Assembly (NCBI RefSeq): GCF_008638345.1
Contig: NZ_VTVA01000015.1
Span: 1 to 64,000, forward strand
DNA from: Pseudomonas saliphila
GTDB taxonomy: Bacteria; Pseudomonadota; Gammaproteobacteria; Pseudomonadales; Pseudomonadaceae
Length of the DNA stretch: 64,000 nucleotides
Direction: 5' to 3'
Made by a program: the position numbers and the translations under genes. How positions within the stretch are numbered: position 1 is the stretch's first letter; each line of letters begins with the position of its first letter. Below are positions 1 through 64,000 of the stretch, piece after piece. The notes below the pieces were generated by a model. It made no database searches, was not told the origin of the DNA, and was given only the letters and a program-made list of their open reading frames with translations.

Positions 1-107
1 GGGCTGATTTGTGCAGCGTTTCCCTAAAGGATGAGGCTGAAGACTTCTACAAAAAGACAAAAGAGGAAAGGAATACGTATTTTGAAAAAAACCACTTCTT
101 CCATTAA
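1..107 (+). CDS. 3' end of an unidentified gene, cut by the window edge
   Basis: Reading frame 3 is open from the left edge and ends at TAA 105-107. It gives about 34 residues that are charged and lysine-rich and end in EKNHFFH. The composition looks protein-like and AT-richer than the neighbouring genes, which fits accessory DNA beside the tRNA-Asp/tRNA-Val pair. Nothing in the fragment identifies a family. It could be the end of a gene on an element inserted near the tRNA, or chance open frame. Confidence 0.3.
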   Translation, partial: ADLCSVSLKDEAEDFYKKTKEERNTYFEKNHFFH

Positions 108-217
108 AAATGAACACCGGCTTTTTCAGCCTGCCGGTCACCTGTTGGTCACAATCCGGTCACAGTGACACCAGCTTGACTCTGAAGCGCGGCAATCCAA
201 AAGCCTTAAAAACGAAA

Positions 218-250
218 AAAGCCTTTAACTTTCATCAAGTTAAAGGCTTT
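218..250 (-). terminator. Rho-independent terminator of the tRNA-Asp/tRNA-Val unit
   Basis: Two perfect 14-base arms (218-231 and 237-250) flank a 5-base loop. Read on the minus strand the hairpin is followed by a T run. It lies 7 bases beyond the encoded CCA end of tRNA-Asp. Confidence 0.85.
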
Positions 251-256
251 AGTAGA

Positions 257-333
257 TGGCGCAGCGGACGGGACTCGAACCCGCGACCCCCGGCGTGACA
301 GGCCGGTATTCTAACCAACTGAACTACCGCTGC
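257..333 (-). tRNA. tRNA-Asp (GTC)
   Basis: The reverse complement folds as a 77-base cloverleaf with a 7-bp acceptor stem (GCAGCGG with CCGCTGC), discriminator G and encoded CCA. The anticodon is GTC, in the loop CTGTCAC, and the T-loop GGTTCGAGTCC is standard. It is the second gene of a two-tRNA unit, 13 bases after tRNA-Val. Confidence 0.97.
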
Positions 334-346
334 GCGTAACCTCGAG

Positions 347-422
347 TGGTGGGTGATGACGGGATCGAACCGCCGACCCTCTGCTTGTAAGGCAGATGCT
401 CTCCCAGCTGAGCTAATCACCC
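347..422 (-). tRNA. tRNA-Val (TAC)
   Basis: The reverse complement gives a 76-base tRNA starting GGGTGAT, with anticodon TAC in the loop CTTACAA, T-loop GGTTCGATCC and encoded CCA. It is the first gene of the tRNA-Val/tRNA-Asp unit and lies directly downstream of a strong promoter. Confidence 0.97.
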
Positions 423-443
423 TTTGCTCTCGAAGTGGGGCGC

Positions 444-472
444 ATTCTAGGCAGCTTTTTATCTTCTGGCAA
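444..472 (-). promoter_or_regulatory. Sigma-70 promoter of the tRNA-Val/tRNA-Asp unit
   Basis: On the minus strand a -35 of TTGCCA (467-472) and a -10 of TAGAAT (444-449) are separated by exactly 17 bases. A GC-rich discriminator (GCGCCCC) follows, as is usual for stringently controlled stable-RNA promoters. Confidence 0.8.
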
Positions 473-637
473 CACCTTTTTTCAAAATAAATTCACTCCT
501 TTTCAATATCTTACTCGCAGGCCCCGAGAAGACTGGTCGCCAGCCCCGCTGTCAGGCAATATTGCCCACCGTCGTGCCCGGGCGCAGTCAGTCTTGCGCC
601 CCATCGGCCAAACGTATTGGTAACCAAGGACAGCATC

Positions 638-1555
638 ATGTGGTTTCGTAATCTTCTTCTCTATCGCTTCAGCCAGAACATTCCTTTTGGCGAAACCGAA
701 CTATTGGCGGCGCTTGAGCAGCGCCCCGCCCGTCCCTGCGCAAGCCAGGAGACACATACTCTAGGCTGGACTACACCTTTTGGTCGGCACTCCGAAAACA
801 TGCTGCAGGTCGCGGAAGGTTATTGGTTGATTGCCATGCGCAAGGAAGAGCGCATTTTGCCAGGGAGTGTGATCAAGGACGCGCTGGCGGAGAAGGTTGA
901 AGAAATCGAGGCTCGTGACGCCCGCAAGATCTACAAGAAAGAGCGTGACACGCTGAAGGACGACATTGTCATGTCCTTATTGCCCCGAGCCTTTACCCGC
1001 ACCCAGACCACTCTCGCCTGCATCGCCCCTGCTGAGGGCTGGATCGCAGTGGATAGCTCGAGCAGCAAGCGCGCCGAAGATCTCCTCAGCCTGCTGCGTG
1101 AATGCACTGGCAGCCTCCCTGTACGGCCTATGAACGTCAAACTGGCCCCAGCAGCGGCCATGACGGACTGGGTCAAGAACGGCGAGGCACCAGAAGGCCT
1201 GGTCGTGCTCGATGAATGCGAACTACGCGATACCAAAGAAGACGGTGGCGTGATTCGCTGCAAGCGCCAGGATCTGGCTAGCGACGAAATCCAGCAGCAT
1301 CTCACTGTCGGCAAACAGGTCAGCCAGTTGACCATGGCGTGGCATGACAAGCTCGTTCTCACCCTGGACGATAAGCTGACCGTTAAACGGCTGCGTTTTG
1401 AAGAGTTGCTGCGAGACGAAGTAGACGATCAAGGCGCCGATGACATGGCGAGTCAGCTTGATGCCACTTTCATCATCATGTCGAAGACGCTCAGCGAGCT
1501 GATCCCCGCGCTCACCACGGCTCTGGGTGGCGAGGATATTCCCCAGGGAATATGA
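638..1555 (+). CDS. rdgC: Recombination-associated protein RdgC
   Basis: RdgC is a toroidal double-stranded-DNA-binding protein of the nucleoid that restrains RecA filament formation; it acts in the cytoplasm. The product is 305 residues, the usual length. It opens with MWFRNLLLYRFSQ, close to the family's typical N-terminus, and later has the conserved run ending in the KRLRFEELL and DATFIIMSKTLSELIP segments. An in-frame ATG exists 21 bases upstream, but 638 matches the family start. The gene stands alone, convergent with the gsp-side lipoprotein gene. Recognition is from residue patterns and is firm. Confidence 0.95.
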   Translation: MWFRNLLLYRFSQNIPFGETELLAALEQRPARPCASQETHTLGWTTPFGRHSENMLQVAEGYWLIAMRKEERILPGSVIKDALAEKVEEIEARDARKIYKKERDTLKDDIVMSLLPRAFTRTQTTLACIAPAEGWIAVDSSSSKRAEDLLSLLRECTGSLPVRPMNVKLAPAAAMTDWVKNGEAPEGLVVLDECELRDTKEDGGVIRCKRQDLASDEIQQHLTVGKQVSQLTMAWHDKLVLTLDDKLTVKRLRFEELLRDEVDDQGADDMASQLDATFIIMSKTLSELIPALTTALGGEDIPQGI

Positions 1556-1564
1556 AGCGGGAAA

Positions 1565-1587
1565 CTATCCACAGAATCTGTGGATAA
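1565..1587. other. Inverted pair of DnaA-box-like sequences 3' of rdgC
   Basis: A 9-base dyad (TATCCACAG and CTGTGGATA, 3-base centre) starts 10 bases after the rdgC stop. It contains a perfect consensus DnaA box on the minus strand (TTATCCACA, 1579-1587) and a one-mismatch box on the plus strand (CTATCCACA, 1565-1573). A third partial copy (CTGTGGGTA) follows. It could titrate DnaA, or simply be a hairpin that ends rdgC. Confidence 0.5.
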
Positions 1588-1610
1588 CTCTGTGGGTAGC
1601 ATCTATATAA

Positions 1611-1640
1611 CCTCTCCCGGTGCGCAGAACGCGGGAGGGG
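1611..1640 (+). terminator. Possible hairpin terminator after rdgC
   Basis: CCTCTCCCG and CGGGAGGGG pair across a short loop about 55 bases after rdgC. No T-tract follows, so this may be a repeat-type hairpin rather than an intrinsic terminator. I see nothing else in the rest of the gap up to 1864. Confidence 0.3.
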
Positions 1641-1864
1641 GACTTAGAATGGTTAAAAAGTAATCAGCTTAAATATCGTTTAAAATCAATAACTTACAAA
1701 TATCAAGACAAATCATTACCGTTATGAGGCCTTTCTGCTCGAGAACTTGGGCTGTTTCTTCCGCTGTGTACAATGTCAACCCTGACGCCACAAAAAAACC
1801 GGCTTTTGACGCTCATGGAGGCCCTGTCGTCGCGCAGATCAGACGCCTGCCGTCAAGCCATTAG

Positions 1865-2482
1865 TTATCTGCGATTATGCTCCAGCCATCGTGTTGCATC
1901 CTTGGCTGCTGCGCTGCGCGGATAGGTTTTGACCACATAACGCAGCCTGGCCTCACCGGTCTCTATATCGTTCGATTCTATTGCGCTCTGCGCCAACTGG
2001 TATTCGGCCCGGGCCATGCCTTCATGCAACTCCTGGAGTCGAGGTGCAATCTCATGACGATAAGGTGACTCGGGGTAGGCACGAACAAAACGCGCCATAT
2101 GGTTATGGGCCTGACGCCCCAGCTTCAAACGCTGTTGCGCATCCCCGGCGGACGATTCGAACCGTACAAAATCCGTTAGCGCGAGCAAGTAGGCTGAGTA
2201 ATCAGGAAAGGGTGGATCGACATGCCGCGAGTCATAGTCGCTCAGCAGATGCTCTACGGCATCCAGGTCACCCTGCTGCAAGCACAAGAAAGCAGTCTCC
2301 TGCTCCAGAGCCGGCTCCTTGACCTCCACAACCTGACGAGCCAATGCCATGCTGCAGCGCCCCATACTCAGTTTCGCCCTGGCGTCGGCAATTGCATCCG
2401 CGCGCTGACTGTCTTTCTGGCCCATGCTCGAGCAACCTGCCAAGGTAGCCAGCAGAAACAGCACCATGAATTTACGACTCAC
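1865..2482 (-). CDS. TPR-like lipoprotein downstream of gspN
   Basis: The product is 205 residues. It begins with a lipoprotein signal peptide (MSRKFMVLFLLATLAGC), with the lipobox cysteine at residue 17, so the mature protein should be membrane-anchored in the periplasm. The rest is alpha-helical and alanine-rich. Repeated helix-pair patterns (residues about 25-120, and 160-200 with ETGEARLRYVVKTYPRSAAAKDA) look like tetratricopeptide repeats. It lies 33 bases after the last gsp gene on the same strand and may be co-transcribed with it. A role as an accessory or pilotin-like factor for the secretin is possible but rests only on position; no pilotin family was recognised. Confidence 0.75.
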   Translation of the reverse strand: MSRKFMVLFLLATLAGCSSMGQKDSQRADAIADARAKLSMGRCSMALARQVVEVKEPALEQETAFLCLQQGDLDAVEHLLSDYDSRHVDPPFPDYSAYLLALTDFVRFESSAGDAQQRLKLGRQAHNHMARFVRAYPESPYRHEIAPRLQELHEGMARAEYQLAQSAIESNDIETGEARLRYVVKTYPRSAAAKDATRWLEHNRR

Positions 2483-2515
2483 TATATTTACCCCTCGGAT
2501 TAACGCGAATTCTTG

Positions 2516-3271
2516 CTATTGCAACTGGGCACGCCAGCCAATCCAGCCTTGTGCGTCGGGCTTGCCAAGCATCCCCAACCCTCCAGCAAGCGCGTCTTCA
2601 GCGCTCGCACGGGCCTGAAGACGCGAATCTATCTGCATCGCCTGACCGGGGCGCCAGCGCGCATCGCCACGCAGCCCCAGCGGTCCCCCTTGATCTCCAA
2701 GATTGAACACCAGCCAGTCATTCTCGCCGGATAGCCCGGCAGTAAGATCCCCAAGCTCCATTGGCCTGGGCAGCCCGCCAGCGGCGTTCTGCCATACCAA
2801 CTGGCCCTCGGCCTGGGCAACATTCTCAAAGTCCTTCAGCTCAAGCACTGCCACATCCAGCAACCAGGTACCCCTTAGAACGAAGGGGGCTTTATTGATC
2901 GCCGCCATGCTTGCAGCATCCAACCGACCATTGACCTGTTCTAGCCTGAGTGATCCGAAACCGAGTTTCATGGTCGCATCAACCTGTCCGTTCTGGGGCA
3001 ACCAGACCAGGTCCAGAGCGATGCGTCCGGTGAGAAGGTGACTGGGTCTCCAGTCCCAGGAAAGCGCGCCCTGGCTCACGCCGCTCACTTCCATACTCTG
3101 TACGTGCCCAGACCAGAGCGTTCCTGACAGTCCATGCAGCGTCACCTCAGCAGGTAACTGACCGGCAATCCGGTTCCAGACGAAGGCCGCCGGCAGGTTC
3201 CAGATCAGGCTCAGCAGATAAATCACCGCCGCCGCGATCAGAGTATTCTTCAGGGTTAATCGCGTAAGCAT
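2516..3271 (-). CDS. gspN: Type II secretion protein GspN
   Basis: GspN is an inner-membrane protein with a periplasmic domain found in some but not all type II systems; its role is not well defined. The 251-residue product has one N-terminal membrane segment (residues about 8-28, LIAAAVIYLLSLIWNLPAAF) followed by a beta-rich region with the GTLWSG motif near residue 50, typical of GspN. Its ATG shares one base with the gspM stop (TGATG), so translation is probably coupled. As I recall, P. aeruginosa Xcp lacks this subunit, so its presence sets this cluster apart. Confidence 0.88.
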   Translation of the reverse strand: MLTRLTLKNTLIAAAVIYLLSLIWNLPAAFVWNRIAGQLPAEVTLHGLSGTLWSGHVQSMEVSGVSQGALSWDWRPSHLLTGRIALDLVWLPQNGQVDATMKLGFGSLRLEQVNGRLDAASMAAINKAPFVLRGTWLLDVAVLELKDFENVAQAEGQLVWQNAAGGLPRPMELGDLTAGLSGENDWLVFNLGDQGGPLGLRGDARWRPGQAMQIDSRLQARASAEDALAGGLGMLGKPDAQGWIGWRAQLQ

Positions 3272-3753
3272 CAGCGTGGCTCCACCATCAAGCGCGCCGA
3301 CACCATTCCCGGACTGCTGCTTACATCCACTGCCAGCTGGCTGATCTGTAAACCGTGGCGATTTTCAAGATCGTTCAGCCAGCCAACGAGCGCATCAAAC
3401 CCGACCTCGTCGAACGACAGTCGTGCACCGCCTCCTTCTGGCTGTACGCGCCCAAGGGCCTGCTTGATGCCTGCTGCATTGGCGGAAACCTCTATCAATG
3501 TGAGCACGGAGCCGCCCGACCCTGCTGAGGTAGACTGTCGTTGCTGCGCGCCGCGACGCCGAACCTGATCGGACACCTGCTGCATCCAGGCCAGATCGGC
3601 TGACAGCCTGCTGACATCCGAGCGTAATTCAGCGCGGCTGGCGGCTAGGGGCTCCCACACGCCAAGCCAGAGAAACACCACTCCGAGCGCTACCAGCCCG
3701 CCCAGTACTATGCGCTGCTCGCGCGGGACCAGCCCTGCCCACCACGCCTTCAT
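3271..3753 (-). CDS. gspM: Type II secretion inner-membrane protein GspM
   Basis: GspM is a bitopic inner-membrane protein that partners GspL in the assembly platform. The product has 160 residues, the usual length. Its short cytoplasmic start carries the family's common 'PREQRIVLGG' pattern, followed by a membrane helix at residues about 17-34, a coiled-coil-like segment (about 37-70) and a periplasmic ferredoxin-like domain. Its start overlaps the gspL stop by four bases (ATGA). Confidence 0.9.
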   Translation of the reverse strand: MKAWWAGLVPREQRIVLGGLVALGVVFLWLGVWEPLAASRAELRSDVSRLSADLAWMQQVSDQVRRRGAQQRQSTSAGSGGSVLTLIEVSANAAGIKQALGRVQPEGGGARLSFDEVGFDALVGWLNDLENRHGLQISQLAVDVSSSPGMVSARLMVEPR

Positions 3754-4988
3754 GAGTCACTCCTTGCTACTTTGAGCCGCGCGGTGACGCCGTCTGCGCC
3801 GGAGTCGGCGCCTTGCAGGGTTTCCCGTAGTTGTGGCTTGGCAGCCAGGTTGGCGCGAATGGTTTCCAGCTCGGCAAACGAGGCCACATGCAGCTCTATT
3901 TCCATGTCCAGCGGAGTGGCTCTGAATTCACGAATTTCGGCTTTGCTGTCCTTGCTGCTTGCTGCCGCCAGCACTTCGTACAACAACCCACCCATGCCGC
4001 CATTGGCATTGCTTGTGCCACCTTCAAGCGCTTCGCGAAACTGGGTTACCGGGTCTATCCGGCGACTGGAGGGTAGCGCGATATCGAAAAGACTGTTGAT
4101 CTCGGCCTGCAGGCGGTCACGTTCGCGGGCCAGGGTCCAGGACTCAAGGCCGAACTGCGTCGCCAGTACGGCAAGCAACACACCGGCGGCAATCATCGTG
4201 GTCCGCATCTTACGCCACGGGGGCGCGGCCATACTGGACGCATAGGGTCCGGTAAGCAGATTGAACACCGGCCGCGTGTCGGTGGCACGGCGCAGCGCTG
4301 GTGCCAGCAGCTCTGGTGTCAGATCCGGGCCGGAAATAATCTGCGTCTCGATATCCAGATCAAGCGTGGCTGCATCAACTCCGTACAACTCGACAATCCG
4401 GTCCTCCGGATCTCGGTCGGCCAGGCGGCGCTGCAGCCAGAAGGCAAGCAAGCCCTCCTCCATCATCACCGGCTCCTGATCGGCGGCCGTAACCATGACC
4501 AGCGGCATATCGGTCGGCCAAGGCGATCTTTGGACCCGCAGAACCCCCGCCGGAGGCAACTCGGCGTGCAGCTCCGAAAGGGGCATCAAGGCTTCAAGCC
4601 GCCAGCGCGCCTGCTCGAACAGGTCCTGCCAGAACGCCATATTGGATTGCTCCACCACGGCGGCTGCGACGCGATCATCCGGCCGCCGTGGTCCCGCAGC
4701 AAAATGCAGCTCCTCGAGCTCCTGGCTGAGGAAATCTTCGAGGGCATATGGCAGAGCCGCCCTGACTGCAGAAGCCTTACGTACCGGAAGCCTCACGCGG
4801 TAAAGCGTCACCGCAGAAGGCGGCACCAGAGCCCGCATGCGCTCCGCCGGATACTTGGCATGCAGCTCATCAAGGGTATTGAGCCCCGCATCCACCAGAC
4901 TCCCGTCACGGTCGGTATGCCACCAATGCATGCGGACCGGGCCCGGACTATCAGGCTGCAGGTGTTCTGGTAACAAGACTATCAACAT
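3750..4988 (-). CDS. gspL: Type II secretion inner-membrane protein GspL
   Basis: GspL links the cytoplasmic ATPase GspE to the membrane platform. The product is 412 residues. It has an actin-like cytoplasmic domain (1 to about 255, including 'RVRLPVRKASAVRAALPYAL', typical of GspL), one membrane helix at about 265-285 (TMIAAGVLLAVLATQFGL) and a periplasmic domain that ends in a ferredoxin-like fold. The gene follows gspK after 16 bases and overlaps gspM by four. Identification relies on order and these segments. Confidence 0.9.
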   Translation of the reverse strand: MLIVLLPEHLQPDSPGPVRMHWWHTDRDGSLVDAGLNTLDELHAKYPAERMRALVPPSAVTLYRVRLPVRKASAVRAALPYALEDFLSQELEELHFAAGPRRPDDRVAAAVVEQSNMAFWQDLFEQARWRLEALMPLSELHAELPPAGVLRVQRSPWPTDMPLVMVTAADQEPVMMEEGLLAFWLQRRLADRDPEDRIVELYGVDAATLDLDIETQIISGPDLTPELLAPALRRATDTRPVFNLLTGPYASSMAAPPWRKMRTTMIAAGVLLAVLATQFGLESWTLARERDRLQAEINSLFDIALPSSRRIDPVTQFREALEGGTSNANGGMGGLLYEVLAAASSKDSKAEIREFRATPLDMEIELHVASFAELETIRANLAAKPQLRETLQGADSGADGVTARLKVARSDS

Positions 4989-5004
4989 GATCTGATCCGT
5001 TTCT

Positions 5005-5808
5005 TCAGGGCTCGCAGGCCGTTTGTTCGCGCAGGATTACGGTGCCGCTGGCGGCGTCCAACGTTGTGCATTGATAAAACCGACGCTCTCCAAACTCGGC
5101 CGTCAGTTGCAGCCGCATAAACCACGGCGCTTCGGCCGAGGCCGCCCGCTCGGCAAACACCTCTTGCATCAGCTTGGCACTGCGCTCCAGATCTATCGGG
5201 CTCGCGGTACCGGGATAGGCGGTAACGTAAGGAGCCAGTGCCTGCCAGGCTTCATCCGTCATCCCCGACACGGCCGTTAATTCAGATGCCATCAGCATGC
5301 TGCGGTTACCCGATACACGCGCCGGCGTGGCCAGACGGTATACCGGATCATCCGTCTCTGGATTCATCCAGTCGCTCACGGCCAGCGCCAGCTCGGCACC
5401 CGATGGCATGGTTACGCTGCTTTCCTGGGATACCCGGTCAACCAACCGGGCGAAAAAGCCTTGCTCGGCTTCGTCAGCGCCAGCCAGCGCGTTTATGTTG
5501 TAACGGCACTGCATGTTGTCCAGGGTCGCCAGCAGGCGGATGCCGTCGACCTCAAAAGGCAGTGAGGGCGACAGGCACGTCTCCCAAAGCAGCTCGTCCG
5601 GCCCCTCGGTTTGTTCCAGTAACTGCAGCACCATCTTTTCTGCACCCATGGTGATATGGCGTGACAGATCGCGTTCGAAGACGGCGCTGGTGCGACGAAT
5701 ATCCGCCTGGCTGCGCACGGCCATTCCGACCGATGCGGTGACCGACAGCGCCACGACCAACAACGCCGTGATCAGCGCTACGCCCTTTTGATCCGCCCGG
5801 GATTTCAC
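5005..5808 (-). CDS. gspK: Type II secretion minor pseudopilin GspK
   Basis: GspK is the large minor pseudopilin that, with GspI and GspJ, caps the pseudopilus. The product is 267 residues, short for a family usually nearer 300-330. It begins MKSRADQKGVALITALLVV: a prepilin-type leader ending in G followed by a hydrophobic helix. As is normal for GspK, the residue at +5 of the mature protein is not glutamate (VALIT). The aspartate/asparagine-rich region ('LLATLDNMQCRYNINAL') is typical. Its ATG overlaps the gspJ stop by four bases. Confidence 0.92.
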   Translation of the reverse strand: MKSRADQKGVALITALLVVALSVTASVGMAVRSQADIRRTSAVFERDLSRHITMGAEKMVLQLLEQTEGPDELLWETCLSPSLPFEVDGIRLLATLDNMQCRYNINALAGADEAEQGFFARLVDRVSQESSVTMPSGAELALAVSDWMNPETDDPVYRLATPARVSGNRSMLMASELTAVSGMTDEAWQALAPYVTAYPGTASPIDLERSAKLMQEVFAERAASAEAPWFMRLQLTAEFGERRFYQCTTLDAASGTVILREQTACEP

Positions 5809-6431
5809 AGCCCCACCGCCAGCAGACGACGGATGACGCCAAGGCCAGGGAGGTCGATCACGACTTCAACGGCCATGGGTAACGCGCTGCTTTCCTCATC
5901 GGCGTCGGCAGGTGGCCACGACTCGAGCCGTTCAAGGCCCGAAGGCGTGCGCACCACAAACAGAAACCCGGTTTCAATTCCAAGTGTTTCGTCTTCGCCC
6001 ACCAGATCGGCAAAGGGTCGGGCGCGCATGCTGTCAGGGTCCACGACGTCTACACCGTCCCACATGCGTCGCTCCAGACCGCGCTCGGTTATTTCCCAGG
6101 CGGTACGACGAAGCCGATGATCACCGCCCGCGCCAGCCCGAACCAATTCCAGCAAGGTTTCATCGCCGCCGGGGCGCAGACGAAGAGGCGGCAGCCGATC
6201 GCCAAACTCGTCCCGCGATTCGATGTCGACCAATTGGGCCAGATCACGCTCAAGTACACTCAATGTAACCTGTAGATCAGCAAGCTTTTGCGCCTGGATA
6301 CGCGTGATGTGATCGGCATCAAGTACCGCACGTAGACCCTGATAGGCCACCAGACTCATGATCGCAAAGACCACCATCGCGATGAGCATTTCCAGCAGGG
6401 TAAAACCACCCTCTCTATGCCGGTTAGTCAT
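5805..6431 (-). CDS. gspJ: Type II secretion minor pseudopilin GspJ
   Basis: GspJ forms the pseudopilus tip with GspI and GspK. The chosen ATG (6431) overlaps the gspI stop (ATGA) and gives a short basic leader, MTNRHREGG, before the prepilin peptidase site G/FTLLE with the key glutamate at +5. The 208-residue product is the usual length. An upstream in-frame start would add 20 residues that do not look like a leader. Processing needs a prepilin peptidase; no gspO/pilD gene is in this window, so the shared PilD is presumably used. Confidence 0.92.
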   Translation of the reverse strand: MTNRHREGGFTLLEMLIAMVVFAIMSLVAYQGLRAVLDADHITRIQAQKLADLQVTLSVLERDLAQLVDIESRDEFGDRLPPLRLRPGGDETLLELVRAGAGGDHRLRRTAWEITERGLERRMWDGVDVVDPDSMRARPFADLVGEDETLGIETGFLFVVRTPSGLERLESWPPADADEESSALPMAVEVVIDLPGLGVIRRLLAVGL

Positions 6432-6820
6432 GGCAACACAAACCCGCTGACAGCAGCGCGTTGATGCGTTTCGCCGCGCTCTGCCAACCACAAGCGAATA
6501 TCGATACGCTGGACAGGAGGCAAGGGTATGGGTGAGTCGGGGGTGAACGCACCGATCTCTATCTTGTAGGCAAACCGATAGGGTCCCATTTCCACCTCAC
6601 CCGAGCGTTTTCCGTCTGAGAGCGGACGCATGCCCGTTTCGTATTCCGCCAGTAAATTCTGTCCCGCCCAGTGCGCAAGTGTTCGTTCCTGCAAATAGAC
6701 GGTATTGCGCGCGTGATCCGCACCGCCCTTTACCAAAGCGCCTAACGCCACACCCAGAATCGCCAGGGCCACCAGGACTTCAAGCAAGGTGAAGCCGCGA
6801 TTACTCTTGCTCGATCGCAT
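6428..6820 (-). CDS. gspI: Type II secretion minor pseudopilin GspI
   Basis: GspI is the central minor pseudopilin that nucleates the pseudopilus tip. The start at 6820 is preferred over 6835: it has GAGG 7 bases upstream and gives the compact leader MRSSKSNRG before the processing site G/FTLLEVLVALAILG. The 130-residue length is normal. The gene overlaps the end of gspH by 20 bases and gspJ by four. Confidence 0.92.
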   Translation of the reverse strand: MRSSKSNRGFTLLEVLVALAILGVALGALVKGGADHARNTVYLQERTLAHWAGQNLLAEYETGMRPLSDGKRSGEVEMGPYRFAYKIEIGAFTPDSPIPLPPVQRIDIRLWLAERGETHQRAAVSGFVLP

Positions 6821-7343
6821 CCAGCACCTCGACACTGCCTTCCAGACCTATTCGGATATGCCGCTCCAGCTGGTTCCCGGGAATCCGTAACGTGATGATG
6901 GCGGGCGTCATTTCACCTGTAGCACCCAACCGAATATGGGGTTCCCAGCCGCTGGCCTGGCGCAGTCCACGGCGCTCACCTTCAATTTCCAGGTCAAGTT
7001 CGATCAACCCGTGCTCCATCTGCCGTGGACCCAGTTGCGGGTCCCGAACGGGCTGCCATTCCCGCGTGGCGTCCTCCAGAATAATCAGCTCAAGAAAGCT
7101 GTAGGCGTCATGCCGCAAGCCAAGCGCGCGGTCTGCCTCGCCGGTTATCAGCAGTTCATCCCGGGCCAGGCGCAACGCCCCGGCAAGGCGTTCGGTCTCA
7201 GTGCGCAACTTGCGCTCCGCACCGTCTCCAACCGAGAGGGTCGCCAGGCTGGCTACGACGCCAACCAGCACCAGCACAACCAGCAATTCCATCAGCGTAA
7301 AGCCGCACTGCCCTCGGCGCTCTGGTTGCTGGTGTGGGCGCAT
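6801..7343 (-). CDS. gspH: Type II secretion minor pseudopilin GspH
   Basis: GspH sits below the GspIJK tip complex in the pseudopilus. The product is 180 residues, with leader MRPHQQPERRGQCG and processing site G/FTLMELLVVLVLVG, then a beta-rich globular domain. It begins two bases after gspG. The sequence is divergent outside the N-terminus, so the H assignment depends partly on its place between G and I. Confidence 0.9.
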   Translation of the reverse strand: MRPHQQPERRGQCGFTLMELLVVLVLVGVVASLATLSVGDGAERKLRTETERLAGALRLARDELLITGEADRALGLRHDAYSFLELIILEDATREWQPVRDPQLGPRQMEHGLIELDLEIEGERRGLRQASGWEPHIRLGATGEMTPAIITLRIPGNQLERHIRIGLEGSVEVLDAIEQE

Positions 7344-7345
7344 GA

Positions 7346-7813
7346 TCAGCGACGCTCGTCCTGCTCGGGATCCCAGTTGCCGATGTCAGCGTTGGACTCT
7401 TCACCGCCGGGGCGGCCGTCGGCACCCAGACTAAACAGGTCGTACTCACGGTCGTTGCGGCCAGGGCGACGGTACTGGTACTCACGGCCCCATGGATCCT
7501 TCTGTAACCGGTCGATGTAGCCGCCTGTACGCCAGTTACGTGCGGTGGCGTCCCCGGAGGGCCGGGTTACCAATGCATTCAAGCCCTGCTCGGTGGTGGG
7601 ATAGTTGAAGTTGTCGAGACGGTATAGATTCAGTGCACTTTCCAGCGCGCGGATATCATTTTCAGCCTTGGTAACACGCGCCTGGTCGGGACGATCCATC
7701 ACGCGCGGTACGACAACCGCGGCCAGAATACCGAGAATTACCACCACCACCATGACCTCGATCAGGGTGAAACCGCGCTGCAGCGCTCTTGTGTTTTTCA
7801 TAGTCTTGAGCAT
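7346..7813 (-). CDS. gspG: Type II secretion major pseudopilin GspG
   Basis: GspG is the main subunit of the periplasmic pseudopilus that pushes substrates through the secretin. The processing site is G/FTLIEVMVVVVILGILAAVVVP, nearly invariant in the family. The C-terminal half has the expected 'DPWGREYQYRRPG' and 'FSLGADGRPGGE' calcium-loop segments. Two starts are possible: 7813, one base after the gspF stop, and 7801. I chose 7813 for the tight spacing, but neither has a clear ribosome-binding site. The mature protein is about 140 residues. Confidence 0.95.
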   Translation of the reverse strand: MLKTMKNTRALQRGFTLIEVMVVVVILGILAAVVVPRVMDRPDQARVTKAENDIRALESALNLYRLDNFNYPTTEQGLNALVTRPSGDATARNWRTGGYIDRLQKDPWGREYQYRRPGRNDREYDLFSLGADGRPGGEESNADIGNWDPEQDERR

Positions 7814-7814
7814 G

Positions 7815-9026
7815 TCAGTTAACCAGTTGATTGAGTTCGAAGATTGGCAGAAGGATGGCCAGCACAATTATCAGTACCACGCCGCCCATCGCCAGAATCA
7901 GCAGGGGTTCGAAAACGCCCATCACGATTGCTATACGCGCCTCCAATTCGCGTTCCTGTGTTTCGGCAGCCCGTTCCAGCATCTGGTCCAGCGTGCCGCT
8001 GCTTTCGCCACTCTTGATCAGGCTCAGCGTCATGGGTGGAAAGTATCCGCTGCGCTCAAGCGATGCGCCGACCCCGGCGCCCTCCCTCACCCGCTTTGCC
8101 GCATCACTGACGGCGTCGCGCATCGGTACATTGGAGATCACGCTGGCACTCATATTCAAGGCTTCGAGCAACGGCACGCCGCTGCCGGCCAGGATGTTCA
8201 GAGTCCGGGCGAAACGGGCTGTGTTCAAGCCACGGATCAGCCGCCCGAGCAAAGGCGTGCGGAGCAACCACGCATGCCAGCGATACAATGCCTTGGGCCG
8301 TTTGAGCACTTCCTTGGCGGCAAAATACGCCGCCACCATGCCACCCGCCATCAACAGGCCCCAATTGCGCAGGGCATCGCTCGTGGCAATCAGCGCGCGG
8401 GTCAGCCAAGGCAATTGTTGATTCATACCGGTGAATACCTGGACGACTTCAGGCACTACATAGGTCAGTAACGCAACGGTTACCAACAAGGCAACTACTG
8501 TGAGTACCCCAGGATAAAACATTGCCAGCTGTATCTTCTGGCGCATTGCATTCTGGGCTTCAACATTGTCTGCCAGGCGTTCGAGTACCAGATCAAGGCG
8601 GCCAGCCGATTCGCCGGCAGCAATGGTGGTTCGATAAATGGAGGGGAAAACCGACGGGAACTCACTCAAGGCGTGCGCCAATGGCAACCCTTCCATAACC
8701 CGGGTGCGCACCGCGGACAATGTCGACTTGACCTTGGGCGTCTCGCTTTGCCGGGCCACAGTGCCTAGTACTTCTTCAATCGGCATACCGGCGCGAGCCA
8801 GCGTAGCCATCTGACGCGTTGCAAGCGCCAGCTCCAGCGGTTTCACGCGCGGCTGGAATACCGGCATGCGCAGCGCGGCGTGACGTTCAGCGACCTGATG
8901 CACCGACATCGGCATAAGGCCCTGATCACGCAACCGGCCGCGCACCTGGCGACTTGAATCGCCCTCTTCCACCCCTTTACGGGTTTTGCCCGCCTGATCC
9001 AGCGCGACGTATTCGAATGCAGGCAT
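7815..9026 (-). CDS. gspF: Type II secretion platform protein GspF
   Basis: GspF is the polytopic core of the inner-membrane platform. The 403-residue product opens with MPAFEYVALDQAGKTRKG, the canonical start. It has two homologous cytoplasmic helical domains (about residues 70-170 and 270-370, each with the GxPxxxAL and GExSGxLxxxLxxxA patterns) separated by membrane helices near 170-190, 220-240 and 375-395. It follows gspE after two bases. Confidence 0.96.
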   Translation of the reverse strand: MPAFEYVALDQAGKTRKGVEEGDSSRQVRGRLRDQGLMPMSVHQVAERHAALRMPVFQPRVKPLELALATRQMATLARAGMPIEEVLGTVARQSETPKVKSTLSAVRTRVMEGLPLAHALSEFPSVFPSIYRTTIAAGESAGRLDLVLERLADNVEAQNAMRQKIQLAMFYPGVLTVVALLVTVALLTYVVPEVVQVFTGMNQQLPWLTRALIATSDALRNWGLLMAGGMVAAYFAAKEVLKRPKALYRWHAWLLRTPLLGRLIRGLNTARFARTLNILAGSGVPLLEALNMSASVISNVPMRDAVSDAAKRVREGAGVGASLERSGYFPPMTLSLIKSGESSGTLDQMLERAAETQERELEARIAIVMGVFEPLLILAMGGVVLIIVLAILLPIFELNQLVN

Positions 9027-9028
9027 GG

Positions 9029-10537
9029 TCAGTCCTCCCTGGTGACGCGGAGCACTTCTTCCAGCGTGGTATCACCCATGAGCACGCGGCGCAGGCCATC
9101 CTGGCGGATCCCCAGTTGCTCGATGCGTGCATGCTTGACCATCGCCTGTTCGCTGGCACCGTCATGGATCAGACCACGCAGCGTATCGTCGATCTCGATC
9201 AGTTCGTAGATACCGGTTCGTCCCTTGTAACCGCTTTGATTACAGGCACCGCACGCACCCGGGCGATATAGCGTGGGCGGGTTGGCCGGGTCAACGTTCA
9301 TTAATTTGCATTCGCTTGCCGTAGCAATATGCGGTGTGCGGCAGGTTGGGCAAAGCGTGCGTACCAGGCGCTGGGCGAGTACGCCGTTGAGCGTTGATGA
9401 CAGCAGAAAGGGTTCGATGCCCATGTCCCGCAGACGGGTGATCGCGCCCACCGCGGTATTGGTGTGCAGGGTGGAAAACACCAGGTGACCGGTCAGACTG
9501 GCCTGAATAGCGATCTGTACGGTTTCGATATCACGGATCTCACCGACCATCACCACATCAGGATCCTGACGCAGGATCGCGCGCAGACCGCGGGCGAAGG
9601 TCATGTCCACCTTGGTGTTGATCTGGGTCTGGCCAATGCCGTCCAGGTAGTATTCGATTGGATCTTCGACCGTCAGAATATTGCGGGTGCGGTCGTTAAG
9701 GCGCATTAACGCGGAATACAATGTAGTGGTCTTACCCGAGCCGGTCGGCCCTGTTACCAGCACAATGCCGTGGGGCTTGTTGACCACGCGCTCCATCGCC
9801 TCGTAATGCTGTTCACACATTCCCAGATGACGCAGTTCGAGACGTCCGGCCTGCTTGTCCAGCAGACGCAGCACCACCCGCTCGCCGTGCCCGGAAGGCA
9901 GAGTGGAAACCCGCACGTCCACCGCCCGGCCGACCAGTCGCAGGCCGATCCGTCCGTCCTGCGGCAGGCGTTTCTCGGCGATATCCAGCTTCGCCATGAC
10001 CTTGATTCGCGACACGATAACCGGCGCCAGCGCCCGCGGGGGCTCTAACACCTCGCGGAGAACGCCGTCGACACGCAGGCGAATCGACAGGCGATTTTCA
10101 AAGGGTTCGATATGGATGTCCGACGCATTTTCCTTGACCGCCTCGGACAGCAAGGCATTGATCAGGCGAATAATCGGCGCTTCGTCCTGGGACTCGAGCA
10201 GATCCTCAGGCTCCGCCAACGACTGAGCGACGGACATCAGATCACCGTCATCCAGACCTTCGACCAGTTGCATGGCATCATTCGCTGAGCGCTCGTAGCG
10301 ATCACGCAAGCGGGCGGCAAAGGCATCGTCGTCGAGCATCAAGGGGCGCAACGGGTGTCCCGAGCGGCGGCGCAGCTCCAGCAGTGCCTGCGGATCACAG
10401 TCCGAACGCACGAATACATCAAGCAGGCCATCCTGGAGGTGGCCGGTCAGCACCCCGAAACGTCGGGCAAAGCGATACCCGGTTTCGGCCTGTTGGCCCG
10501 AATCGACAAGGGTTTCGCTGATTTCGCTTTCGCTCAT
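9029..10537 (-). CDS. gspE: Type II secretion ATPase GspE
   Basis: GspE is the cytoplasmic hexameric ATPase that powers pseudopilus assembly. The product is 502 residues. An N-terminal GspL-binding domain covers about 1-110. The Walker A motif GPTGSGKT is at 263-270, the Asp box and Walker B region ([14 protein letters not shown]) at 323-336, and the His box '[11 protein letters not shown]' at 350-360. A four-cysteine zinc site lies at C396, C399, C429 and C432, as in true GspE. It is followed after two bases by gspF. Confidence 0.97.
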
Positions 10538-10547
10538 GTCAGCCGCC

Positions 10548-12587
10548 TCAGTTCGCTGTCGGAGGAGCAGGAATGGCAGTCTTCACCGGCACGCCGCCTT
10601 GCACTGCATTCTCGAAAGGTGGTGGCAGACTCAGCAGGTAATTCCAGTCTGGCAACACCGGCATGCTGTCGCTTGGCAGGATCCGATCGCGGCGATCCTG
10701 TTCCTTCAGTTGCTGGTCACGAATATAGGTATATTTCGAGTGCGTCACGCTTTCGGCCACCGCCGTATCGCGGATGATTACGGGGCGCAGGAAGACCATC
10801 AGATTACGCTTTTCCAGACGTCCTGTGTCATACCGGAATAACCGACCCAGACCCGGAATATCGCCCAACCCCGGAACCTTGTCGCGGGTCTCAACCATCT
10901 GGTCGTCAATCAACCCGCCGAGAACAATGAGCTCGTTATCGTCGACCATTACGGTGGTTGTCAGGCTGCGCTTGTTGGTAATGATGTCGGCTGCGCCGCT
11001 TGCGCCCTGCGCAATCTGCGACACCTCCTGAGCAATTTCCAGACGGACCGCATTGCCCTCGTTGATCTGTGGCCTGATCTTCAGCTTGATACCCACATCC
11101 TGCCGCTCGATGGTATCGAACGCCTGACCTGAATCTTCTACCGAACGCCCGACGATAAAGGGCACGTTCTGACCGACGACGATCTCTGCTTCCTCGTTAT
11201 CCAGAGTCAACAGACTGGGTGTGGACAGAATATTGCTCGAACTGTCGCCCTGCAACGCATTAACCAACATGGCAATTTGAGTGCTGCCGATATTGCCCGC
11301 AGCACCGAAGGTTGCCCCATCCGCCAGCGAAGGCGGCGTGGTGACATCACCCTCGAGAAAATTGTTCACCCCTGCCGCAAGGTTGACGATGCCGCGGCCG
11401 CCGCGATTGAAATTGATGATACCGACGCCGCCGCTGTCATTGCCAATCCCCCACTGCACGCCCAGCTCCTTGGCGCGATCGTAGGAGACTTCGGCAATCA
11501 CCGCTTCAACAAGAACCTGGGCACGGCGGATGTCCAGCTGGGTAATGATCCCCGACAAATCACGGGTCAGCTCCGCGGGACCGAATATCACCACCGAGTT
11601 GGTGCTTTCGTGTGCCTGAATACGGACTTTGGATTCATCCATGCTGCTCATGCCACCGGTAGCGCCATCTTCACTGGTTTGCACGTTATTCCGGTCACGC
11701 CCTTCAGCAATGCCCCGCAGCAGCTCAGCCACATCTTCGGCCTTGGCGTAGCGCAAATAATGCACCTGACTATTGCCGCTGTCGCCCGGCACATCCATCT
11801 GATAGACCATTTTGCGCAGCGAGGCTCGACGCGCCGCTTCCCCCCGCAAAATAATGGTATTGGTACGTTCGTCGGCAATGATTCGAGTGCGTTTGTTGAA
11901 CTCGTCGCCGCTGTTGTCGCCCTCAAGACCCTGCACCATCCGCATGATGTCGGCTGCCGTTGCATGCTCCAGAGCAATGATTTCAAAATCATCCATCGAC
12001 TCACGATCAATCCGATGGATCAGCCCTTCGATGCGTCGTACGTTGGCGGCGGTGTCGGCAATGACCAATGTATTGGATTCTGCCGCTGCGGCGAGATGGC
12101 CCCCTTTGGGAACCAGAGGACGCAGGATCCGGACCAGCTGCCCGGCATTGATGTGCTTGACGCTGATGACGTGGGTAATGACTTCGTCGCCGCGGCTATT
12201 CTCGTTCAGCCCTGCAACCTCGTTTTCCTTGGCCTGCACCTCGGGCACAATGCGCACTACTCCTTCCGACCCCTCTACCGCAGCGAAGCCGTAAGATTTG
12301 AGTACGCCGAGGAACAAATCATACAGTTCACCCCGGCGAACCGGCTTGCCCGACACCACATTTACCTGGCCACGCACGCGTGGATCGACAATGAAATTGA
12401 TACCGGTTTCCAGGCTCACTATCTCTATCAAGCCATTGATATCCGCGTCCCGCAGATTCAATACCAGCTCTTCATCGGGATTTCCCACCGGACTATCCGG
12501 TGACTGTGCCGCAATGGAAGAAGCCAGCAAACTCAGACTCAATGCCACGGGAAGGGTATAACGGTTAAATGAGAACAACGTCGGCAT
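10548..12587 (-). CDS. gspD: Type II secretion outer-membrane secretin GspD
   Basis: GspD forms the outer-membrane channel. The 679-residue product has a signal peptide (cleavage near SIAAQ), an N0 domain with '[27 protein letters not shown]' (about 43-70), repeated N1-N3 domains, and the secretin core with 'VPFIVG' and the highly conserved '[15 protein letters not shown]' stretch. The asparagine/serine-rich insert in N3 ('[12 protein letters not shown]') is usual. The gene follows gspC after six bases. No pilotin gene of known family is adjacent. Confidence 0.97.
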
Positions 12588-12593
12588 CGTGTC

Positions 12594-13454
12594 TTAATCC
12601 ATCGTTATAGTAATTTCGGTCGGCTGGCCATCACGCTCCAATGAAACCGATACGGAGCTAGAGCCGCCAAGCTCTTTGAGTATGTCGCGATAATCCTGTA
12701 TTTCCGAAACCGAGGTGCCTTCCACTGCGAGGATTACGTCACCAGGCTGCAGCCCTGCCGCCTCGAATTCAGCAGCCTGACGCCCCGGATTGACCTCCAG
12801 ACCATACATTTCACCATCCTGCATGACCGGACTTGCGCTGATCACTTCCAGAAACCGTTGGGGATCGTTCGCCCAGGCCTCTCGATCAATGGTGGCCACC
12901 CCCCCATCGGGTGTCAGGGTCGCATTAGTCGCATCAGGGCTCGCCCGTGGCGGCGCTTTCTTTCCGCCAGCGGTGGTCGATTCGCGTTTCAGCCGAAGTG
13001 TTTCAAGTTTGCCATCGCGGGCAAGAATGACTCTGTCTGACAAAATCTGGTCAAGCCGCACGTTGCCAGGCAAGGAGGCACCGACTCGGTAAAGTTTTTC
13101 AGGCTGACCCTGCGGAGAGAGGATTGCCGAGCTACGCGCTGGATCGCGATCTGACAGTACGCCCTTGAGCACCCAGCTCAAGGTGGTATCAGGTGCGTTA
13201 ACCACCGCGGCGCTACCATTTTTGGACGCGCCGAATATCGAGAGCGCCGCCAGCTCGCGGAAGCCACCCGAAGATCCGTTCGAAGAGATGGCCGGCATTG
13301 ACTGGGTCGAGGCAGCTTCGGCGACCGGCAGAATGCTCGACGGCTCGATCAGGGCCCAACTGAGGCGACCCAGCACTACTGCTGTTATCGCGACCAAAAT
13401 GAAGGTGGCGATTCTCAGAGCAGGGTCTAAAGTTAAACGGGCGACCAAGGGCAT
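12594..13454 (-). CDS. gspC: Type II secretion protein GspC with PDZ domain
   Basis: GspC connects the inner-membrane platform to the secretin and helps choose substrates. The product is 286 residues: one membrane helix (about 15-34), a homology-region domain ('LSWVLKGVLSDRDPARSSAIL...YRVGASLPGNVRLDQILSDRVIL', about 90-150) and a C-terminal PDZ domain (about 205-285, 'GLQPGDVILAVEGTSVSE'). It is the first gene of the operon, so the promoter must lie in the gap up to 14072. Confidence 0.93.
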   Translation of the reverse strand: MPLVARLTLDPALRIATFILVAITAVVLGRLSWALIEPSSILPVAEAASTQSMPAISSNGSSGGFRELAALSIFGASKNGSAAVVNAPDTTLSWVLKGVLSDRDPARSSAILSPQGQPEKLYRVGASLPGNVRLDQILSDRVILARDGKLETLRLKRESTTAGGKKAPPRASPDATNATLTPDGGVATIDREAWANDPQRFLEVISASPVMQDGEMYGLEVNPGRQAAEFEAAGLQPGDVILAVEGTSVSEIQDYRDILKELGGSSSVSVSLERDGQPTEITITMD

Positions 13455-14072
13455 GCTCTCTCCGAAGGCAAGGAAGGCTCCGATCCGGAAGCCATGATCA
13501 GATGCTTACACATTACTGACTTTTCTTTGCAAAAATATTGTTATAAGCCAGCGCCGGCTCGTAATGCTCTGGATTGTCACGAATTTGTTATACCCCAGCA
13601 ACCCCCCCTGAATGGGTGAAAACGCCGTTCAAAGTCCACAAGCCCAGCGGCTTGCCGGTTCGATATAGCCTCAATCACCCATCGGGGTGTTAGACCCCGT
13701 ATACGAAACTGTGAGCAGCTTCACTTCCAGCTTGATCGCGTGCAAATAACTGTAATCAACATAGCGGCCTTTCCCGGATTCTAACGCCAGCAGGATAGGC
13801 TAAAACGCGCCAGCAGCCTGTGGTCAGCACAACTGCTTAGCCTGTGCTGGCGCCTGAAACCTACAGGGCAATTATGACAGTAAAGTTTCACCGTTAGTGC
13901 GACCGTCCCAAGATAGGCACTATTACTCAGACACTCTCTGCAAGATCGGCTCTTTTTGAGCTGGCTCAATAGCATTGCCTTCCTACAATCCAGCGTCTTT
14001 ACTCCATACAGCCGAGCCACCCTGCCTGCGGGCCCGTAATAACAACAACGGCTCTGCGTTTGGAGAAAAACA
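13455..14072. other. Divergent intergenic region, gsp operon / hydrolase
   Basis: This 618-base gap lies between two divergent genes and must hold both promoters. I see short dyads (GGGGT with ACCCC near 13683-13697; CAGCACA with TGTGCTG near 13826-13849) but no operator I can name. A GGAGAAAAA run just before 14073 is the hydrolase ribosome-binding site. No coding frame of protein-like composition is visible. Confidence 0.5.
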
Positions 14073-15551
14073 ATGAATACGATGAACTCGTTGAAAAAAG
14101 GAGTAGTCGCCGGTTTTTCCTTTAGCATCATTCTGATTTCGGGCTGTCTCGACGGCAGCAGCAGTAGCAACGACGTGCAGGCGCCTGCGCCCGCTCCAGA
14201 ACCCGAACGCGAGCAACAGGTCCGTATTGACGAAGGCTTCTTCGTTGTGGATGAAGCCTCCCTACCCTTCGAAGCCCTGCCCTCCTTTTCAAACACAGAC
14301 CGCTGGTGGGGCGTCCATCAGGGCGCTGGCTACCGAGTCGAGGTGCCTGATAACTGGAACGGCATGCTGGTGATGTGGACGCACGGATTTCGCGGCGAAG
14401 GCCCGGAGCTGACCGTAGACAGTCCGCCGATTCGCACCTATCTGCTGGAAGAAGGCTACGCCTGGGCCGCCTCCAGCTACAGCGCCAACTATTACGATGT
14501 GCGTGCCGGAGTCGAAGACACCAATGCGCTGGCACTGGCGTTCAACAGCATCGCAGAGCAGAACGGGCGCGCCTTGCCGGCGCCGAGCAAGTATTACATC
14601 ACCGGAGTATCCATGGGCGGCCATGTTGCCGGCGCCGCCGTCGAGCGCGAGACGCTGGCGACGGCGAACAACGTGGTGGAATACGCCGGGGCCGCTCCGA
14701 TGTGTGGCGTGATGGGCGACACCGCCCTGTTCGACTACTTCACGGCCTATGGGCTGGCGCTGTTCGAGGTGGCGGGCGTCGGCGCTACGCAGTTCCCGGT
14801 TTCGCCGGAAGAAGCGGAAGAGAAGCTGGCGATTGCAAAGCAGGAACTCTGGTTCGATTACGACACCAACCCCACCCCATTAGGTCTGACCAGCCAGGGC
14901 GAGGTGTTCTTCCAGGTATTGAAGAACCTGTCCGGGGGTGAACGTCCGATCTATCCACTGTCCTTCGGTGGTTTTCAGGACCTGTTGCAGGGCTTTCTCG
15001 GCACAGACGGCACCATCACCGGTATCACCGCAGAACGCGCCGTCGACACCACCGATATCACCTACCGCTTCGAGAGCGACCCGGGAGAGCCGCTAACCCC
15101 GGCCGAGCAAAACTTCAATGCAACCATCGCGCAGGCTGAAGCGGTGCCCGGTGCCAACGCGCAACGGGACGACGGACTTCGCTGGATTCCTGCAATCAAT
15201 GGTGAGTTCGATGTCCCGGTCGTGACCATACACACGCTGGGCGATCTGTTCGTACCGATTAGCATGCAGCAGATTTACCGTCAACGTGCCGAGGCTGCGG
15301 GAAGTGGTGATCTGCTGGTACAGCGCGCGGTCAGAGCACCGGGACACTGTGATTTTTCGATAGAGGAGTTCACTGAAACCTTCGATGCGATGATCCAGTG
15401 GGAACAACGAGGCATCGTCCCAGCAGGTGACGACCTGCTGGATCCAGTCGCACTAGCCGATCCACAGTTCGGTTGTGAGTTCACGCGCGACGGCTTCCCT
15501 GAGGAGCTCACACGCGAGCCCATACGCCAGTTGATAGGAGACTGCGACTGA
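14073..15551 (+). CDS. Exported lipoprotein alpha/beta hydrolase (esterase-like)
   Basis: The product is 492 residues. The lipoprotein signal peptide ends at lipobox LISGC (cysteine 25). A serine/proline/glutamate-rich linker follows (about 28-50), then an alpha/beta-hydrolase domain with an HGF oxyanion segment (104-106), nucleophile elbow GVSMGG with Ser180, probable acid Asp391 (GDLF) and His425 (PGHCDF). The C-terminal tail has several cysteines. Residue +3 after the lipid cysteine is Asp, but +2 is Leu, so outer-membrane or surface sorting is likely. It is divergent from the gsp operon, and the context suggests a type II secretion client. The substrate is unknown; esterase or depolymerase are options. 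Confidence 0.75.
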   Translation: MNTMNSLKKGVVAGFSFSIILISGCLDGSSSSNDVQAPAPAPEPEREQQVRIDEGFFVVDEASLPFEALPSFSNTDRWWGVHQGAGYRVEVPDNWNGMLVMWTHGFRGEGPELTVDSPPIRTYLLEEGYAWAASSYSANYYDVRAGVEDTNALALAFNSIAEQNGRALPAPSKYYITGVSMGGHVAGAAVERETLATANNVVEYAGAAPMCGVMGDTALFDYFTAYGLALFEVAGVGATQFPVSPEEAEEKLAIAKQELWFDYDTNPTPLGLTSQGEVFFQVLKNLSGGERPIYPLSFGGFQDLLQGFLGTDGTITGITAERAVDTTDITYRFESDPGEPLTPAEQNFNATIAQAEAVPGANAQRDDGLRWIPAINGEFDVPVVTIHTLGDLFVPISMQQIYRQRAEAAGSGDLLVQRAVRAPGHCDFSIEEFTETFDAMIQWEQRGIVPAGDDLLDPVALADPQFGCEFTRDGFPEELTREPIRQLIGDCD

Positions 15552-15603
15552 ATGAAGTAGCCAGACCGATAGCGGGCAGACTGTTTAACTACATACCAGT
15601 TAT

Positions 15604-15870
15604 CTAACCCTGCCCGCTACCGACTGCCAGCTCGACCACCTTCTTCTTCACATTGGAAGGCCGCAGCGCCTGGACGTTGTCCTTGAGTAACTGGACCTCG
15701 GCCATCGGCAGATCCTTTTCCACCTGCTGCTGAACATCGGCCACTGCCGCCTTCGCCTTGCCCAGCATCAATCCGGCCATTTTCATCGCCGCCAGCGCAC
15801 GCTCGGGCCCCAATACCAGCAGAGCCACCACCGCCACCACTAGCCATTCCATTATTCCGCTATCGAACAT
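15604..15870 (-). CDS. tatB: TatB-family translocase subunit, extra copy
   Basis: The product is 88 residues: a short periplasmic start, one membrane helix (about 8-22, MEWLVVAVVALLVLGPE), the GPE hinge typical of TatB, an amphipathic helix and a charged tail. TatB works with TatC in recognising twin-arginine signal peptides. No tatC is present here, so this is not the main tat operon. It lies 15 bases after the TatA-like gene and probably belongs to a phoX-tatA-tatB transcription unit. TatA and TatB are hard to separate at this length; the hinge is my reason for B. Confidence 0.75.
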   Translation of the reverse strand: MFDSGIMEWLVVAVVALLVLGPERALAAMKMAGLMLGKAKAAVADVQQQVEKDLPMAEVQLLKDNVQALRPSNVKKKVVELAVGSGQG

Positions 15871-15885
15871 GGTTACGCACCTCGC

Positions 15886-16116
15886 TCAGACAGCGGAACG
15901 CTCAGCGCGAACTGTCGAGTGCTGAGTGTCCTGCGGTACAACCGTAGCGGCAAGTGATTCGCGGGGATCGTCGTCCTCTTTGACGGCCTTGCGAAAACCG
16001 CTTAGCGCACCACCCAGATCCCCGCCTATGCTGCGCAGGCGTTTAGTGCCAAACAGCAGCATTACGATGACCAGAACAATCAATAATGACCCAATACTGA
16101 TTCCGCCGATTCCCAT
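15886..16116 (-). CDS. tatA: TatA-family translocase subunit, extra copy
   Basis: The product is 76 residues, with a membrane helix near residues 8-22, the FGTKRLRSIGGDLG hinge and amphipathic helix ('GGALSGFRKAVKEDDD'), which are diagnostic of TatA. TatA builds the protein-conducting element of the twin-arginine pathway. It lies 109 bases downstream of the Tat-targeted PhoX gene on the same strand, with only a GC-rich hairpin (16190-16212) between. The pairing suggests dedicated export capacity for that phosphatase. Confidence 0.85.
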   Translation of the reverse strand: MGIGGISIGSLLIVLVIVMLLFGTKRLRSIGGDLGGALSGFRKAVKEDDDPRESLAATVVPQDTQHSTVRAERSAV

Positions 16117-16225
16117 GACATTCTCCAGACAATAATTATCTTGGCTTTATACGCTGCAACGACTCAAAGCGATTTGATCCACGTCAGATCCGGCGGCCGA
16201 CACGACCGCCGGGTGCCGACTGGTC

Positions 16226-18316
16226 TCAGGTGCCTACTATCCCGCCGTCATCTTTCCATATCACCACGGTTGCCGAACGCGGCGGAATCGCTGGCGCGTT
16301 GCCGTCTGGCCATGAGCTTCCGTAGGCTCCAGCGGCAAAATCCTCCGCGCTCGTGTTGTTGGCTCCCGGGTGTTGCACGTTGATAAATAACGTTCGTTGG
16401 TCCGGCGTCATGATGATGCCGGTGATTTCCTGACCCAGAGGCCCAACCAGGAAGCGTTTCAGTTCACCCGTATTCGGATCGGCGACCAGCATGGCGCAGT
16501 TGCCGAACGGGTCGGTGTCACCCGAGTCCATCTGGATCCACACGCGGCTGTCCGGGTCGATCCACATGCCATCCGGCGAGCTGAGGATGTTATCCGCGGT
16601 CAGCTTTTCACCGTTCGGGTCGTATCCAATGTTCATCGGCTTACCGCTTTCACCGCTGTCGCCAGCGAACATGAAAATATCCCACTGGAATGACGTTGCT
16701 GCATGGTCACCGTCGGCCTCCGTCCAGCGAATGATATGCCCATGCGTATTCGGCGCTCGCGGGTTGGCCTCGTCGGTGTCACCTTCTTCCCGCTTGCTGT
16801 TGTTGGTCAGCGTGAAATAGACATCACCGTTAGCCGGGTCGATGGCGCCCCACTCCGGGCGATCCATCGGCGTCGCGCCCATCAGATCTGCAGCCAGACG
16901 TGTATTAACCAGTACGTCGGCCTGGCTGGTGAATTCGGTCGATTCATCCAGCCCGTTCTCACCGTACACCAGTGGCAACCATTCACCGCTGCCGTCGTCG
17001 TTGAAGCGCGCCACATACAGGGTGCCATTATCGAGCAACTCGCCCGCTGCGCTGGCCTGATAATAAGGATCGCGACTGACAAACTTGTAGATATACTCGA
17101 AACGCGAATCATCGCCCGAGTAGCACACCACTGGCTTGCCTTCGACAACCGGCGCAAATACTACAGCTTCGTGCGCGAAACGACCCATGGCAGTACGCTT
17201 GACCGGCGTGCTCTGAGGGTCGAACGGATCGATTTCGACCATCCAGCCAAAGGTATTGGGCTCGTTGCGATAGTCATCCAGGACGGTCGCGCCGCTGTCA
17301 GTGGCATTGAAGCGCACGTACTCGTCCGCGCCAGATTCTGCACGATGCCACTCGTACTTACCCTTGGCTCTAGTGGGGTTCCCGTCCTTATCTGTGCCCG
17401 GTTTCGGCACACCATATCGCTCATGTTCGCGCGGGTAAGTCCCTTCATTGACAAAATAGCCAGCCCAGTTCTCTTCGGCGGCCATGTAGGTATTCCAGGG
17501 CGTTACGCCGCTACCGCAGTTATTGATGGTGCCACGCGTTTCGGTGCCATCTATGCTGTACTTCGTTTTGACCAGATCACTTCCTGCGACCGGACCCGAG
17601 AGCAGCATGGGCGTCAAGGCCGTGATACGGCGGTTGTAGCCATCAGGCTGCACCTGCCACTCGCCATTCAGGTCCCGGACAACGCGTACTACTGTCACGC
17701 CGTGCGCATTCATCTCTTTCAATACTTCATCATCAACGCGGGTCAGTTCCGAGCTGAGCAATACAGCGCCTGAACTTAGCTCCTGCCCGGCATAGGCGGC
17801 GTGCATCAGGCGTGGCTCCACATACTCATGGTTGAGTACGAGCAGTCCATCCTCGGAACTCCCGTCGATGGGGAAGAAGTGCATACCGTCATGGTGCGAC
17901 CCCACCTGCTCGGCCTGCTCGGCCCCGCTACTAGCAATGTTGAAGCTCGTATTGCCGTCTACCAGGGAGGTGCCCCAGGGGATCAGGACTTGATGGCTGT
18001 AACCCTCAGGTACCGTGATCTTGTCTTCGGAACTGACCGGCACGGCGGAAAAGCCCAGCAGCGCGGCCGGTGGCTCTTCACCGGGTGCCAGTTCCGGTTC
18101 GTCGTCATCGTCGTCAGAACCGCTGATACAACCAGCAAGACCCAGACTCATGAAACCAATGGCAGCGGCCCCGGCGCTACCCTTGAGAATCAGGCGACGA
18201 CCGAGACGGGCTTCCAGAATGCTTGAAAAAAGTGGGTTCATCTGGCGGGTGCTGAGCGGCTCGTCGGCATCGCCGTTGTCTACCGTGATCACATGACGTT
18301 GCATATCCGTGGACAT
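16226..18316 (-). CDS. phoX: PhoX-family alkaline phosphatase with Tat lipoprotein signal
   Basis: PhoX (DUF839) enzymes are calcium/iron phosphomonoesterases exported by Tat. The product is 696 residues. The twin arginines are at 40-41 (LGRRLILKG), followed by a hydrophobic stretch and a lipobox-like LAGC (Cys63), then an aspartate-run linker (GSDDDDDEPE). Typical PhoX segments follow: 'LVLNHEYVEP', 'NCGSGVTPWNTYMAAEENW', 'GRFAHEAVVFAPV', 'YSGDDSRFEYIYKFVS', 'RPEWGAIDP'. The ATG at 18316 has GAGGAA 8 bases upstream; a longer frame would add 31 residues of poor quality. P. putida has, as I recall, DUF839 phosphatases that are type II secretion clients, which fits the gsp cluster nearby. Confidence 0.92.
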   Translation of the reverse strand: MSTDMQRHVITVDNGDADEPLSTRQMNPLFSSILEARLGRRLILKGSAGAAAIGFMSLGLAGCISGSDDDDDEPELAPGEEPPAALLGFSAVPVSSEDKITVPEGYSHQVLIPWGTSLVDGNTSFNIASSGAEQAEQVGSHHDGMHFFPIDGSSEDGLLVLNHEYVEPRLMHAAYAGQELSSGAVLLSSELTRVDDEVLKEMNAHGVTVVRVVRDLNGEWQVQPDGYNRRITALTPMLLSGPVAGSDLVKTKYSIDGTETRGTINNCGSGVTPWNTYMAAEENWAGYFVNEGTYPREHERYGVPKPGTDKDGNPTRAKGKYEWHRAESGADEYVRFNATDSGATVLDDYRNEPNTFGWMVEIDPFDPQSTPVKRTAMGRFAHEAVVFAPVVEGKPVVCYSGDDSRFEYIYKFVSRDPYYQASAAGELLDNGTLYVARFNDDGSGEWLPLVYGENGLDESTEFTSQADVLVNTRLAADLMGATPMDRPEWGAIDPANGDVYFTLTNNSKREEGDTDEANPRAPNTHGHIIRWTEADGDHAATSFQWDIFMFAGDSGESGKPMNIGYDPNGEKLTADNILSSPDGMWIDPDSRVWIQMDSGDTDPFGNCAMLVADPNTGELKRFLVGPLGQEITGIIMTPDQRTLFINVQHPGANNTSAEDFAAGAYGSSWPDGNAPAIPPRSATVVIWKDDGGIVGT

Positions 18317-18369
18317 CCGGTGTTCCTCATCAGGTTTGTTTGAATACCGGCACATGATGAGAAGCCAGG

Positions 18370-18387
18370 GTGACAGAGCGCAGACAT
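18370..18387 (-). promoter_or_regulatory. Possible Pho box upstream of phoX
   Basis: On the minus strand, about 54-71 bases before the phoX start, there is a perfect 7-mer CTGTCAC (18370-18376). A weaker half-site (ATGTCTG, 4 of 7) starts 11 bases upstream, the spacing of direct repeats in PhoB boxes. Further TGTCAC/TGACAC motifs follow up to 18410. The second half-site is poor, so this is a candidate only. Confidence 0.3.
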
Positions 18388-18782
18388 GCAGATGAAGTGT
18401 CAGTGACAAAAAAATGGCTATGTGCGATCACTCGTCGACTTTGTGACGGGAACTACTCTCTTCCACAACGGTTTGGAACCATGCGTGCGCTCTGTGTTCA
18501 AAGCGCATGAGACGAGTCGGCACCTGGATCACCGCTGAAGTCCGACTTACATCTCATTTCACCAGACACCCCAAGGATGGATGCCGCGTCACTCGCTTCC
18601 CTGCTCACGCCAGGTTACGAGACGCGACGCGATTCATTCTGTCCGCTTGCAAAGCACCTCACCCGCTTCAGGGTTTGCCCCTGCGCTTGCCCAGCAGCCG
18701 GATAACGAATAATCGCCCCCATACAATCATTGGCCGTAGTCCTGGCGATCAGAGGGCCTTGCAGACGCGAGAGTACACTGCA

Positions 18783-20792
18783 ATGCAGCCAGCGCATGAC
18801 CGCACCATCACGTACCGACCTGAGATAGACGGGTTAAGAGCCCTGGCAGTGATTCCTGTCATCTTCTTTCACGCCGGTTTCGAAGCCATGGCCGGTGGTT
18901 TCGTCGGCGTCGACATCTTTTTCGTGATCAGCGGGTATCTCATCACCTCGATCCTCTATAGCGAAATCCAGAACGGCAGCTTCAGCCTCGTCCGTTTTTA
19001 TGAACGACGTGTCAGGCGCCTTTATCCTGCCCTGACGCTGGTCACCATCTTCTGTATACCCTTCGCCTGGTGGTGGATGCTGCCCTCGGAATTTCGCGAG
19101 TTCCTCTATAGCATTGCGGCCATCCAGCTTTTCGCTTCCAATATCTTTTTCTGGTGGGATACCGACTATTTCAGTACCGGCGCCGAGCTGACCCCGTTGT
19201 TGCACACCTGGTCGCTGGCAGTCGAAGAGCAGTTCTACCTGTTCTTCCCTCTGGGCCTTCTGTTACTGAGACGGCTTGATAAGCGCCTACTGATCGCCGG
19301 CATCGTACTGGCAATCATTGCGGGGCTGCTACTGGCCACGCGCCTGACCGTCACGCATCCTTCTGCCAGCTTCTATCTTCTACCGTCCCGCGCGTGGGAG
19401 CTGCTCATGGGAGCGCTAATGGCATTGACCGCACAGCACTGGTCGAAAAGTCCCCAGTGGCTCTGCGAGATCCTTGCGCTGGCGGGCGTCGCACTGATCG
19501 CGCTTGCCGTCCTGACGTTCGATGCGCAAACCCCTTTTCCAGGCGTATACGCCCTGGCCCCGGTCATGGGGACGGCGCTGATCATCGGATTCGCCGATTA
19601 CCGCACGATTGTGGGGAAGGTGTTGGCGCTACGGCCTGTGGTGCTGATCGGCCTGATGAGCTATAGCGCCTATTTGTGGCATCAACCGCTCTTTGCCTTC
19701 GCGCGTATTCGCACGCTTAACAATCTGGACGTCGTTGATTTCAGCCTGTTAATTGCAGCCACCTTTGTGCTGGCGTTTCTCTCCTGGCGCTATGTGGAAA
19801 ATCCATTTCGCGAGCGCCGCAAATTTCCACGCAAAACGATCTTCGCCGGGGCATTGGCCTTTTCAACCACGCTATTCATCACGACTGTTTTCGCCTCCTT
19901 CTACCCCGCCCCCATTCAAATGTACGAGCGCAAACTCACCGGTGATCAGCTCATAGCGTTGGAGCTCGTTGAACGCCCCGAACCCAAGCAAGCGCCGCGA
20001 GTGGATGAGGCCTGTAATTTTTCGCGGGAGGTTATTACCTCCTCGATGACGGAGCGGCTATTGAAATGTCAGCAGATGCACGGCCCGGGTCTCGCCGTCC
20101 TCGGAGACTCACATGGCATGAATGTATTCAATGCGCTGTCGGTAAACATGGATGATCCGTTTATCGTCGGATTTCTGCAGAACGGCTGCATCCCTTATCC
20201 AGATCAGGACAGGTGTCAGTACGAAGGATTTCGCGAACTGGTAGAGCAACACCCGGCGTTATTTCATACGGTGGTGTTCAACCAAGCGGGCTTCTATCTG
20301 CTGCAAACCCCTCAAGGCCGCACCGCCTCGCGCGCCATTCTGAGTGAACAGACCCACTCAGGGTTTGTGCCGAATGATCACTATATAGACAGAACCCTGG
20401 AATACCTGCAGCAGCTCGACCAACATTCCCCGGTTGTCTGGCTTGGCCCCTGGACCGAGCCACATGTTCTGCCACGGGAATATGTAATTAGTGGCTGTGA
20501 ATCTCCACCGGCAATACGACAGCATCTGCGCGACAGTTTCCAGCAGCTTGATCAACGCATCGCCAGCACTGTTCAGGGGAATGAGGGCATTGACTATCGC
20601 TCCTCCATCGAAACGCTCAACCTGAGCGGAGGCAATCAGCTGATGGACTGTCAGAACCTGTATTTCCGCGATGGTGATCACTGGACGGTCGCCGGGGAGC
20701 TGCGATTCGGCAAGGTTCTCAAAGCCCAGCTTGAAGGGTTAATGGATCAGCCGTCAACGCCCCTGGCACGTGCCGATGCGTCGCAGGAATAG
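18783..20792 (+). CDS. OafA/YrhL-type acyltransferase with SGNH domain
   Basis: The product is 669 residues. An N-terminal acyltransferase-3 membrane domain (about 1-380) starts with 'YRPEIDGLRALAVIPVIFFHAGF' and has about ten membrane helices with the 'RRVRRLYPAL' motif. A periplasmic SGNH-type domain follows, with the GDSH block ('LAVLGDSHGMN', about residue 441) and the terminal DxxH-like block 'DGDHWT' (about 628-633). Such proteins move acetyl or other acyl groups onto surface polysaccharide or lipopolysaccharide. The start at 18783 is chosen because MQPAHDRTITYRPEIDG matches the family; the longer frame reads through non-coding sequence. No polysaccharide operon surrounds it. Confidence 0.88.
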   Translation: MQPAHDRTITYRPEIDGLRALAVIPVIFFHAGFEAMAGGFVGVDIFFVISGYLITSILYSEIQNGSFSLVRFYERRVRRLYPALTLVTIFCIPFAWWWMLPSEFREFLYSIAAIQLFASNIFFWWDTDYFSTGAELTPLLHTWSLAVEEQFYLFFPLGLLLLRRLDKRLLIAGIVLAIIAGLLLATRLTVTHPSASFYLLPSRAWELLMGALMALTAQHWSKSPQWLCEILALAGVALIALAVLTFDAQTPFPGVYALAPVMGTALIIGFADYRTIVGKVLALRPVVLIGLMSYSAYLWHQPLFAFARIRTLNNLDVVDFSLLIAATFVLAFLSWRYVENPFRERRKFPRKTIFAGALAFSTTLFITTVFASFYPAPIQMYERKLTGDQLIALELVERPEPKQAPRVDEACNFSREVITSSMTERLLKCQQMHGPGLAVLGDSHGMNVFNALSVNMDDPFIVGFLQNGCIPYPDQDRCQYEGFRELVEQHPALFHTVVFNQAGFYLLQTPQGRTASRAILSEQTHSGFVPNDHYIDRTLEYLQQLDQHSPVVWLGPWTEPHVLPREYVISGCESPPAIRQHLRDSFQQLDQRIASTVQGNEGIDYRSSIETLNLSGGNQLMDCQNLYFRDGDHWTVAGELRFGKVLKAQLEGLMDQPSTPLARADASQE

Positions 20793-20833
20793 AGCTGATT
20801 TGCTGCGCAACAGATGAAAGACGCAGCACTGCA

Positions 20834-21553
20834 TCAGAAAAGAGACAGAGACTCCTGCAATGCTTCATCCTCCGGCGGGAGCGGTGCAATCATCTCCGGC
20901 CCATCGTTCCTGACGCTGCCCACCGCTGTGGTTACTGGATACCATTCAAAGGCCTCGGTGGGCAGGGAATGGTAGCGCGCAAGGTCTACTGCATAATGGG
21001 CCGAGAGGGCTGGATCCAGCCATTCGCGCGCAACGTCGACCGGCAGCACCACCGGGCGACGGTCATGGATATCGACCATGCCCGCATCGGAATCGTCAGT
21101 GATGATGGCGAAGCCCCCTGCACTCTCCCCGTGCGGGAAGGCGGCGATCGATGCGAAAAACATCGGTTCGTCCGTTTTCAGTCTCAGGTAATACGGTTGT
21201 TTGCGCTTGGCGTTATCAGCATCGGCGAGCCATTCGAACCACCCATCAGCGGGGACGAGACTCCGCCCGCCACCCCAAATCGCTTTCCAGAACCGGCTGG
21301 TTGCCGCAGTTTCAAGCCGGGCGTTGATCGCCGGAGCGCGCTTGCCTTTAGCCCATGCAGGTGCGTAGCCCCACTTGACCTCAGTGCTGCGCAGCTCAAG
21401 ACCGTCCTGATAAATCAAATGAACGAGGGTCCCGGGCGGAACGTTATAGCGCCCGATTGGCCGCTCACCGGGCATCGGCTCCTGGCTCTGCTCCCTGGCC
21501 AGATAGCGAAGGTAGAGTTGCAGCGCGCGGTGCTGCGCAATGCGTCCACACAT
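20834..21553 (-). CDS. SOS-response-associated peptidase, YedK/HMCES family
   Basis: YedK/HMCES proteins form a covalent thiazolidine link between their N-terminal cysteine and abasic sites in single-stranded DNA, shielding them. The product is 239 residues. The start at 21553 is set by the requirement for Cys2 (MCGRIAQ); the upstream ATG would bury it. Conserved blocks are 'YNVPPGTLVHLI', 'KWGYAPAWAK', 'INARLETA', 'CLVPADGWFEW'-like 'SLVPADGWFEW' and 'DIHDRRPVVLP' with the active-site histidine. It stands alone. Confidence 0.93.
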   Translation of the reverse strand: MCGRIAQHRALQLYLRYLAREQSQEPMPGERPIGRYNVPPGTLVHLIYQDGLELRSTEVKWGYAPAWAKGKRAPAINARLETAATSRFWKAIWGGGRSLVPADGWFEWLADADNAKRKQPYYLRLKTDEPMFFASIAAFPHGESAGGFAIITDDSDAGMVDIHDRRPVVLPVDVAREWLDPALSAHYAVDLARYHSLPTEAFEWYPVTTAVGSVRNDGPEMIAPLPPEDEALQESLSLF

Positions 21554-21688
21554 GTGATTTCTCCGGCGTGATGCGCTCACTGAAGCATAGTTGAAGCAAC
21601 GCCGCATCTTGCGCTCGACCGGCGTTCTTGGTCCTATTACGTCGAGGGATAGATTGATGGTGCTTGGAGCGGACCAACGGAGAGATGC

Positions 21689-22582
21689 ATGACCAAGGTG
21701 ACCGGGAGCTCATGTTGCTGCACTGCAGCAGCCGCTGACAAAACCCAATGTTCAGATAGCACCCAAGCGACGGGACGGTGGGCCAGTCGCTATGCTGTGC
21801 CAAAGATGGATTGTCCCTCGGAGGAAAGATTGATCCGGTTGGCCCTTGGCGGCATCGAGCAGATCCGAACCTTGTCCTTCGATCTCTCCAAGCGCCAGCT
21901 AACGGTTGTACACGACGGCAATGCCGAACCCATCACGGCAAAACTGGTGTCTTTGGGACTGGGTGCGTCGCTTAGCAACACACAGGCCGCCGACCCAGGG
22001 ATGCTCCAGCTTGCTACCAACGCAGCCGCTGAGGCGCAGGAATCCAGCACGCTGCGGTGGCTGCTCGCAATAAACGCATTCATGTTCGTTGTGGAAATAA
22101 CCGCTGGCTTGATCGCCCAATCAGCAGGTCTGATAGCCGATTCACTGGACATGTTTGCCGACGCCGCCGTCTATGGCCTTGCGCTGTATGCAGTAGGGCA
22201 TGGTGTGAAGTCGCAGCTGCGAGCAGCGCACATCGCGGGCGTACTTCAACTGATTCTGGCGGTGGGCGTCATCGCCGAAGTCGGTCGGCGCTTCATTTTC
22301 GGTAGCGAGCCTGAGTCACTGACTATGATGACCATCGCTTTCATTGCGCTCATTGCCAATATCGGTTGCTTGCTGTTGATATCCAGGCACCGCGAAGGCG
22401 GCGCGCATATGAAAGCCAGCTGGATATTTTCGGCAAACGATGTCGTGATCAATCTCGGCGTCATCCTGGCGGGCGGCCTGGTCGCCTGGACCGGGTCCAG
22501 TTATCCGGATCTGGTGATCGGAGCAATAGTGGGCCTCATCGTCCTCAACGGTGCTCGCCGCATTCTGGCGTTAAAGGGTTAG
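21689..22582 (+). CDS. CDF-type cation transporter with N-terminal metal-binding domain
   Basis: The product is 297 residues. A cysteine-rich start (Cys9-11, Cys21) precedes a heavy-metal-associated-like domain whose metal loop reads PKMDCPSEE (one cysteine, Cys42, not CxxC). A six-helix cation diffusion facilitator domain follows (about 120-297) with the metal-site helix 'ADSLDMFADAAVYGLAL' and the later 'SANDVVINLGVILAGGLV'. It should export a divalent metal from the cytoplasm; the ion cannot be told. It resembles the product of 31390-32118, which lies on the other side of the siderophore genes. Confidence 0.85.
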   Translation: MTKVTGSSCCCTAAAADKTQCSDSTQATGRWASRYAVPKMDCPSEERLIRLALGGIEQIRTLSFDLSKRQLTVVHDGNAEPITAKLVSLGLGASLSNTQAADPGMLQLATNAAAEAQESSTLRWLLAINAFMFVVEITAGLIAQSAGLIADSLDMFADAAVYGLALYAVGHGVKSQLRAAHIAGVLQLILAVGVIAEVGRRFIFGSEPESLTMMTIAFIALIANIGCLLLISRHREGGAHMKASWIFSANDVVINLGVILAGGLVAWTGSSYPDLVIGAIVGLIVLNGARRILALKG

Positions 22583-22714
22583 AGGAGCGTGGTCTGCCGA
22601 ACCTGACGGGGGTGGAGCGAGGTCGCGCCATCGAAGATATCAATTCCCATTTGCTAACAATTCTCAACCGTATTAAATTGGCCTCTCTTTTATTGTGCAG
22701 GAGCCTAGGTCAGC

Positions 22715-23446
22715 ATGTTGAGCCGTCTCTATACCGGCCCGCTGGAGAGAATTGCCCCTATCAAGGTATCAGTACCCACTGACGGCGAAGCTCTGTGTGC
22801 AAGCGATCTGTTGAACGCGCAGAAGCTGACCGCATTACTGCGGCGATTCGGCTGCAGTTATCCCGAGGGTGATCGTCGCGCAATCGCCTCATTATGGTCA
22901 AAATGGCACTTCAGCAACGTTCTTGCACATGGGCTTGCAGCGAATCTCTTGCTGGAACGAGAGCTGCCCCTGGCGCTCGAGGAAACGCACATTGACCTCT
23001 CCGGTGAGGGTTATACCATCGGTTTACGCTTGGTAAATGAGGGCATTGCTCTGGGTGAGAGGAGTGCCCAGCACCGCTTCGAGCGCATCATCGATCATCA
23101 CCTCGAGCCGCTTATCAGGGCGTTGAGCGACTGGTCAGGCGCGGCTCCGCGGGTGTTCTGGAGCAATGCGGGCAATTATTTCGAATATTTCGCCCAGGCG
23201 TTGCAGACCCATCCGCTGGCATTGGCGCACACCAACGCACCGGCGCTGGAGCTACTGGAGACGCGGGTCCTTGCCAACGGCAAGCGCAATCCTCTGTATA
23301 GGCCGATCCGCTACCAGACGACGGCCAATGGCCCGCAACGAGTTCGCCAGCTGTGCTGTCTGCGCTATCTGCTACCGGCTGTCGAGTACTGCGAAAACTG
23401 CCCGTTGACGTGTCCAAAGCGCGACAAAACATCCGTCGAACAGTAA
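22715..23446 (+). CDS. fhuF: Siderophore-iron reductase, FhuF family
   Basis: FhuF-family proteins are cytoplasmic [2Fe-2S] proteins that release iron from imported ferric siderophores by reduction. The 243-residue product ends with the family cluster motif: C214-C215, then C226 and C229 (CC-x10-C-x2-C), plus C233. The FhuF core ('YFEYFAQAL', 'NPLYRPIRY') is recognisable. GCAGGAG lies about 10 bases before the ATG. It converges with the TonB receptor gene. A possible Fur-site fragment (AACAATTCTCAACC) lies about 50 bases upstream. Confidence 0.85.
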   Translation: MLSRLYTGPLERIAPIKVSVPTDGEALCASDLLNAQKLTALLRRFGCSYPEGDRRAIASLWSKWHFSNVLAHGLAANLLLERELPLALEETHIDLSGEGYTIGLRLVNEGIALGERSAQHRFERIIDHHLEPLIRALSDWSGAAPRVFWSNAGNYFEYFAQALQTHPLALAHTNAPALELLETRVLANGKRNPLYRPIRYQTTANGPQRVRQLCCLRYLLPAVEYCENCPLTCPKRDKTSVEQ

Positions 23447-23474
23447 GCCGCACAGCCTGATCCGTAGAAAGTAA

Positions 23475-23506
23475 AAAGGACCATACGCACTGCGTATGGT
23501 CCCTTT
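23475..23506. terminator. Bidirectional terminator between fhuF and the TonB receptor gene
   Basis: A 12-bp inverted repeat (GGACCATACGCA with TGCGTATGGTCC around 23490) is flanked by A-rich sequence on the left and TTT on the right. It lies in the 87-base gap between two convergent genes and can serve both. Confidence 0.75.
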
Positions 23507-23533
23507 CAGGGTCCGGCTGCAACCGTTCTGGAA

Positions 23534-25738
23534 TCAGTAGTTCCAACCCAGCGTAAGCATCGCGTGACGAGGCGCACCGTAGAAGACCTGGTCCCAATAG
23601 AGACTGTTCAGGTACTTCTCGTCGGTGATGTTGTTAACGTTTAGCGAGGCGCTCAGATTGTCACTTATGTCATAACTGGCCATCAGATCGACCAGCGCAT
23701 AATCATCCTGGCGAGTCGTAACGCCCGCGCCCTGATCGCGGTAGATTGCCTCCTGCCAGCTGACCCGTGCGCCGACTTTCATGGCGTCGTGGAATGGCAA
23801 GCGGTAGGTGCTCATCGCCCGAACCATGTGGCGCGGGATAAAGGTACGAGCCCGTTCTCCCTCAGGGTCTTCGATATCGACGTAGGTGTAACCCAGGCTG
23901 GCTTGCAGGTTCGGCAGTAATTCGCCGGCCAGAGTCGCCTCGACCCCTTCGCTGGTAAGCCCCTTGGCACCCACATAAGCAATATCCACGCTCCCGGGGA
24001 TGGTGCCACGTGCCTCGGCCACATTGTCCTGCTCGATGCGAAACACCGCCAGGCTTGCGTCAGCGCGCCCGGCGAATAACTCCGCCTTGATGCCTAGCTC
24101 ATACTGCACGCCATCAATGGGCTCCAATCGGTCGCGGTTGATGTCCACTTCGGTCTGTGGCTGAAAGATTTCGGCGTAGCTGGCATACAGCGACGCCTGG
24201 TCATTCAGATCGAAAACGAGGCCGGCATAAGGCGTGAACACATCGGTGTAGGACGTGTCTTTCGATGTCCCATAGGTAACGCCATCGCCTTCGAAACGGC
24301 TGAGACGCCCGCCAACAATGCCGGTGAGCCGATCGGTCAAGGACATCCGAGCCGCGCTGTAAAGGCCAGTCTGCCTGTCAGTCCAGTCGCTGCCGTCCCG
24401 TCCAGCGGTAAAGTCAGCCAGCGGATATTGTTGGTTCCAGTTTTCCAGCGGTGGCAGCGGTGTCCCGATGCCCTGGCCATAATCCGAGCTATCTTCCAGG
24501 ATGGAGCGAGACCATTGCAGGCCAGCCACCAGTTCGTGCTCCCGGCCAGCGAAGGCGAACGGCCCCTTGACGTGCAGATCGGCGATCAACTGTTCGACGT
24601 CAATTTCATACAGGCTCGGGTAGGCCATCAAACCCAACCCTGTCTCGCGATCAGGCGTGCCGTATTGATAGAACAGCGCCGAATCGGAGGTAACATCGAC
24701 ATAATTCAGTGCTGCCTTGCCTTCCCATCCGTTGGCAAACAGATGAGACAGCTCGACGAAGGTGCGACTCTCGGTGTTATCCCAGTACGCCCAGTCAGCA
24801 GAGGTGCTGGTCGAAACGTCATAGTCCGTTGCGCTACCGTCGGTGTAGTACATCGGCAAGGCGCCCCAGAGAGGGCGATCGGTGTTGACCTGTTGCCAGC
24901 TGTGACCCGCGGTGAGCATGGTTCGATCAGTCATGTCGAGCTCAACCACGCCGTAAACCGTGTGACTCTCGCGCTGCAGTCCATCCAGGTAGGAGTCGGC
25001 ATCTTTTGCCGCGGCAACCAGGCGACCCCGGACCCTGTCCGAGGAGCCGATCGGACCTGACACATCAGCCTCCAACCGGCGTTGATCCCAGGAACCCAGG
25101 GTGCCCGAGAGTGACGCCTGAAACTCCCTGGTGGGCCGCTTGCGAATGAAATTGACGGTTGCCGAGGGGTTGCCCGTACCTGAAAGCAAACCATTGGCCC
25201 CTCGCAATACCTCGATGCGATCGTAAATGACCGTGTCGATGTCGCCCTGCAGGTTCTTGTACATCATCGGCGCGCCCAGTCCATCGAACTGGAAGTTGGT
25301 GATATCAAAACCACGCGCGGTGAAATAGGTACGCTCGGTCTCGACCCGCTCCACGCTGATACCGGGCGTGCTATCCAGCGCATCGAGTGCGCTCGTGAGA
25401 TTGAAATCTTCGAGCTGGGCACGGGTGACGACTGATATGGACTGCGGTGTTTCTCGGGGCGTGAGGCTGAAACGCATCGCCGTGCTGGCGCGCTCCGTCT
25501 GATAACTGTCAGCAGTCTTCGAATCACTCGCCGAAGCGTCGCCTTCGACAATAATGTCTCCCAGATCGACCGCAGCGCTCTCATCGGAGCTCGACTGAGC
25601 AAGTGCAGCCGGTGCCAGCAGACACAGGCTGCCCACAGTCGTCAATCGACAGGCGTAGCGGATGGCGGAAGTTAACAGGCTTAAATCCGGAACAAAACAG
25701 GACTGATATTTCACGGTCTCTCCAGAATACCGAAGCAA
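23534..25738 (-). CDS. TonB-dependent ferric-siderophore receptor
   Basis: The product is 734 residues. It carries a signal peptide (about 1-48, ending LAPAALAQ) and a TonB box-like segment near 'DIIVEG'. The plug domain (about 75-185) has 'TPRETPQSISVVTRAQLED', 'RGFDITNFQFDGLG' and 'IEVLRGANGLLSGTGNPSATVNFIRKRP', the FhuA/FpvA siderophore subfamily signature. A 22-strand barrel ends 'HAMLTLGWNY' with the terminal aromatic. No N-terminal signalling domain is present, so it is not an FecA/FpvA-type transducer. It lies 87 bases downstream of the exporter gene on the same strand, and a Fur-site-like sequence lies in that gap. Confidence 0.93.
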   Translation of the reverse strand: MLRYSGETVKYQSCFVPDLSLLTSAIRYACRLTTVGSLCLLAPAALAQSSSDESAAVDLGDIIVEGDASASDSKTADSYQTERASTAMRFSLTPRETPQSISVVTRAQLEDFNLTSALDALDSTPGISVERVETERTYFTARGFDITNFQFDGLGAPMMYKNLQGDIDTVIYDRIEVLRGANGLLSGTGNPSATVNFIRKRPTREFQASLSGTLGSWDQRRLEADVSGPIGSSDRVRGRLVAAAKDADSYLDGLQRESHTVYGVVELDMTDRTMLTAGHSWQQVNTDRPLWGALPMYYTDGSATDYDVSTSTSADWAYWDNTESRTFVELSHLFANGWEGKAALNYVDVTSDSALFYQYGTPDRETGLGLMAYPSLYEIDVEQLIADLHVKGPFAFAGREHELVAGLQWSRSILEDSSDYGQGIGTPLPPLENWNQQYPLADFTAGRDGSDWTDRQTGLYSAARMSLTDRLTGIVGGRLSRFEGDGVTYGTSKDTSYTDVFTPYAGLVFDLNDQASLYASYAEIFQPQTEVDINRDRLEPIDGVQYELGIKAELFAGRADASLAVFRIEQDNVAEARGTIPGSVDIAYVGAKGLTSEGVEATLAGELLPNLQASLGYTYVDIEDPEGERARTFIPRHMVRAMSTYRLPFHDAMKVGARVSWQEAIYRDQGAGVTTRQDDYALVDLMASYDISDNLSASLNVNNITDEKYLNSLYWDQVFYGAPRHAMLTLGWNY

Positions 25739-25782
25739 CGAATGTCCGGAGCAACCGCGCCCGAACCCTGGATGCGGATGGT

Positions 25783-25808
25783 ATTACTTCTCGTTTAGAT
25801 TATCAATT
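25783..25808 (-). promoter_or_regulatory. Possible Fur box upstream of the TonB receptor
   Basis: On the minus strand the gap before the receptor gene contains AATTGATAATCT followed by AAACGAGAAGTAAT. The GATAAT hexamer fits the Fur consensus well and the rest only partly. Iron control of this gene would be expected. Confidence 0.4.
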
Positions 25809-25825
25809 CTGAATTGCGGCTGCGC

Positions 25826-27484
25826 TCAGCTCACCTGTGCTTTAGCTACCGCATCCCTGCTCGCCAGTGTCCGCTGCTCCCCTGTCAGCTCGGTCAGGCG
25901 CCCCTGGCGCATTTCCAACAAGCGATCAGCGTGCGGGAAGTAGGAATCGTCGTGACTGATGGCAAATACGGTCTTGCCCATGTCTCTGAGGTGCGGCAAC
26001 AACACGCGATAGAACTCCCTTCGAAACTGTGGGTCCTGATCTGCAGCCCATTCGTCCAGCAGCAGAATATCGCGCTGCTCAACCAGAGCGACCAATAGCG
26101 CTAAACGTTTGCGCTGACCTTGAGACAGACGGATGTCACTGATGCGGCCATTTGCAATCTGCAGCTTGTCGTCCAGCCCGAGGCGCGATGTCCATGTTTC
26201 CAGCAGTTGGGAGTCCGCTTCGCTGCCGCCTGCACCGATCAACAGGTCAAACAGGTGGAAATCGGTAAAAACGCTGGAAAACCGCGCCTGCAGGCCCGGC
26301 AAGTCCTGCTCATCAAGTGTCTTGCCATCAACCAGAATCTGCCCACTCATAGGGCGGTAGAGTCCGGATATCAGCCGAGCCAAGGTGGATTTGCCGCTGC
26401 CATTGGCGCCGATGAGAAATACCTGTTCGCCGCGCTGAAGCTTGAGATCGAACGGCCCGACGACGAAGCCCGGTGCATCACCCTGGGCGGTGTGCTGGTA
26501 GCTGACACCTCGCCATTCAATGCACTGCCAGTCGGTCAGCTTATCTACCACCTCGAAGCCTTCCCGATGGGGGGCCAGGGCGAGCTTGTCCAGTTTGTCG
26601 AAAGCAACCTGCGCGCTGACCAGTGTCGGCCAGGCGCCTACTGCCTGAATCAGGGGTGTGCGCAGAAATAACAACGTCAGCGAGAAGGTCGTGGCAACTG
26701 CGGCGGACGCCCAACCCAGAGCGTTCGACAGAAAGAAGGTCACGCCGATGGCCCCGAGCATCATGATGTTGGCCCAGTTATTGGCACTCAAATGGTAGGT
26801 ATCAGCTCGGACGATATGGTGTCGGTAGGCCTCGGCGTCGGCCGAATAGGTTTCTTCAAAAAGCCGTTTCGCACGGTCGCGGTTCAGCCTGAGCTCCTTG
26901 CGCCCTTCAAGTATCGATTCGAAATCGCGCTGGAGGCGATCCTCTGCTTCACGCAGCTGGTTGAAGTGAGAATACACCCGGGAAACCAACAGCCAGCCTA
27001 CCCCCATCACCCCGGCCAACCAAATCAGGATTACCCCGAGAAGCGGCAAAGACAGCCACGCAAGATAAGCCAGGGCGGCAAGCGACAGAACCACGCCCTG
27101 AACCAGTTCCGGCAGGCGCACGAAAGCGATGGTGATATTGCGTACATCGCTGGAGAGGCTGGCTAATAGGTCGGCACTTCCGAGCTCTTCGATTCGCTCC
27201 AGATCAGTATCGAGTATTCGTTTGATCAACTGCCCGCGGAGCGCAAATACGAAGAAGTGCCCCAGGCGAGTCAGGCACAACTGAGCCGCAAGCGTCAGCG
27301 CCAGCAGTGCCGCCAACCACCCGAGGAACGCCGGCAACGCAGACAGCGAGGCGCCTGGAGTCATGAGCCTGGCATTTATGAACGCGATCACTCCGACGCC
27401 CAATAAGGCGCTAGCGATACTCAGAAGAAGCACCCAGATAAAGGGCAGGCGGTAGTGACGAAATACCAGGCGAAGCAATTCCAT
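25826..27484 (-). CDS. PvdE/YojI-like ABC exporter (fused permease and ATPase)
   Basis: The product is 552 residues. Six membrane helices (about 12-300) are fused to one ATP-binding domain with Walker A '[10 protein letters not shown]' (about 366-375), signature 'LSQGQRKR' and Walker B '[13 protein letters not shown]'. The unusual DEWAADQDP after Walker B and the overall length mark the cyclic-peptide/siderophore exporter group (PvdE, SyrD, YojI). It likely moves a siderophore or its precursor out of the cytoplasm. It is divergent from fhuC, with a Fur-box-like dyad between them, and is followed by the receptor gene. Confidence 0.88.
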
Positions 27485-27514
27485 TCAATTTCCGAAGTCA
27501 GAGGCCGATAAAAC

Positions 27515-27535
27515 TTATTGATAAAGCTTATCATT
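27515..27535. promoter_or_regulatory. Fur box in the divergent exporter/fhuC region
   Basis: TGATAA and TTATCA flank a 3-base centre, with further A/T matches on both sides (TTATTGATAAAGCTTATCATT). This is close to the inverted GATAAT arrangement of the Fur consensus. It sits 31 bases from the exporter start and 49 from the fhuC start, placed to control both. Confidence 0.7.
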
Positions 27536-27583
27536 GCGTTTACCTTTATGCACCTTCGCAGCCGCCAGAAAAGGGGTGTTTAC

Positions 27584-28351
27584 ATGTTTGAGCTCAAGGG
27601 CGCGACCTTCGCGGTCAACGGCAAAACATTGTTGCAGCCCACCCATTTACACTTCGAAGAAGGCAAGGTCCACGGACTCATTGGTCACAACGGCTCCGGC
27701 AAATCGACCCTGCTCAAGCTGCTTGCAAGACAACAGCACGCCAGCGGCGGCGACGTATTATTCGATGGCAGACCCGTTACGCGCTGGGGCGACCGTGAAT
27801 ACGCACGCCAGGTGGCGTATCTGCCCCAGCATCTGCCGATCACGGACAATCTCACCGGCGCCGAACTCGTGGGTTTTGGACGCTATCCCTGGCATGGGCT
27901 GCTGGGTCGGCAGACCGCCGAGGACCGTAGCGAGATCGAACGGGCCATAGCGCTCACCGACACCCAGACACTGGCCGCCAGGCTGGTGGATTCGCTGTCC
28001 GGCGGTGAGCGCCAGCGTGTGTGGCTGGCCATGCTGCTGGCACAAAAAAGCCGATTCCTATTGCTCGACGAGCCACTGGCGGCATTGGATATTGCGCATC
28101 AAGTCGAGGTATTGAAGCTGATTCGCCGTCTGTGCCACGACCTTGGGCTGGGCGTAATCATCGTACTGCACGATATCAATATGGCCGCGCGATATTGCGA
28201 CCGGCTGATTGCACTGCACGGCGGGCGCGTGCTGGAACAGGGATCACCCATCGACATGATGGACAGCGACACGCTTGAGGCGATCTACGGTTTGCCGATG
28301 CAGGTCATGCGACCAAACGGCAGTCCGCACCCGATCGCGGTGGTTCAGTGA
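27584..28351 (+). CDS. fhuC: Ferric-siderophore ABC importer ATPase, FhuC type
   Basis: The product is 255 residues. Walker A GHNGSGKS is at 34-41, the signature LSGGERQRVWLAMLLAQ near 140, Walker B 'RFLLLDEPLAALD' and the switch histidine in 'IIVLHDINMAARYCD'. The set is typical of FhuC/FepC. It energises import through the inner membrane. The start at 27584 has AAGGGG about 9 bases upstream; earlier in-frame starts overlap the Fur site. First gene of fhuC-fhuD-fhuB. Confidence 0.92.
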   Translation: MFELKGATFAVNGKTLLQPTHLHFEEGKVHGLIGHNGSGKSTLLKLLARQQHASGGDVLFDGRPVTRWGDREYARQVAYLPQHLPITDNLTGAELVGFGRYPWHGLLGRQTAEDRSEIERAIALTDTQTLAARLVDSLSGGERQRVWLAMLLAQKSRFLLLDEPLAALDIAHQVEVLKLIRRLCHDLGLGVIIVLHDINMAARYCDRLIALHGGRVLEQGSPIDMMDSDTLEAIYGLPMQVMRPNGSPHPIAVVQ

Positions 28352-28394
28352 CGCTGCCGCAATCCGCAGCCTGACCGCCCGATTGCCCCCTGTA

Positions 28395-29303
28395 ATGACG
28401 GAGCCCTCTTTGTTATTCAAGTACCTGTCAGCGCCCCTGACGACCGCTGTTCTTGGTCTGTCACTTATCCTGGTGGCAGTTCCGGTCCGAGCAGAGCCCT
28501 CATCCGCCCCCGCGCCGCGCATAGCTACCCTGGACTGGACCATTGCCGAGACGCTGATGGGTCTGGGGATCGCGCCACAAGCGGTCGCCCAGATCGCCGC
28601 GTATCATGAATGGGTAGGCCAGCCCGAACTGCCAGTCAAAGTCATTGATCTGGGATTGCGCACCCAACCCAACCTCGAACTGCTGGCGGAGCTGCAGCCC
28701 GACGTCATCCTGATTTCGCCCATGTTCAGCAATATCGCGCCGCGGCTGTCCCGGATCGCTGAGGTAGAAACGCTGGAGTTGTATACCCCCGGCAGCAACA
28801 CCTGGCAGCAGATGATCCAGCTCACGCTGGATACCGCAACGCTGGCAGGCAACCCGCAGGCCGGGCAGCACCTGGTTGAAAGGACTGAAGCGGCCATGGT
28901 CGGCTGTCGCGAGCAATTACCGTCAGAAACAGAGCCACTGCTGATCATCCAGTTCATGGACGCACGGCATGTGCGTGTGTTCGGCGAAAACGGGCTTTAT
29001 CACGCGGTGCTCGATCAACTTGGGCTGGACAATGCCTGGACCGGCGAGACCAACAGCTGGGGCTTCTCGCTGGTGGGCCTGGAAGACTTATTGGGTATCG
29101 ATGGGCAACTGGTGGTGGTGGAGCCCTCGCCGCTCGGCGTGGAGAAAACGCTTGCCGATAACGGGTTATGGCAGGCGCTGCCTGACGTGCGCGATGACAG
29201 CGTGCTCAGCCTGCCGCCGGTCTGGAGCTTTGGCGCCCTCCCCTCGGCCCTGCGTTTCGCTGACGCGCTGACATCCGCCCTGGCCGCCAAGCATGACCGC
29301 TAG
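28395..29303 (+). CDS. fhuD: Periplasmic siderophore-binding protein, FhuD type
   Basis: The product is 302 residues from the chosen ATG. It has a signal peptide (about 1-33, '[12 protein letters not shown]') and a periplasmic binding fold of the helical-backbone class: '[24 protein letters not shown]' and '[18 protein letters not shown]' are the usual FhuD/BtuF blocks. It delivers the ferric siderophore to FhuB. No lipobox is seen. The start is uncertain because no clear ribosome-binding site precedes it. Its end overlaps fhuB by 11 bases. Confidence 0.88.
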
Positions 29304-31272
29304 GACGCTACCCTCCCCATTTCCCTTGGCCTTGTGTCTGCTGTTGGGCGCGGTAGTAGTCAGCCTGGCCTGGACTGCGTTGCCCGTGGAACGCGGCCTG
29401 CTGTTCAACCTCCAAACGCTTTTTAGTCCTGTTATCTCCAGTCCGGATGTCGCGGTGCTGTATTACAGCTGGTGGCCACGCTTGAGCATTTCCCTGCTCG
29501 CTGGCGCCGGTCTCGGGCTTGCGGGCGTGTTGATGCAACAAGTATTACGCAACCCGCTGGCCGCCCCCACCACGCTGGGCGTTGCCAGCGGAGCCAACCT
29601 GGCGCTCATTGCCGCGACGCTATTCGCGCCTGCGCTGCTGGTTTCCGGCCGCGAATGGGTAGCACTTGCCGGTGGTGCATTAACGATGGGCCTGGTGTTT
29701 ATGCTGGCCTGGAGCCGGGGCCTGGCACCCATGGTGGTGGTGCTTGCCGGTCTGGTGGTCAACCTGTTCGCCGGTGCGCTGGCGATGACGCTGCTGCTGT
29801 TCAATCAGGAAACGCTCAAGGGCGTACTGATCTGGGGAGCAGGCTCACTGACCCAGAGCGGCTGGAGCGATGTTGCCTATCTCTGGCCCCGGCTGGCCAT
29901 CAGTGCGGCACTGGCCTGGTTGCTGCTCCGGCCGCTGGCGGTGATGGATCTGGACGAAAGCAACGCCCGCAGCCTCGGCGTATCAGTCAGACAGCTGCGC
30001 CTGGCGGGCTTGGGCCTCGCCGTGTTTCTCACAGGATGCGTCGTCAGCGTAGTCGGCATCATTGGCTTTATCGGCCTGGCCGCACCCAATATTGCGCGCA
30101 TGGCTGGAGCTCGGCGACTGGGACCGCGCATGTTCTGGTCCGTCATACTGGGGGCGTTGCTCCTGACGACCACAGATCTGATGCTGCAGCAATTTGCCAG
30201 CAGCCCTTCTACCCTGCTGCCAACTGGCGCCATGACGGCAGCATTGGGCGCACCGCTGCTGCTCTGGCTGATTCCACGGCTCAAGCTGAGCGGCAATTCA
30301 CCTGGCGTACCGGCACAAGGGCTCGTGCATCGACACGCCAGACCCGGCCGCCTGGCGAGAACGCTTTCTATAATGTTGCTTGCGGCAGCGGTGCTCGCCA
30401 TCTTCATCGGTCAGACCTCACAGGGTTGGCACTGGACGGCGCAATGGAGCGTTCTGGAGTGGCGTCTGCCTCGGCTTCTGGCCGCTGCGGGAAGCGGAAT
30501 ATTGCTTGCCATAGCAGGCACCATTATCCAGCGGATTTCGGGCAACCCGATGGCCAGCCCCGAGCTGCTTGGTATTAGTGGAGGCAGCGCGATCGCACTT
30601 ATGGCGGTGATCTTCCTGCTACCTGCGCCCGGCAACCTGGCACTGGTTTCCGCCGGAACACTTGGTGCTCTGGGCGCGCTGGGTGTATTGGTTCTGCTCA
30701 ACCGACGCAGCGGATATGTGCCTGAACGTTTGTTGCTGACTGGCGTGGCAATCACTGCCCTGTTCGATGCCGTCCGCAGCGTTGTGCTCAGTGGCGGTGA
30801 CCCCAGGGGACAGCAGGTGATCGCCTGGCTTTCTGGCTCCACCTACTACGTCGACTTGCAAGGCGGGCTGCTGATCGCGGTCCTGGCGGTGGTCATGGCA
30901 GTCGCTACCCGTCCTTTGGCCCGTTGGCTGGACATTCTTCCATTGGGACCGGCGACAGCAAGTTCGCTGGGCATCGGCCTCAACCGGTCTCGCCTGTTTC
31001 TCCTCATGCTGATCGCTGTGCTGACCGCGTGCGCGACATTGGTGATAGGCCCCCTCTCCTTCGTCGGCCTGCTGGCACCGCATCTGGCGCGCCTCCTCGG
31101 ATTCGGCAGAGCCCGTGAGCACCTGTTCGGCGCTGCATTGATAGGTGCGCTTTTGATGATTCTCGCCGACTGGGTGGGACGGCAGGCACTCTTCCCTCAG
31201 GAAATTCCAGCAGGGCTGGTCGCTTCGCTGATCGGCGGAAGCTATTTCATGTGGAGCATGAGGAGGCGCTAG
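29293..31272 (+). CDS. fhuB: Double-length siderophore importer permease, FhuB type
   Basis: The product is 659 residues, twice the length of a single FecCD-type permease, with two homologous halves (about 1-335 and 350-659). Each has the RLPR-like motif ('[33 protein letters not shown]', '[39 protein letters not shown]') and the ATPase-contact block '[15 protein letters not shown]' / '[15 protein letters not shown]'. About twenty membrane helices are expected. It is the membrane channel of the importer, translated with coupling to fhuD. Confidence 0.95.
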
Positions 31273-31325
31273 GCGGGTCCCAAAAGGTATATGGCGACCG
31301 GCGTTTCGATGGTACAGATTCAAAT

Positions 31326-31356
31326 TTGACCTTGTAGTAGCTATAACCCTTAAGGT
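31326..31356 (+). promoter_or_regulatory. MerR-family-type promoter of the CDF transporter
   Basis: A -35 of TTGACC (31326-31331) and a -10 of TAAGGT (31351-31356) are separated by 19 bases, the over-long spacing of MerR-activated promoters. The spacer holds an imperfect dyad (CTTGTAG-TAG-CTATAAC) resembling CadR/PbrR/ZntR operators. The transporter ATG is 34 bases beyond the -10. No MerR-family gene lies in this window. Confidence 0.7.
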
Positions 31357-31389
31357 ATTGCCATATCGCGGGTTTTGCGAGGATCGACC

Positions 31390-32118
31390 ATGGACAGCTG
31401 CTGTGAAAACAAGTCCGGCGAACTGGCACAGCTAAGGGCCAGCCAGAGCCGGGTTCTTTATGTTGTACTTGCCATCAATGCGGTGATGTTTTTTGTGGAA
31501 TTCACCGCAGGCTGGATCGCCAGCTCAACCGCGTTGCTGGCTGATTCACTTGATATGTTTGGCGATGCGTCCGTGTATGCCTTGACACTCTTTGTTCTGG
31601 ACAGAAGCCGCCGAGCCCGTGCCGGCGCTCCACTGTTCAAGGGCGGATTCATGCTTTTGTTCGGTGTCGTTGTCATTGCCGATGCAGTTCGCAAGCTAGT
31701 GATTCAGGAGGTGCCAGCTGCGGACTGGATGGGCATTGTTGGCAGCATCGCCCTGCTGGCAAACGGGATCTGTTTCGCGATGCTCTATCGCCACCGGGCC
31801 GACGATCTCAACATGCGTTCGACCTGGTTGTGTTCCAGAAACGATCTTGTCGCCAATAGCAGCGTCATCCTTGCCGCCGGGCTGGTTGCCGTCACCGACA
31901 CCCTGTGGCCCGATATCCTTGTGGGCCTTGCCATTGCTGCCCTTTTCCTGCACTCCGCCTGGCAAGTCATCCGTGAGGGCATTGTGGAATGGCATGCCGG
32001 TGATTCCGAACCTGCTGTGGCCACGGCCAGCGATGATGGCGCGACCGGTGAAGATAGTTGCTGCTCATCATCGCAGAGCACATGTGCCAGTGAACGGGGA
32101 GTACCTCCCCGACGATGA
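31390..32118 (+). CDS. CDF-type cation transporter with cysteine-rich ends
   Basis: The product is 242 residues, with six membrane helices (about 20-205) and the metal-site helix 'ADSLDMFGDASVYALTLFVLD' plus 'SRNDLVANSSVILAAGLV', as in the paralogue at 21689-22582. It has no heavy-metal-associated domain. Both ends are cysteine-rich: Cys4-Cys5 at the start, and CC plus one more cysteine in the last 25 residues. This hints at a thiophilic metal. The start at 31390 is chosen over an in-frame TTG 15 bases upstream. A MerR-type promoter precedes it, so metal-induced expression is likely. Confidence 0.85.
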   Translation: MDSCCENKSGELAQLRASQSRVLYVVLAINAVMFFVEFTAGWIASSTALLADSLDMFGDASVYALTLFVLDRSRRARAGAPLFKGGFMLLFGVVVIADAVRKLVIQEVPAADWMGIVGSIALLANGICFAMLYRHRADDLNMRSTWLCSRNDLVANSSVILAAGLVAVTDTLWPDILVGLAIAALFLHSAWQVIREGIVEWHAGDSEPAVATASDDGATGEDSCCSSSQSTCASERGVPPRR

Positions 32119-32229
32119 CTTGTAACAATGTGGCTCGCCGGTTAACCATCCTGCACCCACGACTACCACGAAAGATTTCAATCGGCTTTCGTTAGATTGC
32201 CCAGCTTACAAAGCACCGAAGGGAATCTC

Positions 32230-32379
32230 ATGTCCAACGAGTTTTTCGTTCAAAGCTATCGGGGCTCTCTGTGGCATCGCTGGGATCCGCATATATACCC
32301 CATGCACGCACTGTACGACCAATACACAGGGCTAGATACCAGGCATGCGTTTCTAAGCGCCATCGAAACTTCAAGCTAA
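32230..32379 (+). pseudogene. Possible 5' remnant of a TrlF/PHP-domain ATPase gene
   Basis: A 49-codon frame with a good ribosome-binding site (AAGGGA, 7 bases upstream) encodes 'SYRGSLWHRWDPHIYPMHALYDQYTG...FLSAIETSS'. This is much like the N-terminus of TrlF-type PHP-domain ATPases, which I remember as starting GS-W-RWDPHIHAPGT-LNDQY-G. Here the second metal-site histidine appears as Tyr (HIY), and the frame stops where the family would continue. The remainder of such a gene is not seen before the peptidase gene at 32501. It could instead be a genuine small protein. Confidence 0.4.
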
Positions 32380-32500
32380 ATGCTACGGGGCCATTCGCAA
32401 TTGACACCCTGGAGATCGTTTTCCGTCCGCGCTGACAGTTTGGCCACTATTACGCCAGAAAGCTCAGTGAATACAGGGGTCGTCTCTTCTATCCAAAATA

Positions 32501-33217
32501 TCACTCTCTCCAAACCTCAGCCGAAAGCGGCAGTTCATTCAACTCAGCACGTGCCTCACGCCATGTTGGGAAATGCTCCGTGAGGATAGAGACGAAGCGC
32601 TCGTTATGAGTTGGCTCAAGCAGGTGAACCATCTCGTGAACGATTACGTACTCTAGGAGGTCTTTGGGCTTCTTAACCAACTCAGTGTTCAGGCGAATGT
32701 TTCCGGCTTTGTGGTTACAGCTACCCCACCTGGTCTTCATCCGCTGCAGGTAATAGCCAGCCACCTCGACCTTAAGTTTGCGTTCCCACTTCTTGATCAG
32801 CGCAGGCACCACGGCATGCAGCTGCTGCTTGTGCCATTCATGCAATACCTCTGCGCGCTTTAGTGCATCACTACCGGGGCGCACCGTTAAGGTGATGCGT
32901 TTGTGATCGAGCATTACCGTAGGCTTAACATCTTGGTAATTCACCACCATCAGGTAGCGTCGCCCCCAGATGTAGTGGCTTTCTCTTTCCACAAACTGGC
33001 GCGGTGCCTCCCGGGCCTGCGCGTCCAATTTACTCTGCTGATCACGAATCCAGCCCAGTTTTGAAATCGCGTAAGCCCGTGCAACCTCAAGCCGTGTGCC
33101 TGTTGGAGCAACTAGCGTCACTCGACCCTCAGGCGGATGCACACTCAGGTGGACATTCTTGATGTCCTTGCGGGTCACCAAGATAGAAATTTCGCCCAGC
33201 TCAATAATCTCGTTCAT
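32501..33217 (-). CDS. YgjP-like zinc metallopeptidase of the RM operon
   Basis: The product is 238 residues of the YgjP (DUF45/M48-like) family. It has RWGSC at 163-167 and the zinc motif HEMVH at 194-198, with a further histidine at 204 (EPTHNERF). It should be a soluble protease; substrates are unknown. It is the last gene of the type I restriction operon and begins at the base where hsdR ends (TGATG-type overlap), so it is made with the RM enzyme. Such genes are, as I recall, frequent hsdR neighbours, perhaps for turnover of the restriction complex. Confidence 0.9.
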   Translation of the reverse strand: MNEIIELGEISILVTRKDIKNVHLSVHPPEGRVTLVAPTGTRLEVARAYAISKLGWIRDQQSKLDAQAREAPRQFVERESHYIWGRRYLMVVNYQDVKPTVMLDHKRITLTVRPGSDALKRAEVLHEWHKQQLHAVVPALIKKWERKLKVEVAGYYLQRMKTRWGSCNHKAGNIRLNTELVKKPKDLLEYVIVHEMVHLLEPTHNERFVSILTEHFPTWREARAELNELPLSAEVWRE

Positions 33218-36200
33218 CAGTAGCCCGGTTGGTTCTTAATGATCTCGAATATCGCTTGGGTCGCTACCCGGTCACGGCCCATTAGGGGGTACAAAGCATT
33301 AAGAACCTGCGCCTCCCGTGCGGTGTCCCCTCGCCAGGATGCAGGCGCAGAGCCACGCATCGCCAGATCAAGATCCAGGGCCAGCCTCACCTTCTCACCC
33401 TCGTCTTGCGGGCACTGAAAAGTGCTCGTAGCAATGCTATCGAGGTTATTGAACAACACGACGGCCTCACGATGACCGTTAAGTGCCGCAGGCGACCCAC
33501 CTGTGCCTTTCTGCGCCATCTGTCGAACCAGCGCCTCAGCCTTACGCAGGAACTCCTCATAAGCAGCAGCATCATTACGGCTCTGCTTGATCAGATCCTC
33601 CAGCAAGAGCGACATCCCCTCGTAGAACCTTGGGTCAGTCAACTGTTCGCGGATGATGGTCTTGCGCACGTTATTGATAATGCCTTCGGCAATTGCATCC
33701 TTGGAGAGCTTGCCCTTGGCGTTGAGTTTCTTGGCGATGGCATCGTGAACGCCCGTCTGGATGATCAGCTCAACTAGCGAGAAGTTATCGACTGTACTCA
33801 AAGGGTCAGCGGGGTCCGCCTGAATATAAGTATTGAGCAGGTGCCGCATGTCCGCCTCGAACGGCTTAATGTCCAGCTCTTCACCCGCGTGTTTTTTGAT
33901 TGCCTCACGCAAGTCGGCATAAAACTGCACTTCAGTTTGCAGCCTGCCCGCTTCAGCCACCGAGTAACCCGCCTCGGTCAGATGCTGCGCCAAATCAGCA
34001 AACGCACGCACGAATGAAGCCACGGCTTTGTAGAAGGAAATCCGCAGCGCTTCAGTCTCGTCCAGGCCATTGGCATCAGCAGCCAGGCCACAGAAGTAAT
34101 GGATAAACTGCTCAACTTCGCGCGGCGGTGCCACTGGCGCACAGAGATAACTCAGTGCCTCACGGGCTGCATCCAGTTGCTTCTTGCCCTCAACCAGCCA
34201 GTTCTTCAGCTCCACGTTATTGCTGCCACCGCCGCCTGTGTCGATATCCAACTCGTCAGAGGTGTACACCGAAATAGCATCCTGTACGTCGCCGAATAGC
34301 TCTTTGAAGTCGACGATATAACCGAAGTCTTTGTCATCACCATCAAGTCGGTTGGTGCGGCAAATGGCCTGGAACAGGTTGTGATCACGCAGCTCGTTAT
34401 CTAGGTAGATGTACGAGCAACTGGGCGCGTCGAAACCTGTTAGCAGCTTGCTCACCACAATGAGCAGCTTCAGGTTGGCAGGTTCCTCGATAAAGCGACG
34501 CTTGATCTCTTCCTCGTAAGCCGTAGTGGTCTGGCCTTGCTTCAGCACGTACTGCGTGTAGGTATCGAATTTGTAGCGCTCGTCACTCTGCGCCGGCTCA
34601 CGGGAGATGGCGTTATGGTTCGGCTCATACGAAGTCACGATGCCGCAGTAAGGGCCGAACGAGGTGGTTTGAAACGAACGGAAGTAATGGCAGGCATCGT
34701 AGATGCTCGCCGCCACCAGAATGGCCGTACCTCGGTCATTGTTCAGCCGTGGTTTCAGACTGAAGTCCTCGATGATGCTGGCGATGATGCGCTGCTTGCG
34801 CTCGCCAGCACTCATCAATGATTCCATCGTGGCCCAGCGCTTACGCAGGATCGACTTCTGGTAGTTGTTCAACCCCTTGGTTTTCTGCTCAAACCAAGCG
34901 TCGATAGCCCTTTGCGACGTCAAACGCTGTGGCACATCACGCGCCTCATACTTCAGGTCCAGTACCACCTTGTCCGCCACAGCCTCATGGAATTTATAGG
35001 TGTGGATATAGGTGCCGAATACATCGCGCGTGGTCTGTTTGTCTTTGCGCAGCAAGGGTGTACCGGTAAAGCCGATGAACAGAGCATTAGCCAGCCACTG
35101 CTTCATTTGCCGGTTCATGTCACCACCCTGGGTACGGTGGCATTCATCAACGAACACGTAAAAGCTCCCGCGCATGGGTGGCGGCGGCACGCTCAGATCA
35201 GGCTCAAATTTATGCAGCAACGCGCACAGCAAACGCGGCGTAGTAGCGGATAGCTTCTGCACGAGGTCAGCGCGAGACGTGATACGCGGCGAAGGTGAGT
35301 CATTGCCGATGACTCCAGCATTGCGCATCACCCCGGAGATTTGTTTATCCAGCTCATCGCGATCCGTGATCACCAGAATACGTGCATCCGGGTCATGCTC
35401 CAGCAACCACTTGGCGATCAACACCATCAGGATGCTCTTGCCGCTGCCCTGTGTGTGCCAGATCACCCCACCCTCTTTACGCCGTAAACGCTCTTGAGCG
35501 GCCTTCACGGCGGCGAATTGATGAGGACGTGGCACCTTCTTGATGCCCGCATCGAAGATGATGAAATTACGGATCAGGTCAAGCAGACGCGACTTCTCGA
35601 ACATCTGCGCCAGCGGATCATCCAGCAAGTAACCAAATAGCGCTGTCTCCGGGCCCACTAGCGCTTGATAGTCAGCAGGCATCTCGCGTTGCGTATTTAA
35701 CTCATCCGGCTTAGTTTTTAACGCAGCAGCTTTCCACTCTACAAAGAACTCGGAACGAGTGGTGGCAGTGCCATAGCGCAAACCCTGTGAGTCGCTGCCA
35801 GCAAAAACAAGCTGCACCGTACTGAAGAACCCCAGGTTGAAGATTTCCTCCTGGTTGGTGATCAGCTGGTTGATGCCATCGGCCACCTCCACCGAACTGC
35901 GCTTCAGTTCAATCACGCCAACGGCGATACCGTTCAGGTAAATCACCAAGTCAGGGCGCCGCTCATGGCCCCCGCGCAAAGTTACTTCTTCAGCGATGGC
36001 GAAGTTATTAGCGTGAGGGTTTTCCCAATCGACCAGATGCACCGTCTCGTGAGCCTGGCCAACGGCTACCTGAACCGGCACGCCGTAACGCAGCAGCTGA
36101 TAGGTCCGCAGGTTGGCCTGATACAGCGTGATACCCGTGGCATCCGCTGCAGCCGTCAACCGTTGTAGCGCTGCCGATATGTGCGCATCGGAGTAGCCGC

Positions 36201-36369
36201 GCTGTTTCAGGCTGGCCTGCAGCAGCTCCGCTTCAATGTTGCGGTTTTGCCCACGCTTGCTCCACTCGCCCAAGTAGTCGTAGCCTAGGCAATCGGGCCG
36301 TGTGTTGTCCGTAAACAGGCCCACAACGCGGTTCTGCGTGCGGCGTTCGGAGCGAGGTTGTTGAGTCAT
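33217..36369 (-). CDS. hsdR: Type I restriction endonuclease subunit HsdR
   Basis: HsdR is the ATP-driven translocase and nuclease of type I restriction. The product is 1050 residues. The nuclease core has PD at 139-140 and ELK at 154-156 (PD-ExK). The helicase part has Walker A TQGSGKS at 306-312, '[12 protein letters not shown]', DEAH-like '[12 protein letters not shown]', 'GFTGTPLL' and later '[12 protein letters not shown]' and 'QAICRTNR'. A long helical C-terminus contacts the methylase. The ATG at 36369 overlaps the upstream stop (ATGA); the longer frame is not needed. Confidence 0.96.
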
Positions 36370-38357
36370 CAGGTGCATCCTGCAGGGTTTACTCGGTCTC
36401 TGCTGGCGAGGCTCTTCAGCAGCACGTCCATCATTTGCTGGTAATGCGCGCTTATAGCATGGGCATCCCAAGGCTCAGTTTTTATCATCAGGTGCTGCTT
36501 AACGCTATCGAGGGTGTTCTTCTGATAGAACTCCCTTTTTTGCCCAGGCGTGAAGTTGCTCAGACGAGAGTTTTTCTCGTGACTTATCAGGCAAAGGTTA
36601 CCGAACGAATTCAGATATTCCGGAGCAAGTTGATCAATTCCTTGCAGTGGATGCTGCGGGTAGTAATGCTCCACCGAACTGCGGAAAGTGAATTCATAGG
36701 ATTTCACTGGTTCGCTCGCACCATGGTCAAGCCACAACAGGTAATCCAGAAAGTTGAACACCAGGTTGTTTTCGATATTGCCGAAGCTCAAGCGCGGCCT
36801 CAGCGTCTCGGCCGTTAATCCTTCGCGACGGGTCTGACAGACGCCCTTGTTCCCGTAGATCATCGCGAAGTATTCCAAGCCCGCCACGGGAGCAAGAAAG
36901 CGGTCAAAGACAAATGCCTTCGCGACTGACTCCATGTACCGCAGGTAGGCCTGAGCCTCAACCTGCTCGGCGTGAAACAGGTAATACAACGCCGCATTCA
37001 GCCAGTGCTTGTAAACCAGCGTTGGCGTGGACACATGAAACGCCGACAGCAGCATCAAGATGCGACGGTTAATGCCTTCGCTGCCGTCCTCTTCGCCGAA
37101 GGTATTTACATAGCTGCCGCGCCCCGCGCCACCAGCTTTGCCGCCGTCGTTCCACTTAAAGCGCTTAAGGCTCCAACCATCCGCGCCTTTGATGAACTCA
37201 CGCTTGATTACGTAATGGTCAAACAGGTACTTGCAGCGCAGCAGGCTGAAGGTAAAACGCTTCACTGCCGCAACCGGGTCTGACTGCTTCAGGACATGGG
37301 TCTCAAAGGTATCCAGCAGTCGCTTGTCATCCAGAGGGATGTCCGCTTGCGTATCAGCCCTGAGCACATGCAGCAAAAAGTTGGGGAAGTTAATAACCGT
37401 ATTAAACCGCTCAGGCGCTTCTTCACCGTTGTCGGTTTTTTCCGCACTAACCGGCGGCCTGGCAATGATGTCCGTGAGGGACAACTTAGCCCCCTCCTTG
37501 TAGGCCACCTCTGGCGAACGGTGCAGCGCAGCAGTTAGCTCATCAAAGTTCGCGGGCTCAAACCGGCCCCAATCCTGTTCACCAAAAATGCTGCTGCGCT
37601 GGCCGGGCGTAAAGCCCATCTGCACATAGCGCTCCATATTCGCGCAGGCTTCCCATACGGTGTGCAGGCAGTTCTGGCTTTGCTGGCAGCCCTGCAGCTT
37701 CTCCATCATCCGCGCCTTGAGCACCTCGTGCTTTTCTAGCTGCTCACCGCGGTTGTTCATGATTTCAAAGTAATGGTTCAGGTCCGTATCCGCCGGCACC
37801 TTCACCCGCATGATCTGCACATAGTTGAAGAGGTAGTCGGCAAACTGCTGCGCTGAAACGCCGTTCTCTTTGAGCTTCTGCGGCAAGACCTTCTGGATCA
37901 GCCGATAGCCATTGAGGATGCCGGTATTGATCTGCTTTTCAGCCAGCACCTCGGCAGGGTCATCCTTGAAGCGACCCTCGAATATGGCCGCAAAGGTTGC
38001 CCGCGAATGCTCACGGCTATCGAAGTGGATACTCAGGTTTGAATACCAGTCGAGGTCGGCGGCCTTTGTGTTCTTCAGATAGGACGTCAGCAACGACAGT
38101 GTTGTCAGCCGCTGCTGACCATCGATGGTCTCGAAGACCGGTGTTTTGCTGTCCGGTCGCTCATACACCACCAGGCTGCCAATGTAGTAATTGCGTGCAG
38201 GCTTATCTTGCTTAGGCAGGTAGTCGATCACGTCCTGAATCAGCTGGGTAATCTCACCCTCTTCCCAGGCGTAATTGCGCTGATACATCGGAATAACATA
38301 CTCATCGTTACCATCGAGTAGCGCCTTGATAGAAAACTGCTTGGGCCGGTCACTCAT
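36369..38357 (-). CDS. DUF262-DUF1524 protein (RloF/GmrSD-like), RM-operon embedded
   Basis: The product is 662 residues. An N-terminal DUF262 (ParB-like nucleotidase-fold) domain has [11 protein letters not shown] at 22-32 and DGQQR at 79-83. A C-terminal DUF1524 HNH-type nuclease region has '[10 protein letters not shown]' (561-570; the family norm is EHILPQ) and '[17 protein letters not shown]'. This architecture matches GmrSD/SspE-type modification-dependent nucleases and the RloF proteins of type I loci. It overlaps the second DUF262 gene by eight bases and hsdR by four. Its exact job in a type I operon is not established. Confidence 0.85.
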
Positions 38358-39759
38358 AATATTTCATCGCCTTAAACAGCGCCTCGATTGCCCCAGTCTT
38401 GGTCGAACTGCTGCCAGTGAGTGATTTAAGCGGGTGATTGATAAAATCAGCCGGGCGCGTGGCATCTTTGATCAGCCTGAAAAAATTCTTCTTAAGCACG
38501 TGGTTATCCATGCTGGCCAGCTGCACCACCTGCATCTGCAGGCGCAGGCTGTAGGCCCAGATGAAAATCTTCTCGATGGCCCGCGACAGCTCCGCGTGGC
38601 CGAACTTGTCGATGTAATAGATCAACAGGCAATCGAACATCGCCCGCACATAGCAATCGCCGGTACGGGTTCTCGCCGGGTAAGAGTTAATGGTTTTCAT
38701 AATTTCTTTCGCGAAACCATCCAAACCCTCAGCACCGACTAGCTCGTGGCCGTTCCAGGACTCAGCACTGATCCGCGCCACCTTGCTCTGGTAATGGCTA
38801 ATCAGCTCAAAGAAGCGCCGACCATTGATAATGATCTGGTCCAGGTGGAAGGGAAAACCCATCTCCAGCGAGTCGATCTGGCGCTCGTATTGCCCGTTGT
38901 AGTGGTCGACAAAATGGTGGGCAATGCGCAGCTGTTCCACATAGGGATAGCTGGCCACCGTATCGATATTCACGCCCTTGAATAAGCCGCTGTCGTCCTT
39001 GCTGAAGTAACGTGCCGACGCCCCTTTCGACCAATTACGGATGCGATACAGGTACTGCGAGAACAGCGTCGCCAGCTCCTTGGTATTACTGCTTTCCCAG
39101 CGAGCCACCGTGGCTGCCTTCAATGGCTCGTCACTGGAGCTGAACTCACGCAGGTGGTAGGCCTTGAGCAGGTCATGCGGCTCCAGATCGCGGCCCCGCG
39201 CATTCTGCGAGTCGAAGAACTGGAAGGCCTCGGACACATCCGTCAGCGCTACCGCCACGACCTGGCACTTGTTCAGGAAGAAGTCGATATGCGCCTCGGT
39301 AAAGTCCGCACGGGAAACAATGCGGGCCACCTCAAAATAATTGCTGTGGATGTTTTTCTGCGAGATTTCGCTGCTAAAGCTGGGGTTGACCATTACCTGC
39401 TCAAGCTTGAGCAATCGCTCCTGCAGGTCTTTGCGTTCGAGCTTCTTTTCCTTGCTCCGCTGAATCAGTGCTCGGGCCGCCAGCAGCAGGCTGGTGGTGC
39501 GCTGCTGGCCATCGACGATGTTGTTTTTCTCGCCCTCCCGGTGAAACACGATGGTGCCTAGGCGGTAAGCGGACTTGTCCTTGTGGATGGCGATATCGGA
39601 GAACAACTGGTTGATGTGCTTGCCGGTCCATTTGTATGGGCGTTGGTACTGGGGGATTTCGAGCACCGGGTCCATGAGCAATTCATACACGCTAATGATC
39701 GTGCTGGAGAGTTCAGTGGCCTGCTGCGCTTGTTTTGCATCCCTGCCCAAGTCGGTCAT
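38350..39759 (-). CDS. DUF262 protein, partner of the DUF262-DUF1524 protein
   Basis: The product is 469 residues. DUF262 motifs are [10 protein letters not shown] at 35-44 and DGQQR at 83-87, with '[25 protein letters not shown]' further on, all typical. I see no DUF1524 HNH block at the C-terminus, so it may be a nucleotide-binding or sensing subunit that works with the next gene. It overlaps hsdS by four bases (ATGA) and its downstream partner by eight. Codon use looks like that of the rest of the operon. Confidence 0.85.
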
Positions 39760-41033
39760 ACCAAGCGCGTCCTTCCGGTGAGCAGCTCTCGCATCATGCC
39801 TTGCTTAAGGGCACGGGTTTTGGTCAAGCGTTGTTCCAATGCGGCCAGTTCGGCGTCCATATCGGACAGCACTGTGGCGATGGCAGTTTGCTCTTCGATA
39901 CGTGGAATTCGTATCGGTGCCTCCAGAAGCGCAGTGTTCTCGAAGTTAACCTGACTTTCTGCCATACCAGTTGTTCGCTGGTCCAAGTATGTCTGAGCGT
40001 CACGGGCGGAGATCGCAGTAGCCAACATCAATGGTACGACTTTATCTGGAAGGGGGCGAAGAGCGATCATCTTGCCGGAAGGGATGATTCGCGGTGGCAC
40101 GTAATTCACCCAAGCGGCCACGCCCACCCTGTGGCGAGGTCCAGCTTTTGTGACGATAACATCCCCCTGTCTTAGTTCGATTTGAGGCTTGTTCCAAAAC
40201 ACTCTCGGCAGAGTCTTGTGCTTCGTCCAATCCCAGCCGTTCTCTTTGGTTGCAGCAGTAGTTTTCAAAACCCCCCACTCGGAATCGTCCTGAATATTTC
40301 GCTCCTCACAAGTGGGGCTTGGGCCGCAGAAAGAACCAAATATAACGTCTTGAACCTGCACTATTTCCCACTCACCCTGGAAGCCGGGGAGGCGGGTTTG
40401 GCCGGTGAGGAGTTGTTGCATGGCAGCCTGTTTGAGGTCGCGCTTCTTGGCGATAAGCCGCTCAAGCGCATCCAGCAGAGCATCCACATCACTCAACGCT
40501 GTCGCGATGGCACGCTGCTCGTAGATGGGCGGTACTGGGGCAACAACAAGACTCAGATTCGACTGACCTATATTGGCGCGAATCGCACCTTGCCCCATCG
40601 GGATAATCTGCGAGCGAATACACGGCGCACGAAGTGCATAGCCTGAGTAAACAGGGTCAAGATTTCCATCAGTCGGTCGGCCACGAATTACAAAACCACC
40701 AAAGACAACTCGCTCAGAGCCGAGATAGGTGGAGGCCAAGCCAACTTCCTCTTGCGTCTCAGAGGTTCGATTGAAGAGCACGTCACCAAGCTTGACTGCA
40801 TAGGATATGGAAACAGATTCTGGCAGCGTCACCTGTCCCTGGATTTCAGGCCCGTGAATGTGCGAATACGTTATGGGTTCAAGCACATTGATAAAACGGA
40901 CGCCTTGGCCGTAGGAGTCTTTATCTGCGTTCACTCCATTTCGGAAGGTGAAAAGCGCTCCAAACGGTCTCACCTCCCACTCCTCCGGAATAACCCCCAC
41001 CTCCGTCTGTTTGTAGCCCTGCTTCACTGCCAT
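39756..41033 (-). CDS. hsdS: Type I restriction specificity subunit HsdS
   Basis: HsdS chooses the bipartite DNA target for the HsdM methylase and HsdR. The product is 425 residues with two target-recognition domains (about 15-165 and 225-375). Each is followed by a conserved helical spacer: 'PPIYEQRAIATALSDVDALLDALERLIAKKRDLKQAAMQQLLTGQTRLP' and 'RIEEQTAIATVLSDMDAELAALEQRLTKTRALKQGMMRELLTGRTRL'. It starts 'GYKQTEVGVIPEEWEV', as many HsdS do. It overlaps hsdM by ten bases. The recognition sequence cannot be read from the protein. Confidence 0.96.
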   Translation of the reverse strand: MAVKQGYKQTEVGVIPEEWEVRPFGALFTFRNGVNADKDSYGQGVRFINVLEPITYSHIHGPEIQGQVTLPESVSISYAVKLGDVLFNRTSETQEEVGLASTYLGSERVVFGGFVIRGRPTDGNLDPVYSGYALRAPCIRSQIIPMGQGAIRANIGQSNLSLVVAPVPPIYEQRAIATALSDVDALLDALERLIAKKRDLKQAAMQQLLTGQTRLPGFQGEWEIVQVQDVIFGSFCGPSPTCEERNIQDDSEWGVLKTTAATKENGWDWTKHKTLPRVFWNKPQIELRQGDVIVTKAGPRHRVGVAAWVNYVPPRIIPSGKMIALRPLPDKVVPLMLATAISARDAQTYLDQRTTGMAESQVNFENTALLEAPIRIPRIEEQTAIATVLSDMDAELAALEQRLTKTRALKQGMMRELLTGRTRLV

Positions 41034-43507
41034 ACCGCCCCCATCTTTTTCAGATGTTCGTCCACCCGACGGGCAAGGGACGCGACTTCATCGACGAGCT
41101 GCGGCAATGGCGTGGCATAGCGCTCATTCAGCTCGCGAATACGCCCGGTCAGTGTTTGCGACACTCGATCCAGTTCGCCCTGCACGGCAATGGCCAGGGT
41201 GGCCAGCCACTTATCGTCCACCACCAGGGTTTTGATTTCAGCTTCGTTGAGCTGCGGGTATTTAGCGTGGATCTTGTCGTCGAGGTCTTCCTCGGACTTT
41301 TTCAGTTTGGCCTTTAGACTGCTTTGCTGGTCGAGCAAGCCGGCGTATTCGGCCAGAACCTTGAGTTCGTCCTCATAGTTCGGATCGTTATCAATCTCGC
41401 GTTGGCGGGCCTTGATGGCTTTGGCGGTAACCTTCTGTTTGTCGCCCTCGCCTTCGATCACCTCGCTCAGTGAGCCATCCTCACCGCTGTGCTCTTCAAG
41501 CAGTTCGTTCAGGCTTTGTTCGATGCTGGCCAACTCAGTTTCCAGCCCTTCAATGGCGTTACGCTCAGCGCTGAAGTAGCGGGCAACCAGCAGCTCAACC
41601 GGGATGAGATCGGATTTGAAGCGTCGCTTCCCTTGGTTGTAGTCATGTTTTTCAGGCCAGCTCAACTTACCGTTCTTGTCCTTCTTCTGGCGGATTTCAC
41701 GCACTGCAGCACCGTCCTTCCAGCCGTCTGCGCTGATCAGGTAGCAGTCGTCTTGCATGGTCTCGGCCCAATAGTCCATCAGGTGCTGGTAGATGTCGTA
41801 ATGGTCGAGCAAGGGTGCTTTGGCAAAGGCACTGAGCAGTTCTTCCGAGAGCTTGAAGATCAACTCCTTGGGATGACTGCTGGCCGCCTCCGCAGCAAAA
41901 CCTTTCAGCTGCGGCGTGCTGCTGGCAAGCCACTGGTTGAACAGCGTATCAACACCCGCCTTAAAGGCTGTGAACTGCGGGTGGCCGAAGATTGCTGGCT
42001 TCACGTCGCGGCTGACCAGCTCGAAATAACCGGAATGGCTGGCGGGTTTGAACAAGGCCGCACGCAATGCAGGCATCACCTGCCAATAGCTGTCGAAGGC
42101 ATCGATGTCGCGCTCGGGAATGCCGCCGCGCAAGTGACCGTCGATGTCCTGAATATCCTCCGGTTCGGTGCTATCGATATAACGCGGCAGGTTGAGGTTG
42201 AAGTCGTTCTTCGGATCGCTAATCTCGTCAAAGGCCACCACACGCGCATAACGCGGCACGTCGGCCATACGGCTATAAGCATCGATGATCTTGTGCACAT
42301 CCTGATCACGCAGGCGGTTCTTCGGGCCATACTTAATGAAACCTTTGGCTGCATCGATCATAAAGATGCCTTTGCGCGCGCTGGCGTTTTCCTTGTCCAG
42401 CACCAGGATGCAGGCGGGAATACCTGTGCCATAAAACAGGTTCGCCGGCAAACCGATAATGGCTTTGAGGTAGCCTGAGCGCACCAACTGCTTACGGATC
42501 ACCGCCTCGGCATTACCACGAAACAGCACGCCGTGGGGCAGAATGCAGGCGCCTTTGCCAGTGCTTTTCAGTGAACGGATGATATGCAGTAGAAAGGCAT
42601 AATCACCCTGTTTGGCTGGTGGCTCACCCCAAGCAAAACGCTGGTAAGGATCATTGGCGGGCGTTAGGCCAACACTCCAGGTTTTAACCGAAAAAGGCGG
42701 ATTGGCCACCACGTAGTCGTAGGTGCGTAGCTGCTCGCCATCCTTGAACTTGGGATTGGACAGCGTGTTGCCCTGCAGAATGTTGGCGGTCGGGAAGTCA
42801 TGCAGGATCATATTCATGCGGGCGAGACCGGCGGTGGTCACGTCCATCTCCTGACCTTCCAGGGTTATGTGCTTACCGGCCTGGTCGGCGACTTTCAGTA
42901 ACAGCGAACCAGAACCGCAGGTAGGGTCATAAACAGTAGTCGCAGCCACGGCATTGGCCGGACTGATGCCGATGACTTTAGCAATAATGCGGCTGACTTC
43001 GGACGGTGTGTAGAACTGCCCTTTGCTCTTGCCGCTTTCGGTGGCGAAGTGGCGCATCAGGTATTCGTAGGCGTCACCGAGAATATCGTCGTTGTCGGCA
43101 CGGTTCTTCGAAAAATCCAGCTCAGGCTTCTCAAAAATCGCCACTAGATTGCTGAGCTTTTCCACCATGTCCTTCCCGTCGCCGAGCTTGCTCGGGTCGT
43201 TGAAGTCGGGGAAGTCACTGCGGGCAAGCCGGGCGTTGGCATCAATCAGCGGCTGGATGATCTGCGTGTTGATCTTGTCGCCGATATTGGGCTTGCCCTT
43301 GAGGGCGACCATATCCTTGAAACTGGCACCAAACGGGATGGTCACAGGCGGTGCAAAATCATCCGAGTTACCGTACTTGTCGGAGATGTACTTGATGAAC
43401 AGCATGAACAGGACATAGTCCTTGTACTGGCTGGCATCCATCCCGCCACGCAGTTCGTTACAAGAGGCCCAGAGGGAGGAGTAAAGATCGGATTTCTTGA
43501 TAGCCAC
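41024..43507 (-). CDS. hsdM: Type I DNA methyltransferase HsdM, long form
   Basis: HsdM methylates adenine (N6) at the site chosen by HsdS. A GTG start at 43507, with AAGGA about 8 bases upstream, gives MAIKKSDLYSSLW, the family start, and 827 residues. Motifs: GQFYTP (163-168), AdoMet motif I DPTCGSG (194-200) and catalytic NPPF (269-272). Ordinary HsdM is about 500-550 residues. Here about 280 extra C-terminal residues form charged, probably coiled-coil helices ('IEGLETELASIEQSLNELLEEH', 'LDQQSSLKAKLKKSEEDL'). First gene of the operon. Confidence 0.95.
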   Translation of the reverse strand: MAIKKSDLYSSLWASCNELRGGMDASQYKDYVLFMLFIKYISDKYGNSDDFAPPVTIPFGASFKDMVALKGKPNIGDKINTQIIQPLIDANARLARSDFPDFNDPSKLGDGKDMVEKLSNLVAIFEKPELDFSKNRADNDDILGDAYEYLMRHFATESGKSKGQFYTPSEVSRIIAKVIGISPANAVAATTVYDPTCGSGSLLLKVADQAGKHITLEGQEMDVTTAGLARMNMILHDFPTANILQGNTLSNPKFKDGEQLRTYDYVVANPPFSVKTWSVGLTPANDPYQRFAWGEPPAKQGDYAFLLHIIRSLKSTGKGACILPHGVLFRGNAEAVIRKQLVRSGYLKAIIGLPANLFYGTGIPACILVLDKENASARKGIFMIDAAKGFIKYGPKNRLRDQDVHKIIDAYSRMADVPRYARVVAFDEISDPKNDFNLNLPRYIDSTEPEDIQDIDGHLRGGIPERDIDAFDSYWQVMPALRAALFKPASHSGYFELVSRDVKPAIFGHPQFTAFKAGVDTLFNQWLASSTPQLKGFAAEAASSHPKELIFKLSEELLSAFAKAPLLDHYDIYQHLMDYWAETMQDDCYLISADGWKDGAAVREIRQKKDKNGKLSWPEKHDYNQGKRRFKSDLIPVELLVARYFSAERNAIEGLETELASIEQSLNELLEEHSGEDGSLSEVIEGEGDKQKVTAKAIKARQREIDNDPNYEDELKVLAEYAGLLDQQSSLKAKLKKSEEDLDDKIHAKYPQLNEAEIKTLVVDDKWLATLAIAVQGELDRVSQTLTGRIRELNERYATPLPQLVDEVASLARRVDEHLKKMGAVWQ

Positions 43508-44480
43508 GAACAATCCTTGCTGGTGTAAAAAATGATTACGCAGACACTGCGCTTGATCCTATCCCGTGCCTCGCTTTGGAACTGAGGTCCGCGGCGGCTG
43601 GGTACTAATGGCGAGCGGTACGTACCTGCGATTAGCGCTCGCACTTTATCCATTTCAGCTAGATTGGGCTATATGGTTTTTCATCTCCCCCGTATACGGT
43701 TTAGCATCAGGCCGTACTGACCAGTGAATTAGGGCCTGTGGACGAGGAGGAAGTGGCGCTTGACTTTTGTAGCTCTGATTGCGAGCCGTAGAGAGTCTAA
43801 TCAGTAAAAGCCAACGAGCCTGATTGGAGCACTTCATATTGGTTTAATGGGAGCTATGGCCAATAGGTGCTCCTCTAGAAAAACGCTTTGGGCCGCTGAA
43901 GGTCCGTCCCAAATGTCAGCTCCCGGACCCAAAGCTGCCCTCATTGGTAAGCAATAATCAGCCATAACCGATCATTGAGTACTCTTCGCATTTAGTTGAT
44001 TCACAGGGTCGCCAGTCATAGGCTGATATCCAGCTTCGTTCAACTAGATCTATAGGCGCAAATAACGTGGGTCTGATGTCAGGTTAGGTTCGGCGTCCGA
44101 AATTAATGCTAGCACGATCGGCAGCTCGGACGGGGATGACTGAGGACCTGAGGTGGAGCTTTGTTTATCAAATCCAGGGTCGTTTCAGAGAATTGAACAG
44201 TAATCGGTTTCTCATGAGTCTCTCGGGTTAGCCGTTGGAACAGGTGGTTGTAATTTGTCCCCAATGGCACCAGGGACTTCTTTAGCGCCTCAGACGACCG
44301 GGAAACTATTACCGATCTCAACAAGCAAGCCGATCCACTCCCTCATCGATGCAGAGGCCCTGTATCGGCAACTCTCGGCCAGTCCTCATTGATTAAGGGG
44401 ATAACGTGTTTGGCCCAACCATTCTCGAGTACAGGCCTGATGGGGGAACAAGTGGGGGAATATCGAAGCGTATAAACAGC
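43508..44480. other. Non-coding region between hsdM and tRNA-Ser
   Basis: About 970 bases with no convincing gene. The hsdM promoter must lie at its left end. A minus-strand frame at 44109-44324 (71 codons) has no clear start signal or family. The segment near 44440-44458 has two GGGGGAA repeats (GGGGGAACAAGTGGGGGAA), a pattern I associate with tRNA-targeting integrase ends. It may be the decayed edge of the island. Confidence 0.4.
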
Positions 44481-44503
44481 AAAGCCCCGCAAGGCGGGGC
44501 TTT
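44481..44503 (-). terminator. Terminator of tRNA-Ser
   Basis: AAAGCCCCGC and GCGGGGCTTT pair across a 3-base loop, 12 bases beyond the tRNA-Ser CCA end. The flanking A/T bases give a short T run on the minus strand. Confidence 0.8.
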
Positions 44504-44515
44504 GAGCAAGATATA

Positions 44516-44605
44516 TGGCGGAGAGTCAGGGATTCGAACCCTGGGAACAGTTGCCTGTTCAACGGATTTCGAATCCGTCCCGTTCGACCACTCCGGCAAC
44601 TCTCC
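44516..44605 (-). tRNA. tRNA-Ser (CGA)
   Basis: The reverse complement gives a 90-base class II tRNA starting GGAGAGT, with a long variable arm, anticodon CGA (loop ATTCGAAAT), T-loop GGTTCGAATCC and encoded CCA. It lies next to the restriction island, a usual place for integrated elements. Confidence 0.96.
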
Positions 44606-44617
44606 AAGTCGGCGCGC

Positions 44618-44646
44618 ATGATAGCAGTTATGCTGCCATTGGCGAA
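44618..44646 (-). promoter_or_regulatory. Promoter of tRNA-Ser
   Basis: On the minus strand a -10 of TATCAT (44618-44623) and a -35-like TTCGCC (44641-44646) are 17 bases apart, with a GC-rich discriminator (GCGCGCCG) before the tRNA. Confidence 0.6.
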
Positions 44647-44874
44647 AGTCTCGTAGCCCAGCTATGCGCTTAATTTGCTGCAGTTTATGGTTACTGGCAG
44701 ACGGGTTGAGGATGCGAGCAACTATTTGCGAGTTGCGAGTTAATGGCTTCGTCCCAGTTCACCTGCCAGGAGCAGCATCCCCTGTTGCGAGGATATTGAT
44801 CAGCATTTGAACATGGATGGCGCGAAGAGAGTTGACCAGAGCCACGTCCCTTCGGCCGCAACAGCGATGGATTT

Positions 44875-45045
44875 CTACCCTTTGGCGGTCAGTAGCCGGG
44901 CCAGGTGGCAATTGATCTTGCCATCACAGCCGAGACACTCGGAACGGGCTGGGCATTCGGTTGGCAAAGTAGCTACTACAGGTTGATAGCAGAACTCGTG
45001 ACCGGAGCAGAACAGCCATTTTATTGCGCTGATGAGGGTGTGCAT
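44875..45045 (-). CDS. Small cysteine-rich protein upstream of purC's neighbour region
   Basis: A 56-residue frame begins MHTLISAIKWLFCSGHEF and ends LLTAKG. A perfect AGGAGGT ribosome-binding site lies 4 bases before the ATG. It has five cysteines, four of them in 'CPARSECLGCDGKINC' (spaced C-x6-C-x2-C-x5-C), which could bind a metal or cluster. It lies on the same strand as purC, beyond its end. I recall a small annotated gene (PA1013.1) at this place in P. aeruginosa, which supports it being real. Function unknown. Confidence 0.75.
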   Translation of the reverse strand: MHTLISAIKWLFCSGHEFCYQPVVATLPTECPARSECLGCDGKINCHLARLLTAKG

Positions 45046-45125
45046 GTTGACCTCCTGAGGTTGCCAGTCAGGTCAGATTAGATAACGTGGGGCGGTGATG
45101 CCTTGATCGTGGTCAAGTAATTATC

Positions 45126-45163
45126 CCCCTCTGCCCCGCCCTCTCCCGCGAGGGAAGAGGGCG
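45126..45163. repeat. REP-like GC-rich hairpin, possible purC terminator
   Basis: GCCCTCTCCC and GGGAAGAGGGC pair around a GCGA loop, preceded by CCCCCTCTGCCCC. This composition matches the dispersed CCCTCTCCC/GGGAGAGGG intergenic repeats of many Gammaproteobacteria. On the minus strand it lies 23 bases after the purC stop and may end that transcript. Confidence 0.55.
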
Positions 45164-45186
45164 CTATGGCCAGTCTGCAACAGGAT

Positions 45187-45900
45187 TCAGGCCAGCGGGA
45201 CACCCAGGCGTTGTGCGACTTCTTCATAGGCTTCGATGACGCCGCCAAGACCTTGGCGGAAACGGTCCTTGTCCATCTTCTTTCCGGTAGTCTTGTCCCA
45301 CAGACGGCAACCGTCCGGGCTGAACTCGTCGCCCAACACGATCTCGCCCTTGAACACGCCGAACTCGAGCTTGAAGTCGACCAGCATCAAGCCGGCGTCA
45401 TCGAACAACTGCTTGAGCACGTCATTCACTTTCAGCGTGAGCGCTTGCATGCGTTCAATCTGCGCGGCGGTGGCCCAGCCGAAGGTTACGACGTGTGAGA
45501 CGTTGATAAAGGGGTCGCCTTTGGCGTCATCCTTCAGGAACAGCTCGAATGTCGGCGGCGCCAGTGCCTGACCTTCCTCGATGCCCAGACGCTTGACCAG
45601 ACTGCCGGCGGCATAGTTACGCACCACGCACTCGACGGGGATCATGTCGAGCTTCTTCACCAGGCATTCGGTATCGGACACCAGGCTGTCGAACTGAGTC
45701 GGAATTCCGGCTGCCTCAAGCTTCTGCATAATGAAGGCGTTGAAGCGGTTGTTGACCATGCCCTTGCGGTCCAGCTGTTCGATCTTCTTGCCATCGAATG
45801 CCGAGGTATCGTTGCGAAACAGCAGGATCAGACGATCCGGGTCGTCGGTGGTGTATACCGACTTGGCCTTGCCACGATACAGCTCTGTACGTTTTTCCAT
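45187..45900 (-). CDS. purC: Phosphoribosylaminoimidazole-succinocarboxamide synthase
   Basis: PurC joins CAIR and aspartate, with ATP, in purine synthesis. The 237-residue product is the normal bacterial length. It has '[33 protein letters not shown]', the '[13 protein letters not shown]' substrate loop and 'LVDFKLEFG...[15 protein letters not shown]', all conserved. Its ATG shares a base with the stop of the upstream metallo-hydrolase gene. Confidence 0.98.
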
Positions 45901-46697
45901 TACTGGCTCCCGCTATCGGCAAATTGGTGATGGGATAATCCCGAAATATCCTGCCAGGGCAAGCCCTGTTTCTGTTCTGCCAGACATAGCTGGCCAGGCC
46001 ATTCCTGCAACACCCGGGAGAGTTCACCCAGGGCAAGGTCGGGCCGATTGTTCTTTTCACTGATGTGCGCAATCGCGACATGTTTCAGCGCACTGGTATC
46101 GATTTCAGCCAGCAGCCCTGCGGCCTGCTGGTTACTCAGATGGCCGAGGCTGCCGCCGACCCGCGCTCGCAAACGGGGCGGATACGGCCCATTGGCCAAC
46201 ATCACTGGATCGTAGTTGGCCTCGAGAAACAGCGCATCCAGGCTGGCGTATTGCTCAACGATCCAGGGGGTGATGGTGCCGGTATCGGTCAGAATACCGA
46301 GTCGGTGCTGACCGCTATCAAAAATATATTGGCAGGGCTCCCGGGCATCGTGCGGCACGGCGACTGGCGTGATCTCCAGATCACCGATAACGAAACGCCT
46401 GCCCAACTGGACTCTCACGAACGGAAGCTCCGGGACTGCCATGGCATGGTGGGTGCCAGCGGTCATGAACACCGGAATGCCGTGACGCCTGGCCAGTCGC
46501 TCGACGCCTTGCACATGGTCGGAATGCTCGTGGGTGACCAGTACGGCGTCGAGCTGCTTTGGACTGATGCCAATGGCAGCCAAACGCTGTTCGGTGGTGC
46601 GCAGACTGAACCCGCAATCAACAAGCACGCGGGTGCGGCCGCATTCAACCAGCGTGGCGTTGCCGCGACTACCGCTACCCAGCGAACAGTACCGCAT
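45900..46697 (-). CDS. Metallo-beta-lactamase-fold hydrolase, YycJ/WalJ-like
   Basis: The product is 265 residues. The zinc-site motif HEHSDH is near 55-60, preceded by the canonical '[16 protein letters not shown]...LVDCGFS' start and followed by '[13 protein letters not shown]', 'TDTGTITP' and 'FLEANYD'. This is the YycJ-type subgroup, thought to act as a 5' nuclease or phosphodiesterase. It sits between bamC and purC as in P. aeruginosa (from memory) and overlaps purC by one base. Confidence 0.9.
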
Positions 46698-46701
46698 CAG
46701 C

Positions 46702-47814
46702 TCAACTCAGATTGTCACGGATGCGTGTCAGTAGATCCCGCGCCAGATCAAGGTCGGTGGCACTGTCGATGCTGCGCTCGACGGTTACCTGAACCTGATT
46801 ACCGATTTGCGTCAGACGTACCTGTACGCGGTCCGATTCTCCCTCTGGGGCTGGCTCATCGCGGCTGAACAGACGGGAGAAGAACCCTGCCTCTTCTGCC
46901 TGCTCACGGGCGGACTGGTCCAGATCAATGTAGTAGACGCCGGAGCTGCGATTCAGGTCGGCGACCGCCAGGTCGGCACGGCTCAACGCCCCGCCCACTG
47001 CGGCCCAGGCGCGATTGAAATCACGCTGGATGGTCAGTACCGGGTTGCCGGCACCATCCTCGCTCAGTTCTGCCGTATCAGCGACCGATCCTTGCAAAGA
47101 CGTTGCGAGCGAGGCGGCACTCGCAGCTTCAGACTGGTTCAGGTAGGTTTCCATTTCCGCGAGTAAGGCGCGCTCGAGGTTGCTGTTGTCCGAATCATCG
47201 GGCCATTCGGACTGGGTCCCACCCTGGCTGCGGGACATGTGCAGCACATGGATTTCACTGTTGGCGCCCTGCACGCCCGGCTCGATACGCACGCGGAAAC
47301 GCTGTTCCATCTCCTCAAGCCGGCGCCCTTCTCCCACCGAGGGAGCCAGCCGGCGAACCAGCGGATTGCTCGCCTGAAGATCGAATGCCAGCCATTCGGT
47401 TTCAAACTCGCCAAGCGAAGACGACTCACTGGCCACCGGCACCTGGTAATCATCGAAAAACTGACGGACCCGACCATATAACTCACCGGGTGCGCTGGCT
47501 GCATGCAGCCAGCGGCGCGAACCGGTTTGCTGCAGAGAGAAGCCTGCTTCATCGCCGCTTACTGCCATCGGTCGAGGGCGTGGCACCTCGAACTTTTCAG
47601 CGGTGGCCGGACCGGTCACACCCGGTACGGGCAACATGTCGCCGAGCGGCTTGCTGTTAACGCCTTCGGGAACCTGGATGCGTGGCTCGACCGTCGATAG
47701 TTGATAGTCTCCGCCACGATCACGAAAATAGCCTTCATCACCGAAAATATAACCACAGCCACTCAGACTGCTACTCAATACTGCAATAGCCAGCGCACCC
47801 GTTACAGGCTTCAT
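46702..47814 (-). CDS. bamC: Outer-membrane assembly lipoprotein BamC
   Basis: BamC is a lipoprotein of the BAM complex that inserts outer-membrane proteins. The start at 47814 has AAGGA about 9 bases upstream and gives a lipoprotein signal ending LSGC (Cys20). The mature protein starts with the conserved 'GYIFGDEGYFRDRGGDYQ' segment that binds BamD, then two helix-grip domains. The 370-residue length is usual. A longer upstream frame has no lipoprotein start. It lies 35 bases downstream of dapA on the same strand. Confidence 0.93.
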   Translation of the reverse strand: MKPVTGALAIAVLSSSLSGCGYIFGDEGYFRDRGGDYQLSTVEPRIQVPEGVNSKPLGDMLPVPGVTGPATAEKFEVPRPRPMAVSGDEAGFSLQQTGSRRWLHAASAPGELYGRVRQFFDDYQVPVASESSSLGEFETEWLAFDLQASNPLVRRLAPSVGEGRRLEEMEQRFRVRIEPGVQGANSEIHVLHMSRSQGGTQSEWPDDSDNSNLERALLAEMETYLNQSEAASAASLATSLQGSVADTAELSEDGAGNPVLTIQRDFNRAWAAVGGALSRADLAVADLNRSSGVYYIDLDQSAREQAEEAGFFSRLFSRDEPAPEGESDRVQVRLTQIGNQVQVTVERSIDSATDLDLARDLLTRIRDNLS

Positions 47815-47849
47815 CTTGTATTCCTTACTAAACATGTTCCGGGATTGGC

Positions 47850-48725
47850 TCACAACAGGCCGCATTGACGCAGCGCTTCGCGGACTGGCTCGTGGCAGCG
47901 AGCACTGAGGTGCGTCAAAGGCAGGCGCAGACCGTCTCCGATCAGCCCCATCTCGTTCATTGCCCACTTCACCGGTATCGGGTTGGATTCGATGAACAGA
48001 GTCTTGTGCAGCGGCATCAGTGCGTCATTGAGCCGCCGCGCAAGATCCGCATCGCCGGCCAGAGCCGCAGCGCACAGTTCATGCATGGCGCGCGGCGCAA
48101 CGTTGGCCGTTACCGAGATATTGCCCTTGCCGCCCAGCAGTATCAGCTCGACCGCAGTGGGATCGTCGCCGGAGTATACGCTGATTCGGTTGCCGACCCG
48201 GTCAATCAGCTCACGCGCGCGCTGCATGTCGCCAGTCGCTTCCTTGATGCCGATGATGTTGGGGATGTCGGCCAGGCGATCGACGGTTTCCGGCAGCATG
48301 TCGCAGGCCGTACGGCCCGGCACGTTGTAGAGGATCTGGGGGATGGCAACCGCTTCGGCAATAAAGCGGTGATGCTGATACAAACCTTCCTGCGTCGGCT
48401 TGTTGTAATACGGGGTCACCAGTAAACAGGCGTCTGCCCGCACGCTACGCGCCGCTTCGGTGAGTTCGACGGCCTCGCGCGTGGAGTTGGCCCCCGTGCC
48501 AGCGATAACCGGAATGCGCCCAGCGACCTGTTCGACGACGCGCCGAATGGCTTCCTTGTGTTCGTTCATGTCGAGCGTGGCGGATTCACCCGTGGTACCG
48601 ACCGCAACGATGCCGTCGGTACCCTGCTCGAGGTGAAAGTCGACCAATCGCTCGAGCGCGGGCCAGTCCAGGCTGCCGCGCGAATCCATCGGTGTTACTA
48701 GCGCCACCAGGCTGCCTGAAATCAT
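47850..48725 (-). CDS. dapA: 4-hydroxy-tetrahydrodipicolinate synthase
   Basis: DapA condenses pyruvate with aspartate semialdehyde, the first step of lysine and diaminopimelate synthesis. The 291-residue product has 'GTTGESATL' (phosphate/pyruvate loop), '[14 protein letters not shown]', '[13 protein letters not shown]' with the proton-relay tyrosine and '[11 protein letters not shown]' with the Schiff-base lysine. Start [13 protein letters not shown] is typical. Divergent from gcvR. Confidence 0.98.
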
Positions 48726-48924
48726 GGAACTGCTCCGCTTGAAACGTTAATCGGCAATGGTACTTTCGCGCCGCGATCTGCACAAGGCGTGCTGCCGGCA
48801 AAGCTGCAATACAGGTGAATGCAACTGACGGTTGAACCCTTGACGGCGGACAGGGACAATAGTCCCCTTGCGTCACGCCTGTCTTGCAGTCTGGCCTGAC
48901 AGAAACGCCAGTCAGAGGATCATC

Positions 48925-49482
48925 ATGTCCATTACGCCCAGCCAGAAGGAACAGTTCCTGGTTATCACTGCAATGGGGCAGCAAACCACCGCGCTGGCTA
49001 CCCTGCTGACCAAGCTCTGCATGGAGCACCGCTGCCTTGTGGTCAGCAGTCGCATGAGCCGCCACGGCACCTGCACTGCACTGCTGCTACAGATCAGCGG
49101 CAACTGGGATGCCCTTGCACGCCTGGAAACCTCGCTACCGGCTCTGGCCAAGCGTGAGCGTTTCACCCTATCGGTGAGCCGCAGCACCCCGCTGGAGGAA
49201 CGCCCTCAGGCCCTGCCTTATAACGTCTTTGTTACCGCCGCCCAGCGGCCGGAGCTGGTGGCTGAGCTGTGCACCTTCTTCCAGCAGCTGGAAATCGAGC
49301 TGGAAGAGATGTTCAGCTTCACCTATATGGCCCAGCACACCGGCACACCGATGCTGAACCTTACACTGACCATCGCCATCCCGGCCAAAACCCAGCTCAG
49401 CTGGCTGCGTGAACAGTTTCTCGACTTCTGTGACGAGCTGAATCTGGACGCCGTCATCGAGCCGTGGCGCCCCCTGCATTAA
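48925..49482 (+). CDS. gcvR: Glycine cleavage system repressor-type ACT-domain protein
   Basis: The product is 185 residues, with two ACT-type ligand-binding domains (about 8-80 and 95-180). GcvR-type proteins modulate GcvA in control of glycine cleavage; they do not bind DNA alone. The start at 48925 has GAGGAT 6 bases upstream and begins MSITPSQKEQFLVITAMG. It precedes bcp by 11 bases, so the two are likely co-transcribed, as in the related P. aeruginosa locus. Confidence 0.82.
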   Translation: MSITPSQKEQFLVITAMGQQTTALATLLTKLCMEHRCLVVSSRMSRHGTCTALLLQISGNWDALARLETSLPALAKRERFTLSVSRSTPLEERPQALPYNVFVTAAQRPELVAELCTFFQQLEIELEEMFSFTYMAQHTGTPMLNLTLTIAIPAKTQLSWLREQFLDFCDELNLDAVIEPWRPLH

Positions 49483-49493
49483 GGACTGAATAA

Positions 49494-49961
49494 ATGAGCG
49501 TTGAACTGGATACCAAAGTGCCTGATTTCACGGCTGTGGCGACAAGCGACAATACCGTCACCCTGTCGGAGCTGGCTGGACGCAAGGTGGTGCTGTACTT
49601 CTACCCCAAGGACAGCACACCCGGCTGCACGACACAGGGCCAGGCGTTTCGTGATCTGCATGAGCAATTCACTGCCGCCAACACACTGGTGTTCGGCGTA
49701 TCGCGGGACAGTCTGCGCAAGCACGAGAACTTCAAGGCCAAACAGGCGTTTCCCTTTGAGCTGATCAGCGATCCTGACGAAGTGCTGTGCCAGCTCTTCG
49801 ACGTGATCAAGATGAAACAGCTGTACGGCAAGCAATATGAAGGCATCGAACGCAGCACCTTTCTGATCGACGAGAACGGCGTGCTTCGCCGGGAATGGCG
49901 CAAGGTCAAGGTTCCAGGGCATGTCGAGGAAGTACTCAAAACCACTCAGGAGCTCTCCTGA
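49494..49961 (+). CDS. bcp: Peroxiredoxin of the Bcp/PrxQ family
   Basis: Bcp reduces hydrogen peroxide and organic peroxides with thioredoxin. The 155-residue product has the catalytic block 'YFYPKDSTPGCTTQGQAFRD' with peroxidatic Cys45. The resolving cysteine normally at position 50 in E. coli Bcp is Gln here. The only other cysteine is Cys99 ('EVLCQLF'). It could therefore use Cys99 or act as a one-cysteine enzyme. Confidence 0.93.
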   Translation: MSVELDTKVPDFTAVATSDNTVTLSELAGRKVVLYFYPKDSTPGCTTQGQAFRDLHEQFTAANTLVFGVSRDSLRKHENFKAKQAFPFELISDPDEVLCQLFDVIKMKQLYGKQYEGIERSTFLIDENGVLRREWRKVKVPGHVEEVLKTTQELS

Positions 49962-50000
49962 GCTTGCAGACCGGCGGCCGCTGAGGCCGCCGATCCGCCA

Positions 50001-51086
50001 CTAGACTTCCTTGACTGGCGACACTTCAATATCCGCTTCCACGCCCCGCGGCCAGGCATACAGCACCGCCTTGAACAGCGTCGCCAGCGGAATGGCAAAG
50101 AACACTCCCCAGAACCCCCACAGGCCGCCGAAGATCAGCACCGCCGCAATGATCGCCACTGGATGCAGGTTGACCGCTTCAGAGAACAGCACCGGCACCA
50201 GCACGTTGCCATCCAGCGCCTGGATCACCGCATACACCGCCAACAGCACCATGAACTCGTTGCCCAACCCCCACTGGAACAAGCCGACCATCGCAATGGG
50301 CAAGGTAGCGACCGTCGCCCCGATATAGGGCACCAGTACCGACAGCCCGACTATCACCGCCAGTAACGCCGCATAGTTGAGCTGCAGGACAGCAAAGCAG
50401 ACATAACTCACGGCGCCGACGATGATGATTTCTACCGCCTTGCCGCGAATGTAATTGGCGATCTGCTGATTCATCTCGGTCCAGATGCGCGTCATCAACC
50501 TGCGTTCTCGCGGCAAATGCGCAATGAACCAGCGTGTGATGGTCTGATTGTCCATCAGGAAGAAAAACACCAGAATCGGCACCAGAATCAGGTACACCAG
50601 GATGGTGATCAACAGCGGTAGGCTGGCCAGAGACTGGGACAACAGCCATTGACCAAGCTGGCCGAATTCACCGCTGGCAGTACGGATCAGCTGGGTGATC
50701 TGCTCCTCGGACACGAACGCGGGAAAGCGCTCTGGCAGGTGTAGCAACTGATCCTGCCACTCGACCAGCATGCGCGGCAGCTCGCCGATCAATGCCAGCA
50801 TCTGACGCCACACCAGCGGAATCACCACCCCGATCAGGGCACCCAGCACGCTGACAAACAACAGAAATACAATCCACACGGCCAGAATGTGCGGCACGTG
50901 CCAGCGGCGCAGCCGTTGCACCATGCCCTGCAGCAGATACGCGACCACGAGCCCGATCAGCAGGGGCGCCAGCTTGTTGCCAAAGCTGATGACCACCGCG
51001 AAACCCAGAATCAGCACGATGGCGAGGACTACCGCTTCTTCGTCTGAAAAATACCGCTGCACCCAGTTACGGAAGACTCGTATCAT
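50001..51086 (-). CDS. AI-2E/PerM family membrane transporter
   Basis: The product is 361 residues with about seven to eight membrane helices: a pair near 20-75, then 'LPLLITILVYLILVPILVFFFLMDN' (about 150-175) and several C-terminal helices ending 'GFWGVFFAIPLATLFKAVLYAW', the family hallmark. Members carry out transport of small molecules or ions, but substrates are poorly known. Its ATG overlaps the stop of the TusA-like gene (ATGA). Confidence 0.88.
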   Translation of the reverse strand: MIRVFRNWVQRYFSDEEAVVLAIVLILGFAVVISFGNKLAPLLIGLVVAYLLQGMVQRLRRWHVPHILAVWIVFLLFVSVLGALIGVVIPLVWRQMLALIGELPRMLVEWQDQLLHLPERFPAFVSEEQITQLIRTASGEFGQLGQWLLSQSLASLPLLITILVYLILVPILVFFFLMDNQTITRWFIAHLPRERRLMTRIWTEMNQQIANYIRGKAVEIIIVGAVSYVCFAVLQLNYAALLAVIVGLSVLVPYIGATVATLPIAMVGLFQWGLGNEFMVLLAVYAVIQALDGNVLVPVLFSEAVNLHPVAIIAAVLIFGGLWGFWGVFFAIPLATLFKAVLYAWPRGVEADIEVSPVKEV

Positions 51087-51334
51087 GCTGTCTTCCGCAG
51101 CCAGTAATGAAACTCTCCGCCTTCAATGGACGCGTTGAGCAACCGGTGGCCCGAGAGCTCGGCAAAACGTTCAAAGTCACGCTGTGAGCCCGCGTCTGTG
51201 GCACTGACGTGAAGAACCTCACCGGCCAGCATCTCGTTCAGAGCCAACTTGGCCTTGAGCAATGGCAGGGGACAAGAAAGGCCCCGCGCATCCAGCAGCC
51301 GATCTGCCTCTGATTCACACGATTTAACAACCAT
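51083..51334 (-). CDS. TusA/YedF-like sulfur carrier protein
   Basis: The product is 83 residues, the size of TusA-fold proteins. The active CPxP motif is CPLP with Cys21 ('DARGLSCPLPLLKAKLAL'). It should carry a persulfide sulfur in the cytoplasm. The gene at this place in P. aeruginosa (PA1006, from memory) is needed for molybdenum cofactor homeostasis and nitrate respiration, a reasonable hypothesis here. Overlaps the AI-2E permease gene by four bases. Confidence 0.9.
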   Translation of the reverse strand: MVVKSCESEADRLLDARGLSCPLPLLKAKLALNEMLAGEVLHVSATDAGSQRDFERFAELSGHRLLNASIEGGEFHYWLRKTA

Positions 51335-51416
51335 TTGCAGACTCCTTGTGATGCCTCAGTATAACCTTGCCAAACAGCGCGCAGACAATCATATACCGAC
51401 GGGTTAGTTTACTCTC

Positions 51417-52877
51417 ATGCAACGTATCAAAGCGGCCATCGCCATCCTGCTCCAGGTAACGCTGGTGTACCTGCTGGCAGTGGTCACGCCTGCCGCAGCA
51501 GCTTCCGAGCTGAACCTCCCTTCGCTGGGCGATACCAGTTCATCCATCATGTCCCGCGAACAGGAATATCAACTCGGCCGCGCCTGGGTTTCCATGTTGC
51601 GCGGCGCGGTTGCAACGCTTGACGACCCGCTGCTGAAAAACTTCGTCGAAGACCACGTTTACAAGTTAGCCGAAACCAGCCAGCTGGAAGATCGACGGCT
51701 GACCTTTGTCACGATAGACAGCCCTCAACTCAATGCATTTGCAGCGCCCGGCGGTGTGGTTGGGGTCAATGGCGGCCTGTTTCTCCATGCCCATACCGAG
51801 GCCGAGTTTGCTTCGGTCATGGCGCACGAGCTGGCGCACCTGTCGCAGCGGCATTTCGCACGCAATCTGCAGCAGCAGCAACGTATGCGTATACCGCTGA
51901 TGACCGCCATGCTCGCAAGCGTAATTTTGGCGGCCGCTGGCGGCGGTGATGCGGGCTTTGCTGCGCTGGCCTCGACCCAGGCTGCAGCCATTCAGGAGCA
52001 GCGCCGTTTTTCCCGCCAGAACGAGCAGGAAGCCGACCGCATCGGCATCACTAACCTGCAACAAGCTGGCTATGATCCTCGCGCCATGCCAGACATGTTC
52101 GAACGGCTAGCCCAGCTAAGCCGCTTCAGCCGCACCCCGCCCGAGTTTCTACTGACGCACCCGGTGCATCAGTCGCGCATCGCCGACTCGCGCAACCGTG
52201 CCGAGCAACTCAGTGGTAATGATCGCAAGGACAGCGTTACGTACCAGATGATGCGGGCCAGGGTGCAGTTACAGTATGAACAGAGCCCGGGGCTGGCCGC
52301 TCAACGCTTCAAATTGCTGCTGGACGAGCACAACGGAGAGCATGACGCAGCCCGCTATGGCCTGGCGCTGGCGCTGACGCGCAGCGGGCAATACGACGAA
52401 GCGGCGCAGGCGCTGCAGCCGCTCCTTGAAGCGCGTAGCACCGATATTGCCGTGAACCTCGCACAGGTCGAGCTGGATGCCGGTCGCAATCGACCGGAGC
52501 TGGCGCTGCAACGACTTGATCAGCTCTTGGCGGTAGCGCCAAACAGCTACCCGCTCTTGCAGAGCAAGGCTGACACCCTGCTAGGTACACGGCAATACAA
52601 GGATGCAGAACAGGTGATCAATCGCCTCGCCAGTCTGCGTAGCGACGATCCTGACGTCTGGTTTCTAGCAGCGGAGATTCGTGGCCTGGCGGGGAACATT
52701 CTGGGAGTGCACATGGCCCGCGCCGAATACTTCATGCTGGCAGGCGATCTGGATCAGGCCGGCCAACAACTTGACCTGGCATTGAAGCGTGCCGATGACA
52801 GCTTCGTCATGACCTCGCGCATCAATGCGCGCAAACAGGAGCTTGCGCGCCAGCGCGAGATCATCGACGGCTTCTGA
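51417..52877 (+). CDS. bepA: Periplasmic M48 metalloprotease with TPRs, BepA-like
   Basis: BepA acts in the periplasm in the assembly and quality control of outer-membrane proteins such as LptD. The product is 486 residues. It has a signal peptide (about 1-32, ending AAAAS), a zinc motif HELAHLSQRH near 138-147 with the second glutamate in 'NEQEADRIG', and C-terminal tetratricopeptide repeats (about 300-480). It converges on nadA with the two stop codons directly adjacent, no bases between. Confidence 0.93.
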   Translation: MQRIKAAIAILLQVTLVYLLAVVTPAAAASELNLPSLGDTSSSIMSREQEYQLGRAWVSMLRGAVATLDDPLLKNFVEDHVYKLAETSQLEDRRLTFVTIDSPQLNAFAAPGGVVGVNGGLFLHAHTEAEFASVMAHELAHLSQRHFARNLQQQQRMRIPLMTAMLASVILAAAGGGDAGFAALASTQAAAIQEQRRFSRQNEQEADRIGITNLQQAGYDPRAMPDMFERLAQLSRFSRTPPEFLLTHPVHQSRIADSRNRAEQLSGNDRKDSVTYQMMRARVQLQYEQSPGLAAQRFKLLLDEHNGEHDAARYGLALALTRSGQYDEAAQALQPLLEARSTDIAVNLAQVELDAGRNRPELALQRLDQLLAVAPNSYPLLQSKADTLLGTRQYKDAEQVINRLASLRSDDPDVWFLAAEIRGLAGNILGVHMARAEYFMLAGDLDQAGQQLDLALKRADDSFVMTSRINARKQELARQREIIDGF

Positions 52878-53918
52878 TCAGCTGCGAGCCTTGCTGGTGA
52901 ACTCCAGCATCCGCTCCAACGGCTTGATGGCTTTTGGAATCAACGCTTCAGGCACAAGGATCTCATCCGTGCCCTGCTCCAGCGCCTGCAGTACGCGAGG
53001 CAAGGTATTCATCGCCATCCAGGGGCAGTTGGCGCAGCTACGACATGTCGCGCCGCTACCGGCCGTTGGCGCCTCGATCAACTGCTTATCCGGCGCGCCC
53101 TGCTGCATCTTGTAGAAGATACCGCGGTCAGTAGCAACGATGAACGTCGGATTAGGCAGCGTCTGGGTCGCCTTGATCAGCTGACTGGTCGAACCAACAA
53201 CATCGGCCAATTCCACGACCGGTGCCGGGGATTCCGGGTGAACCAAAATGGCTGCGTCCGGATACACCTTTTTCAGATCTTGCAGCGCCTTGGCCTTGAA
53301 CTCTTCGTGCACGATGCAGGATCCCGACCAGAGCAACATGTCCGCCCCGGTCTTCTGCTGGATGTAGCCACCCAAATGCTGATCTGGAGCCCAGAGAATC
53401 TTCTCGCCCTTATCCATCAGGTGCTCGACAATCGCCTCGGCACAACTGGAGGTAACCACCCAGTCCGCCCGCGCCTTCACCGCTGCTGAGGTGTTCGCAT
53501 AGACCACCACGGTTCGATCCGGATGCTGATCGCAGAACGCTGAAAACTCATCTATCGGACAGCCGATATCCAGCGAACAGGTGGCCTCCAACGTGGGCAT
53601 CAGCACCCGTTTTTCGGGGCTGAGGATCTTCGCCGTCTCCCCCATGAAACGGACACCAGCCACCACCAGCGTACTCGCCGGATGGTTCTTGCCGAAGCGC
53701 GCCATTTCCAGGGAGTCGGACACACAGCCGCCCGTCTCTTCCGCCAACGCCTGTATCAACGGATCGGTGTAGTAATGCGCGACCAGCACGGCATCATGCG
53801 CCTTAAGCGCAGCCGCAATACGCGCCAGATAGTCAGCCTGTTCAGCTTCGCTCAGCACGCGAGGCGCTTTGGCCGCCAAATGTGCCTGAACCAGTACACG
53901 CTCGGGAATCTGAGACAT
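52878..53918 (-). CDS. nadA: Quinolinate synthase NadA
   Basis: NadA condenses iminoaspartate with dihydroxyacetone phosphate to quinolinate in NAD synthesis, using a [4Fe-4S] cluster. The product from 53918 is 346 residues, starting [19 protein letters not shown] as in other pseudomonads; a start at 53930 would add four residues. Cluster cysteines are expected in 'LEATCSLD', '[12 protein letters not shown]' and the '[10 protein letters not shown]' block. '[19 protein letters not shown]' is canonical. Confidence 0.97.
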
Positions 53919-54103
53919 AGTTGGAACCATTCAATGAAGTTGACCCACTCATAATACCATGCCTGACCAAGTCTTCGGCCGCCTGTTGTCGCCGACCCCC
54001 CATAGCACTGGGCTGCCTAAGCCAACCGTCGCGTGAACTAAGCGCGGATCTATCAAGTCAACCGTAACAAGCCCAGCCTGTTTAATAACTCCAGGAGCTT
54101 GTC

Positions 54104-54745
54104 ATGTTTCAACTTTTGCCCAAGCTGTTCACCGCCCCGCGTTCCGCCTGGCTGCCTATTCGGGAACACGCGGAGCAACACCCGTGGGGGTTTCTTCCGG
54201 TCTTGCTTGTACTGTCGCTCATACCTGCCATCTGCGCCTACTTCGGCACGGCTCACGTCGGGTGGGAGCTCTTCGGTAGCGAAAATCCTACCTACCTTAA
54301 CCAGGCCAGCGCGCTGTATCTGGCGGTCATGGTTTATCTGGGCTTTCTCTGCGGCGTTTCTATCATGGCGTTGATGACACGCTGGGTCCTGTTTCGTACA
54401 CCCGTGCGCCCGAGCCTGCTGCTCGCTTTCACCTTTGCCACCTGCCTCTCTGTTCCGCTGATGCTGGCCAGCATCGGAGCGATAATACCGCTGCGCATGA
54501 TGCTTCTACTTTTCGCATTCCTGGGCACCCTGTATTCCGTAATTCTGCTGTTCAGCGGGCTTCCGGTGTTCATGCATTTGAAGCGCAACGACCACACGCG
54601 CTTCTATGCTGCCTGCATCCTCGGCGTCGGGTTTCTGGTCTTCCTCACCAACGGTTTTGTCTTCATGGAACTGTGGTGGCAACCCCTGAGTGGTGGTGAA
54701 TACATAAGCGAGCCCAGCGAGCCTGAAAGCCTGCCACAGCCATGA
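54104..54745 (+). CDS. Yip1-domain membrane protein
   Basis: The product is 213 residues with about five membrane helices (near 32-48, 70-92, 104-130, 136-155, 168-190). The N-terminal 'LPKLFTAPRSAWLPIREH' and proline-poor helices match the Yip1 family of bacterial inner-membrane proteins, whose function is unknown. GGAG lies 9 bases before the ATG. A loose AlgU-like pair (GAACTA, 17 bases, TCAAC at 54035-54062) precedes it. It begins the stress-gene neighbourhood but stands alone. Confidence 0.75.
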   Translation: MFQLLPKLFTAPRSAWLPIREHAEQHPWGFLPVLLVLSLIPAICAYFGTAHVGWELFGSENPTYLNQASALYLAVMVYLGFLCGVSIMALMTRWVLFRTPVRPSLLLAFTFATCLSVPLMLASIGAIIPLRMMLLLFAFLGTLYSVILLFSGLPVFMHLKRNDHTRFYAACILGVGFLVFLTNGFVFMELWWQPLSGGEYISEPSEPESLPQP

Positions 54746-54852
54746 ACAACATCGTTTCGAGTGTCTCGAGTTAGAGTCGGAGATCAACCTGACTTCATAA
54801 AGTTCAATTCGTTATTGGATTATTCCGGTGCGTTCCAATGTAACGTTTTTAC

Positions 54853-54879
54853 GAACTTTTGAATAAATAGCCAATCCAT
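54853..54879 (+). promoter_or_regulatory. AlgU (sigma-22)-like promoter of the DUF4142 unit
   Basis: GAACTT (54853-54858), then 16 bases, then TCCAT (54875-54879). The -35 is a perfect match to the AlgU/RpoE consensus GAACTT-N16/17-TCtgA; the -10 matches in TC only. It is 53 bases upstream of the small gene at 54932. Confidence 0.5.
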
Positions 54880-54931
54880 ATTACCGAGTCGAGCGAAACG
54901 CTCATGTCACACACCGACGCATGGAGGAAGA

Positions 54932-55093
54932 ATGAAGCGGCAAGATAACGCTCCGCATCCTGAACCGATGGCGGAAACTCAATCCGGAGCGGCACCCTTC
55001 CCGTATAAGAATATACTCCCAGAGTTCTGTCCCGACCTTATCGGACAGCGCGATTTTTATAATCGTCTGGCAAGCGTTTACGCCCAGGCATAG
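54932..55093 (+). CDS. Small hypothetical protein before the DUF4142 gene
   Basis: A 53-residue frame starts MKRQDNAPHPEPM and ends LASVYAQA. A strong GGAGGAAGA ribosome-binding site ends immediately before the ATG. The product is soluble, proline-rich at the start, with 'FPYKNILPEFCPDLIGQRDFY' in the middle and one cysteine. It precedes the DUF4142 gene by 31 bases on the same strand, and an AlgU-like promoter precedes both, so they probably form an operon. I recognise no family. Confidence 0.6.
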   Translation: MKRQDNAPHPEPMAETQSGAAPFPYKNILPEFCPDLIGQRDFYNRLASVYAQA

Positions 55094-55124
55094 CGAATCA
55101 TCAATAAACCGAAGGATAACTAAC

Positions 55125-55637
55125 ATGACTACAGTGAACTATATAAAGAACGGTATGCTCGCAGTAATTCTCGGATTCTCTGCATCGTCCTGGGCTCAGG
55201 ATATGGATGCGACTGAATTTGTTGATGAAGCCACCGCCAAGGGTATCGCCGAAATCGAAACGGCGAAGCTTGCTGTCGAGCAAGCGCAAAGTCCTGAGGT
55301 CAAGTCTTATGCCGAGAAAATGATCGAGGACCATACCCAGCTCAATCAGGATCTGAAGGAACTTGCCCAGGAGAAGAATCTGGAAGTTTCGGATGATGCG
55401 ACCTTGATGGACCAGGCAAAGGCCATGATCCTGGAAATGCGCGAAGGTGAAGCGTTTGACGATCACTACGCCAGCAACCAGGTAAACGCCCACGAACAAA
55501 CCATCGAATTGTTCGAAAACGCTGCCGAGAATCTGAACGACGAAGACCTGCGCAAACTCGCCAAGGACAGCCTTGAAACACTACGCGAGCACCTTGCTAC
55601 CGCTAAGGAACTGGAAGCCCAATTCGAAGCTGAGTAA
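55125..55637 (+). CDS. DUF4142 exported ferritin-like four-helix protein
   Basis: The product is 170 residues with a signal peptide (about 1-25, 'AVILGFSASSWAQ') and an all-helical acidic domain with 'ATAKGIAEIETAKLAVEQAQSPEVKSYAEKMIEDHTQLNQDLKELA', the DUF4142 pattern. It should be a periplasmic ferritin-like bundle of unknown chemistry. Such genes are often stress-induced. The ribosome-binding site is AAGGA (55112-55116). Confidence 0.9.
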   Translation: MTTVNYIKNGMLAVILGFSASSWAQDMDATEFVDEATAKGIAEIETAKLAVEQAQSPEVKSYAEKMIEDHTQLNQDLKELAQEKNLEVSDDATLMDQAKAMILEMREGEAFDDHYASNQVNAHEQTIELFENAAENLNDEDLRKLAKDSLETLREHLATAKELEAQFEAE

Positions 55638-55963
55638 AGCTCAAGCGTGTTACCGTGGGGCAGCGCTCCGGCGCTGTACCCACCTTAGAGCACCTTGCCT
55701 TTCTGCATTATCCGCACCCTCCGCCCCATCATCCGCGCTAAGTAATGACTCTCCCGCCTTCGCAATAACTCCCACGCATCGACCGTTCTATCATTTGGTC
55801 TTTGGACCCCTAAACAGATCCCCAATCCCGTATCTATTGCTGCGTCCGCCCACCGGACACAGGATATCGCGACCAAGCACTCTATCACTCAGGCCCGCGA
55901 GACCAGCTCATGCTCGCTCCTGCATCCAGATAGCGACCGGCCGATTACGTCGAATACGCGCAC
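55638..55963. other. Intergenic region after the DUF4142 gene
   Basis: About 325 bases with low-complexity pyrimidine-rich stretches. A 67-codon minus-strand frame (55685-55888) has no ribosome-binding site or family resemblance. I see nothing else until the terminator at 55966. Confidence 0.4.
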
Positions 55964-55965
55964 AA

Positions 55966-55991
55966 AAAAGGGCAGCCTGAGCTGCCCTTTT
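55966..55991 (-). terminator. Terminator of the DUF2383 unit, possibly bidirectional
   Basis: AAAAGGGCAGC and GCTGCCCTTTT pair around a CTGA loop, with A and T tracts on both sides. It lies 17 bases past the stop of the minus-strand gene at 56008. Confidence 0.85.
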
Positions 55992-56007
55992 CAACGACGC
56001 TTAGTGA

Positions 56008-56463
56008 TCAGGACTTGTGGCTATCGCGTAGCGCCTTGACCTCATCATGATTACGCAGAACACCCTCATACTGACGCTGCACGACGGCACGAATATCCGG
56101 TGGCAGGTCCTTGTCGAGCGCCTTCTTGTAGCTTTTCTTGGCTACATCTTCACCGCGCTCACATTCGTTCAAAACGGCCTGATCGTCTTTACCTGTAATC
56201 GCCGATTTTATGTCTACCCAGCGCCGGTGCATATCACCGCTCATGCTGGTACTGTCTTCCGGATCGCCTCCGAGCTGGAGTACCAGGGCTTGTAACTCTG
56301 CGGCCGCCTTGCCACATTCTTGCGCACGCGCCGAAAAGGTATTTTTCAGATTCACGCTTTGCGCATCTTCAGCGCACTCCTTGAAGCCAGCCTCACCATC
56401 TTTGCTGGTTTCAATCAGGTCGTTAAGTGTGGAGATTACATCTTTAGTGTCCATGGTCGTCAT
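56008..56463 (-). CDS. PA2169-family (DUF2383) four-helix-bundle protein
   Basis: The product is 151 residues, soluble and helical. It has 'ISTLNDLIETSKDGEAGFKECAEDA' and 'SGDMHRRWVDIKSAITGKDDQAVLNECERGED', the pattern of the PA2169/DUF2383 family, a ferritin-like fold of unknown role linked with stress. GGAG precedes the ATG. It is downstream of the DUF2892 gene (59-base gap, same strand). Confidence 0.9.
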   Translation of the reverse strand: MTTMDTKDVISTLNDLIETSKDGEAGFKECAEDAQSVNLKNTFSARAQECGKAAAELQALVLQLGGDPEDSTSMSGDMHRRWVDIKSAITGKDDQAVLNECERGEDVAKKSYKKALDKDLPPDIRAVVQRQYEGVLRNHDEVKALRDSHKS

Positions 56464-56522
56464 AATTGACTCCTGTTAGAACGAAAGTGTTGTTTACTCG
56501 AGCACACGCAGCGAATAGCGCT

Positions 56523-56828
56523 TCAGCCCATCTTTTGCATCATTTTCTTCTTCATCTCGCAATGACCTGTCATTCCGCGGTAAATCGCCGCCCCGCCCAT
56601 GGCAAGACTGATTAACCCGAACAATCCGCCTTTGCGCAGCCCTTTGCTCAGCAGCAAGGCACCACCTGCCACGGAAATCACACGCTCCATGCCGGTCACG
56701 TTAATCTCACTGGAGGTTCCGGACTTGACTGGGCTCGTCTGGGTCTGAGGCTGGGTCGCCGGACCCGCGTTGGGGGTTGTACTCGTCGCCGTGACATTTC
56801 CCTGTTGAGGCTGATTTGTCTGAACCAT
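56523..56828 (-). CDS. DUF2892-like small membrane protein
   Basis: The product is 101 residues. A threonine/glutamine/proline-rich soluble start (1-45) leads to a DUF2892-type hydrophobic hairpin: 'NVTGMERVISVAGGALLLSKGLRKGGLFGLISLAMGGAAIYRGMTGHC' (about 44-92), ending in a basic methionine-rich tail. YgaP-type membrane segments look alike. AGAAGGGG lies just before the ATG. Upstream, GAACCA-N16-TCTTT (56892-56918, minus strand) is a weak AlgU-like promoter. Confidence 0.8.
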   Translation of the reverse strand: MVQTNQPQQGNVTATSTTPNAGPATQPQTQTSPVKSGTSSEINVTGMERVISVAGGALLLSKGLRKGGLFGLISLAMGGAAIYRGMTGHCEMKKKMMQKMG

Positions 56829-56967
56829 AAGTTTCCCCTTCTAAGTTTGTCGTTAAAGTATTCAGCAGCGGAGGGAGTTGCCGCGTGTAATAAAGACCCG
56901 CGGGCCATCGAGTGGTTCAACTACTCCGCATTCACACCTAAAAACAAGAAAGCTACCCGACAATTAT

Positions 56968-57195
56968 TCATCGACTGCTACGGCGGCCTAGATTTCCATG
57001 GCCGAGCCCTTTCTGTGGACTTCGCTCAGATCCGAATTTCTGCCAAGCTTTCTCGTGAAAGTGATAAGCAACGGTATTTACAATGGGTTCGATAAGGGCA
57101 ATCAAACCGCCCGTTATAACGCTCCCCGTAATTAAATAGGCGACAGTAAACGCAACGATGAAATGAACAACTGCGAAGGTCAATGTCTTCAGCAT
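56968..57195 (-). CDS. DUF2061 small membrane protein
   Basis: The product is 75 residues: 'LKTLTFAVVHFIVAFTVAYLITGSVITGGLIALIEPIVNTVAYHFHEKAW' has the two membrane helices and terminal HEKxW of DUF2061. The last 20 residues are basic. Function unknown. GGGAG lies 7 bases before the ATG. It follows the DUF892 gene after 40 bases on the same strand and is probably co-expressed with it. Confidence 0.85.
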   Translation of the reverse strand: MLKTLTFAVVHFIVAFTVAYLITGSVITGGLIALIEPIVNTVAYHFHEKAWQKFGSERSPQKGLGHGNLGRRSSR

Positions 57196-57235
57196 TTCAC
57201 TCCCGCTCGGAACAGTTCCAGGCCCGGTCCGATGA

Positions 57236-57754
57236 TTATCGTTTTGCCGCCATATCAGGGTTGGCGTCGCGAGTAAGATAAGCTTGCGTAAGCTCTGGTA
57301 GGTGGGCTTTCAACCAGTCCGCCATTGCTTCTTCTTGCGGAAGTATTTGTTCACAGGCGCGCTGCGTTTCGAGATCACCAACTGCCTTGGCGGCCGCAAT
57401 CAAAACCGTATAGGAAGCAATTTCCATATGTTCGAACACATACCCGGCCATCGCACCTTTAACGACTTCGTCACTGACAAACATGCCGGAAGCGCCCTGA
57501 CTGAATGCCATTAGCTTGCCGCCTATATCCTTAATTGTGGAAGGGCTGGTGTTCAGCCGCGCCAGACACTCATCCAGAAGCTTTTGCTGGCCCAGGGTCT
57601 CCTCAATATGCTGGTCGATCCGTGCCTTGAGTTCTGGATAATGTTCTAGCCGCGAAGACTGCGCTTTCAACATTGATTCAGCCTGCTGCTCCATCGCATG
57701 CGCATCCCGTAGCCAATCAACCAGATTATCGACTTTCGCCTCTTTACCGGCCAT
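57236..57754 (-). CDS. DUF892 (YciE/YciF) ferritin-like protein
   Basis: The product is 172 residues, a four-helix bundle of the YciE/YciF family: 'LVDWLRDAHAMEQQAESMLKAQ', 'IEETLGQQKLLDECLARLNTSPS' and 'EHMEIASYTVLIAAAKAVGD...ILPQEEAMADWLKAHLP'. The acidic and histidine residues on the four helices suggest a diiron site. Family members are stress-induced. A near-perfect AlgU promoter starts 33 bases before its ATG. Confidence 0.92.
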   Translation of the reverse strand: MAGKEAKVDNLVDWLRDAHAMEQQAESMLKAQSSRLEHYPELKARIDQHIEETLGQQKLLDECLARLNTSPSTIKDIGGKLMAFSQGASGMFVSDEVVKGAMAGYVFEHMEIASYTVLIAAAKAVGDLETQRACEQILPQEEAMADWLKAHLPELTQAYLTRDANPDMAAKR

Positions 57755-57786
57755 CTGGATGCCCCCTTGTGAATGAGCCTGTTACT

Positions 57787-57813
57787 TCAGAAAGGGCAAA
57801 GCGAACGAAGTTC
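57787..57813 (-). promoter_or_regulatory. AlgU (sigma-22) promoter of the DUF892 unit
   Basis: On the minus strand GAACTT (57808-57813), exactly 16 bases, then TCTGA (57787-57791). This is a perfect match to the published AlgU/RpoE consensus. It lies 33-59 bases before the DUF892 start. Confidence 0.8.
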
Positions 57814-57951
57814 CGCCCAATGCAAACAAAGAATATACGCAGCTGGATTACACGCTCTCCGCTCCTGCGCTTATCTTTATCCCCCGCCGGGATATGATTC
57901 CTCCATAGATTCAAGCGTCCCATTAATAACTATTTAATATATAAAAACTCT

Positions 57952-57978
57952 GAACGTTCTGGCAGATCAAACTTCTAC
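57952..57978 (+). promoter_or_regulatory. AlgU-like promoter of the ferritin-like unit
   Basis: GAACGT (57952-57957), 16 bases, TCTAC (57974-57978). Each box differs from the AlgU consensus by one (-35) or two (-10) bases. It is 46 bases upstream of the gene at 58024 and is divergent from the site at 57787. Confidence 0.55.
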
Positions 57979-58023
57979 TTTGTACTACTACGTCAACATG
58001 CCACTAACCGCTGGAGGCATTTC

Positions 58024-59193
58024 ATGCACGGACTTACGGGAATATTCGACAACCAGGGCGTTCCGCTTGAAAAGCAGGAATTCTCCTGGAAGGAAATTGC
58101 CAGCAAGCCGATCAGTAAACTGGACGATGATGCTTTTACCCGGGTGCGCGTGATACTTATGAATGGTATCGAGCAAGACGCCTTGAGACTGAAGCATATC
58201 GGTGCACGGATGAATAAATCGCTACGGCTGCCTCTGGCTCAGGTGCGGCGAGTAGAACAGCACCAGATGACCTCGATCAACTGGCTCCTTTCCTCCGACC
58301 ACTCGCCTCTGGAAACCACTGTTGCGTATGAGCAGGTAGCGATCGAGGTGACTGCGGCAGTTGCGCAAAACGAACCTGACCCCTATCAGGCGCAGACCTA
58401 CCGCTTTGGTCTGCTGGAAGATTTTGATCACTTATATCGTTACTCCGCCATGCTCGACCGACTGGAAGGCAAGGATGCAAACAACATCCTGCAGGGGTAC
58501 ACCGACATCATCCCCGCCCGACCCACCTCCGAGCACCACCGCGCGCCGGAAAGTGATTTACGCGACAATTATGAGAAAGATAGCGCAGCGCTGATTACCA
58601 AGATTCACGCCGCCATGATTACGGCTGCTGAATATCAGACCCACGACTACTACATGAACATCGGCCCACTGTTTGCCGACCCCGTCGCCCGTCAGCTCTA
58701 TGCCGAGATCGCGTCGGTGGAGGAGCAGCATGTGACGCAGTACGGTTCATTGATGGACCCCGATGAATCATTCCTCGAAAAATGGCTGATTCACGAAGCC
58801 ATGGAGGTCTACAACTACGAGGCCTGCGCCAAACAGGAGGATAACCCCCGTATCAAGGCCATGTGGGAACGCTTCCTGGACTACGAGCTGGGGCACCTGA
58901 ACCTGGTCTGTGACCTGTTCAAGCAGTACGAGCGCCGTGACCCAGCGGAAATCCTCGGTGGTTCTGTGCCCGCCATGATCGAGTTCAAGAGTCAGCGCGA
59001 GTTCGTCCGCAAGGTGGTTGCCGAAGAAGTCAACCTGCGTACCTCGGGCAGCAATTATGTCCAGAAGCAGGAAGAAAGTCCGTTGTCGCTGGCTTACCGG
59101 ACCCAGATGAACACCCCCATTATCCCGTCGAACATTGCCTCTGCAGGCTACGAATGGCGACCGGGCACCGAATTGGCAGAGAAAAAATCCTAG
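58024..59193 (+). CDS. Two-domain ferritin-like diiron protein
   Basis: The product is 389 residues, soluble and helical, of no family I can name. The second half has a full diiron ligand set: Glu203, Glu233-x-x-His236, Glu261 and Glu288-x-x-His291. The first half has similar, weaker spacing (Glu50, Glu78 with His80, Glu108, Asp133-x-x-His136), suggesting an ancient duplication. GGAGG lies 6 bases before the ATG. It is followed nine bases later by another ferritin-like gene, so the two are probably translated from one message. Confidence 0.75.
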   Translation: MHGLTGIFDNQGVPLEKQEFSWKEIASKPISKLDDDAFTRVRVILMNGIEQDALRLKHIGARMNKSLRLPLAQVRRVEQHQMTSINWLLSSDHSPLETTVAYEQVAIEVTAAVAQNEPDPYQAQTYRFGLLEDFDHLYRYSAMLDRLEGKDANNILQGYTDIIPARPTSEHHRAPESDLRDNYEKDSAALITKIHAAMITAAEYQTHDYYMNIGPLFADPVARQLYAEIASVEEQHVTQYGSLMDPDESFLEKWLIHEAMEVYNYEACAKQEDNPRIKAMWERFLDYELGHLNLVCDLFKQYERRDPAEILGGSVPAMIEFKSQREFVRKVVAEEVNLRTSGSNYVQKQEESPLSLAYRTQMNTPIIPSNIASAGYEWRPGTELAEKKS

Positions 59194-59202
59194 GAGGCTT
59201 CC

Positions 59203-59934
59203 ATGGCAAGCTCAGCAAAAATGGGCCATAACCTGACCGGCGCCCAGATGTCCCCCAAGGACACGGAAAAGATGGTCGATCTGATCAAGCGCTACCCGGC
59301 GGACGTCCCAGGCAACGCATCAGACCTGTTGATTGCCCGTCGTAATGAAACCAGCGAATCCGACCGCATCGGCTCGGTACCTGTGCCGGGTTCCGCCAAG
59401 GGGAAGCTAAAGTCGACCTTTGAAAAGATGATGGGCAAGAACCCTGAGGTGCTGATCGACAAGCTCGGGGAACGGCTTGCTTACGAGCGCACCGGCGTGC
59501 GCCTCTATGAAGCCGCCATCGCCAAGGTTCAAGCTCTGGATACCGGCGCCGGTGCCCCACCGGACCTGCTGAAGACGCTGCAGACCATACGCAACGAAGA
59601 AGAAGAGCATTTCCATCTACTGGTTGCCGCGGTGGAAAAGCTCGGCGCAGATCCAACAGCGATGACCCCATCAGCGGACGTCGCTGGCGTCATCGCCCTT
59701 GGCGTGATGCAGGTTCTCACCGACCCCCGCACAAACATTTCCCACGCGCTCAATGCACTGCTGACGATTGAGCTGGCTGATAACGCGGCGTGGGAGCTAT
59801 TGATTGAGATGGCCGAGAGTGCGGGCCAGAAGAGCATCGCCAAAAGTTTCGGAAAAGCCCTTACCCAGGAACAGCAACACGTTGCCAATATCAAAGCACT
59901 ACTCAGACAGGACCAGCTAACCCAGTTGTCCTGA
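59203..59934 (+). CDS. Ferritin-like diiron protein
   Basis: The product is 243 residues. A variable N-terminal tail of about 80 residues is followed by a four-helix domain with Glu95 ('LAYERTGVRLYEA'), Glu133-x-x-His136 ('NEEEEHFHLL'), Glu190 or Glu198 and Glu223-x-x-His226 ('TQEQQHVANI'), the ligand set of ferritin-like diiron proteins. AGGAGG lies 5 bases before the ATG. It pairs with the upstream two-domain protein. Possible roles are iron or peroxide handling in stress; this is inference from fold and neighbours. Confidence 0.78.
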   Translation: MASSAKMGHNLTGAQMSPKDTEKMVDLIKRYPADVPGNASDLLIARRNETSESDRIGSVPVPGSAKGKLKSTFEKMMGKNPEVLIDKLGERLAYERTGVRLYEAAIAKVQALDTGAGAPPDLLKTLQTIRNEEEEHFHLLVAAVEKLGADPTAMTPSADVAGVIALGVMQVLTDPRTNISHALNALLTIELADNAAWELLIEMAESAGQKSIAKSFGKALTQEQQHVANIKALLRQDQLTQLS

Positions 59935-60017
59935 TAAAAAGCCCGACACAGGCTCAGGGCCGACTCGGTCGGCTAGCCTATCCGCATTCCGTTGCGGAGC
60001 CCATATGAGGAAATACC

Positions 60018-60479
60018 ATGAATGCCATAGAGCTACTGGTCCAGGATCATGAAAAGCTCAAGAAGCTACTTGAACAGATCAGTTCCACTACCGACCGAGC
60101 GGCCAAGACACGTGCTGACGTTCTGGCGCAGATCGAAGCCGAAGTGCTGAGCCATACTCAGATTGAAGAAAAGATTTTCTATCCCGCCTACCGCGACGCG
60201 AGCGACAAGGAAGGGGTGAAGATGTATCACGAGGCAGTCGAAGAACACCGCGCTGTCAGCGAACTGGTATTACCGGATTTGCTGAAAACAAAGCCCGACT
60301 CCGTGCAGTTCTCCGGACGTATCAAGGTGCTCAAAGAACTACTGGAACATCACATGGAGGAGGAAGAAAGCGAAATGTTTCCTGAGGCCAAAGAGGTTCT
60401 CAAGCCCGAGGAGCTGGTCAGACTGGGACAGGAAATGGAAGCAATGAAGAAAACCATCAAGGCCGAGATGAAGAAGTAA
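60018..60479 (+). CDS. Hemerythrin-domain protein
   Basis: The product is 153 residues with the hemerythrin iron ligands: His11 ('VQDHEKL'), His46 with Glu50 ('SHTQIEEKIFYP'), His71/His77 ('YHEAVEEHRAV') and His111/His112 with Glu116 ('EHHMEEEESEMFP'). It may bind dioxygen, nitric oxide or iron in the cytoplasm. TGAGGAAA lies 6 bases before the ATG. It ends the stress block, next to tRNA-Lys. Confidence 0.93.
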   Translation: MNAIELLVQDHEKLKKLLEQISSTTDRAAKTRADVLAQIEAEVLSHTQIEEKIFYPAYRDASDKEGVKMYHEAVEEHRAVSELVLPDLLKTKPDSVQFSGRIKVLKELLEHHMEEEESEMFPEAKEVLKPEELVRLGQEMEAMKKTIKAEMKK

Positions 60480-60563
60480 CAACGCTGTCGGGGTTGGCGA
60501 TCGGCTGCCCCGGCAAGCACAATCGGCTCAAGCGGGATTGTAAAGCGAAGGACATCAAGAAAG

Positions 60564-60639
60564 TGGTGGGTCGTGTAGGATTCGAACCTACGACCAATTG
60601 GTTAAAAGCCAACTGCTCTACCAACTGAGCTAACGACCC
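60564..60639 (-). tRNA. tRNA-Lys (TTT)
   Basis: The reverse complement gives a 76-base tRNA starting GGGTCGT with anticodon TTT (loop CTTTTAA), T-loop GGTTCGAATCC and encoded CCA. In P. aeruginosa the tRNA-Lys near the tol-pal cluster is a well-known island attachment site (from memory). Confidence 0.97.
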
Positions 60640-60653
60640 TTTTGATGCGCGGT

Positions 60654-60681
60654 ATATTACTGATTTAACACAGAAACTCAA
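60654..60681 (-). promoter_or_regulatory. Promoter of tRNA-Lys
   Basis: On the minus strand TTGAGT (60676-60681), 16 bases, TAATAT (60654-60659), then a GC-rich discriminator. Confidence 0.65.
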
Positions 60682-60858
60682 GAATTTTTTTGCAGATTTT
60701 TATACGTACAGAGTCGTCTGCACGACTGTCACAGCAAACTCGGCGACCCACGATATACAACTGTCGCAACGGCCACAGGCCCAACCTTGGGTATCGGTCA
60801 GGGCTGATCCGAAGATTCAGGGAAACGGCAGAGCGAACGCCCTGCCGAGGGAGATAGC

Positions 60859-61695
60859 CTAACTGAGGTTATCCAGATCGCGCCGCGCTAATTGGGCCGC
60901 GGACGAACTCGGGTGCTTGGACAGCACCTCCTGATACAGCTGCCGCGCCTTGTCCGCATTACCTAAACGGCGTTCGACATCTGCCAGCTTGTACAAGGCA
61001 TCCGCCTCTTTACGATGCCCCGCAAAATTACTGATGACCTGTGCGAATGCGCGACCGGCTGACTCCAGGTCCGACTCTGCCAGATACACCTCACCCAGCC
61101 AATACTGCGCGTTACCCGCATAGCTGCTATCGGGATAGCGACGCAAAAACGCATTGAACGCCATGGCTGCTTTCTCGAAGTCGCGCGCTTTGACCAGATC
61201 AAAGGCGGCTTCGTAAAGCAGCTTTTCCCGTTCGGGATCTGCCGGGGCCTGCTGAGTACCGCCGTTGGATGGCGACGCAGCTGGGGCGTTCGCCCGTGGT
61301 GCCTGTTCGGCCGGGGGCTGAACGGTTGCAAGCGGATCATCGGGCGAGCCATTGCCCGTCCCGTTCCGCAGTGGTGCTGTGGTACCGCCCGTCAAAGATG
61401 ATAACCGGCGATCAAGATCTTCGTACTGATCCAGCTGATTCTGTTCCAGCTGCTTCAGTCTATGTTCCTGCTCTTCAAGCAGGCCTCGCAACATCGATAC
61501 TTCCTGCTGCAGCTGATCCAGCTGCTGCATGAGCTGGCCCTCAAGCGAGAGCCGGCCCCCAGACGTCGCAGGCGCAGGAGTGGCTGGCTGGCTGGGGCGA
61601 GCTCCGCCCGAGCTACCATCGATAATCGGTGCCTGTGCCAAAGCCGTTAACGGCGACAACAGACAGATAAACGCAACACTCCTGAACCCTTTCAT
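60859..61695 (-). CDS. cpoB: Cell division coordinator CpoB (YbgF)
   Basis: CpoB is a periplasmic protein that ties the Tol-Pal system to peptidoglycan synthesis at division. The product is 278 residues: signal peptide (1 to about 20, 'LSPLTALAQ'), trimerising coiled coil (about 50-95, 'QLMQQLDQLQQEVSMLRGLLEEQEHRLKQLEQNQ'), a low-complexity Pro/Ala linker (100-150) and three tetratricopeptide repeats (about 155-275). It follows pal after nine bases on the same strand. Confidence 0.95.
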   Translation of the reverse strand: MKGFRSVAFICLLSPLTALAQAPIIDGSSGGARPSQPATPAPATSGGRLSLEGQLMQQLDQLQQEVSMLRGLLEEQEHRLKQLEQNQLDQYEDLDRRLSSLTGGTTAPLRNGTGNGSPDDPLATVQPPAEQAPRANAPAASPSNGGTQQAPADPEREKLLYEAAFDLVKARDFEKAAMAFNAFLRRYPDSSYAGNAQYWLGEVYLAESDLESAGRAFAQVISNFAGHRKEADALYKLADVERRLGNADKARQLYQEVLSKHPSSSAAQLARRDLDNLS

Positions 61696-61704
61696 GCGAC
61701 CTCT

Positions 61705-62220
61705 TTACTTACGCAGTTCTACGCGACGGTTCTGAGCCCAGTCTTCTTCGCTGGAACCCAGTGCATCAGGCTTCTCTTCACCGTAGGAAACCAGCTCCAG
61801 CTGTGCAGGAGAAACGCCCTGCAGTACCAGATAGCGCTGAACCGCACCGGCACGACGCTCGCCCAGAGCCATGTTGTACTCGCGAGTACCGCGCTCGTCG
61901 GTATGCCCTTCAAGCACTACGCGATTACCTTCGGACTTGAGATCCTTGGCGTGAACGTCCAGGGCCTGCATGGCTTCCTGTTTCAGATCAGCGCTGTCGA
62001 ATTCGAAGTAGAAAGTAGTGATTGCGCGCAGAGCGGCTTCTTCGCTGCTCACACCGTCATCCATCGAGGAAGGAGAGGTGCTGGTGTAACCGGCGTTCGG
62101 GTCAGTTGCCCCGGTGCCAGCGCCAGTGCCAGAGGCATCACCGCCCTTGGAGGAACAACCTACAACCAGACCAAACGCTACAACCAGAGCTGCGAACTTG
62201 CCGAACTTGATAACTTCCAT
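61705..62220 (-). CDS. pal: Peptidoglycan-associated lipoprotein Pal (OprL)
   Basis: Pal anchors the outer membrane to peptidoglycan. The start at 62220 gives [16 protein letters not shown] and lipobox VVGC (Cys22), as in OprL; an adjacent ATG at 62223 is possible. AGGAG lies 7 bases upstream. The 171-residue product has a glycine/threonine-rich linker and an OmpA-like domain with '[10 protein letters not shown]', '[29 protein letters not shown]' and '[22 protein letters not shown]'. Confidence 0.97.
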
Positions 62221-62263
62221 CATAAAACTCCTGAAAACCCCATACGGTTTGTGTTGGTGCACC

Positions 62264-63577
62264 CTAAGGCAGGTACGGTGACCATGAAGGCACGCGCAGG
62301 TCGGTGAACTGGGTCGGTATGACCGACCGCGCACGACCATTAGTCGAGACCAGCATGAGTACGCCTTTTCCCTGTTGACGGGTGGCATAAATTAACATAG
62401 TGCCGTTGGGAGAGACAGTAGGAGACTCATCCAGCGACGTTTCTGTCAAAATCCTCAGATTGCCGCTCTTCAGATCCTGAGTGGCAATATGAAAATTACG
62501 GTAGCCCTGCTGCCGGTGAACCATGACCATGGTCTGGCCGTCCACCGATAGCTTGGCGTTGGCATTATAGTTGCCAACAAAAGTTAAGCGCTCTGACGAG
62601 CCGCCATTGATATTCTGCTTGTAGATCTGCGGACGCCCGCCTCGATCCGATGTGAACGCGATGGTGTTGTTGTCCATCCAGCTCGGCTCGGTATCGATCC
62701 CGTAATGATTGGTGACTCGCCGCATATCCTTGGTAGCAAGGTTCATGACGTATATCTCGGGATTGCCATCACGCGATAGCACGAAAGCCAACCGCTTTCC
62801 GTCAGGCGACCACGCCGGCGCACCGTTGAGGCCTTCGAAACTGGTGATACGCTCGCGCCGTCCGGTCTGTACGTAGTGCACATAGATCTCGGGCCGGCGA
62901 GATTCAAAAGATACATAGGCAATCCGCTGACCATCCGGTGCGTAGGACGGCGTCAGGATCGGCTCCTTCGACTGCAGCAGGGTCACCGCACGCGCCCCGT
63001 CATAGTCCGAGCGCTGCAAGGTGAAGCGCGTATTATCGGCCGAATGACGTTCTGCTGCGACATAGAGCAGTTTGGTATTGAACGCACCCTTGATGCCGGT
63101 CAGCTCCTCGAAAACCTCGTCACTCACGCGGTGCGCCATATCGCGCAGCTGGCTCCGGGTACCGCTGACCGTCTTGGACAACAGCACTTCTTCGCGGGCC
63201 ACGCCATACAACACATATTTGATTTCGAAGCGATCGGCCGCCGCGCTGGTCACTCGACCAGCCACAACGTACTGCACGCCCAAGGCATTCCAGTCCCGGG
63301 GAAATATTTCGCTGGCCTGGGTCGGATAGCTGAGCATATTCCCGCGATCAAAGGCGGCAAACATGCCCGTGTTGCCCATGTCATTCCCGACAATCTGGGC
63401 AACATCTTCCGGCAACGGGTCTGAGCCCTGCGTGCCGAAGGGAACCACGGCAATTGGGGTTGCCTTGTCGGTACCGCGGGTGATTTCAATGGCATTCTGC
63501 GCCACTGCCGTTTGGGCAATGAACAATACGGCCACAGCCGCCATCCATAACCGGGTTAATTTCGCTGCATTTCTCAA
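62264..63577 (-). CDS. tolB: Tol-Pal system protein TolB
   Basis: TolB is a periplasmic protein that binds Pal and is regulated by TolA. The 437-residue product has a signal peptide (1 to about 27, ending AVAQ), an N-terminal domain with the TolA-contact region and a six-bladed propeller whose repeats read '[24 protein letters not shown]', '[25 protein letters not shown]' and so on. It overlaps the tolA stop by four bases (ATGA). Confidence 0.97.
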
Positions 63578-64000
63578 AATGACAAATCCTCTGGCCTGAA
63601 TCGCAGGGTTAGGTTGCGGAACCTGCGATCGAACGTGGTTGGATCTTCCCGCGATAATTGCTGCATTTCCGGGATCCGTCCCACATTACGTACCGCCTGC
63701 ACTGCCGATTGGTCAAAGCCCGCATCACCGCTCGAACGTGAGACTACCGCATCGGTAATTTGCCCGGTAGGCAGCATGCTGATTTTTACTTCCACTACCA
63801 TACCGTTTCGCGCGGTCGGCGGCCGGCGCCATTGGGCGCTGACGTAGCGCCTGATAACGTCTTCATAACTGGCCGCCACCTCATCGCCTACGTTATTGGC
63901 CTGGGCCTGCTGATATTGCGTTTCATCTGCCAGCAGCTCCGCCAACGCCTTGGCGCGGGCGTCTTCCTGTTCACGCTTCTGTTTTGCGACGCGATCAGCT
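63574..64000 (-). CDS. tolA: 3' part of tolA, cut by the window edge
   Basis: TolA is the inner-membrane energy transducer of the Tol-Pal system. The open frame runs from the right edge to the stop at 63574. It shows the end of the alanine/lysine/glutamate-rich helical domain II ('[22 protein letters not shown]') and the C-terminal domain III ('[61 protein letters not shown]') that contacts TolB. The N-terminus is outside the window. Confidence 0.93.

Follow-up and report, generated by a model that had tools for sequence, protein, structure and literature searches.

The window analysed here is a stretch of 64,000 nt from Pseudomonas saliphila. Its minus strand carries, from position 43507 to 32501, six intact open reading frames (ORFs) with no internal stops, in the order hsdM-hsdS-DUF262-DUF262/DUF1524-hsdR-ygjP. 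All five junctions overlap, by 10 bases between hsdM and hsdS, 4 between hsdS and the first DUF262 gene, 8 between the two DUF262 genes, and 1 base each at the two ends of hsdR. The first-pass annotation had described this six-gene order and overlaps of 1–10 bases at five junctions as a single operon, and the uninterrupted frames together with their Pfam domains bore this description out. The features are as follows:

41024..43507, minus strand: hsdM, type I methyltransferase subunit, 827 aa, GTG start (Pfam N6_Mtase, 1.6e-96, and HsdM_N; NPPF and PTCGSG motifs)
39756..41033, minus strand: hsdS, specificity subunit, 425 aa (Pfam Methylase_S; PADLOC Specificity_I)
38350..39759, minus strand: tgvA-like gene, 469 aa, DUF262 (GmrSD_N) and DUF7834 (Pfam; DGQQR motif)
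36369..38357, minus strand: tgvB-like gene, 662 aa, DUF262 (GmrSD_N) and DUF1524 (GmrSD_C) His-Me nuclease (Pfam; DGQQR motif)
33217..36369, minus strand: hsdR, type I restriction/motor subunit, 1050 aa (HSDR_N, SWI2_SNF2 and T1R_D3; TIGR00348, 478 bits)
32501..33217, minus strand: ygjP, predicted zinc metallopeptidase, 238 aa (Pfam YgjP-like, 6.5e-57, and SprT-like; HEMVH at residue 194)

The start of hsdM is most likely the GTG at 43507, which lies behind an AAGGA sequence and is favoured because it matches the MAIKK start of an E. coli HsdM relative. The start of hsdR is most likely at 36369.

The operon contains the three subunits of a type I restriction-modification (RM) enzyme, HsdM, HsdS and an HsdR with intact catalytic motifs (GSGKS, DECHR, FTGTP and IELK). 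The DNA homology of hsdS to five sister loci breaks off at ∼39895–40365 and ∼40552–40971, with the centre of the gene kept, and these two variable stretches are read as probable target-recognition domains. As proposed from published relatives, HsdM-HsdS would methylate the host sites, and HsdMSR would cut DNA bearing unmethylated sites.

Two adjacent genes, located between hsdS and hsdR, both carry an N-terminal DUF262 domain with the DGQQR motif, while DUF1524 (GmrSD_C), with a His-Me H...N...N site, is found in the second gene only. In number, domains and position these genes match a TgvAB pair. The earlier description of a GmrSD-type modification-dependent nuclease pair, one DUF262 protein with the HNH block and the other without it, stands. 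The DGQQR motif of TgvA was invariant in 44/44 aligned rows, and DGQQR, H564, N587 and N596 of TgvB in 39/39; no DUF1524 or other nuclease domain was found in TgvA with Pfam. A predicted model of TgvA (mean pLDDT 85.0) was compared with known structures using VIA-align and resembled SspE and the DUF262 protein of 9jfl, and BrxU more weakly, in a comparison that barely tests residues 190–333. TgvA (DUF262 and helical DUF7834) and TgvB (DUF262 and His-Me nuclease) may jointly sense base-modified DNA and would cut it in a nucleotide-dependent manner, with no need for HsdMSR.

The V. cholerae VPI-2 operon hsdM-hsdS-tgvA-tgvB-hsdR (VC1769–VC1765) shows the same five-gene order, two DUF262 proteins, DUF1524 in the second and the same motifs (Vizzarro et al., 2024, PMC11411939); this likeness is one of order, domains and motifs, as the 68 loci that were compared include no V. 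cholerae record. In the available part of that report, the type I enzyme is active, and TgvA (DUF262) and TgvB (DUF262 and DUF1524) are both required, protect against Tevenvirinae and restrict phages with hypermodified DNA, whereas DGQQR and HNH mutants lose protection. The idea that the locus would cover both unmodified and hypermodified DNA, raised from the letters of the window, is thus supported by experiments on the V. cholerae operon. According to the same report, the five-gene operon has 79 hits in 41,142 genomes, and the tgvAB pair has 1,341. Unlike the five-gene operon of VPI-2, which has Zorya at VC1761–64, the window has a sixth gene, ygjP, after hsdR; the word peptidase is absent from the main text of PMC11411939. 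The nearest Vibrio locus compared that has the same layout is that of V. ruber (L054), whose TgvA and TgvB are 54% and 48% identical to those of the window.

A counterpart that includes the sixth gene is the RRDM island (RptR-RMS-DarTG-M48) of enteropathogenic E. coli, in the order hsdM-hsdS-darT-darG-hsdR-M48 peptidase, for which activity has been published (PMC12255303, as available in part). This order was also present in two E. coli records examined, in the first of which darT is frameshifted. The window shares with RRDM the order hsdM-hsdS-cargo pair-hsdR-M48 and homologous subunits. An RRDM-type E. coli locus (L142), whose peptidase WP_001122107.1 is the accession given in PMC12255303 for the RRDM peptidase, is 54% identical to the window in HsdM, 41% in HsdR and 39% in the peptidase, the last over nearly the full length of YgjP, and in both loci hsdR and the peptidase gene overlap by 1 base. 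The E. coli relatives of YgjP are annotated as M48 family. Unlike RRDM, the window carries tgvAB and not darTG as its cargo. A tblastn search (E 0.01) with the 79-aa RptR-like protein of L142 did not find RptR in the window, and across the window and 25 loci the only matches were in L141 and L023. Given the subunit identities to L142 and the gene order, the operon has a chassis of the RRDM type that carries tgvAB-like cargo, with no RptR found. The arrangement, which the first-pass annotation could not place, can thus be placed as TgvAB-like cargo in a type I locus like the one described in PMC12255303.

Other two-protein and single-chain systems were also compared. GrwAB (PMC12137116, available in part) is likewise a two-protein GmrSD-like system, but GrwB has a long C-terminal extension, whereas the TgvA of the window is short and carries DUF7834. 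The single-chain type IV enzymes GmrSD, BrxU and SspE have DUF262 with or without the DUF1524 nuclease; the window splits this work over two proteins. RloF of C. jejuni, a DUF262-type protein, sits between hsdS and hsdR, the same place as the pair of the window. The combination is partly in print: each half is known, the kinds are known, and the window combines them.

The operon forms part of a conserved DNA block, matched at 81–86% DNA identity in four Pseudomonas loci (L004, L006, L007, L044) and one locus of the same family (L102). The block begins at 32501, the ygjP stop codon (32507 in L007), and ends at 43543–43547, 36–40 bases before the hsdM start. In L102, homology is lost, besides the hsdS stretches, at 36354–39752, which is exactly tgvAB; its HsdR and YgjP are 91% and 89% identical to those of the window. 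The L102 slot instead holds another DUF262 pair, of 606 aa with DUF1524 and 805 aa without it, which matches GrwAB by architecture only. The same order recurs in Shewanella (L023, tgvB split) and in V. ruber, and also in Marinomonas (L021) and Verrucomicrobiota (L010, L016), where additional ORFs precede hsdR. Because the block is common to the five sister loci except for the swapped parts, the arrangement is not due to chance. The check that had been suggested, a search for the same gene order across genomes, gave the same answer, as both the order and the block ends repeat.

The position between hsdS and hsdR behaves as a cargo slot. Thirty distinct loci in which hsdS and hsdR passed window-like thresholds were compared (32 minus two duplicates; 16 others, in which no window-like hsdS was found, were set aside). 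YgjP followed hsdR in 30/30, and the slot contained tgvAB in 17 (split in L023 and L046) and other ORFs in 13. The slots without tgvAB gave Pfam matches to, among others, GmrSD, RhuM, Abi_2, Schlafen, the YhcG nuclease, a zeta-like kinase and AAA ATPases, some of them OLD-like; an AbiH match in L104, alongside the zeta-like kinase, was weak and below the Pfam cut-off. Beside tgvAB, some slots also held a NERD nuclease, DarT with a macro-domain protein (DarTG-like), Fic, Schlafen and AAA proteins. Of the 34 cargo ORFs scanned with Pfam, a set that leaves aside several short ORFs (∼90–150 aa) and those of L115, 27 were matched at E 0.001, the AbiH of L104 included. Several slot ORFs have no Pfam or PADLOC match.

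The constancy of YgjP across these slots was followed on a tree of 60 HsdR sequences. YgjP follows hsdR in 39/39 rows of one branch, with TgvAB present or absent, and in 1/21 of the remaining rows; the tree was built quickly under LG+G4 and drew long-branch warnings, and in it the 39-row branch has an SH-aLRT of 86 (not starred) and from which six loci with too short a downstream sequence were dropped. YgjP changes state twice on this tree, while TgvA changes 8 times, or 7 if L046, which was scored without TgvA since its tgvA frame is split, is counted as present. The loci were reached via TgvA or HsdR matches, with the exception of L141 and L142, for which the query contained hsdR and ygjP and the listed matches lay in hsdR. 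A total of 42 YgjP frames lie beside HsdR in 41 loci (the L113 frame is split), and HExxH is kept in 41/41. In 41/42 frames the distance between the hsdR stop and the nearest possible YgjP start is −11 to +4 bases, and 22 frames overlap hsdR by 1 base. YgjP as a partner of TgvAB was rejected, since YgjP accompanies other cargo and was seen in the flanks of 0/34 TgvAB pairs without type I genes, a set that includes near-duplicates (e.g. two Klebsiella plasmids) and so does not represent 34 independent cases. YgjP accompanies the type I chassis and not TgvAB, and from its sequence context we read it as a probable component of the type I enzyme set.

That YgjP pairs with HsdR is the less expected result and the part worth following, and the role of the predicted protease is the main question. 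YgjP could be a passenger that is translationally coupled to hsdR and has no function for HsdR, and the stand-alone ygjP that E. coli also carries speaks for this possibility. So do the published accounts, as the available part of PMC12255303 gives the M48 gene no function and that of PMC11411939 describes the V. cholerae operon as five genes, ygjP not among them. Against it stand the near-confinement of YgjP to one HsdR branch, the HExxH kept at every locus, the distance correlation of 0.95 between HsdR and YgjP in 26 loci, and the conserved block that terminates at the ygjP stop; we consider a mere passenger somewhat unlikely. YgjP is perhaps, as a guess, a built-in regulatory protease, with a putative proteolytic control of HsdR for which ClpXP in restriction alleviation offers an analogue (PMC4231737, available in part). 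A more specific form of this, in which YgjP would be a dedicated fourth component of one type I clade, a protease co-translated with HsdR and acting on HsdR complexes that sit on host DNA, to trim or remove them, is held only tentatively and is, as worded, unlikely. In a limited literature search, an M48 peptidase beside hsdR was named by PMC12255303 only, in its available part.

Distance correlations between the proteins were calculated for the 11 loci that had all six over the score thresholds (L005, L010, L016, L023, L046, L128 and others truncated at contig ends did not qualify). High values were obtained for HsdM-HsdR (0.99), HsdM-YgjP (0.98), HsdR-YgjP (0.96) and TgvA-TgvB (0.96), and lower ones for TgvA or TgvB against HsdM or HsdR (0.52–0.60) or YgjP (0.66–0.68) and for HsdS against the rest (0.39–0.63), every value being raised by a tight Pseudomonas group among the 11 loci. 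Each of these values, the weak ones included, was attained in 0 to 3 of 500 shuffles; as the lower cross-module values also exceed nearly all shuffles, the modules are not fully exchanged. The obtained results showed that HsdM, HsdR and YgjP co-diverge, that TgvA and TgvB co-diverge, and that the target domains of HsdS are exchanged, as is the cargo between hsdS and hsdR. The comparison of the six proteins, also suggested by the first-pass annotation, thus gave co-divergence within modules; the link between TgvAB and HsdM/HsdR was loose.

The distribution of TgvAB points in the same direction as this modularity. A total of 69 TgvAB loci were counted, the window included, in which TgvA and TgvB each scored over 300 bits. 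The layout hsdS-tgvAB-hsdR was found in 17 of them (9 contiguous, 8 with further slot ORFs), 16 of which carry YgjP, and other layouts in 8; in 34/59 loci with enough flank the neighbouring sequence gave no type I gene, and 10 more had too short a flank. Of 72,556 plasmid records, 907 matched TgvA; Klebsiella accounts for 855 of these and Vibrio for 3. In two Klebsiella plasmids examined, the pair adjoins a DUF4011/Hhe gene and no type I gene was found. A TgvA relative occurs in 15 of the 227 genomes of the V. halioticoli genus, two of which were already among the compared loci, and the order of the window was absent from the 10 regions examined among the other 13: in five (L130–L133, L136) no type I gene was found near TgvAB, and in the others (L134, L135, L137–L139) TgvAB lies just after an hsdS that belongs to another type I set and matches weakly, with hsdR, when found, upstream of hsdM.

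Built on the observed anatomy, the intact motifs, the modular behaviour and the link between YgjP and the HsdR lineage, the main reading (probability roughly 0.9) is that of a type I RM operon of the clade in which YgjP/M48 comes after hsdR, with a TgvAB-type type IV cargo in the hsdS-hsdR slot that acts independently. By analogy with the published relatives, type I restriction and cutting by TgvAB are the best reading of its activities. The six genes might instead be one machine, in which TgvAB depends on HsdMS or is released on type I blockage as PrrC is in EcoprrI. The overlapping genes and the EcoprrI-PrrC precedent (in the literature available) favour this, as does the V. cholerae cluster, which as a whole is 10- to 100-fold more protective than tgvAB alone against several phages (PMC11411939, in its available part). 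However, in the same report an HsdR nuclease mutant protects like the wild-type cluster, TgvAB pairs occur without a type I gene nearby, two Klebsiella plasmids among them, TgvAB distances track HsdM/HsdR only loosely, and the slot of close relatives is filled by unrelated cargo, all of which makes a single machine very unlikely. Two proposals made from the window likewise find no support: an obligate combined system conflicts with the 34/59 TgvAB loci and the L102 swap, and a back-up triggered by type I blockage with the stand-alone copies, the same swap and the V. cholerae HsdR mutant. The greater strength of the whole V. cholerae cluster would still allow some coupling between the type I enzyme and TgvAB, if only of expression.

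The operon adjoins a tRNA-Ser gene in a stretch that is not syntenic in the three relatives examined; purC and tRNA-Ser stay together in them, but synteny is missing on the left. A search of 36 further genomes of the genus with the left flank (27518–32490) gave partial, scattered matches only, so that no clean empty site emerged. This setting would suit an accidental pile-up in a variable region with a meaningless gene order, an extremely improbable account already contradicted by the order and block ends that repeat in several Pseudomonas-type genomes and by the order found in Shewanella, V. ruber and, with extra ORFs, L021, L010 and L016.

The independent-cargo reading gives the operon a readable design, in which HsdM, HsdR and YgjP form the constant chassis, HsdS is an exchangeable address and the second defence, here TgvAB, can be exchanged as well. 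Unknown defence genes may be sought in the hsdS-hsdR slot. The tie of YgjP to one HsdR lineage turns a gene that the available published accounts list without a function or omit into a testable question. If YgjP does act on HsdR complexes as a dedicated protease, it would provide an in-operon restriction alleviation, and the chassis could vary HsdS and cargo freely without host killing.

TgvAB, the GmrSD-type type IV restriction pair, was also located immediately 3' of hsdS in five compared loci (L134, L135, L137, L138 and L139) from the genus of V. halioticoli. The type I set of these loci is different from that of the window, giving weak matches, and hsdR was placed upstream of hsdM wherever it was found. 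This layout is a second kind of TgvAB linkage to type I RM. The pair adjoins a DUF4011/Hhe defence gene on two Klebsiella plasmids, L140 (CP125754.1) and L143 (NZ_CP144721.1), with TgvA displaying 53% identity to that of the window, and a search of plasmid records revealed a TgvA match in 855 Klebsiella records.

Additional, more distant HsdR relatives were identified on contigs C19, C23 and C59 of the host genome (G000), which therefore probably has several type I systems. Around 44516-45187 of the window, ∼580 bases separate purC from tRNA-Ser(CGA), as opposed to ∼45 bases from the purC end in all three relatives examined, a difference that points to an insertion or rearrangement at this edge.

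At L128:9195-15114 (+), TgvA and TgvB have diverged strongly, with 28 and 27% identity to the window proteins, respectively, and the pair is interrupted by a 597-aa protein. The scan of this and three other cargo ORFs against Pfam and PADLOC at E 0.001 returned zero matches:

L106:7642-8940, (-), cargo ORF in the hsdS-hsdR slot
L112:6309-7172, (-), cargo ORF in the hsdS-hsdR slot
L113:11854-12815, (+), cargo ORF in the hsdS-hsdR slot
L128:11022-12812, (+), cargo ORF of 597 aa between tgvA and tgvB

These four unmatched ORFs are candidates for unknown defence genes.
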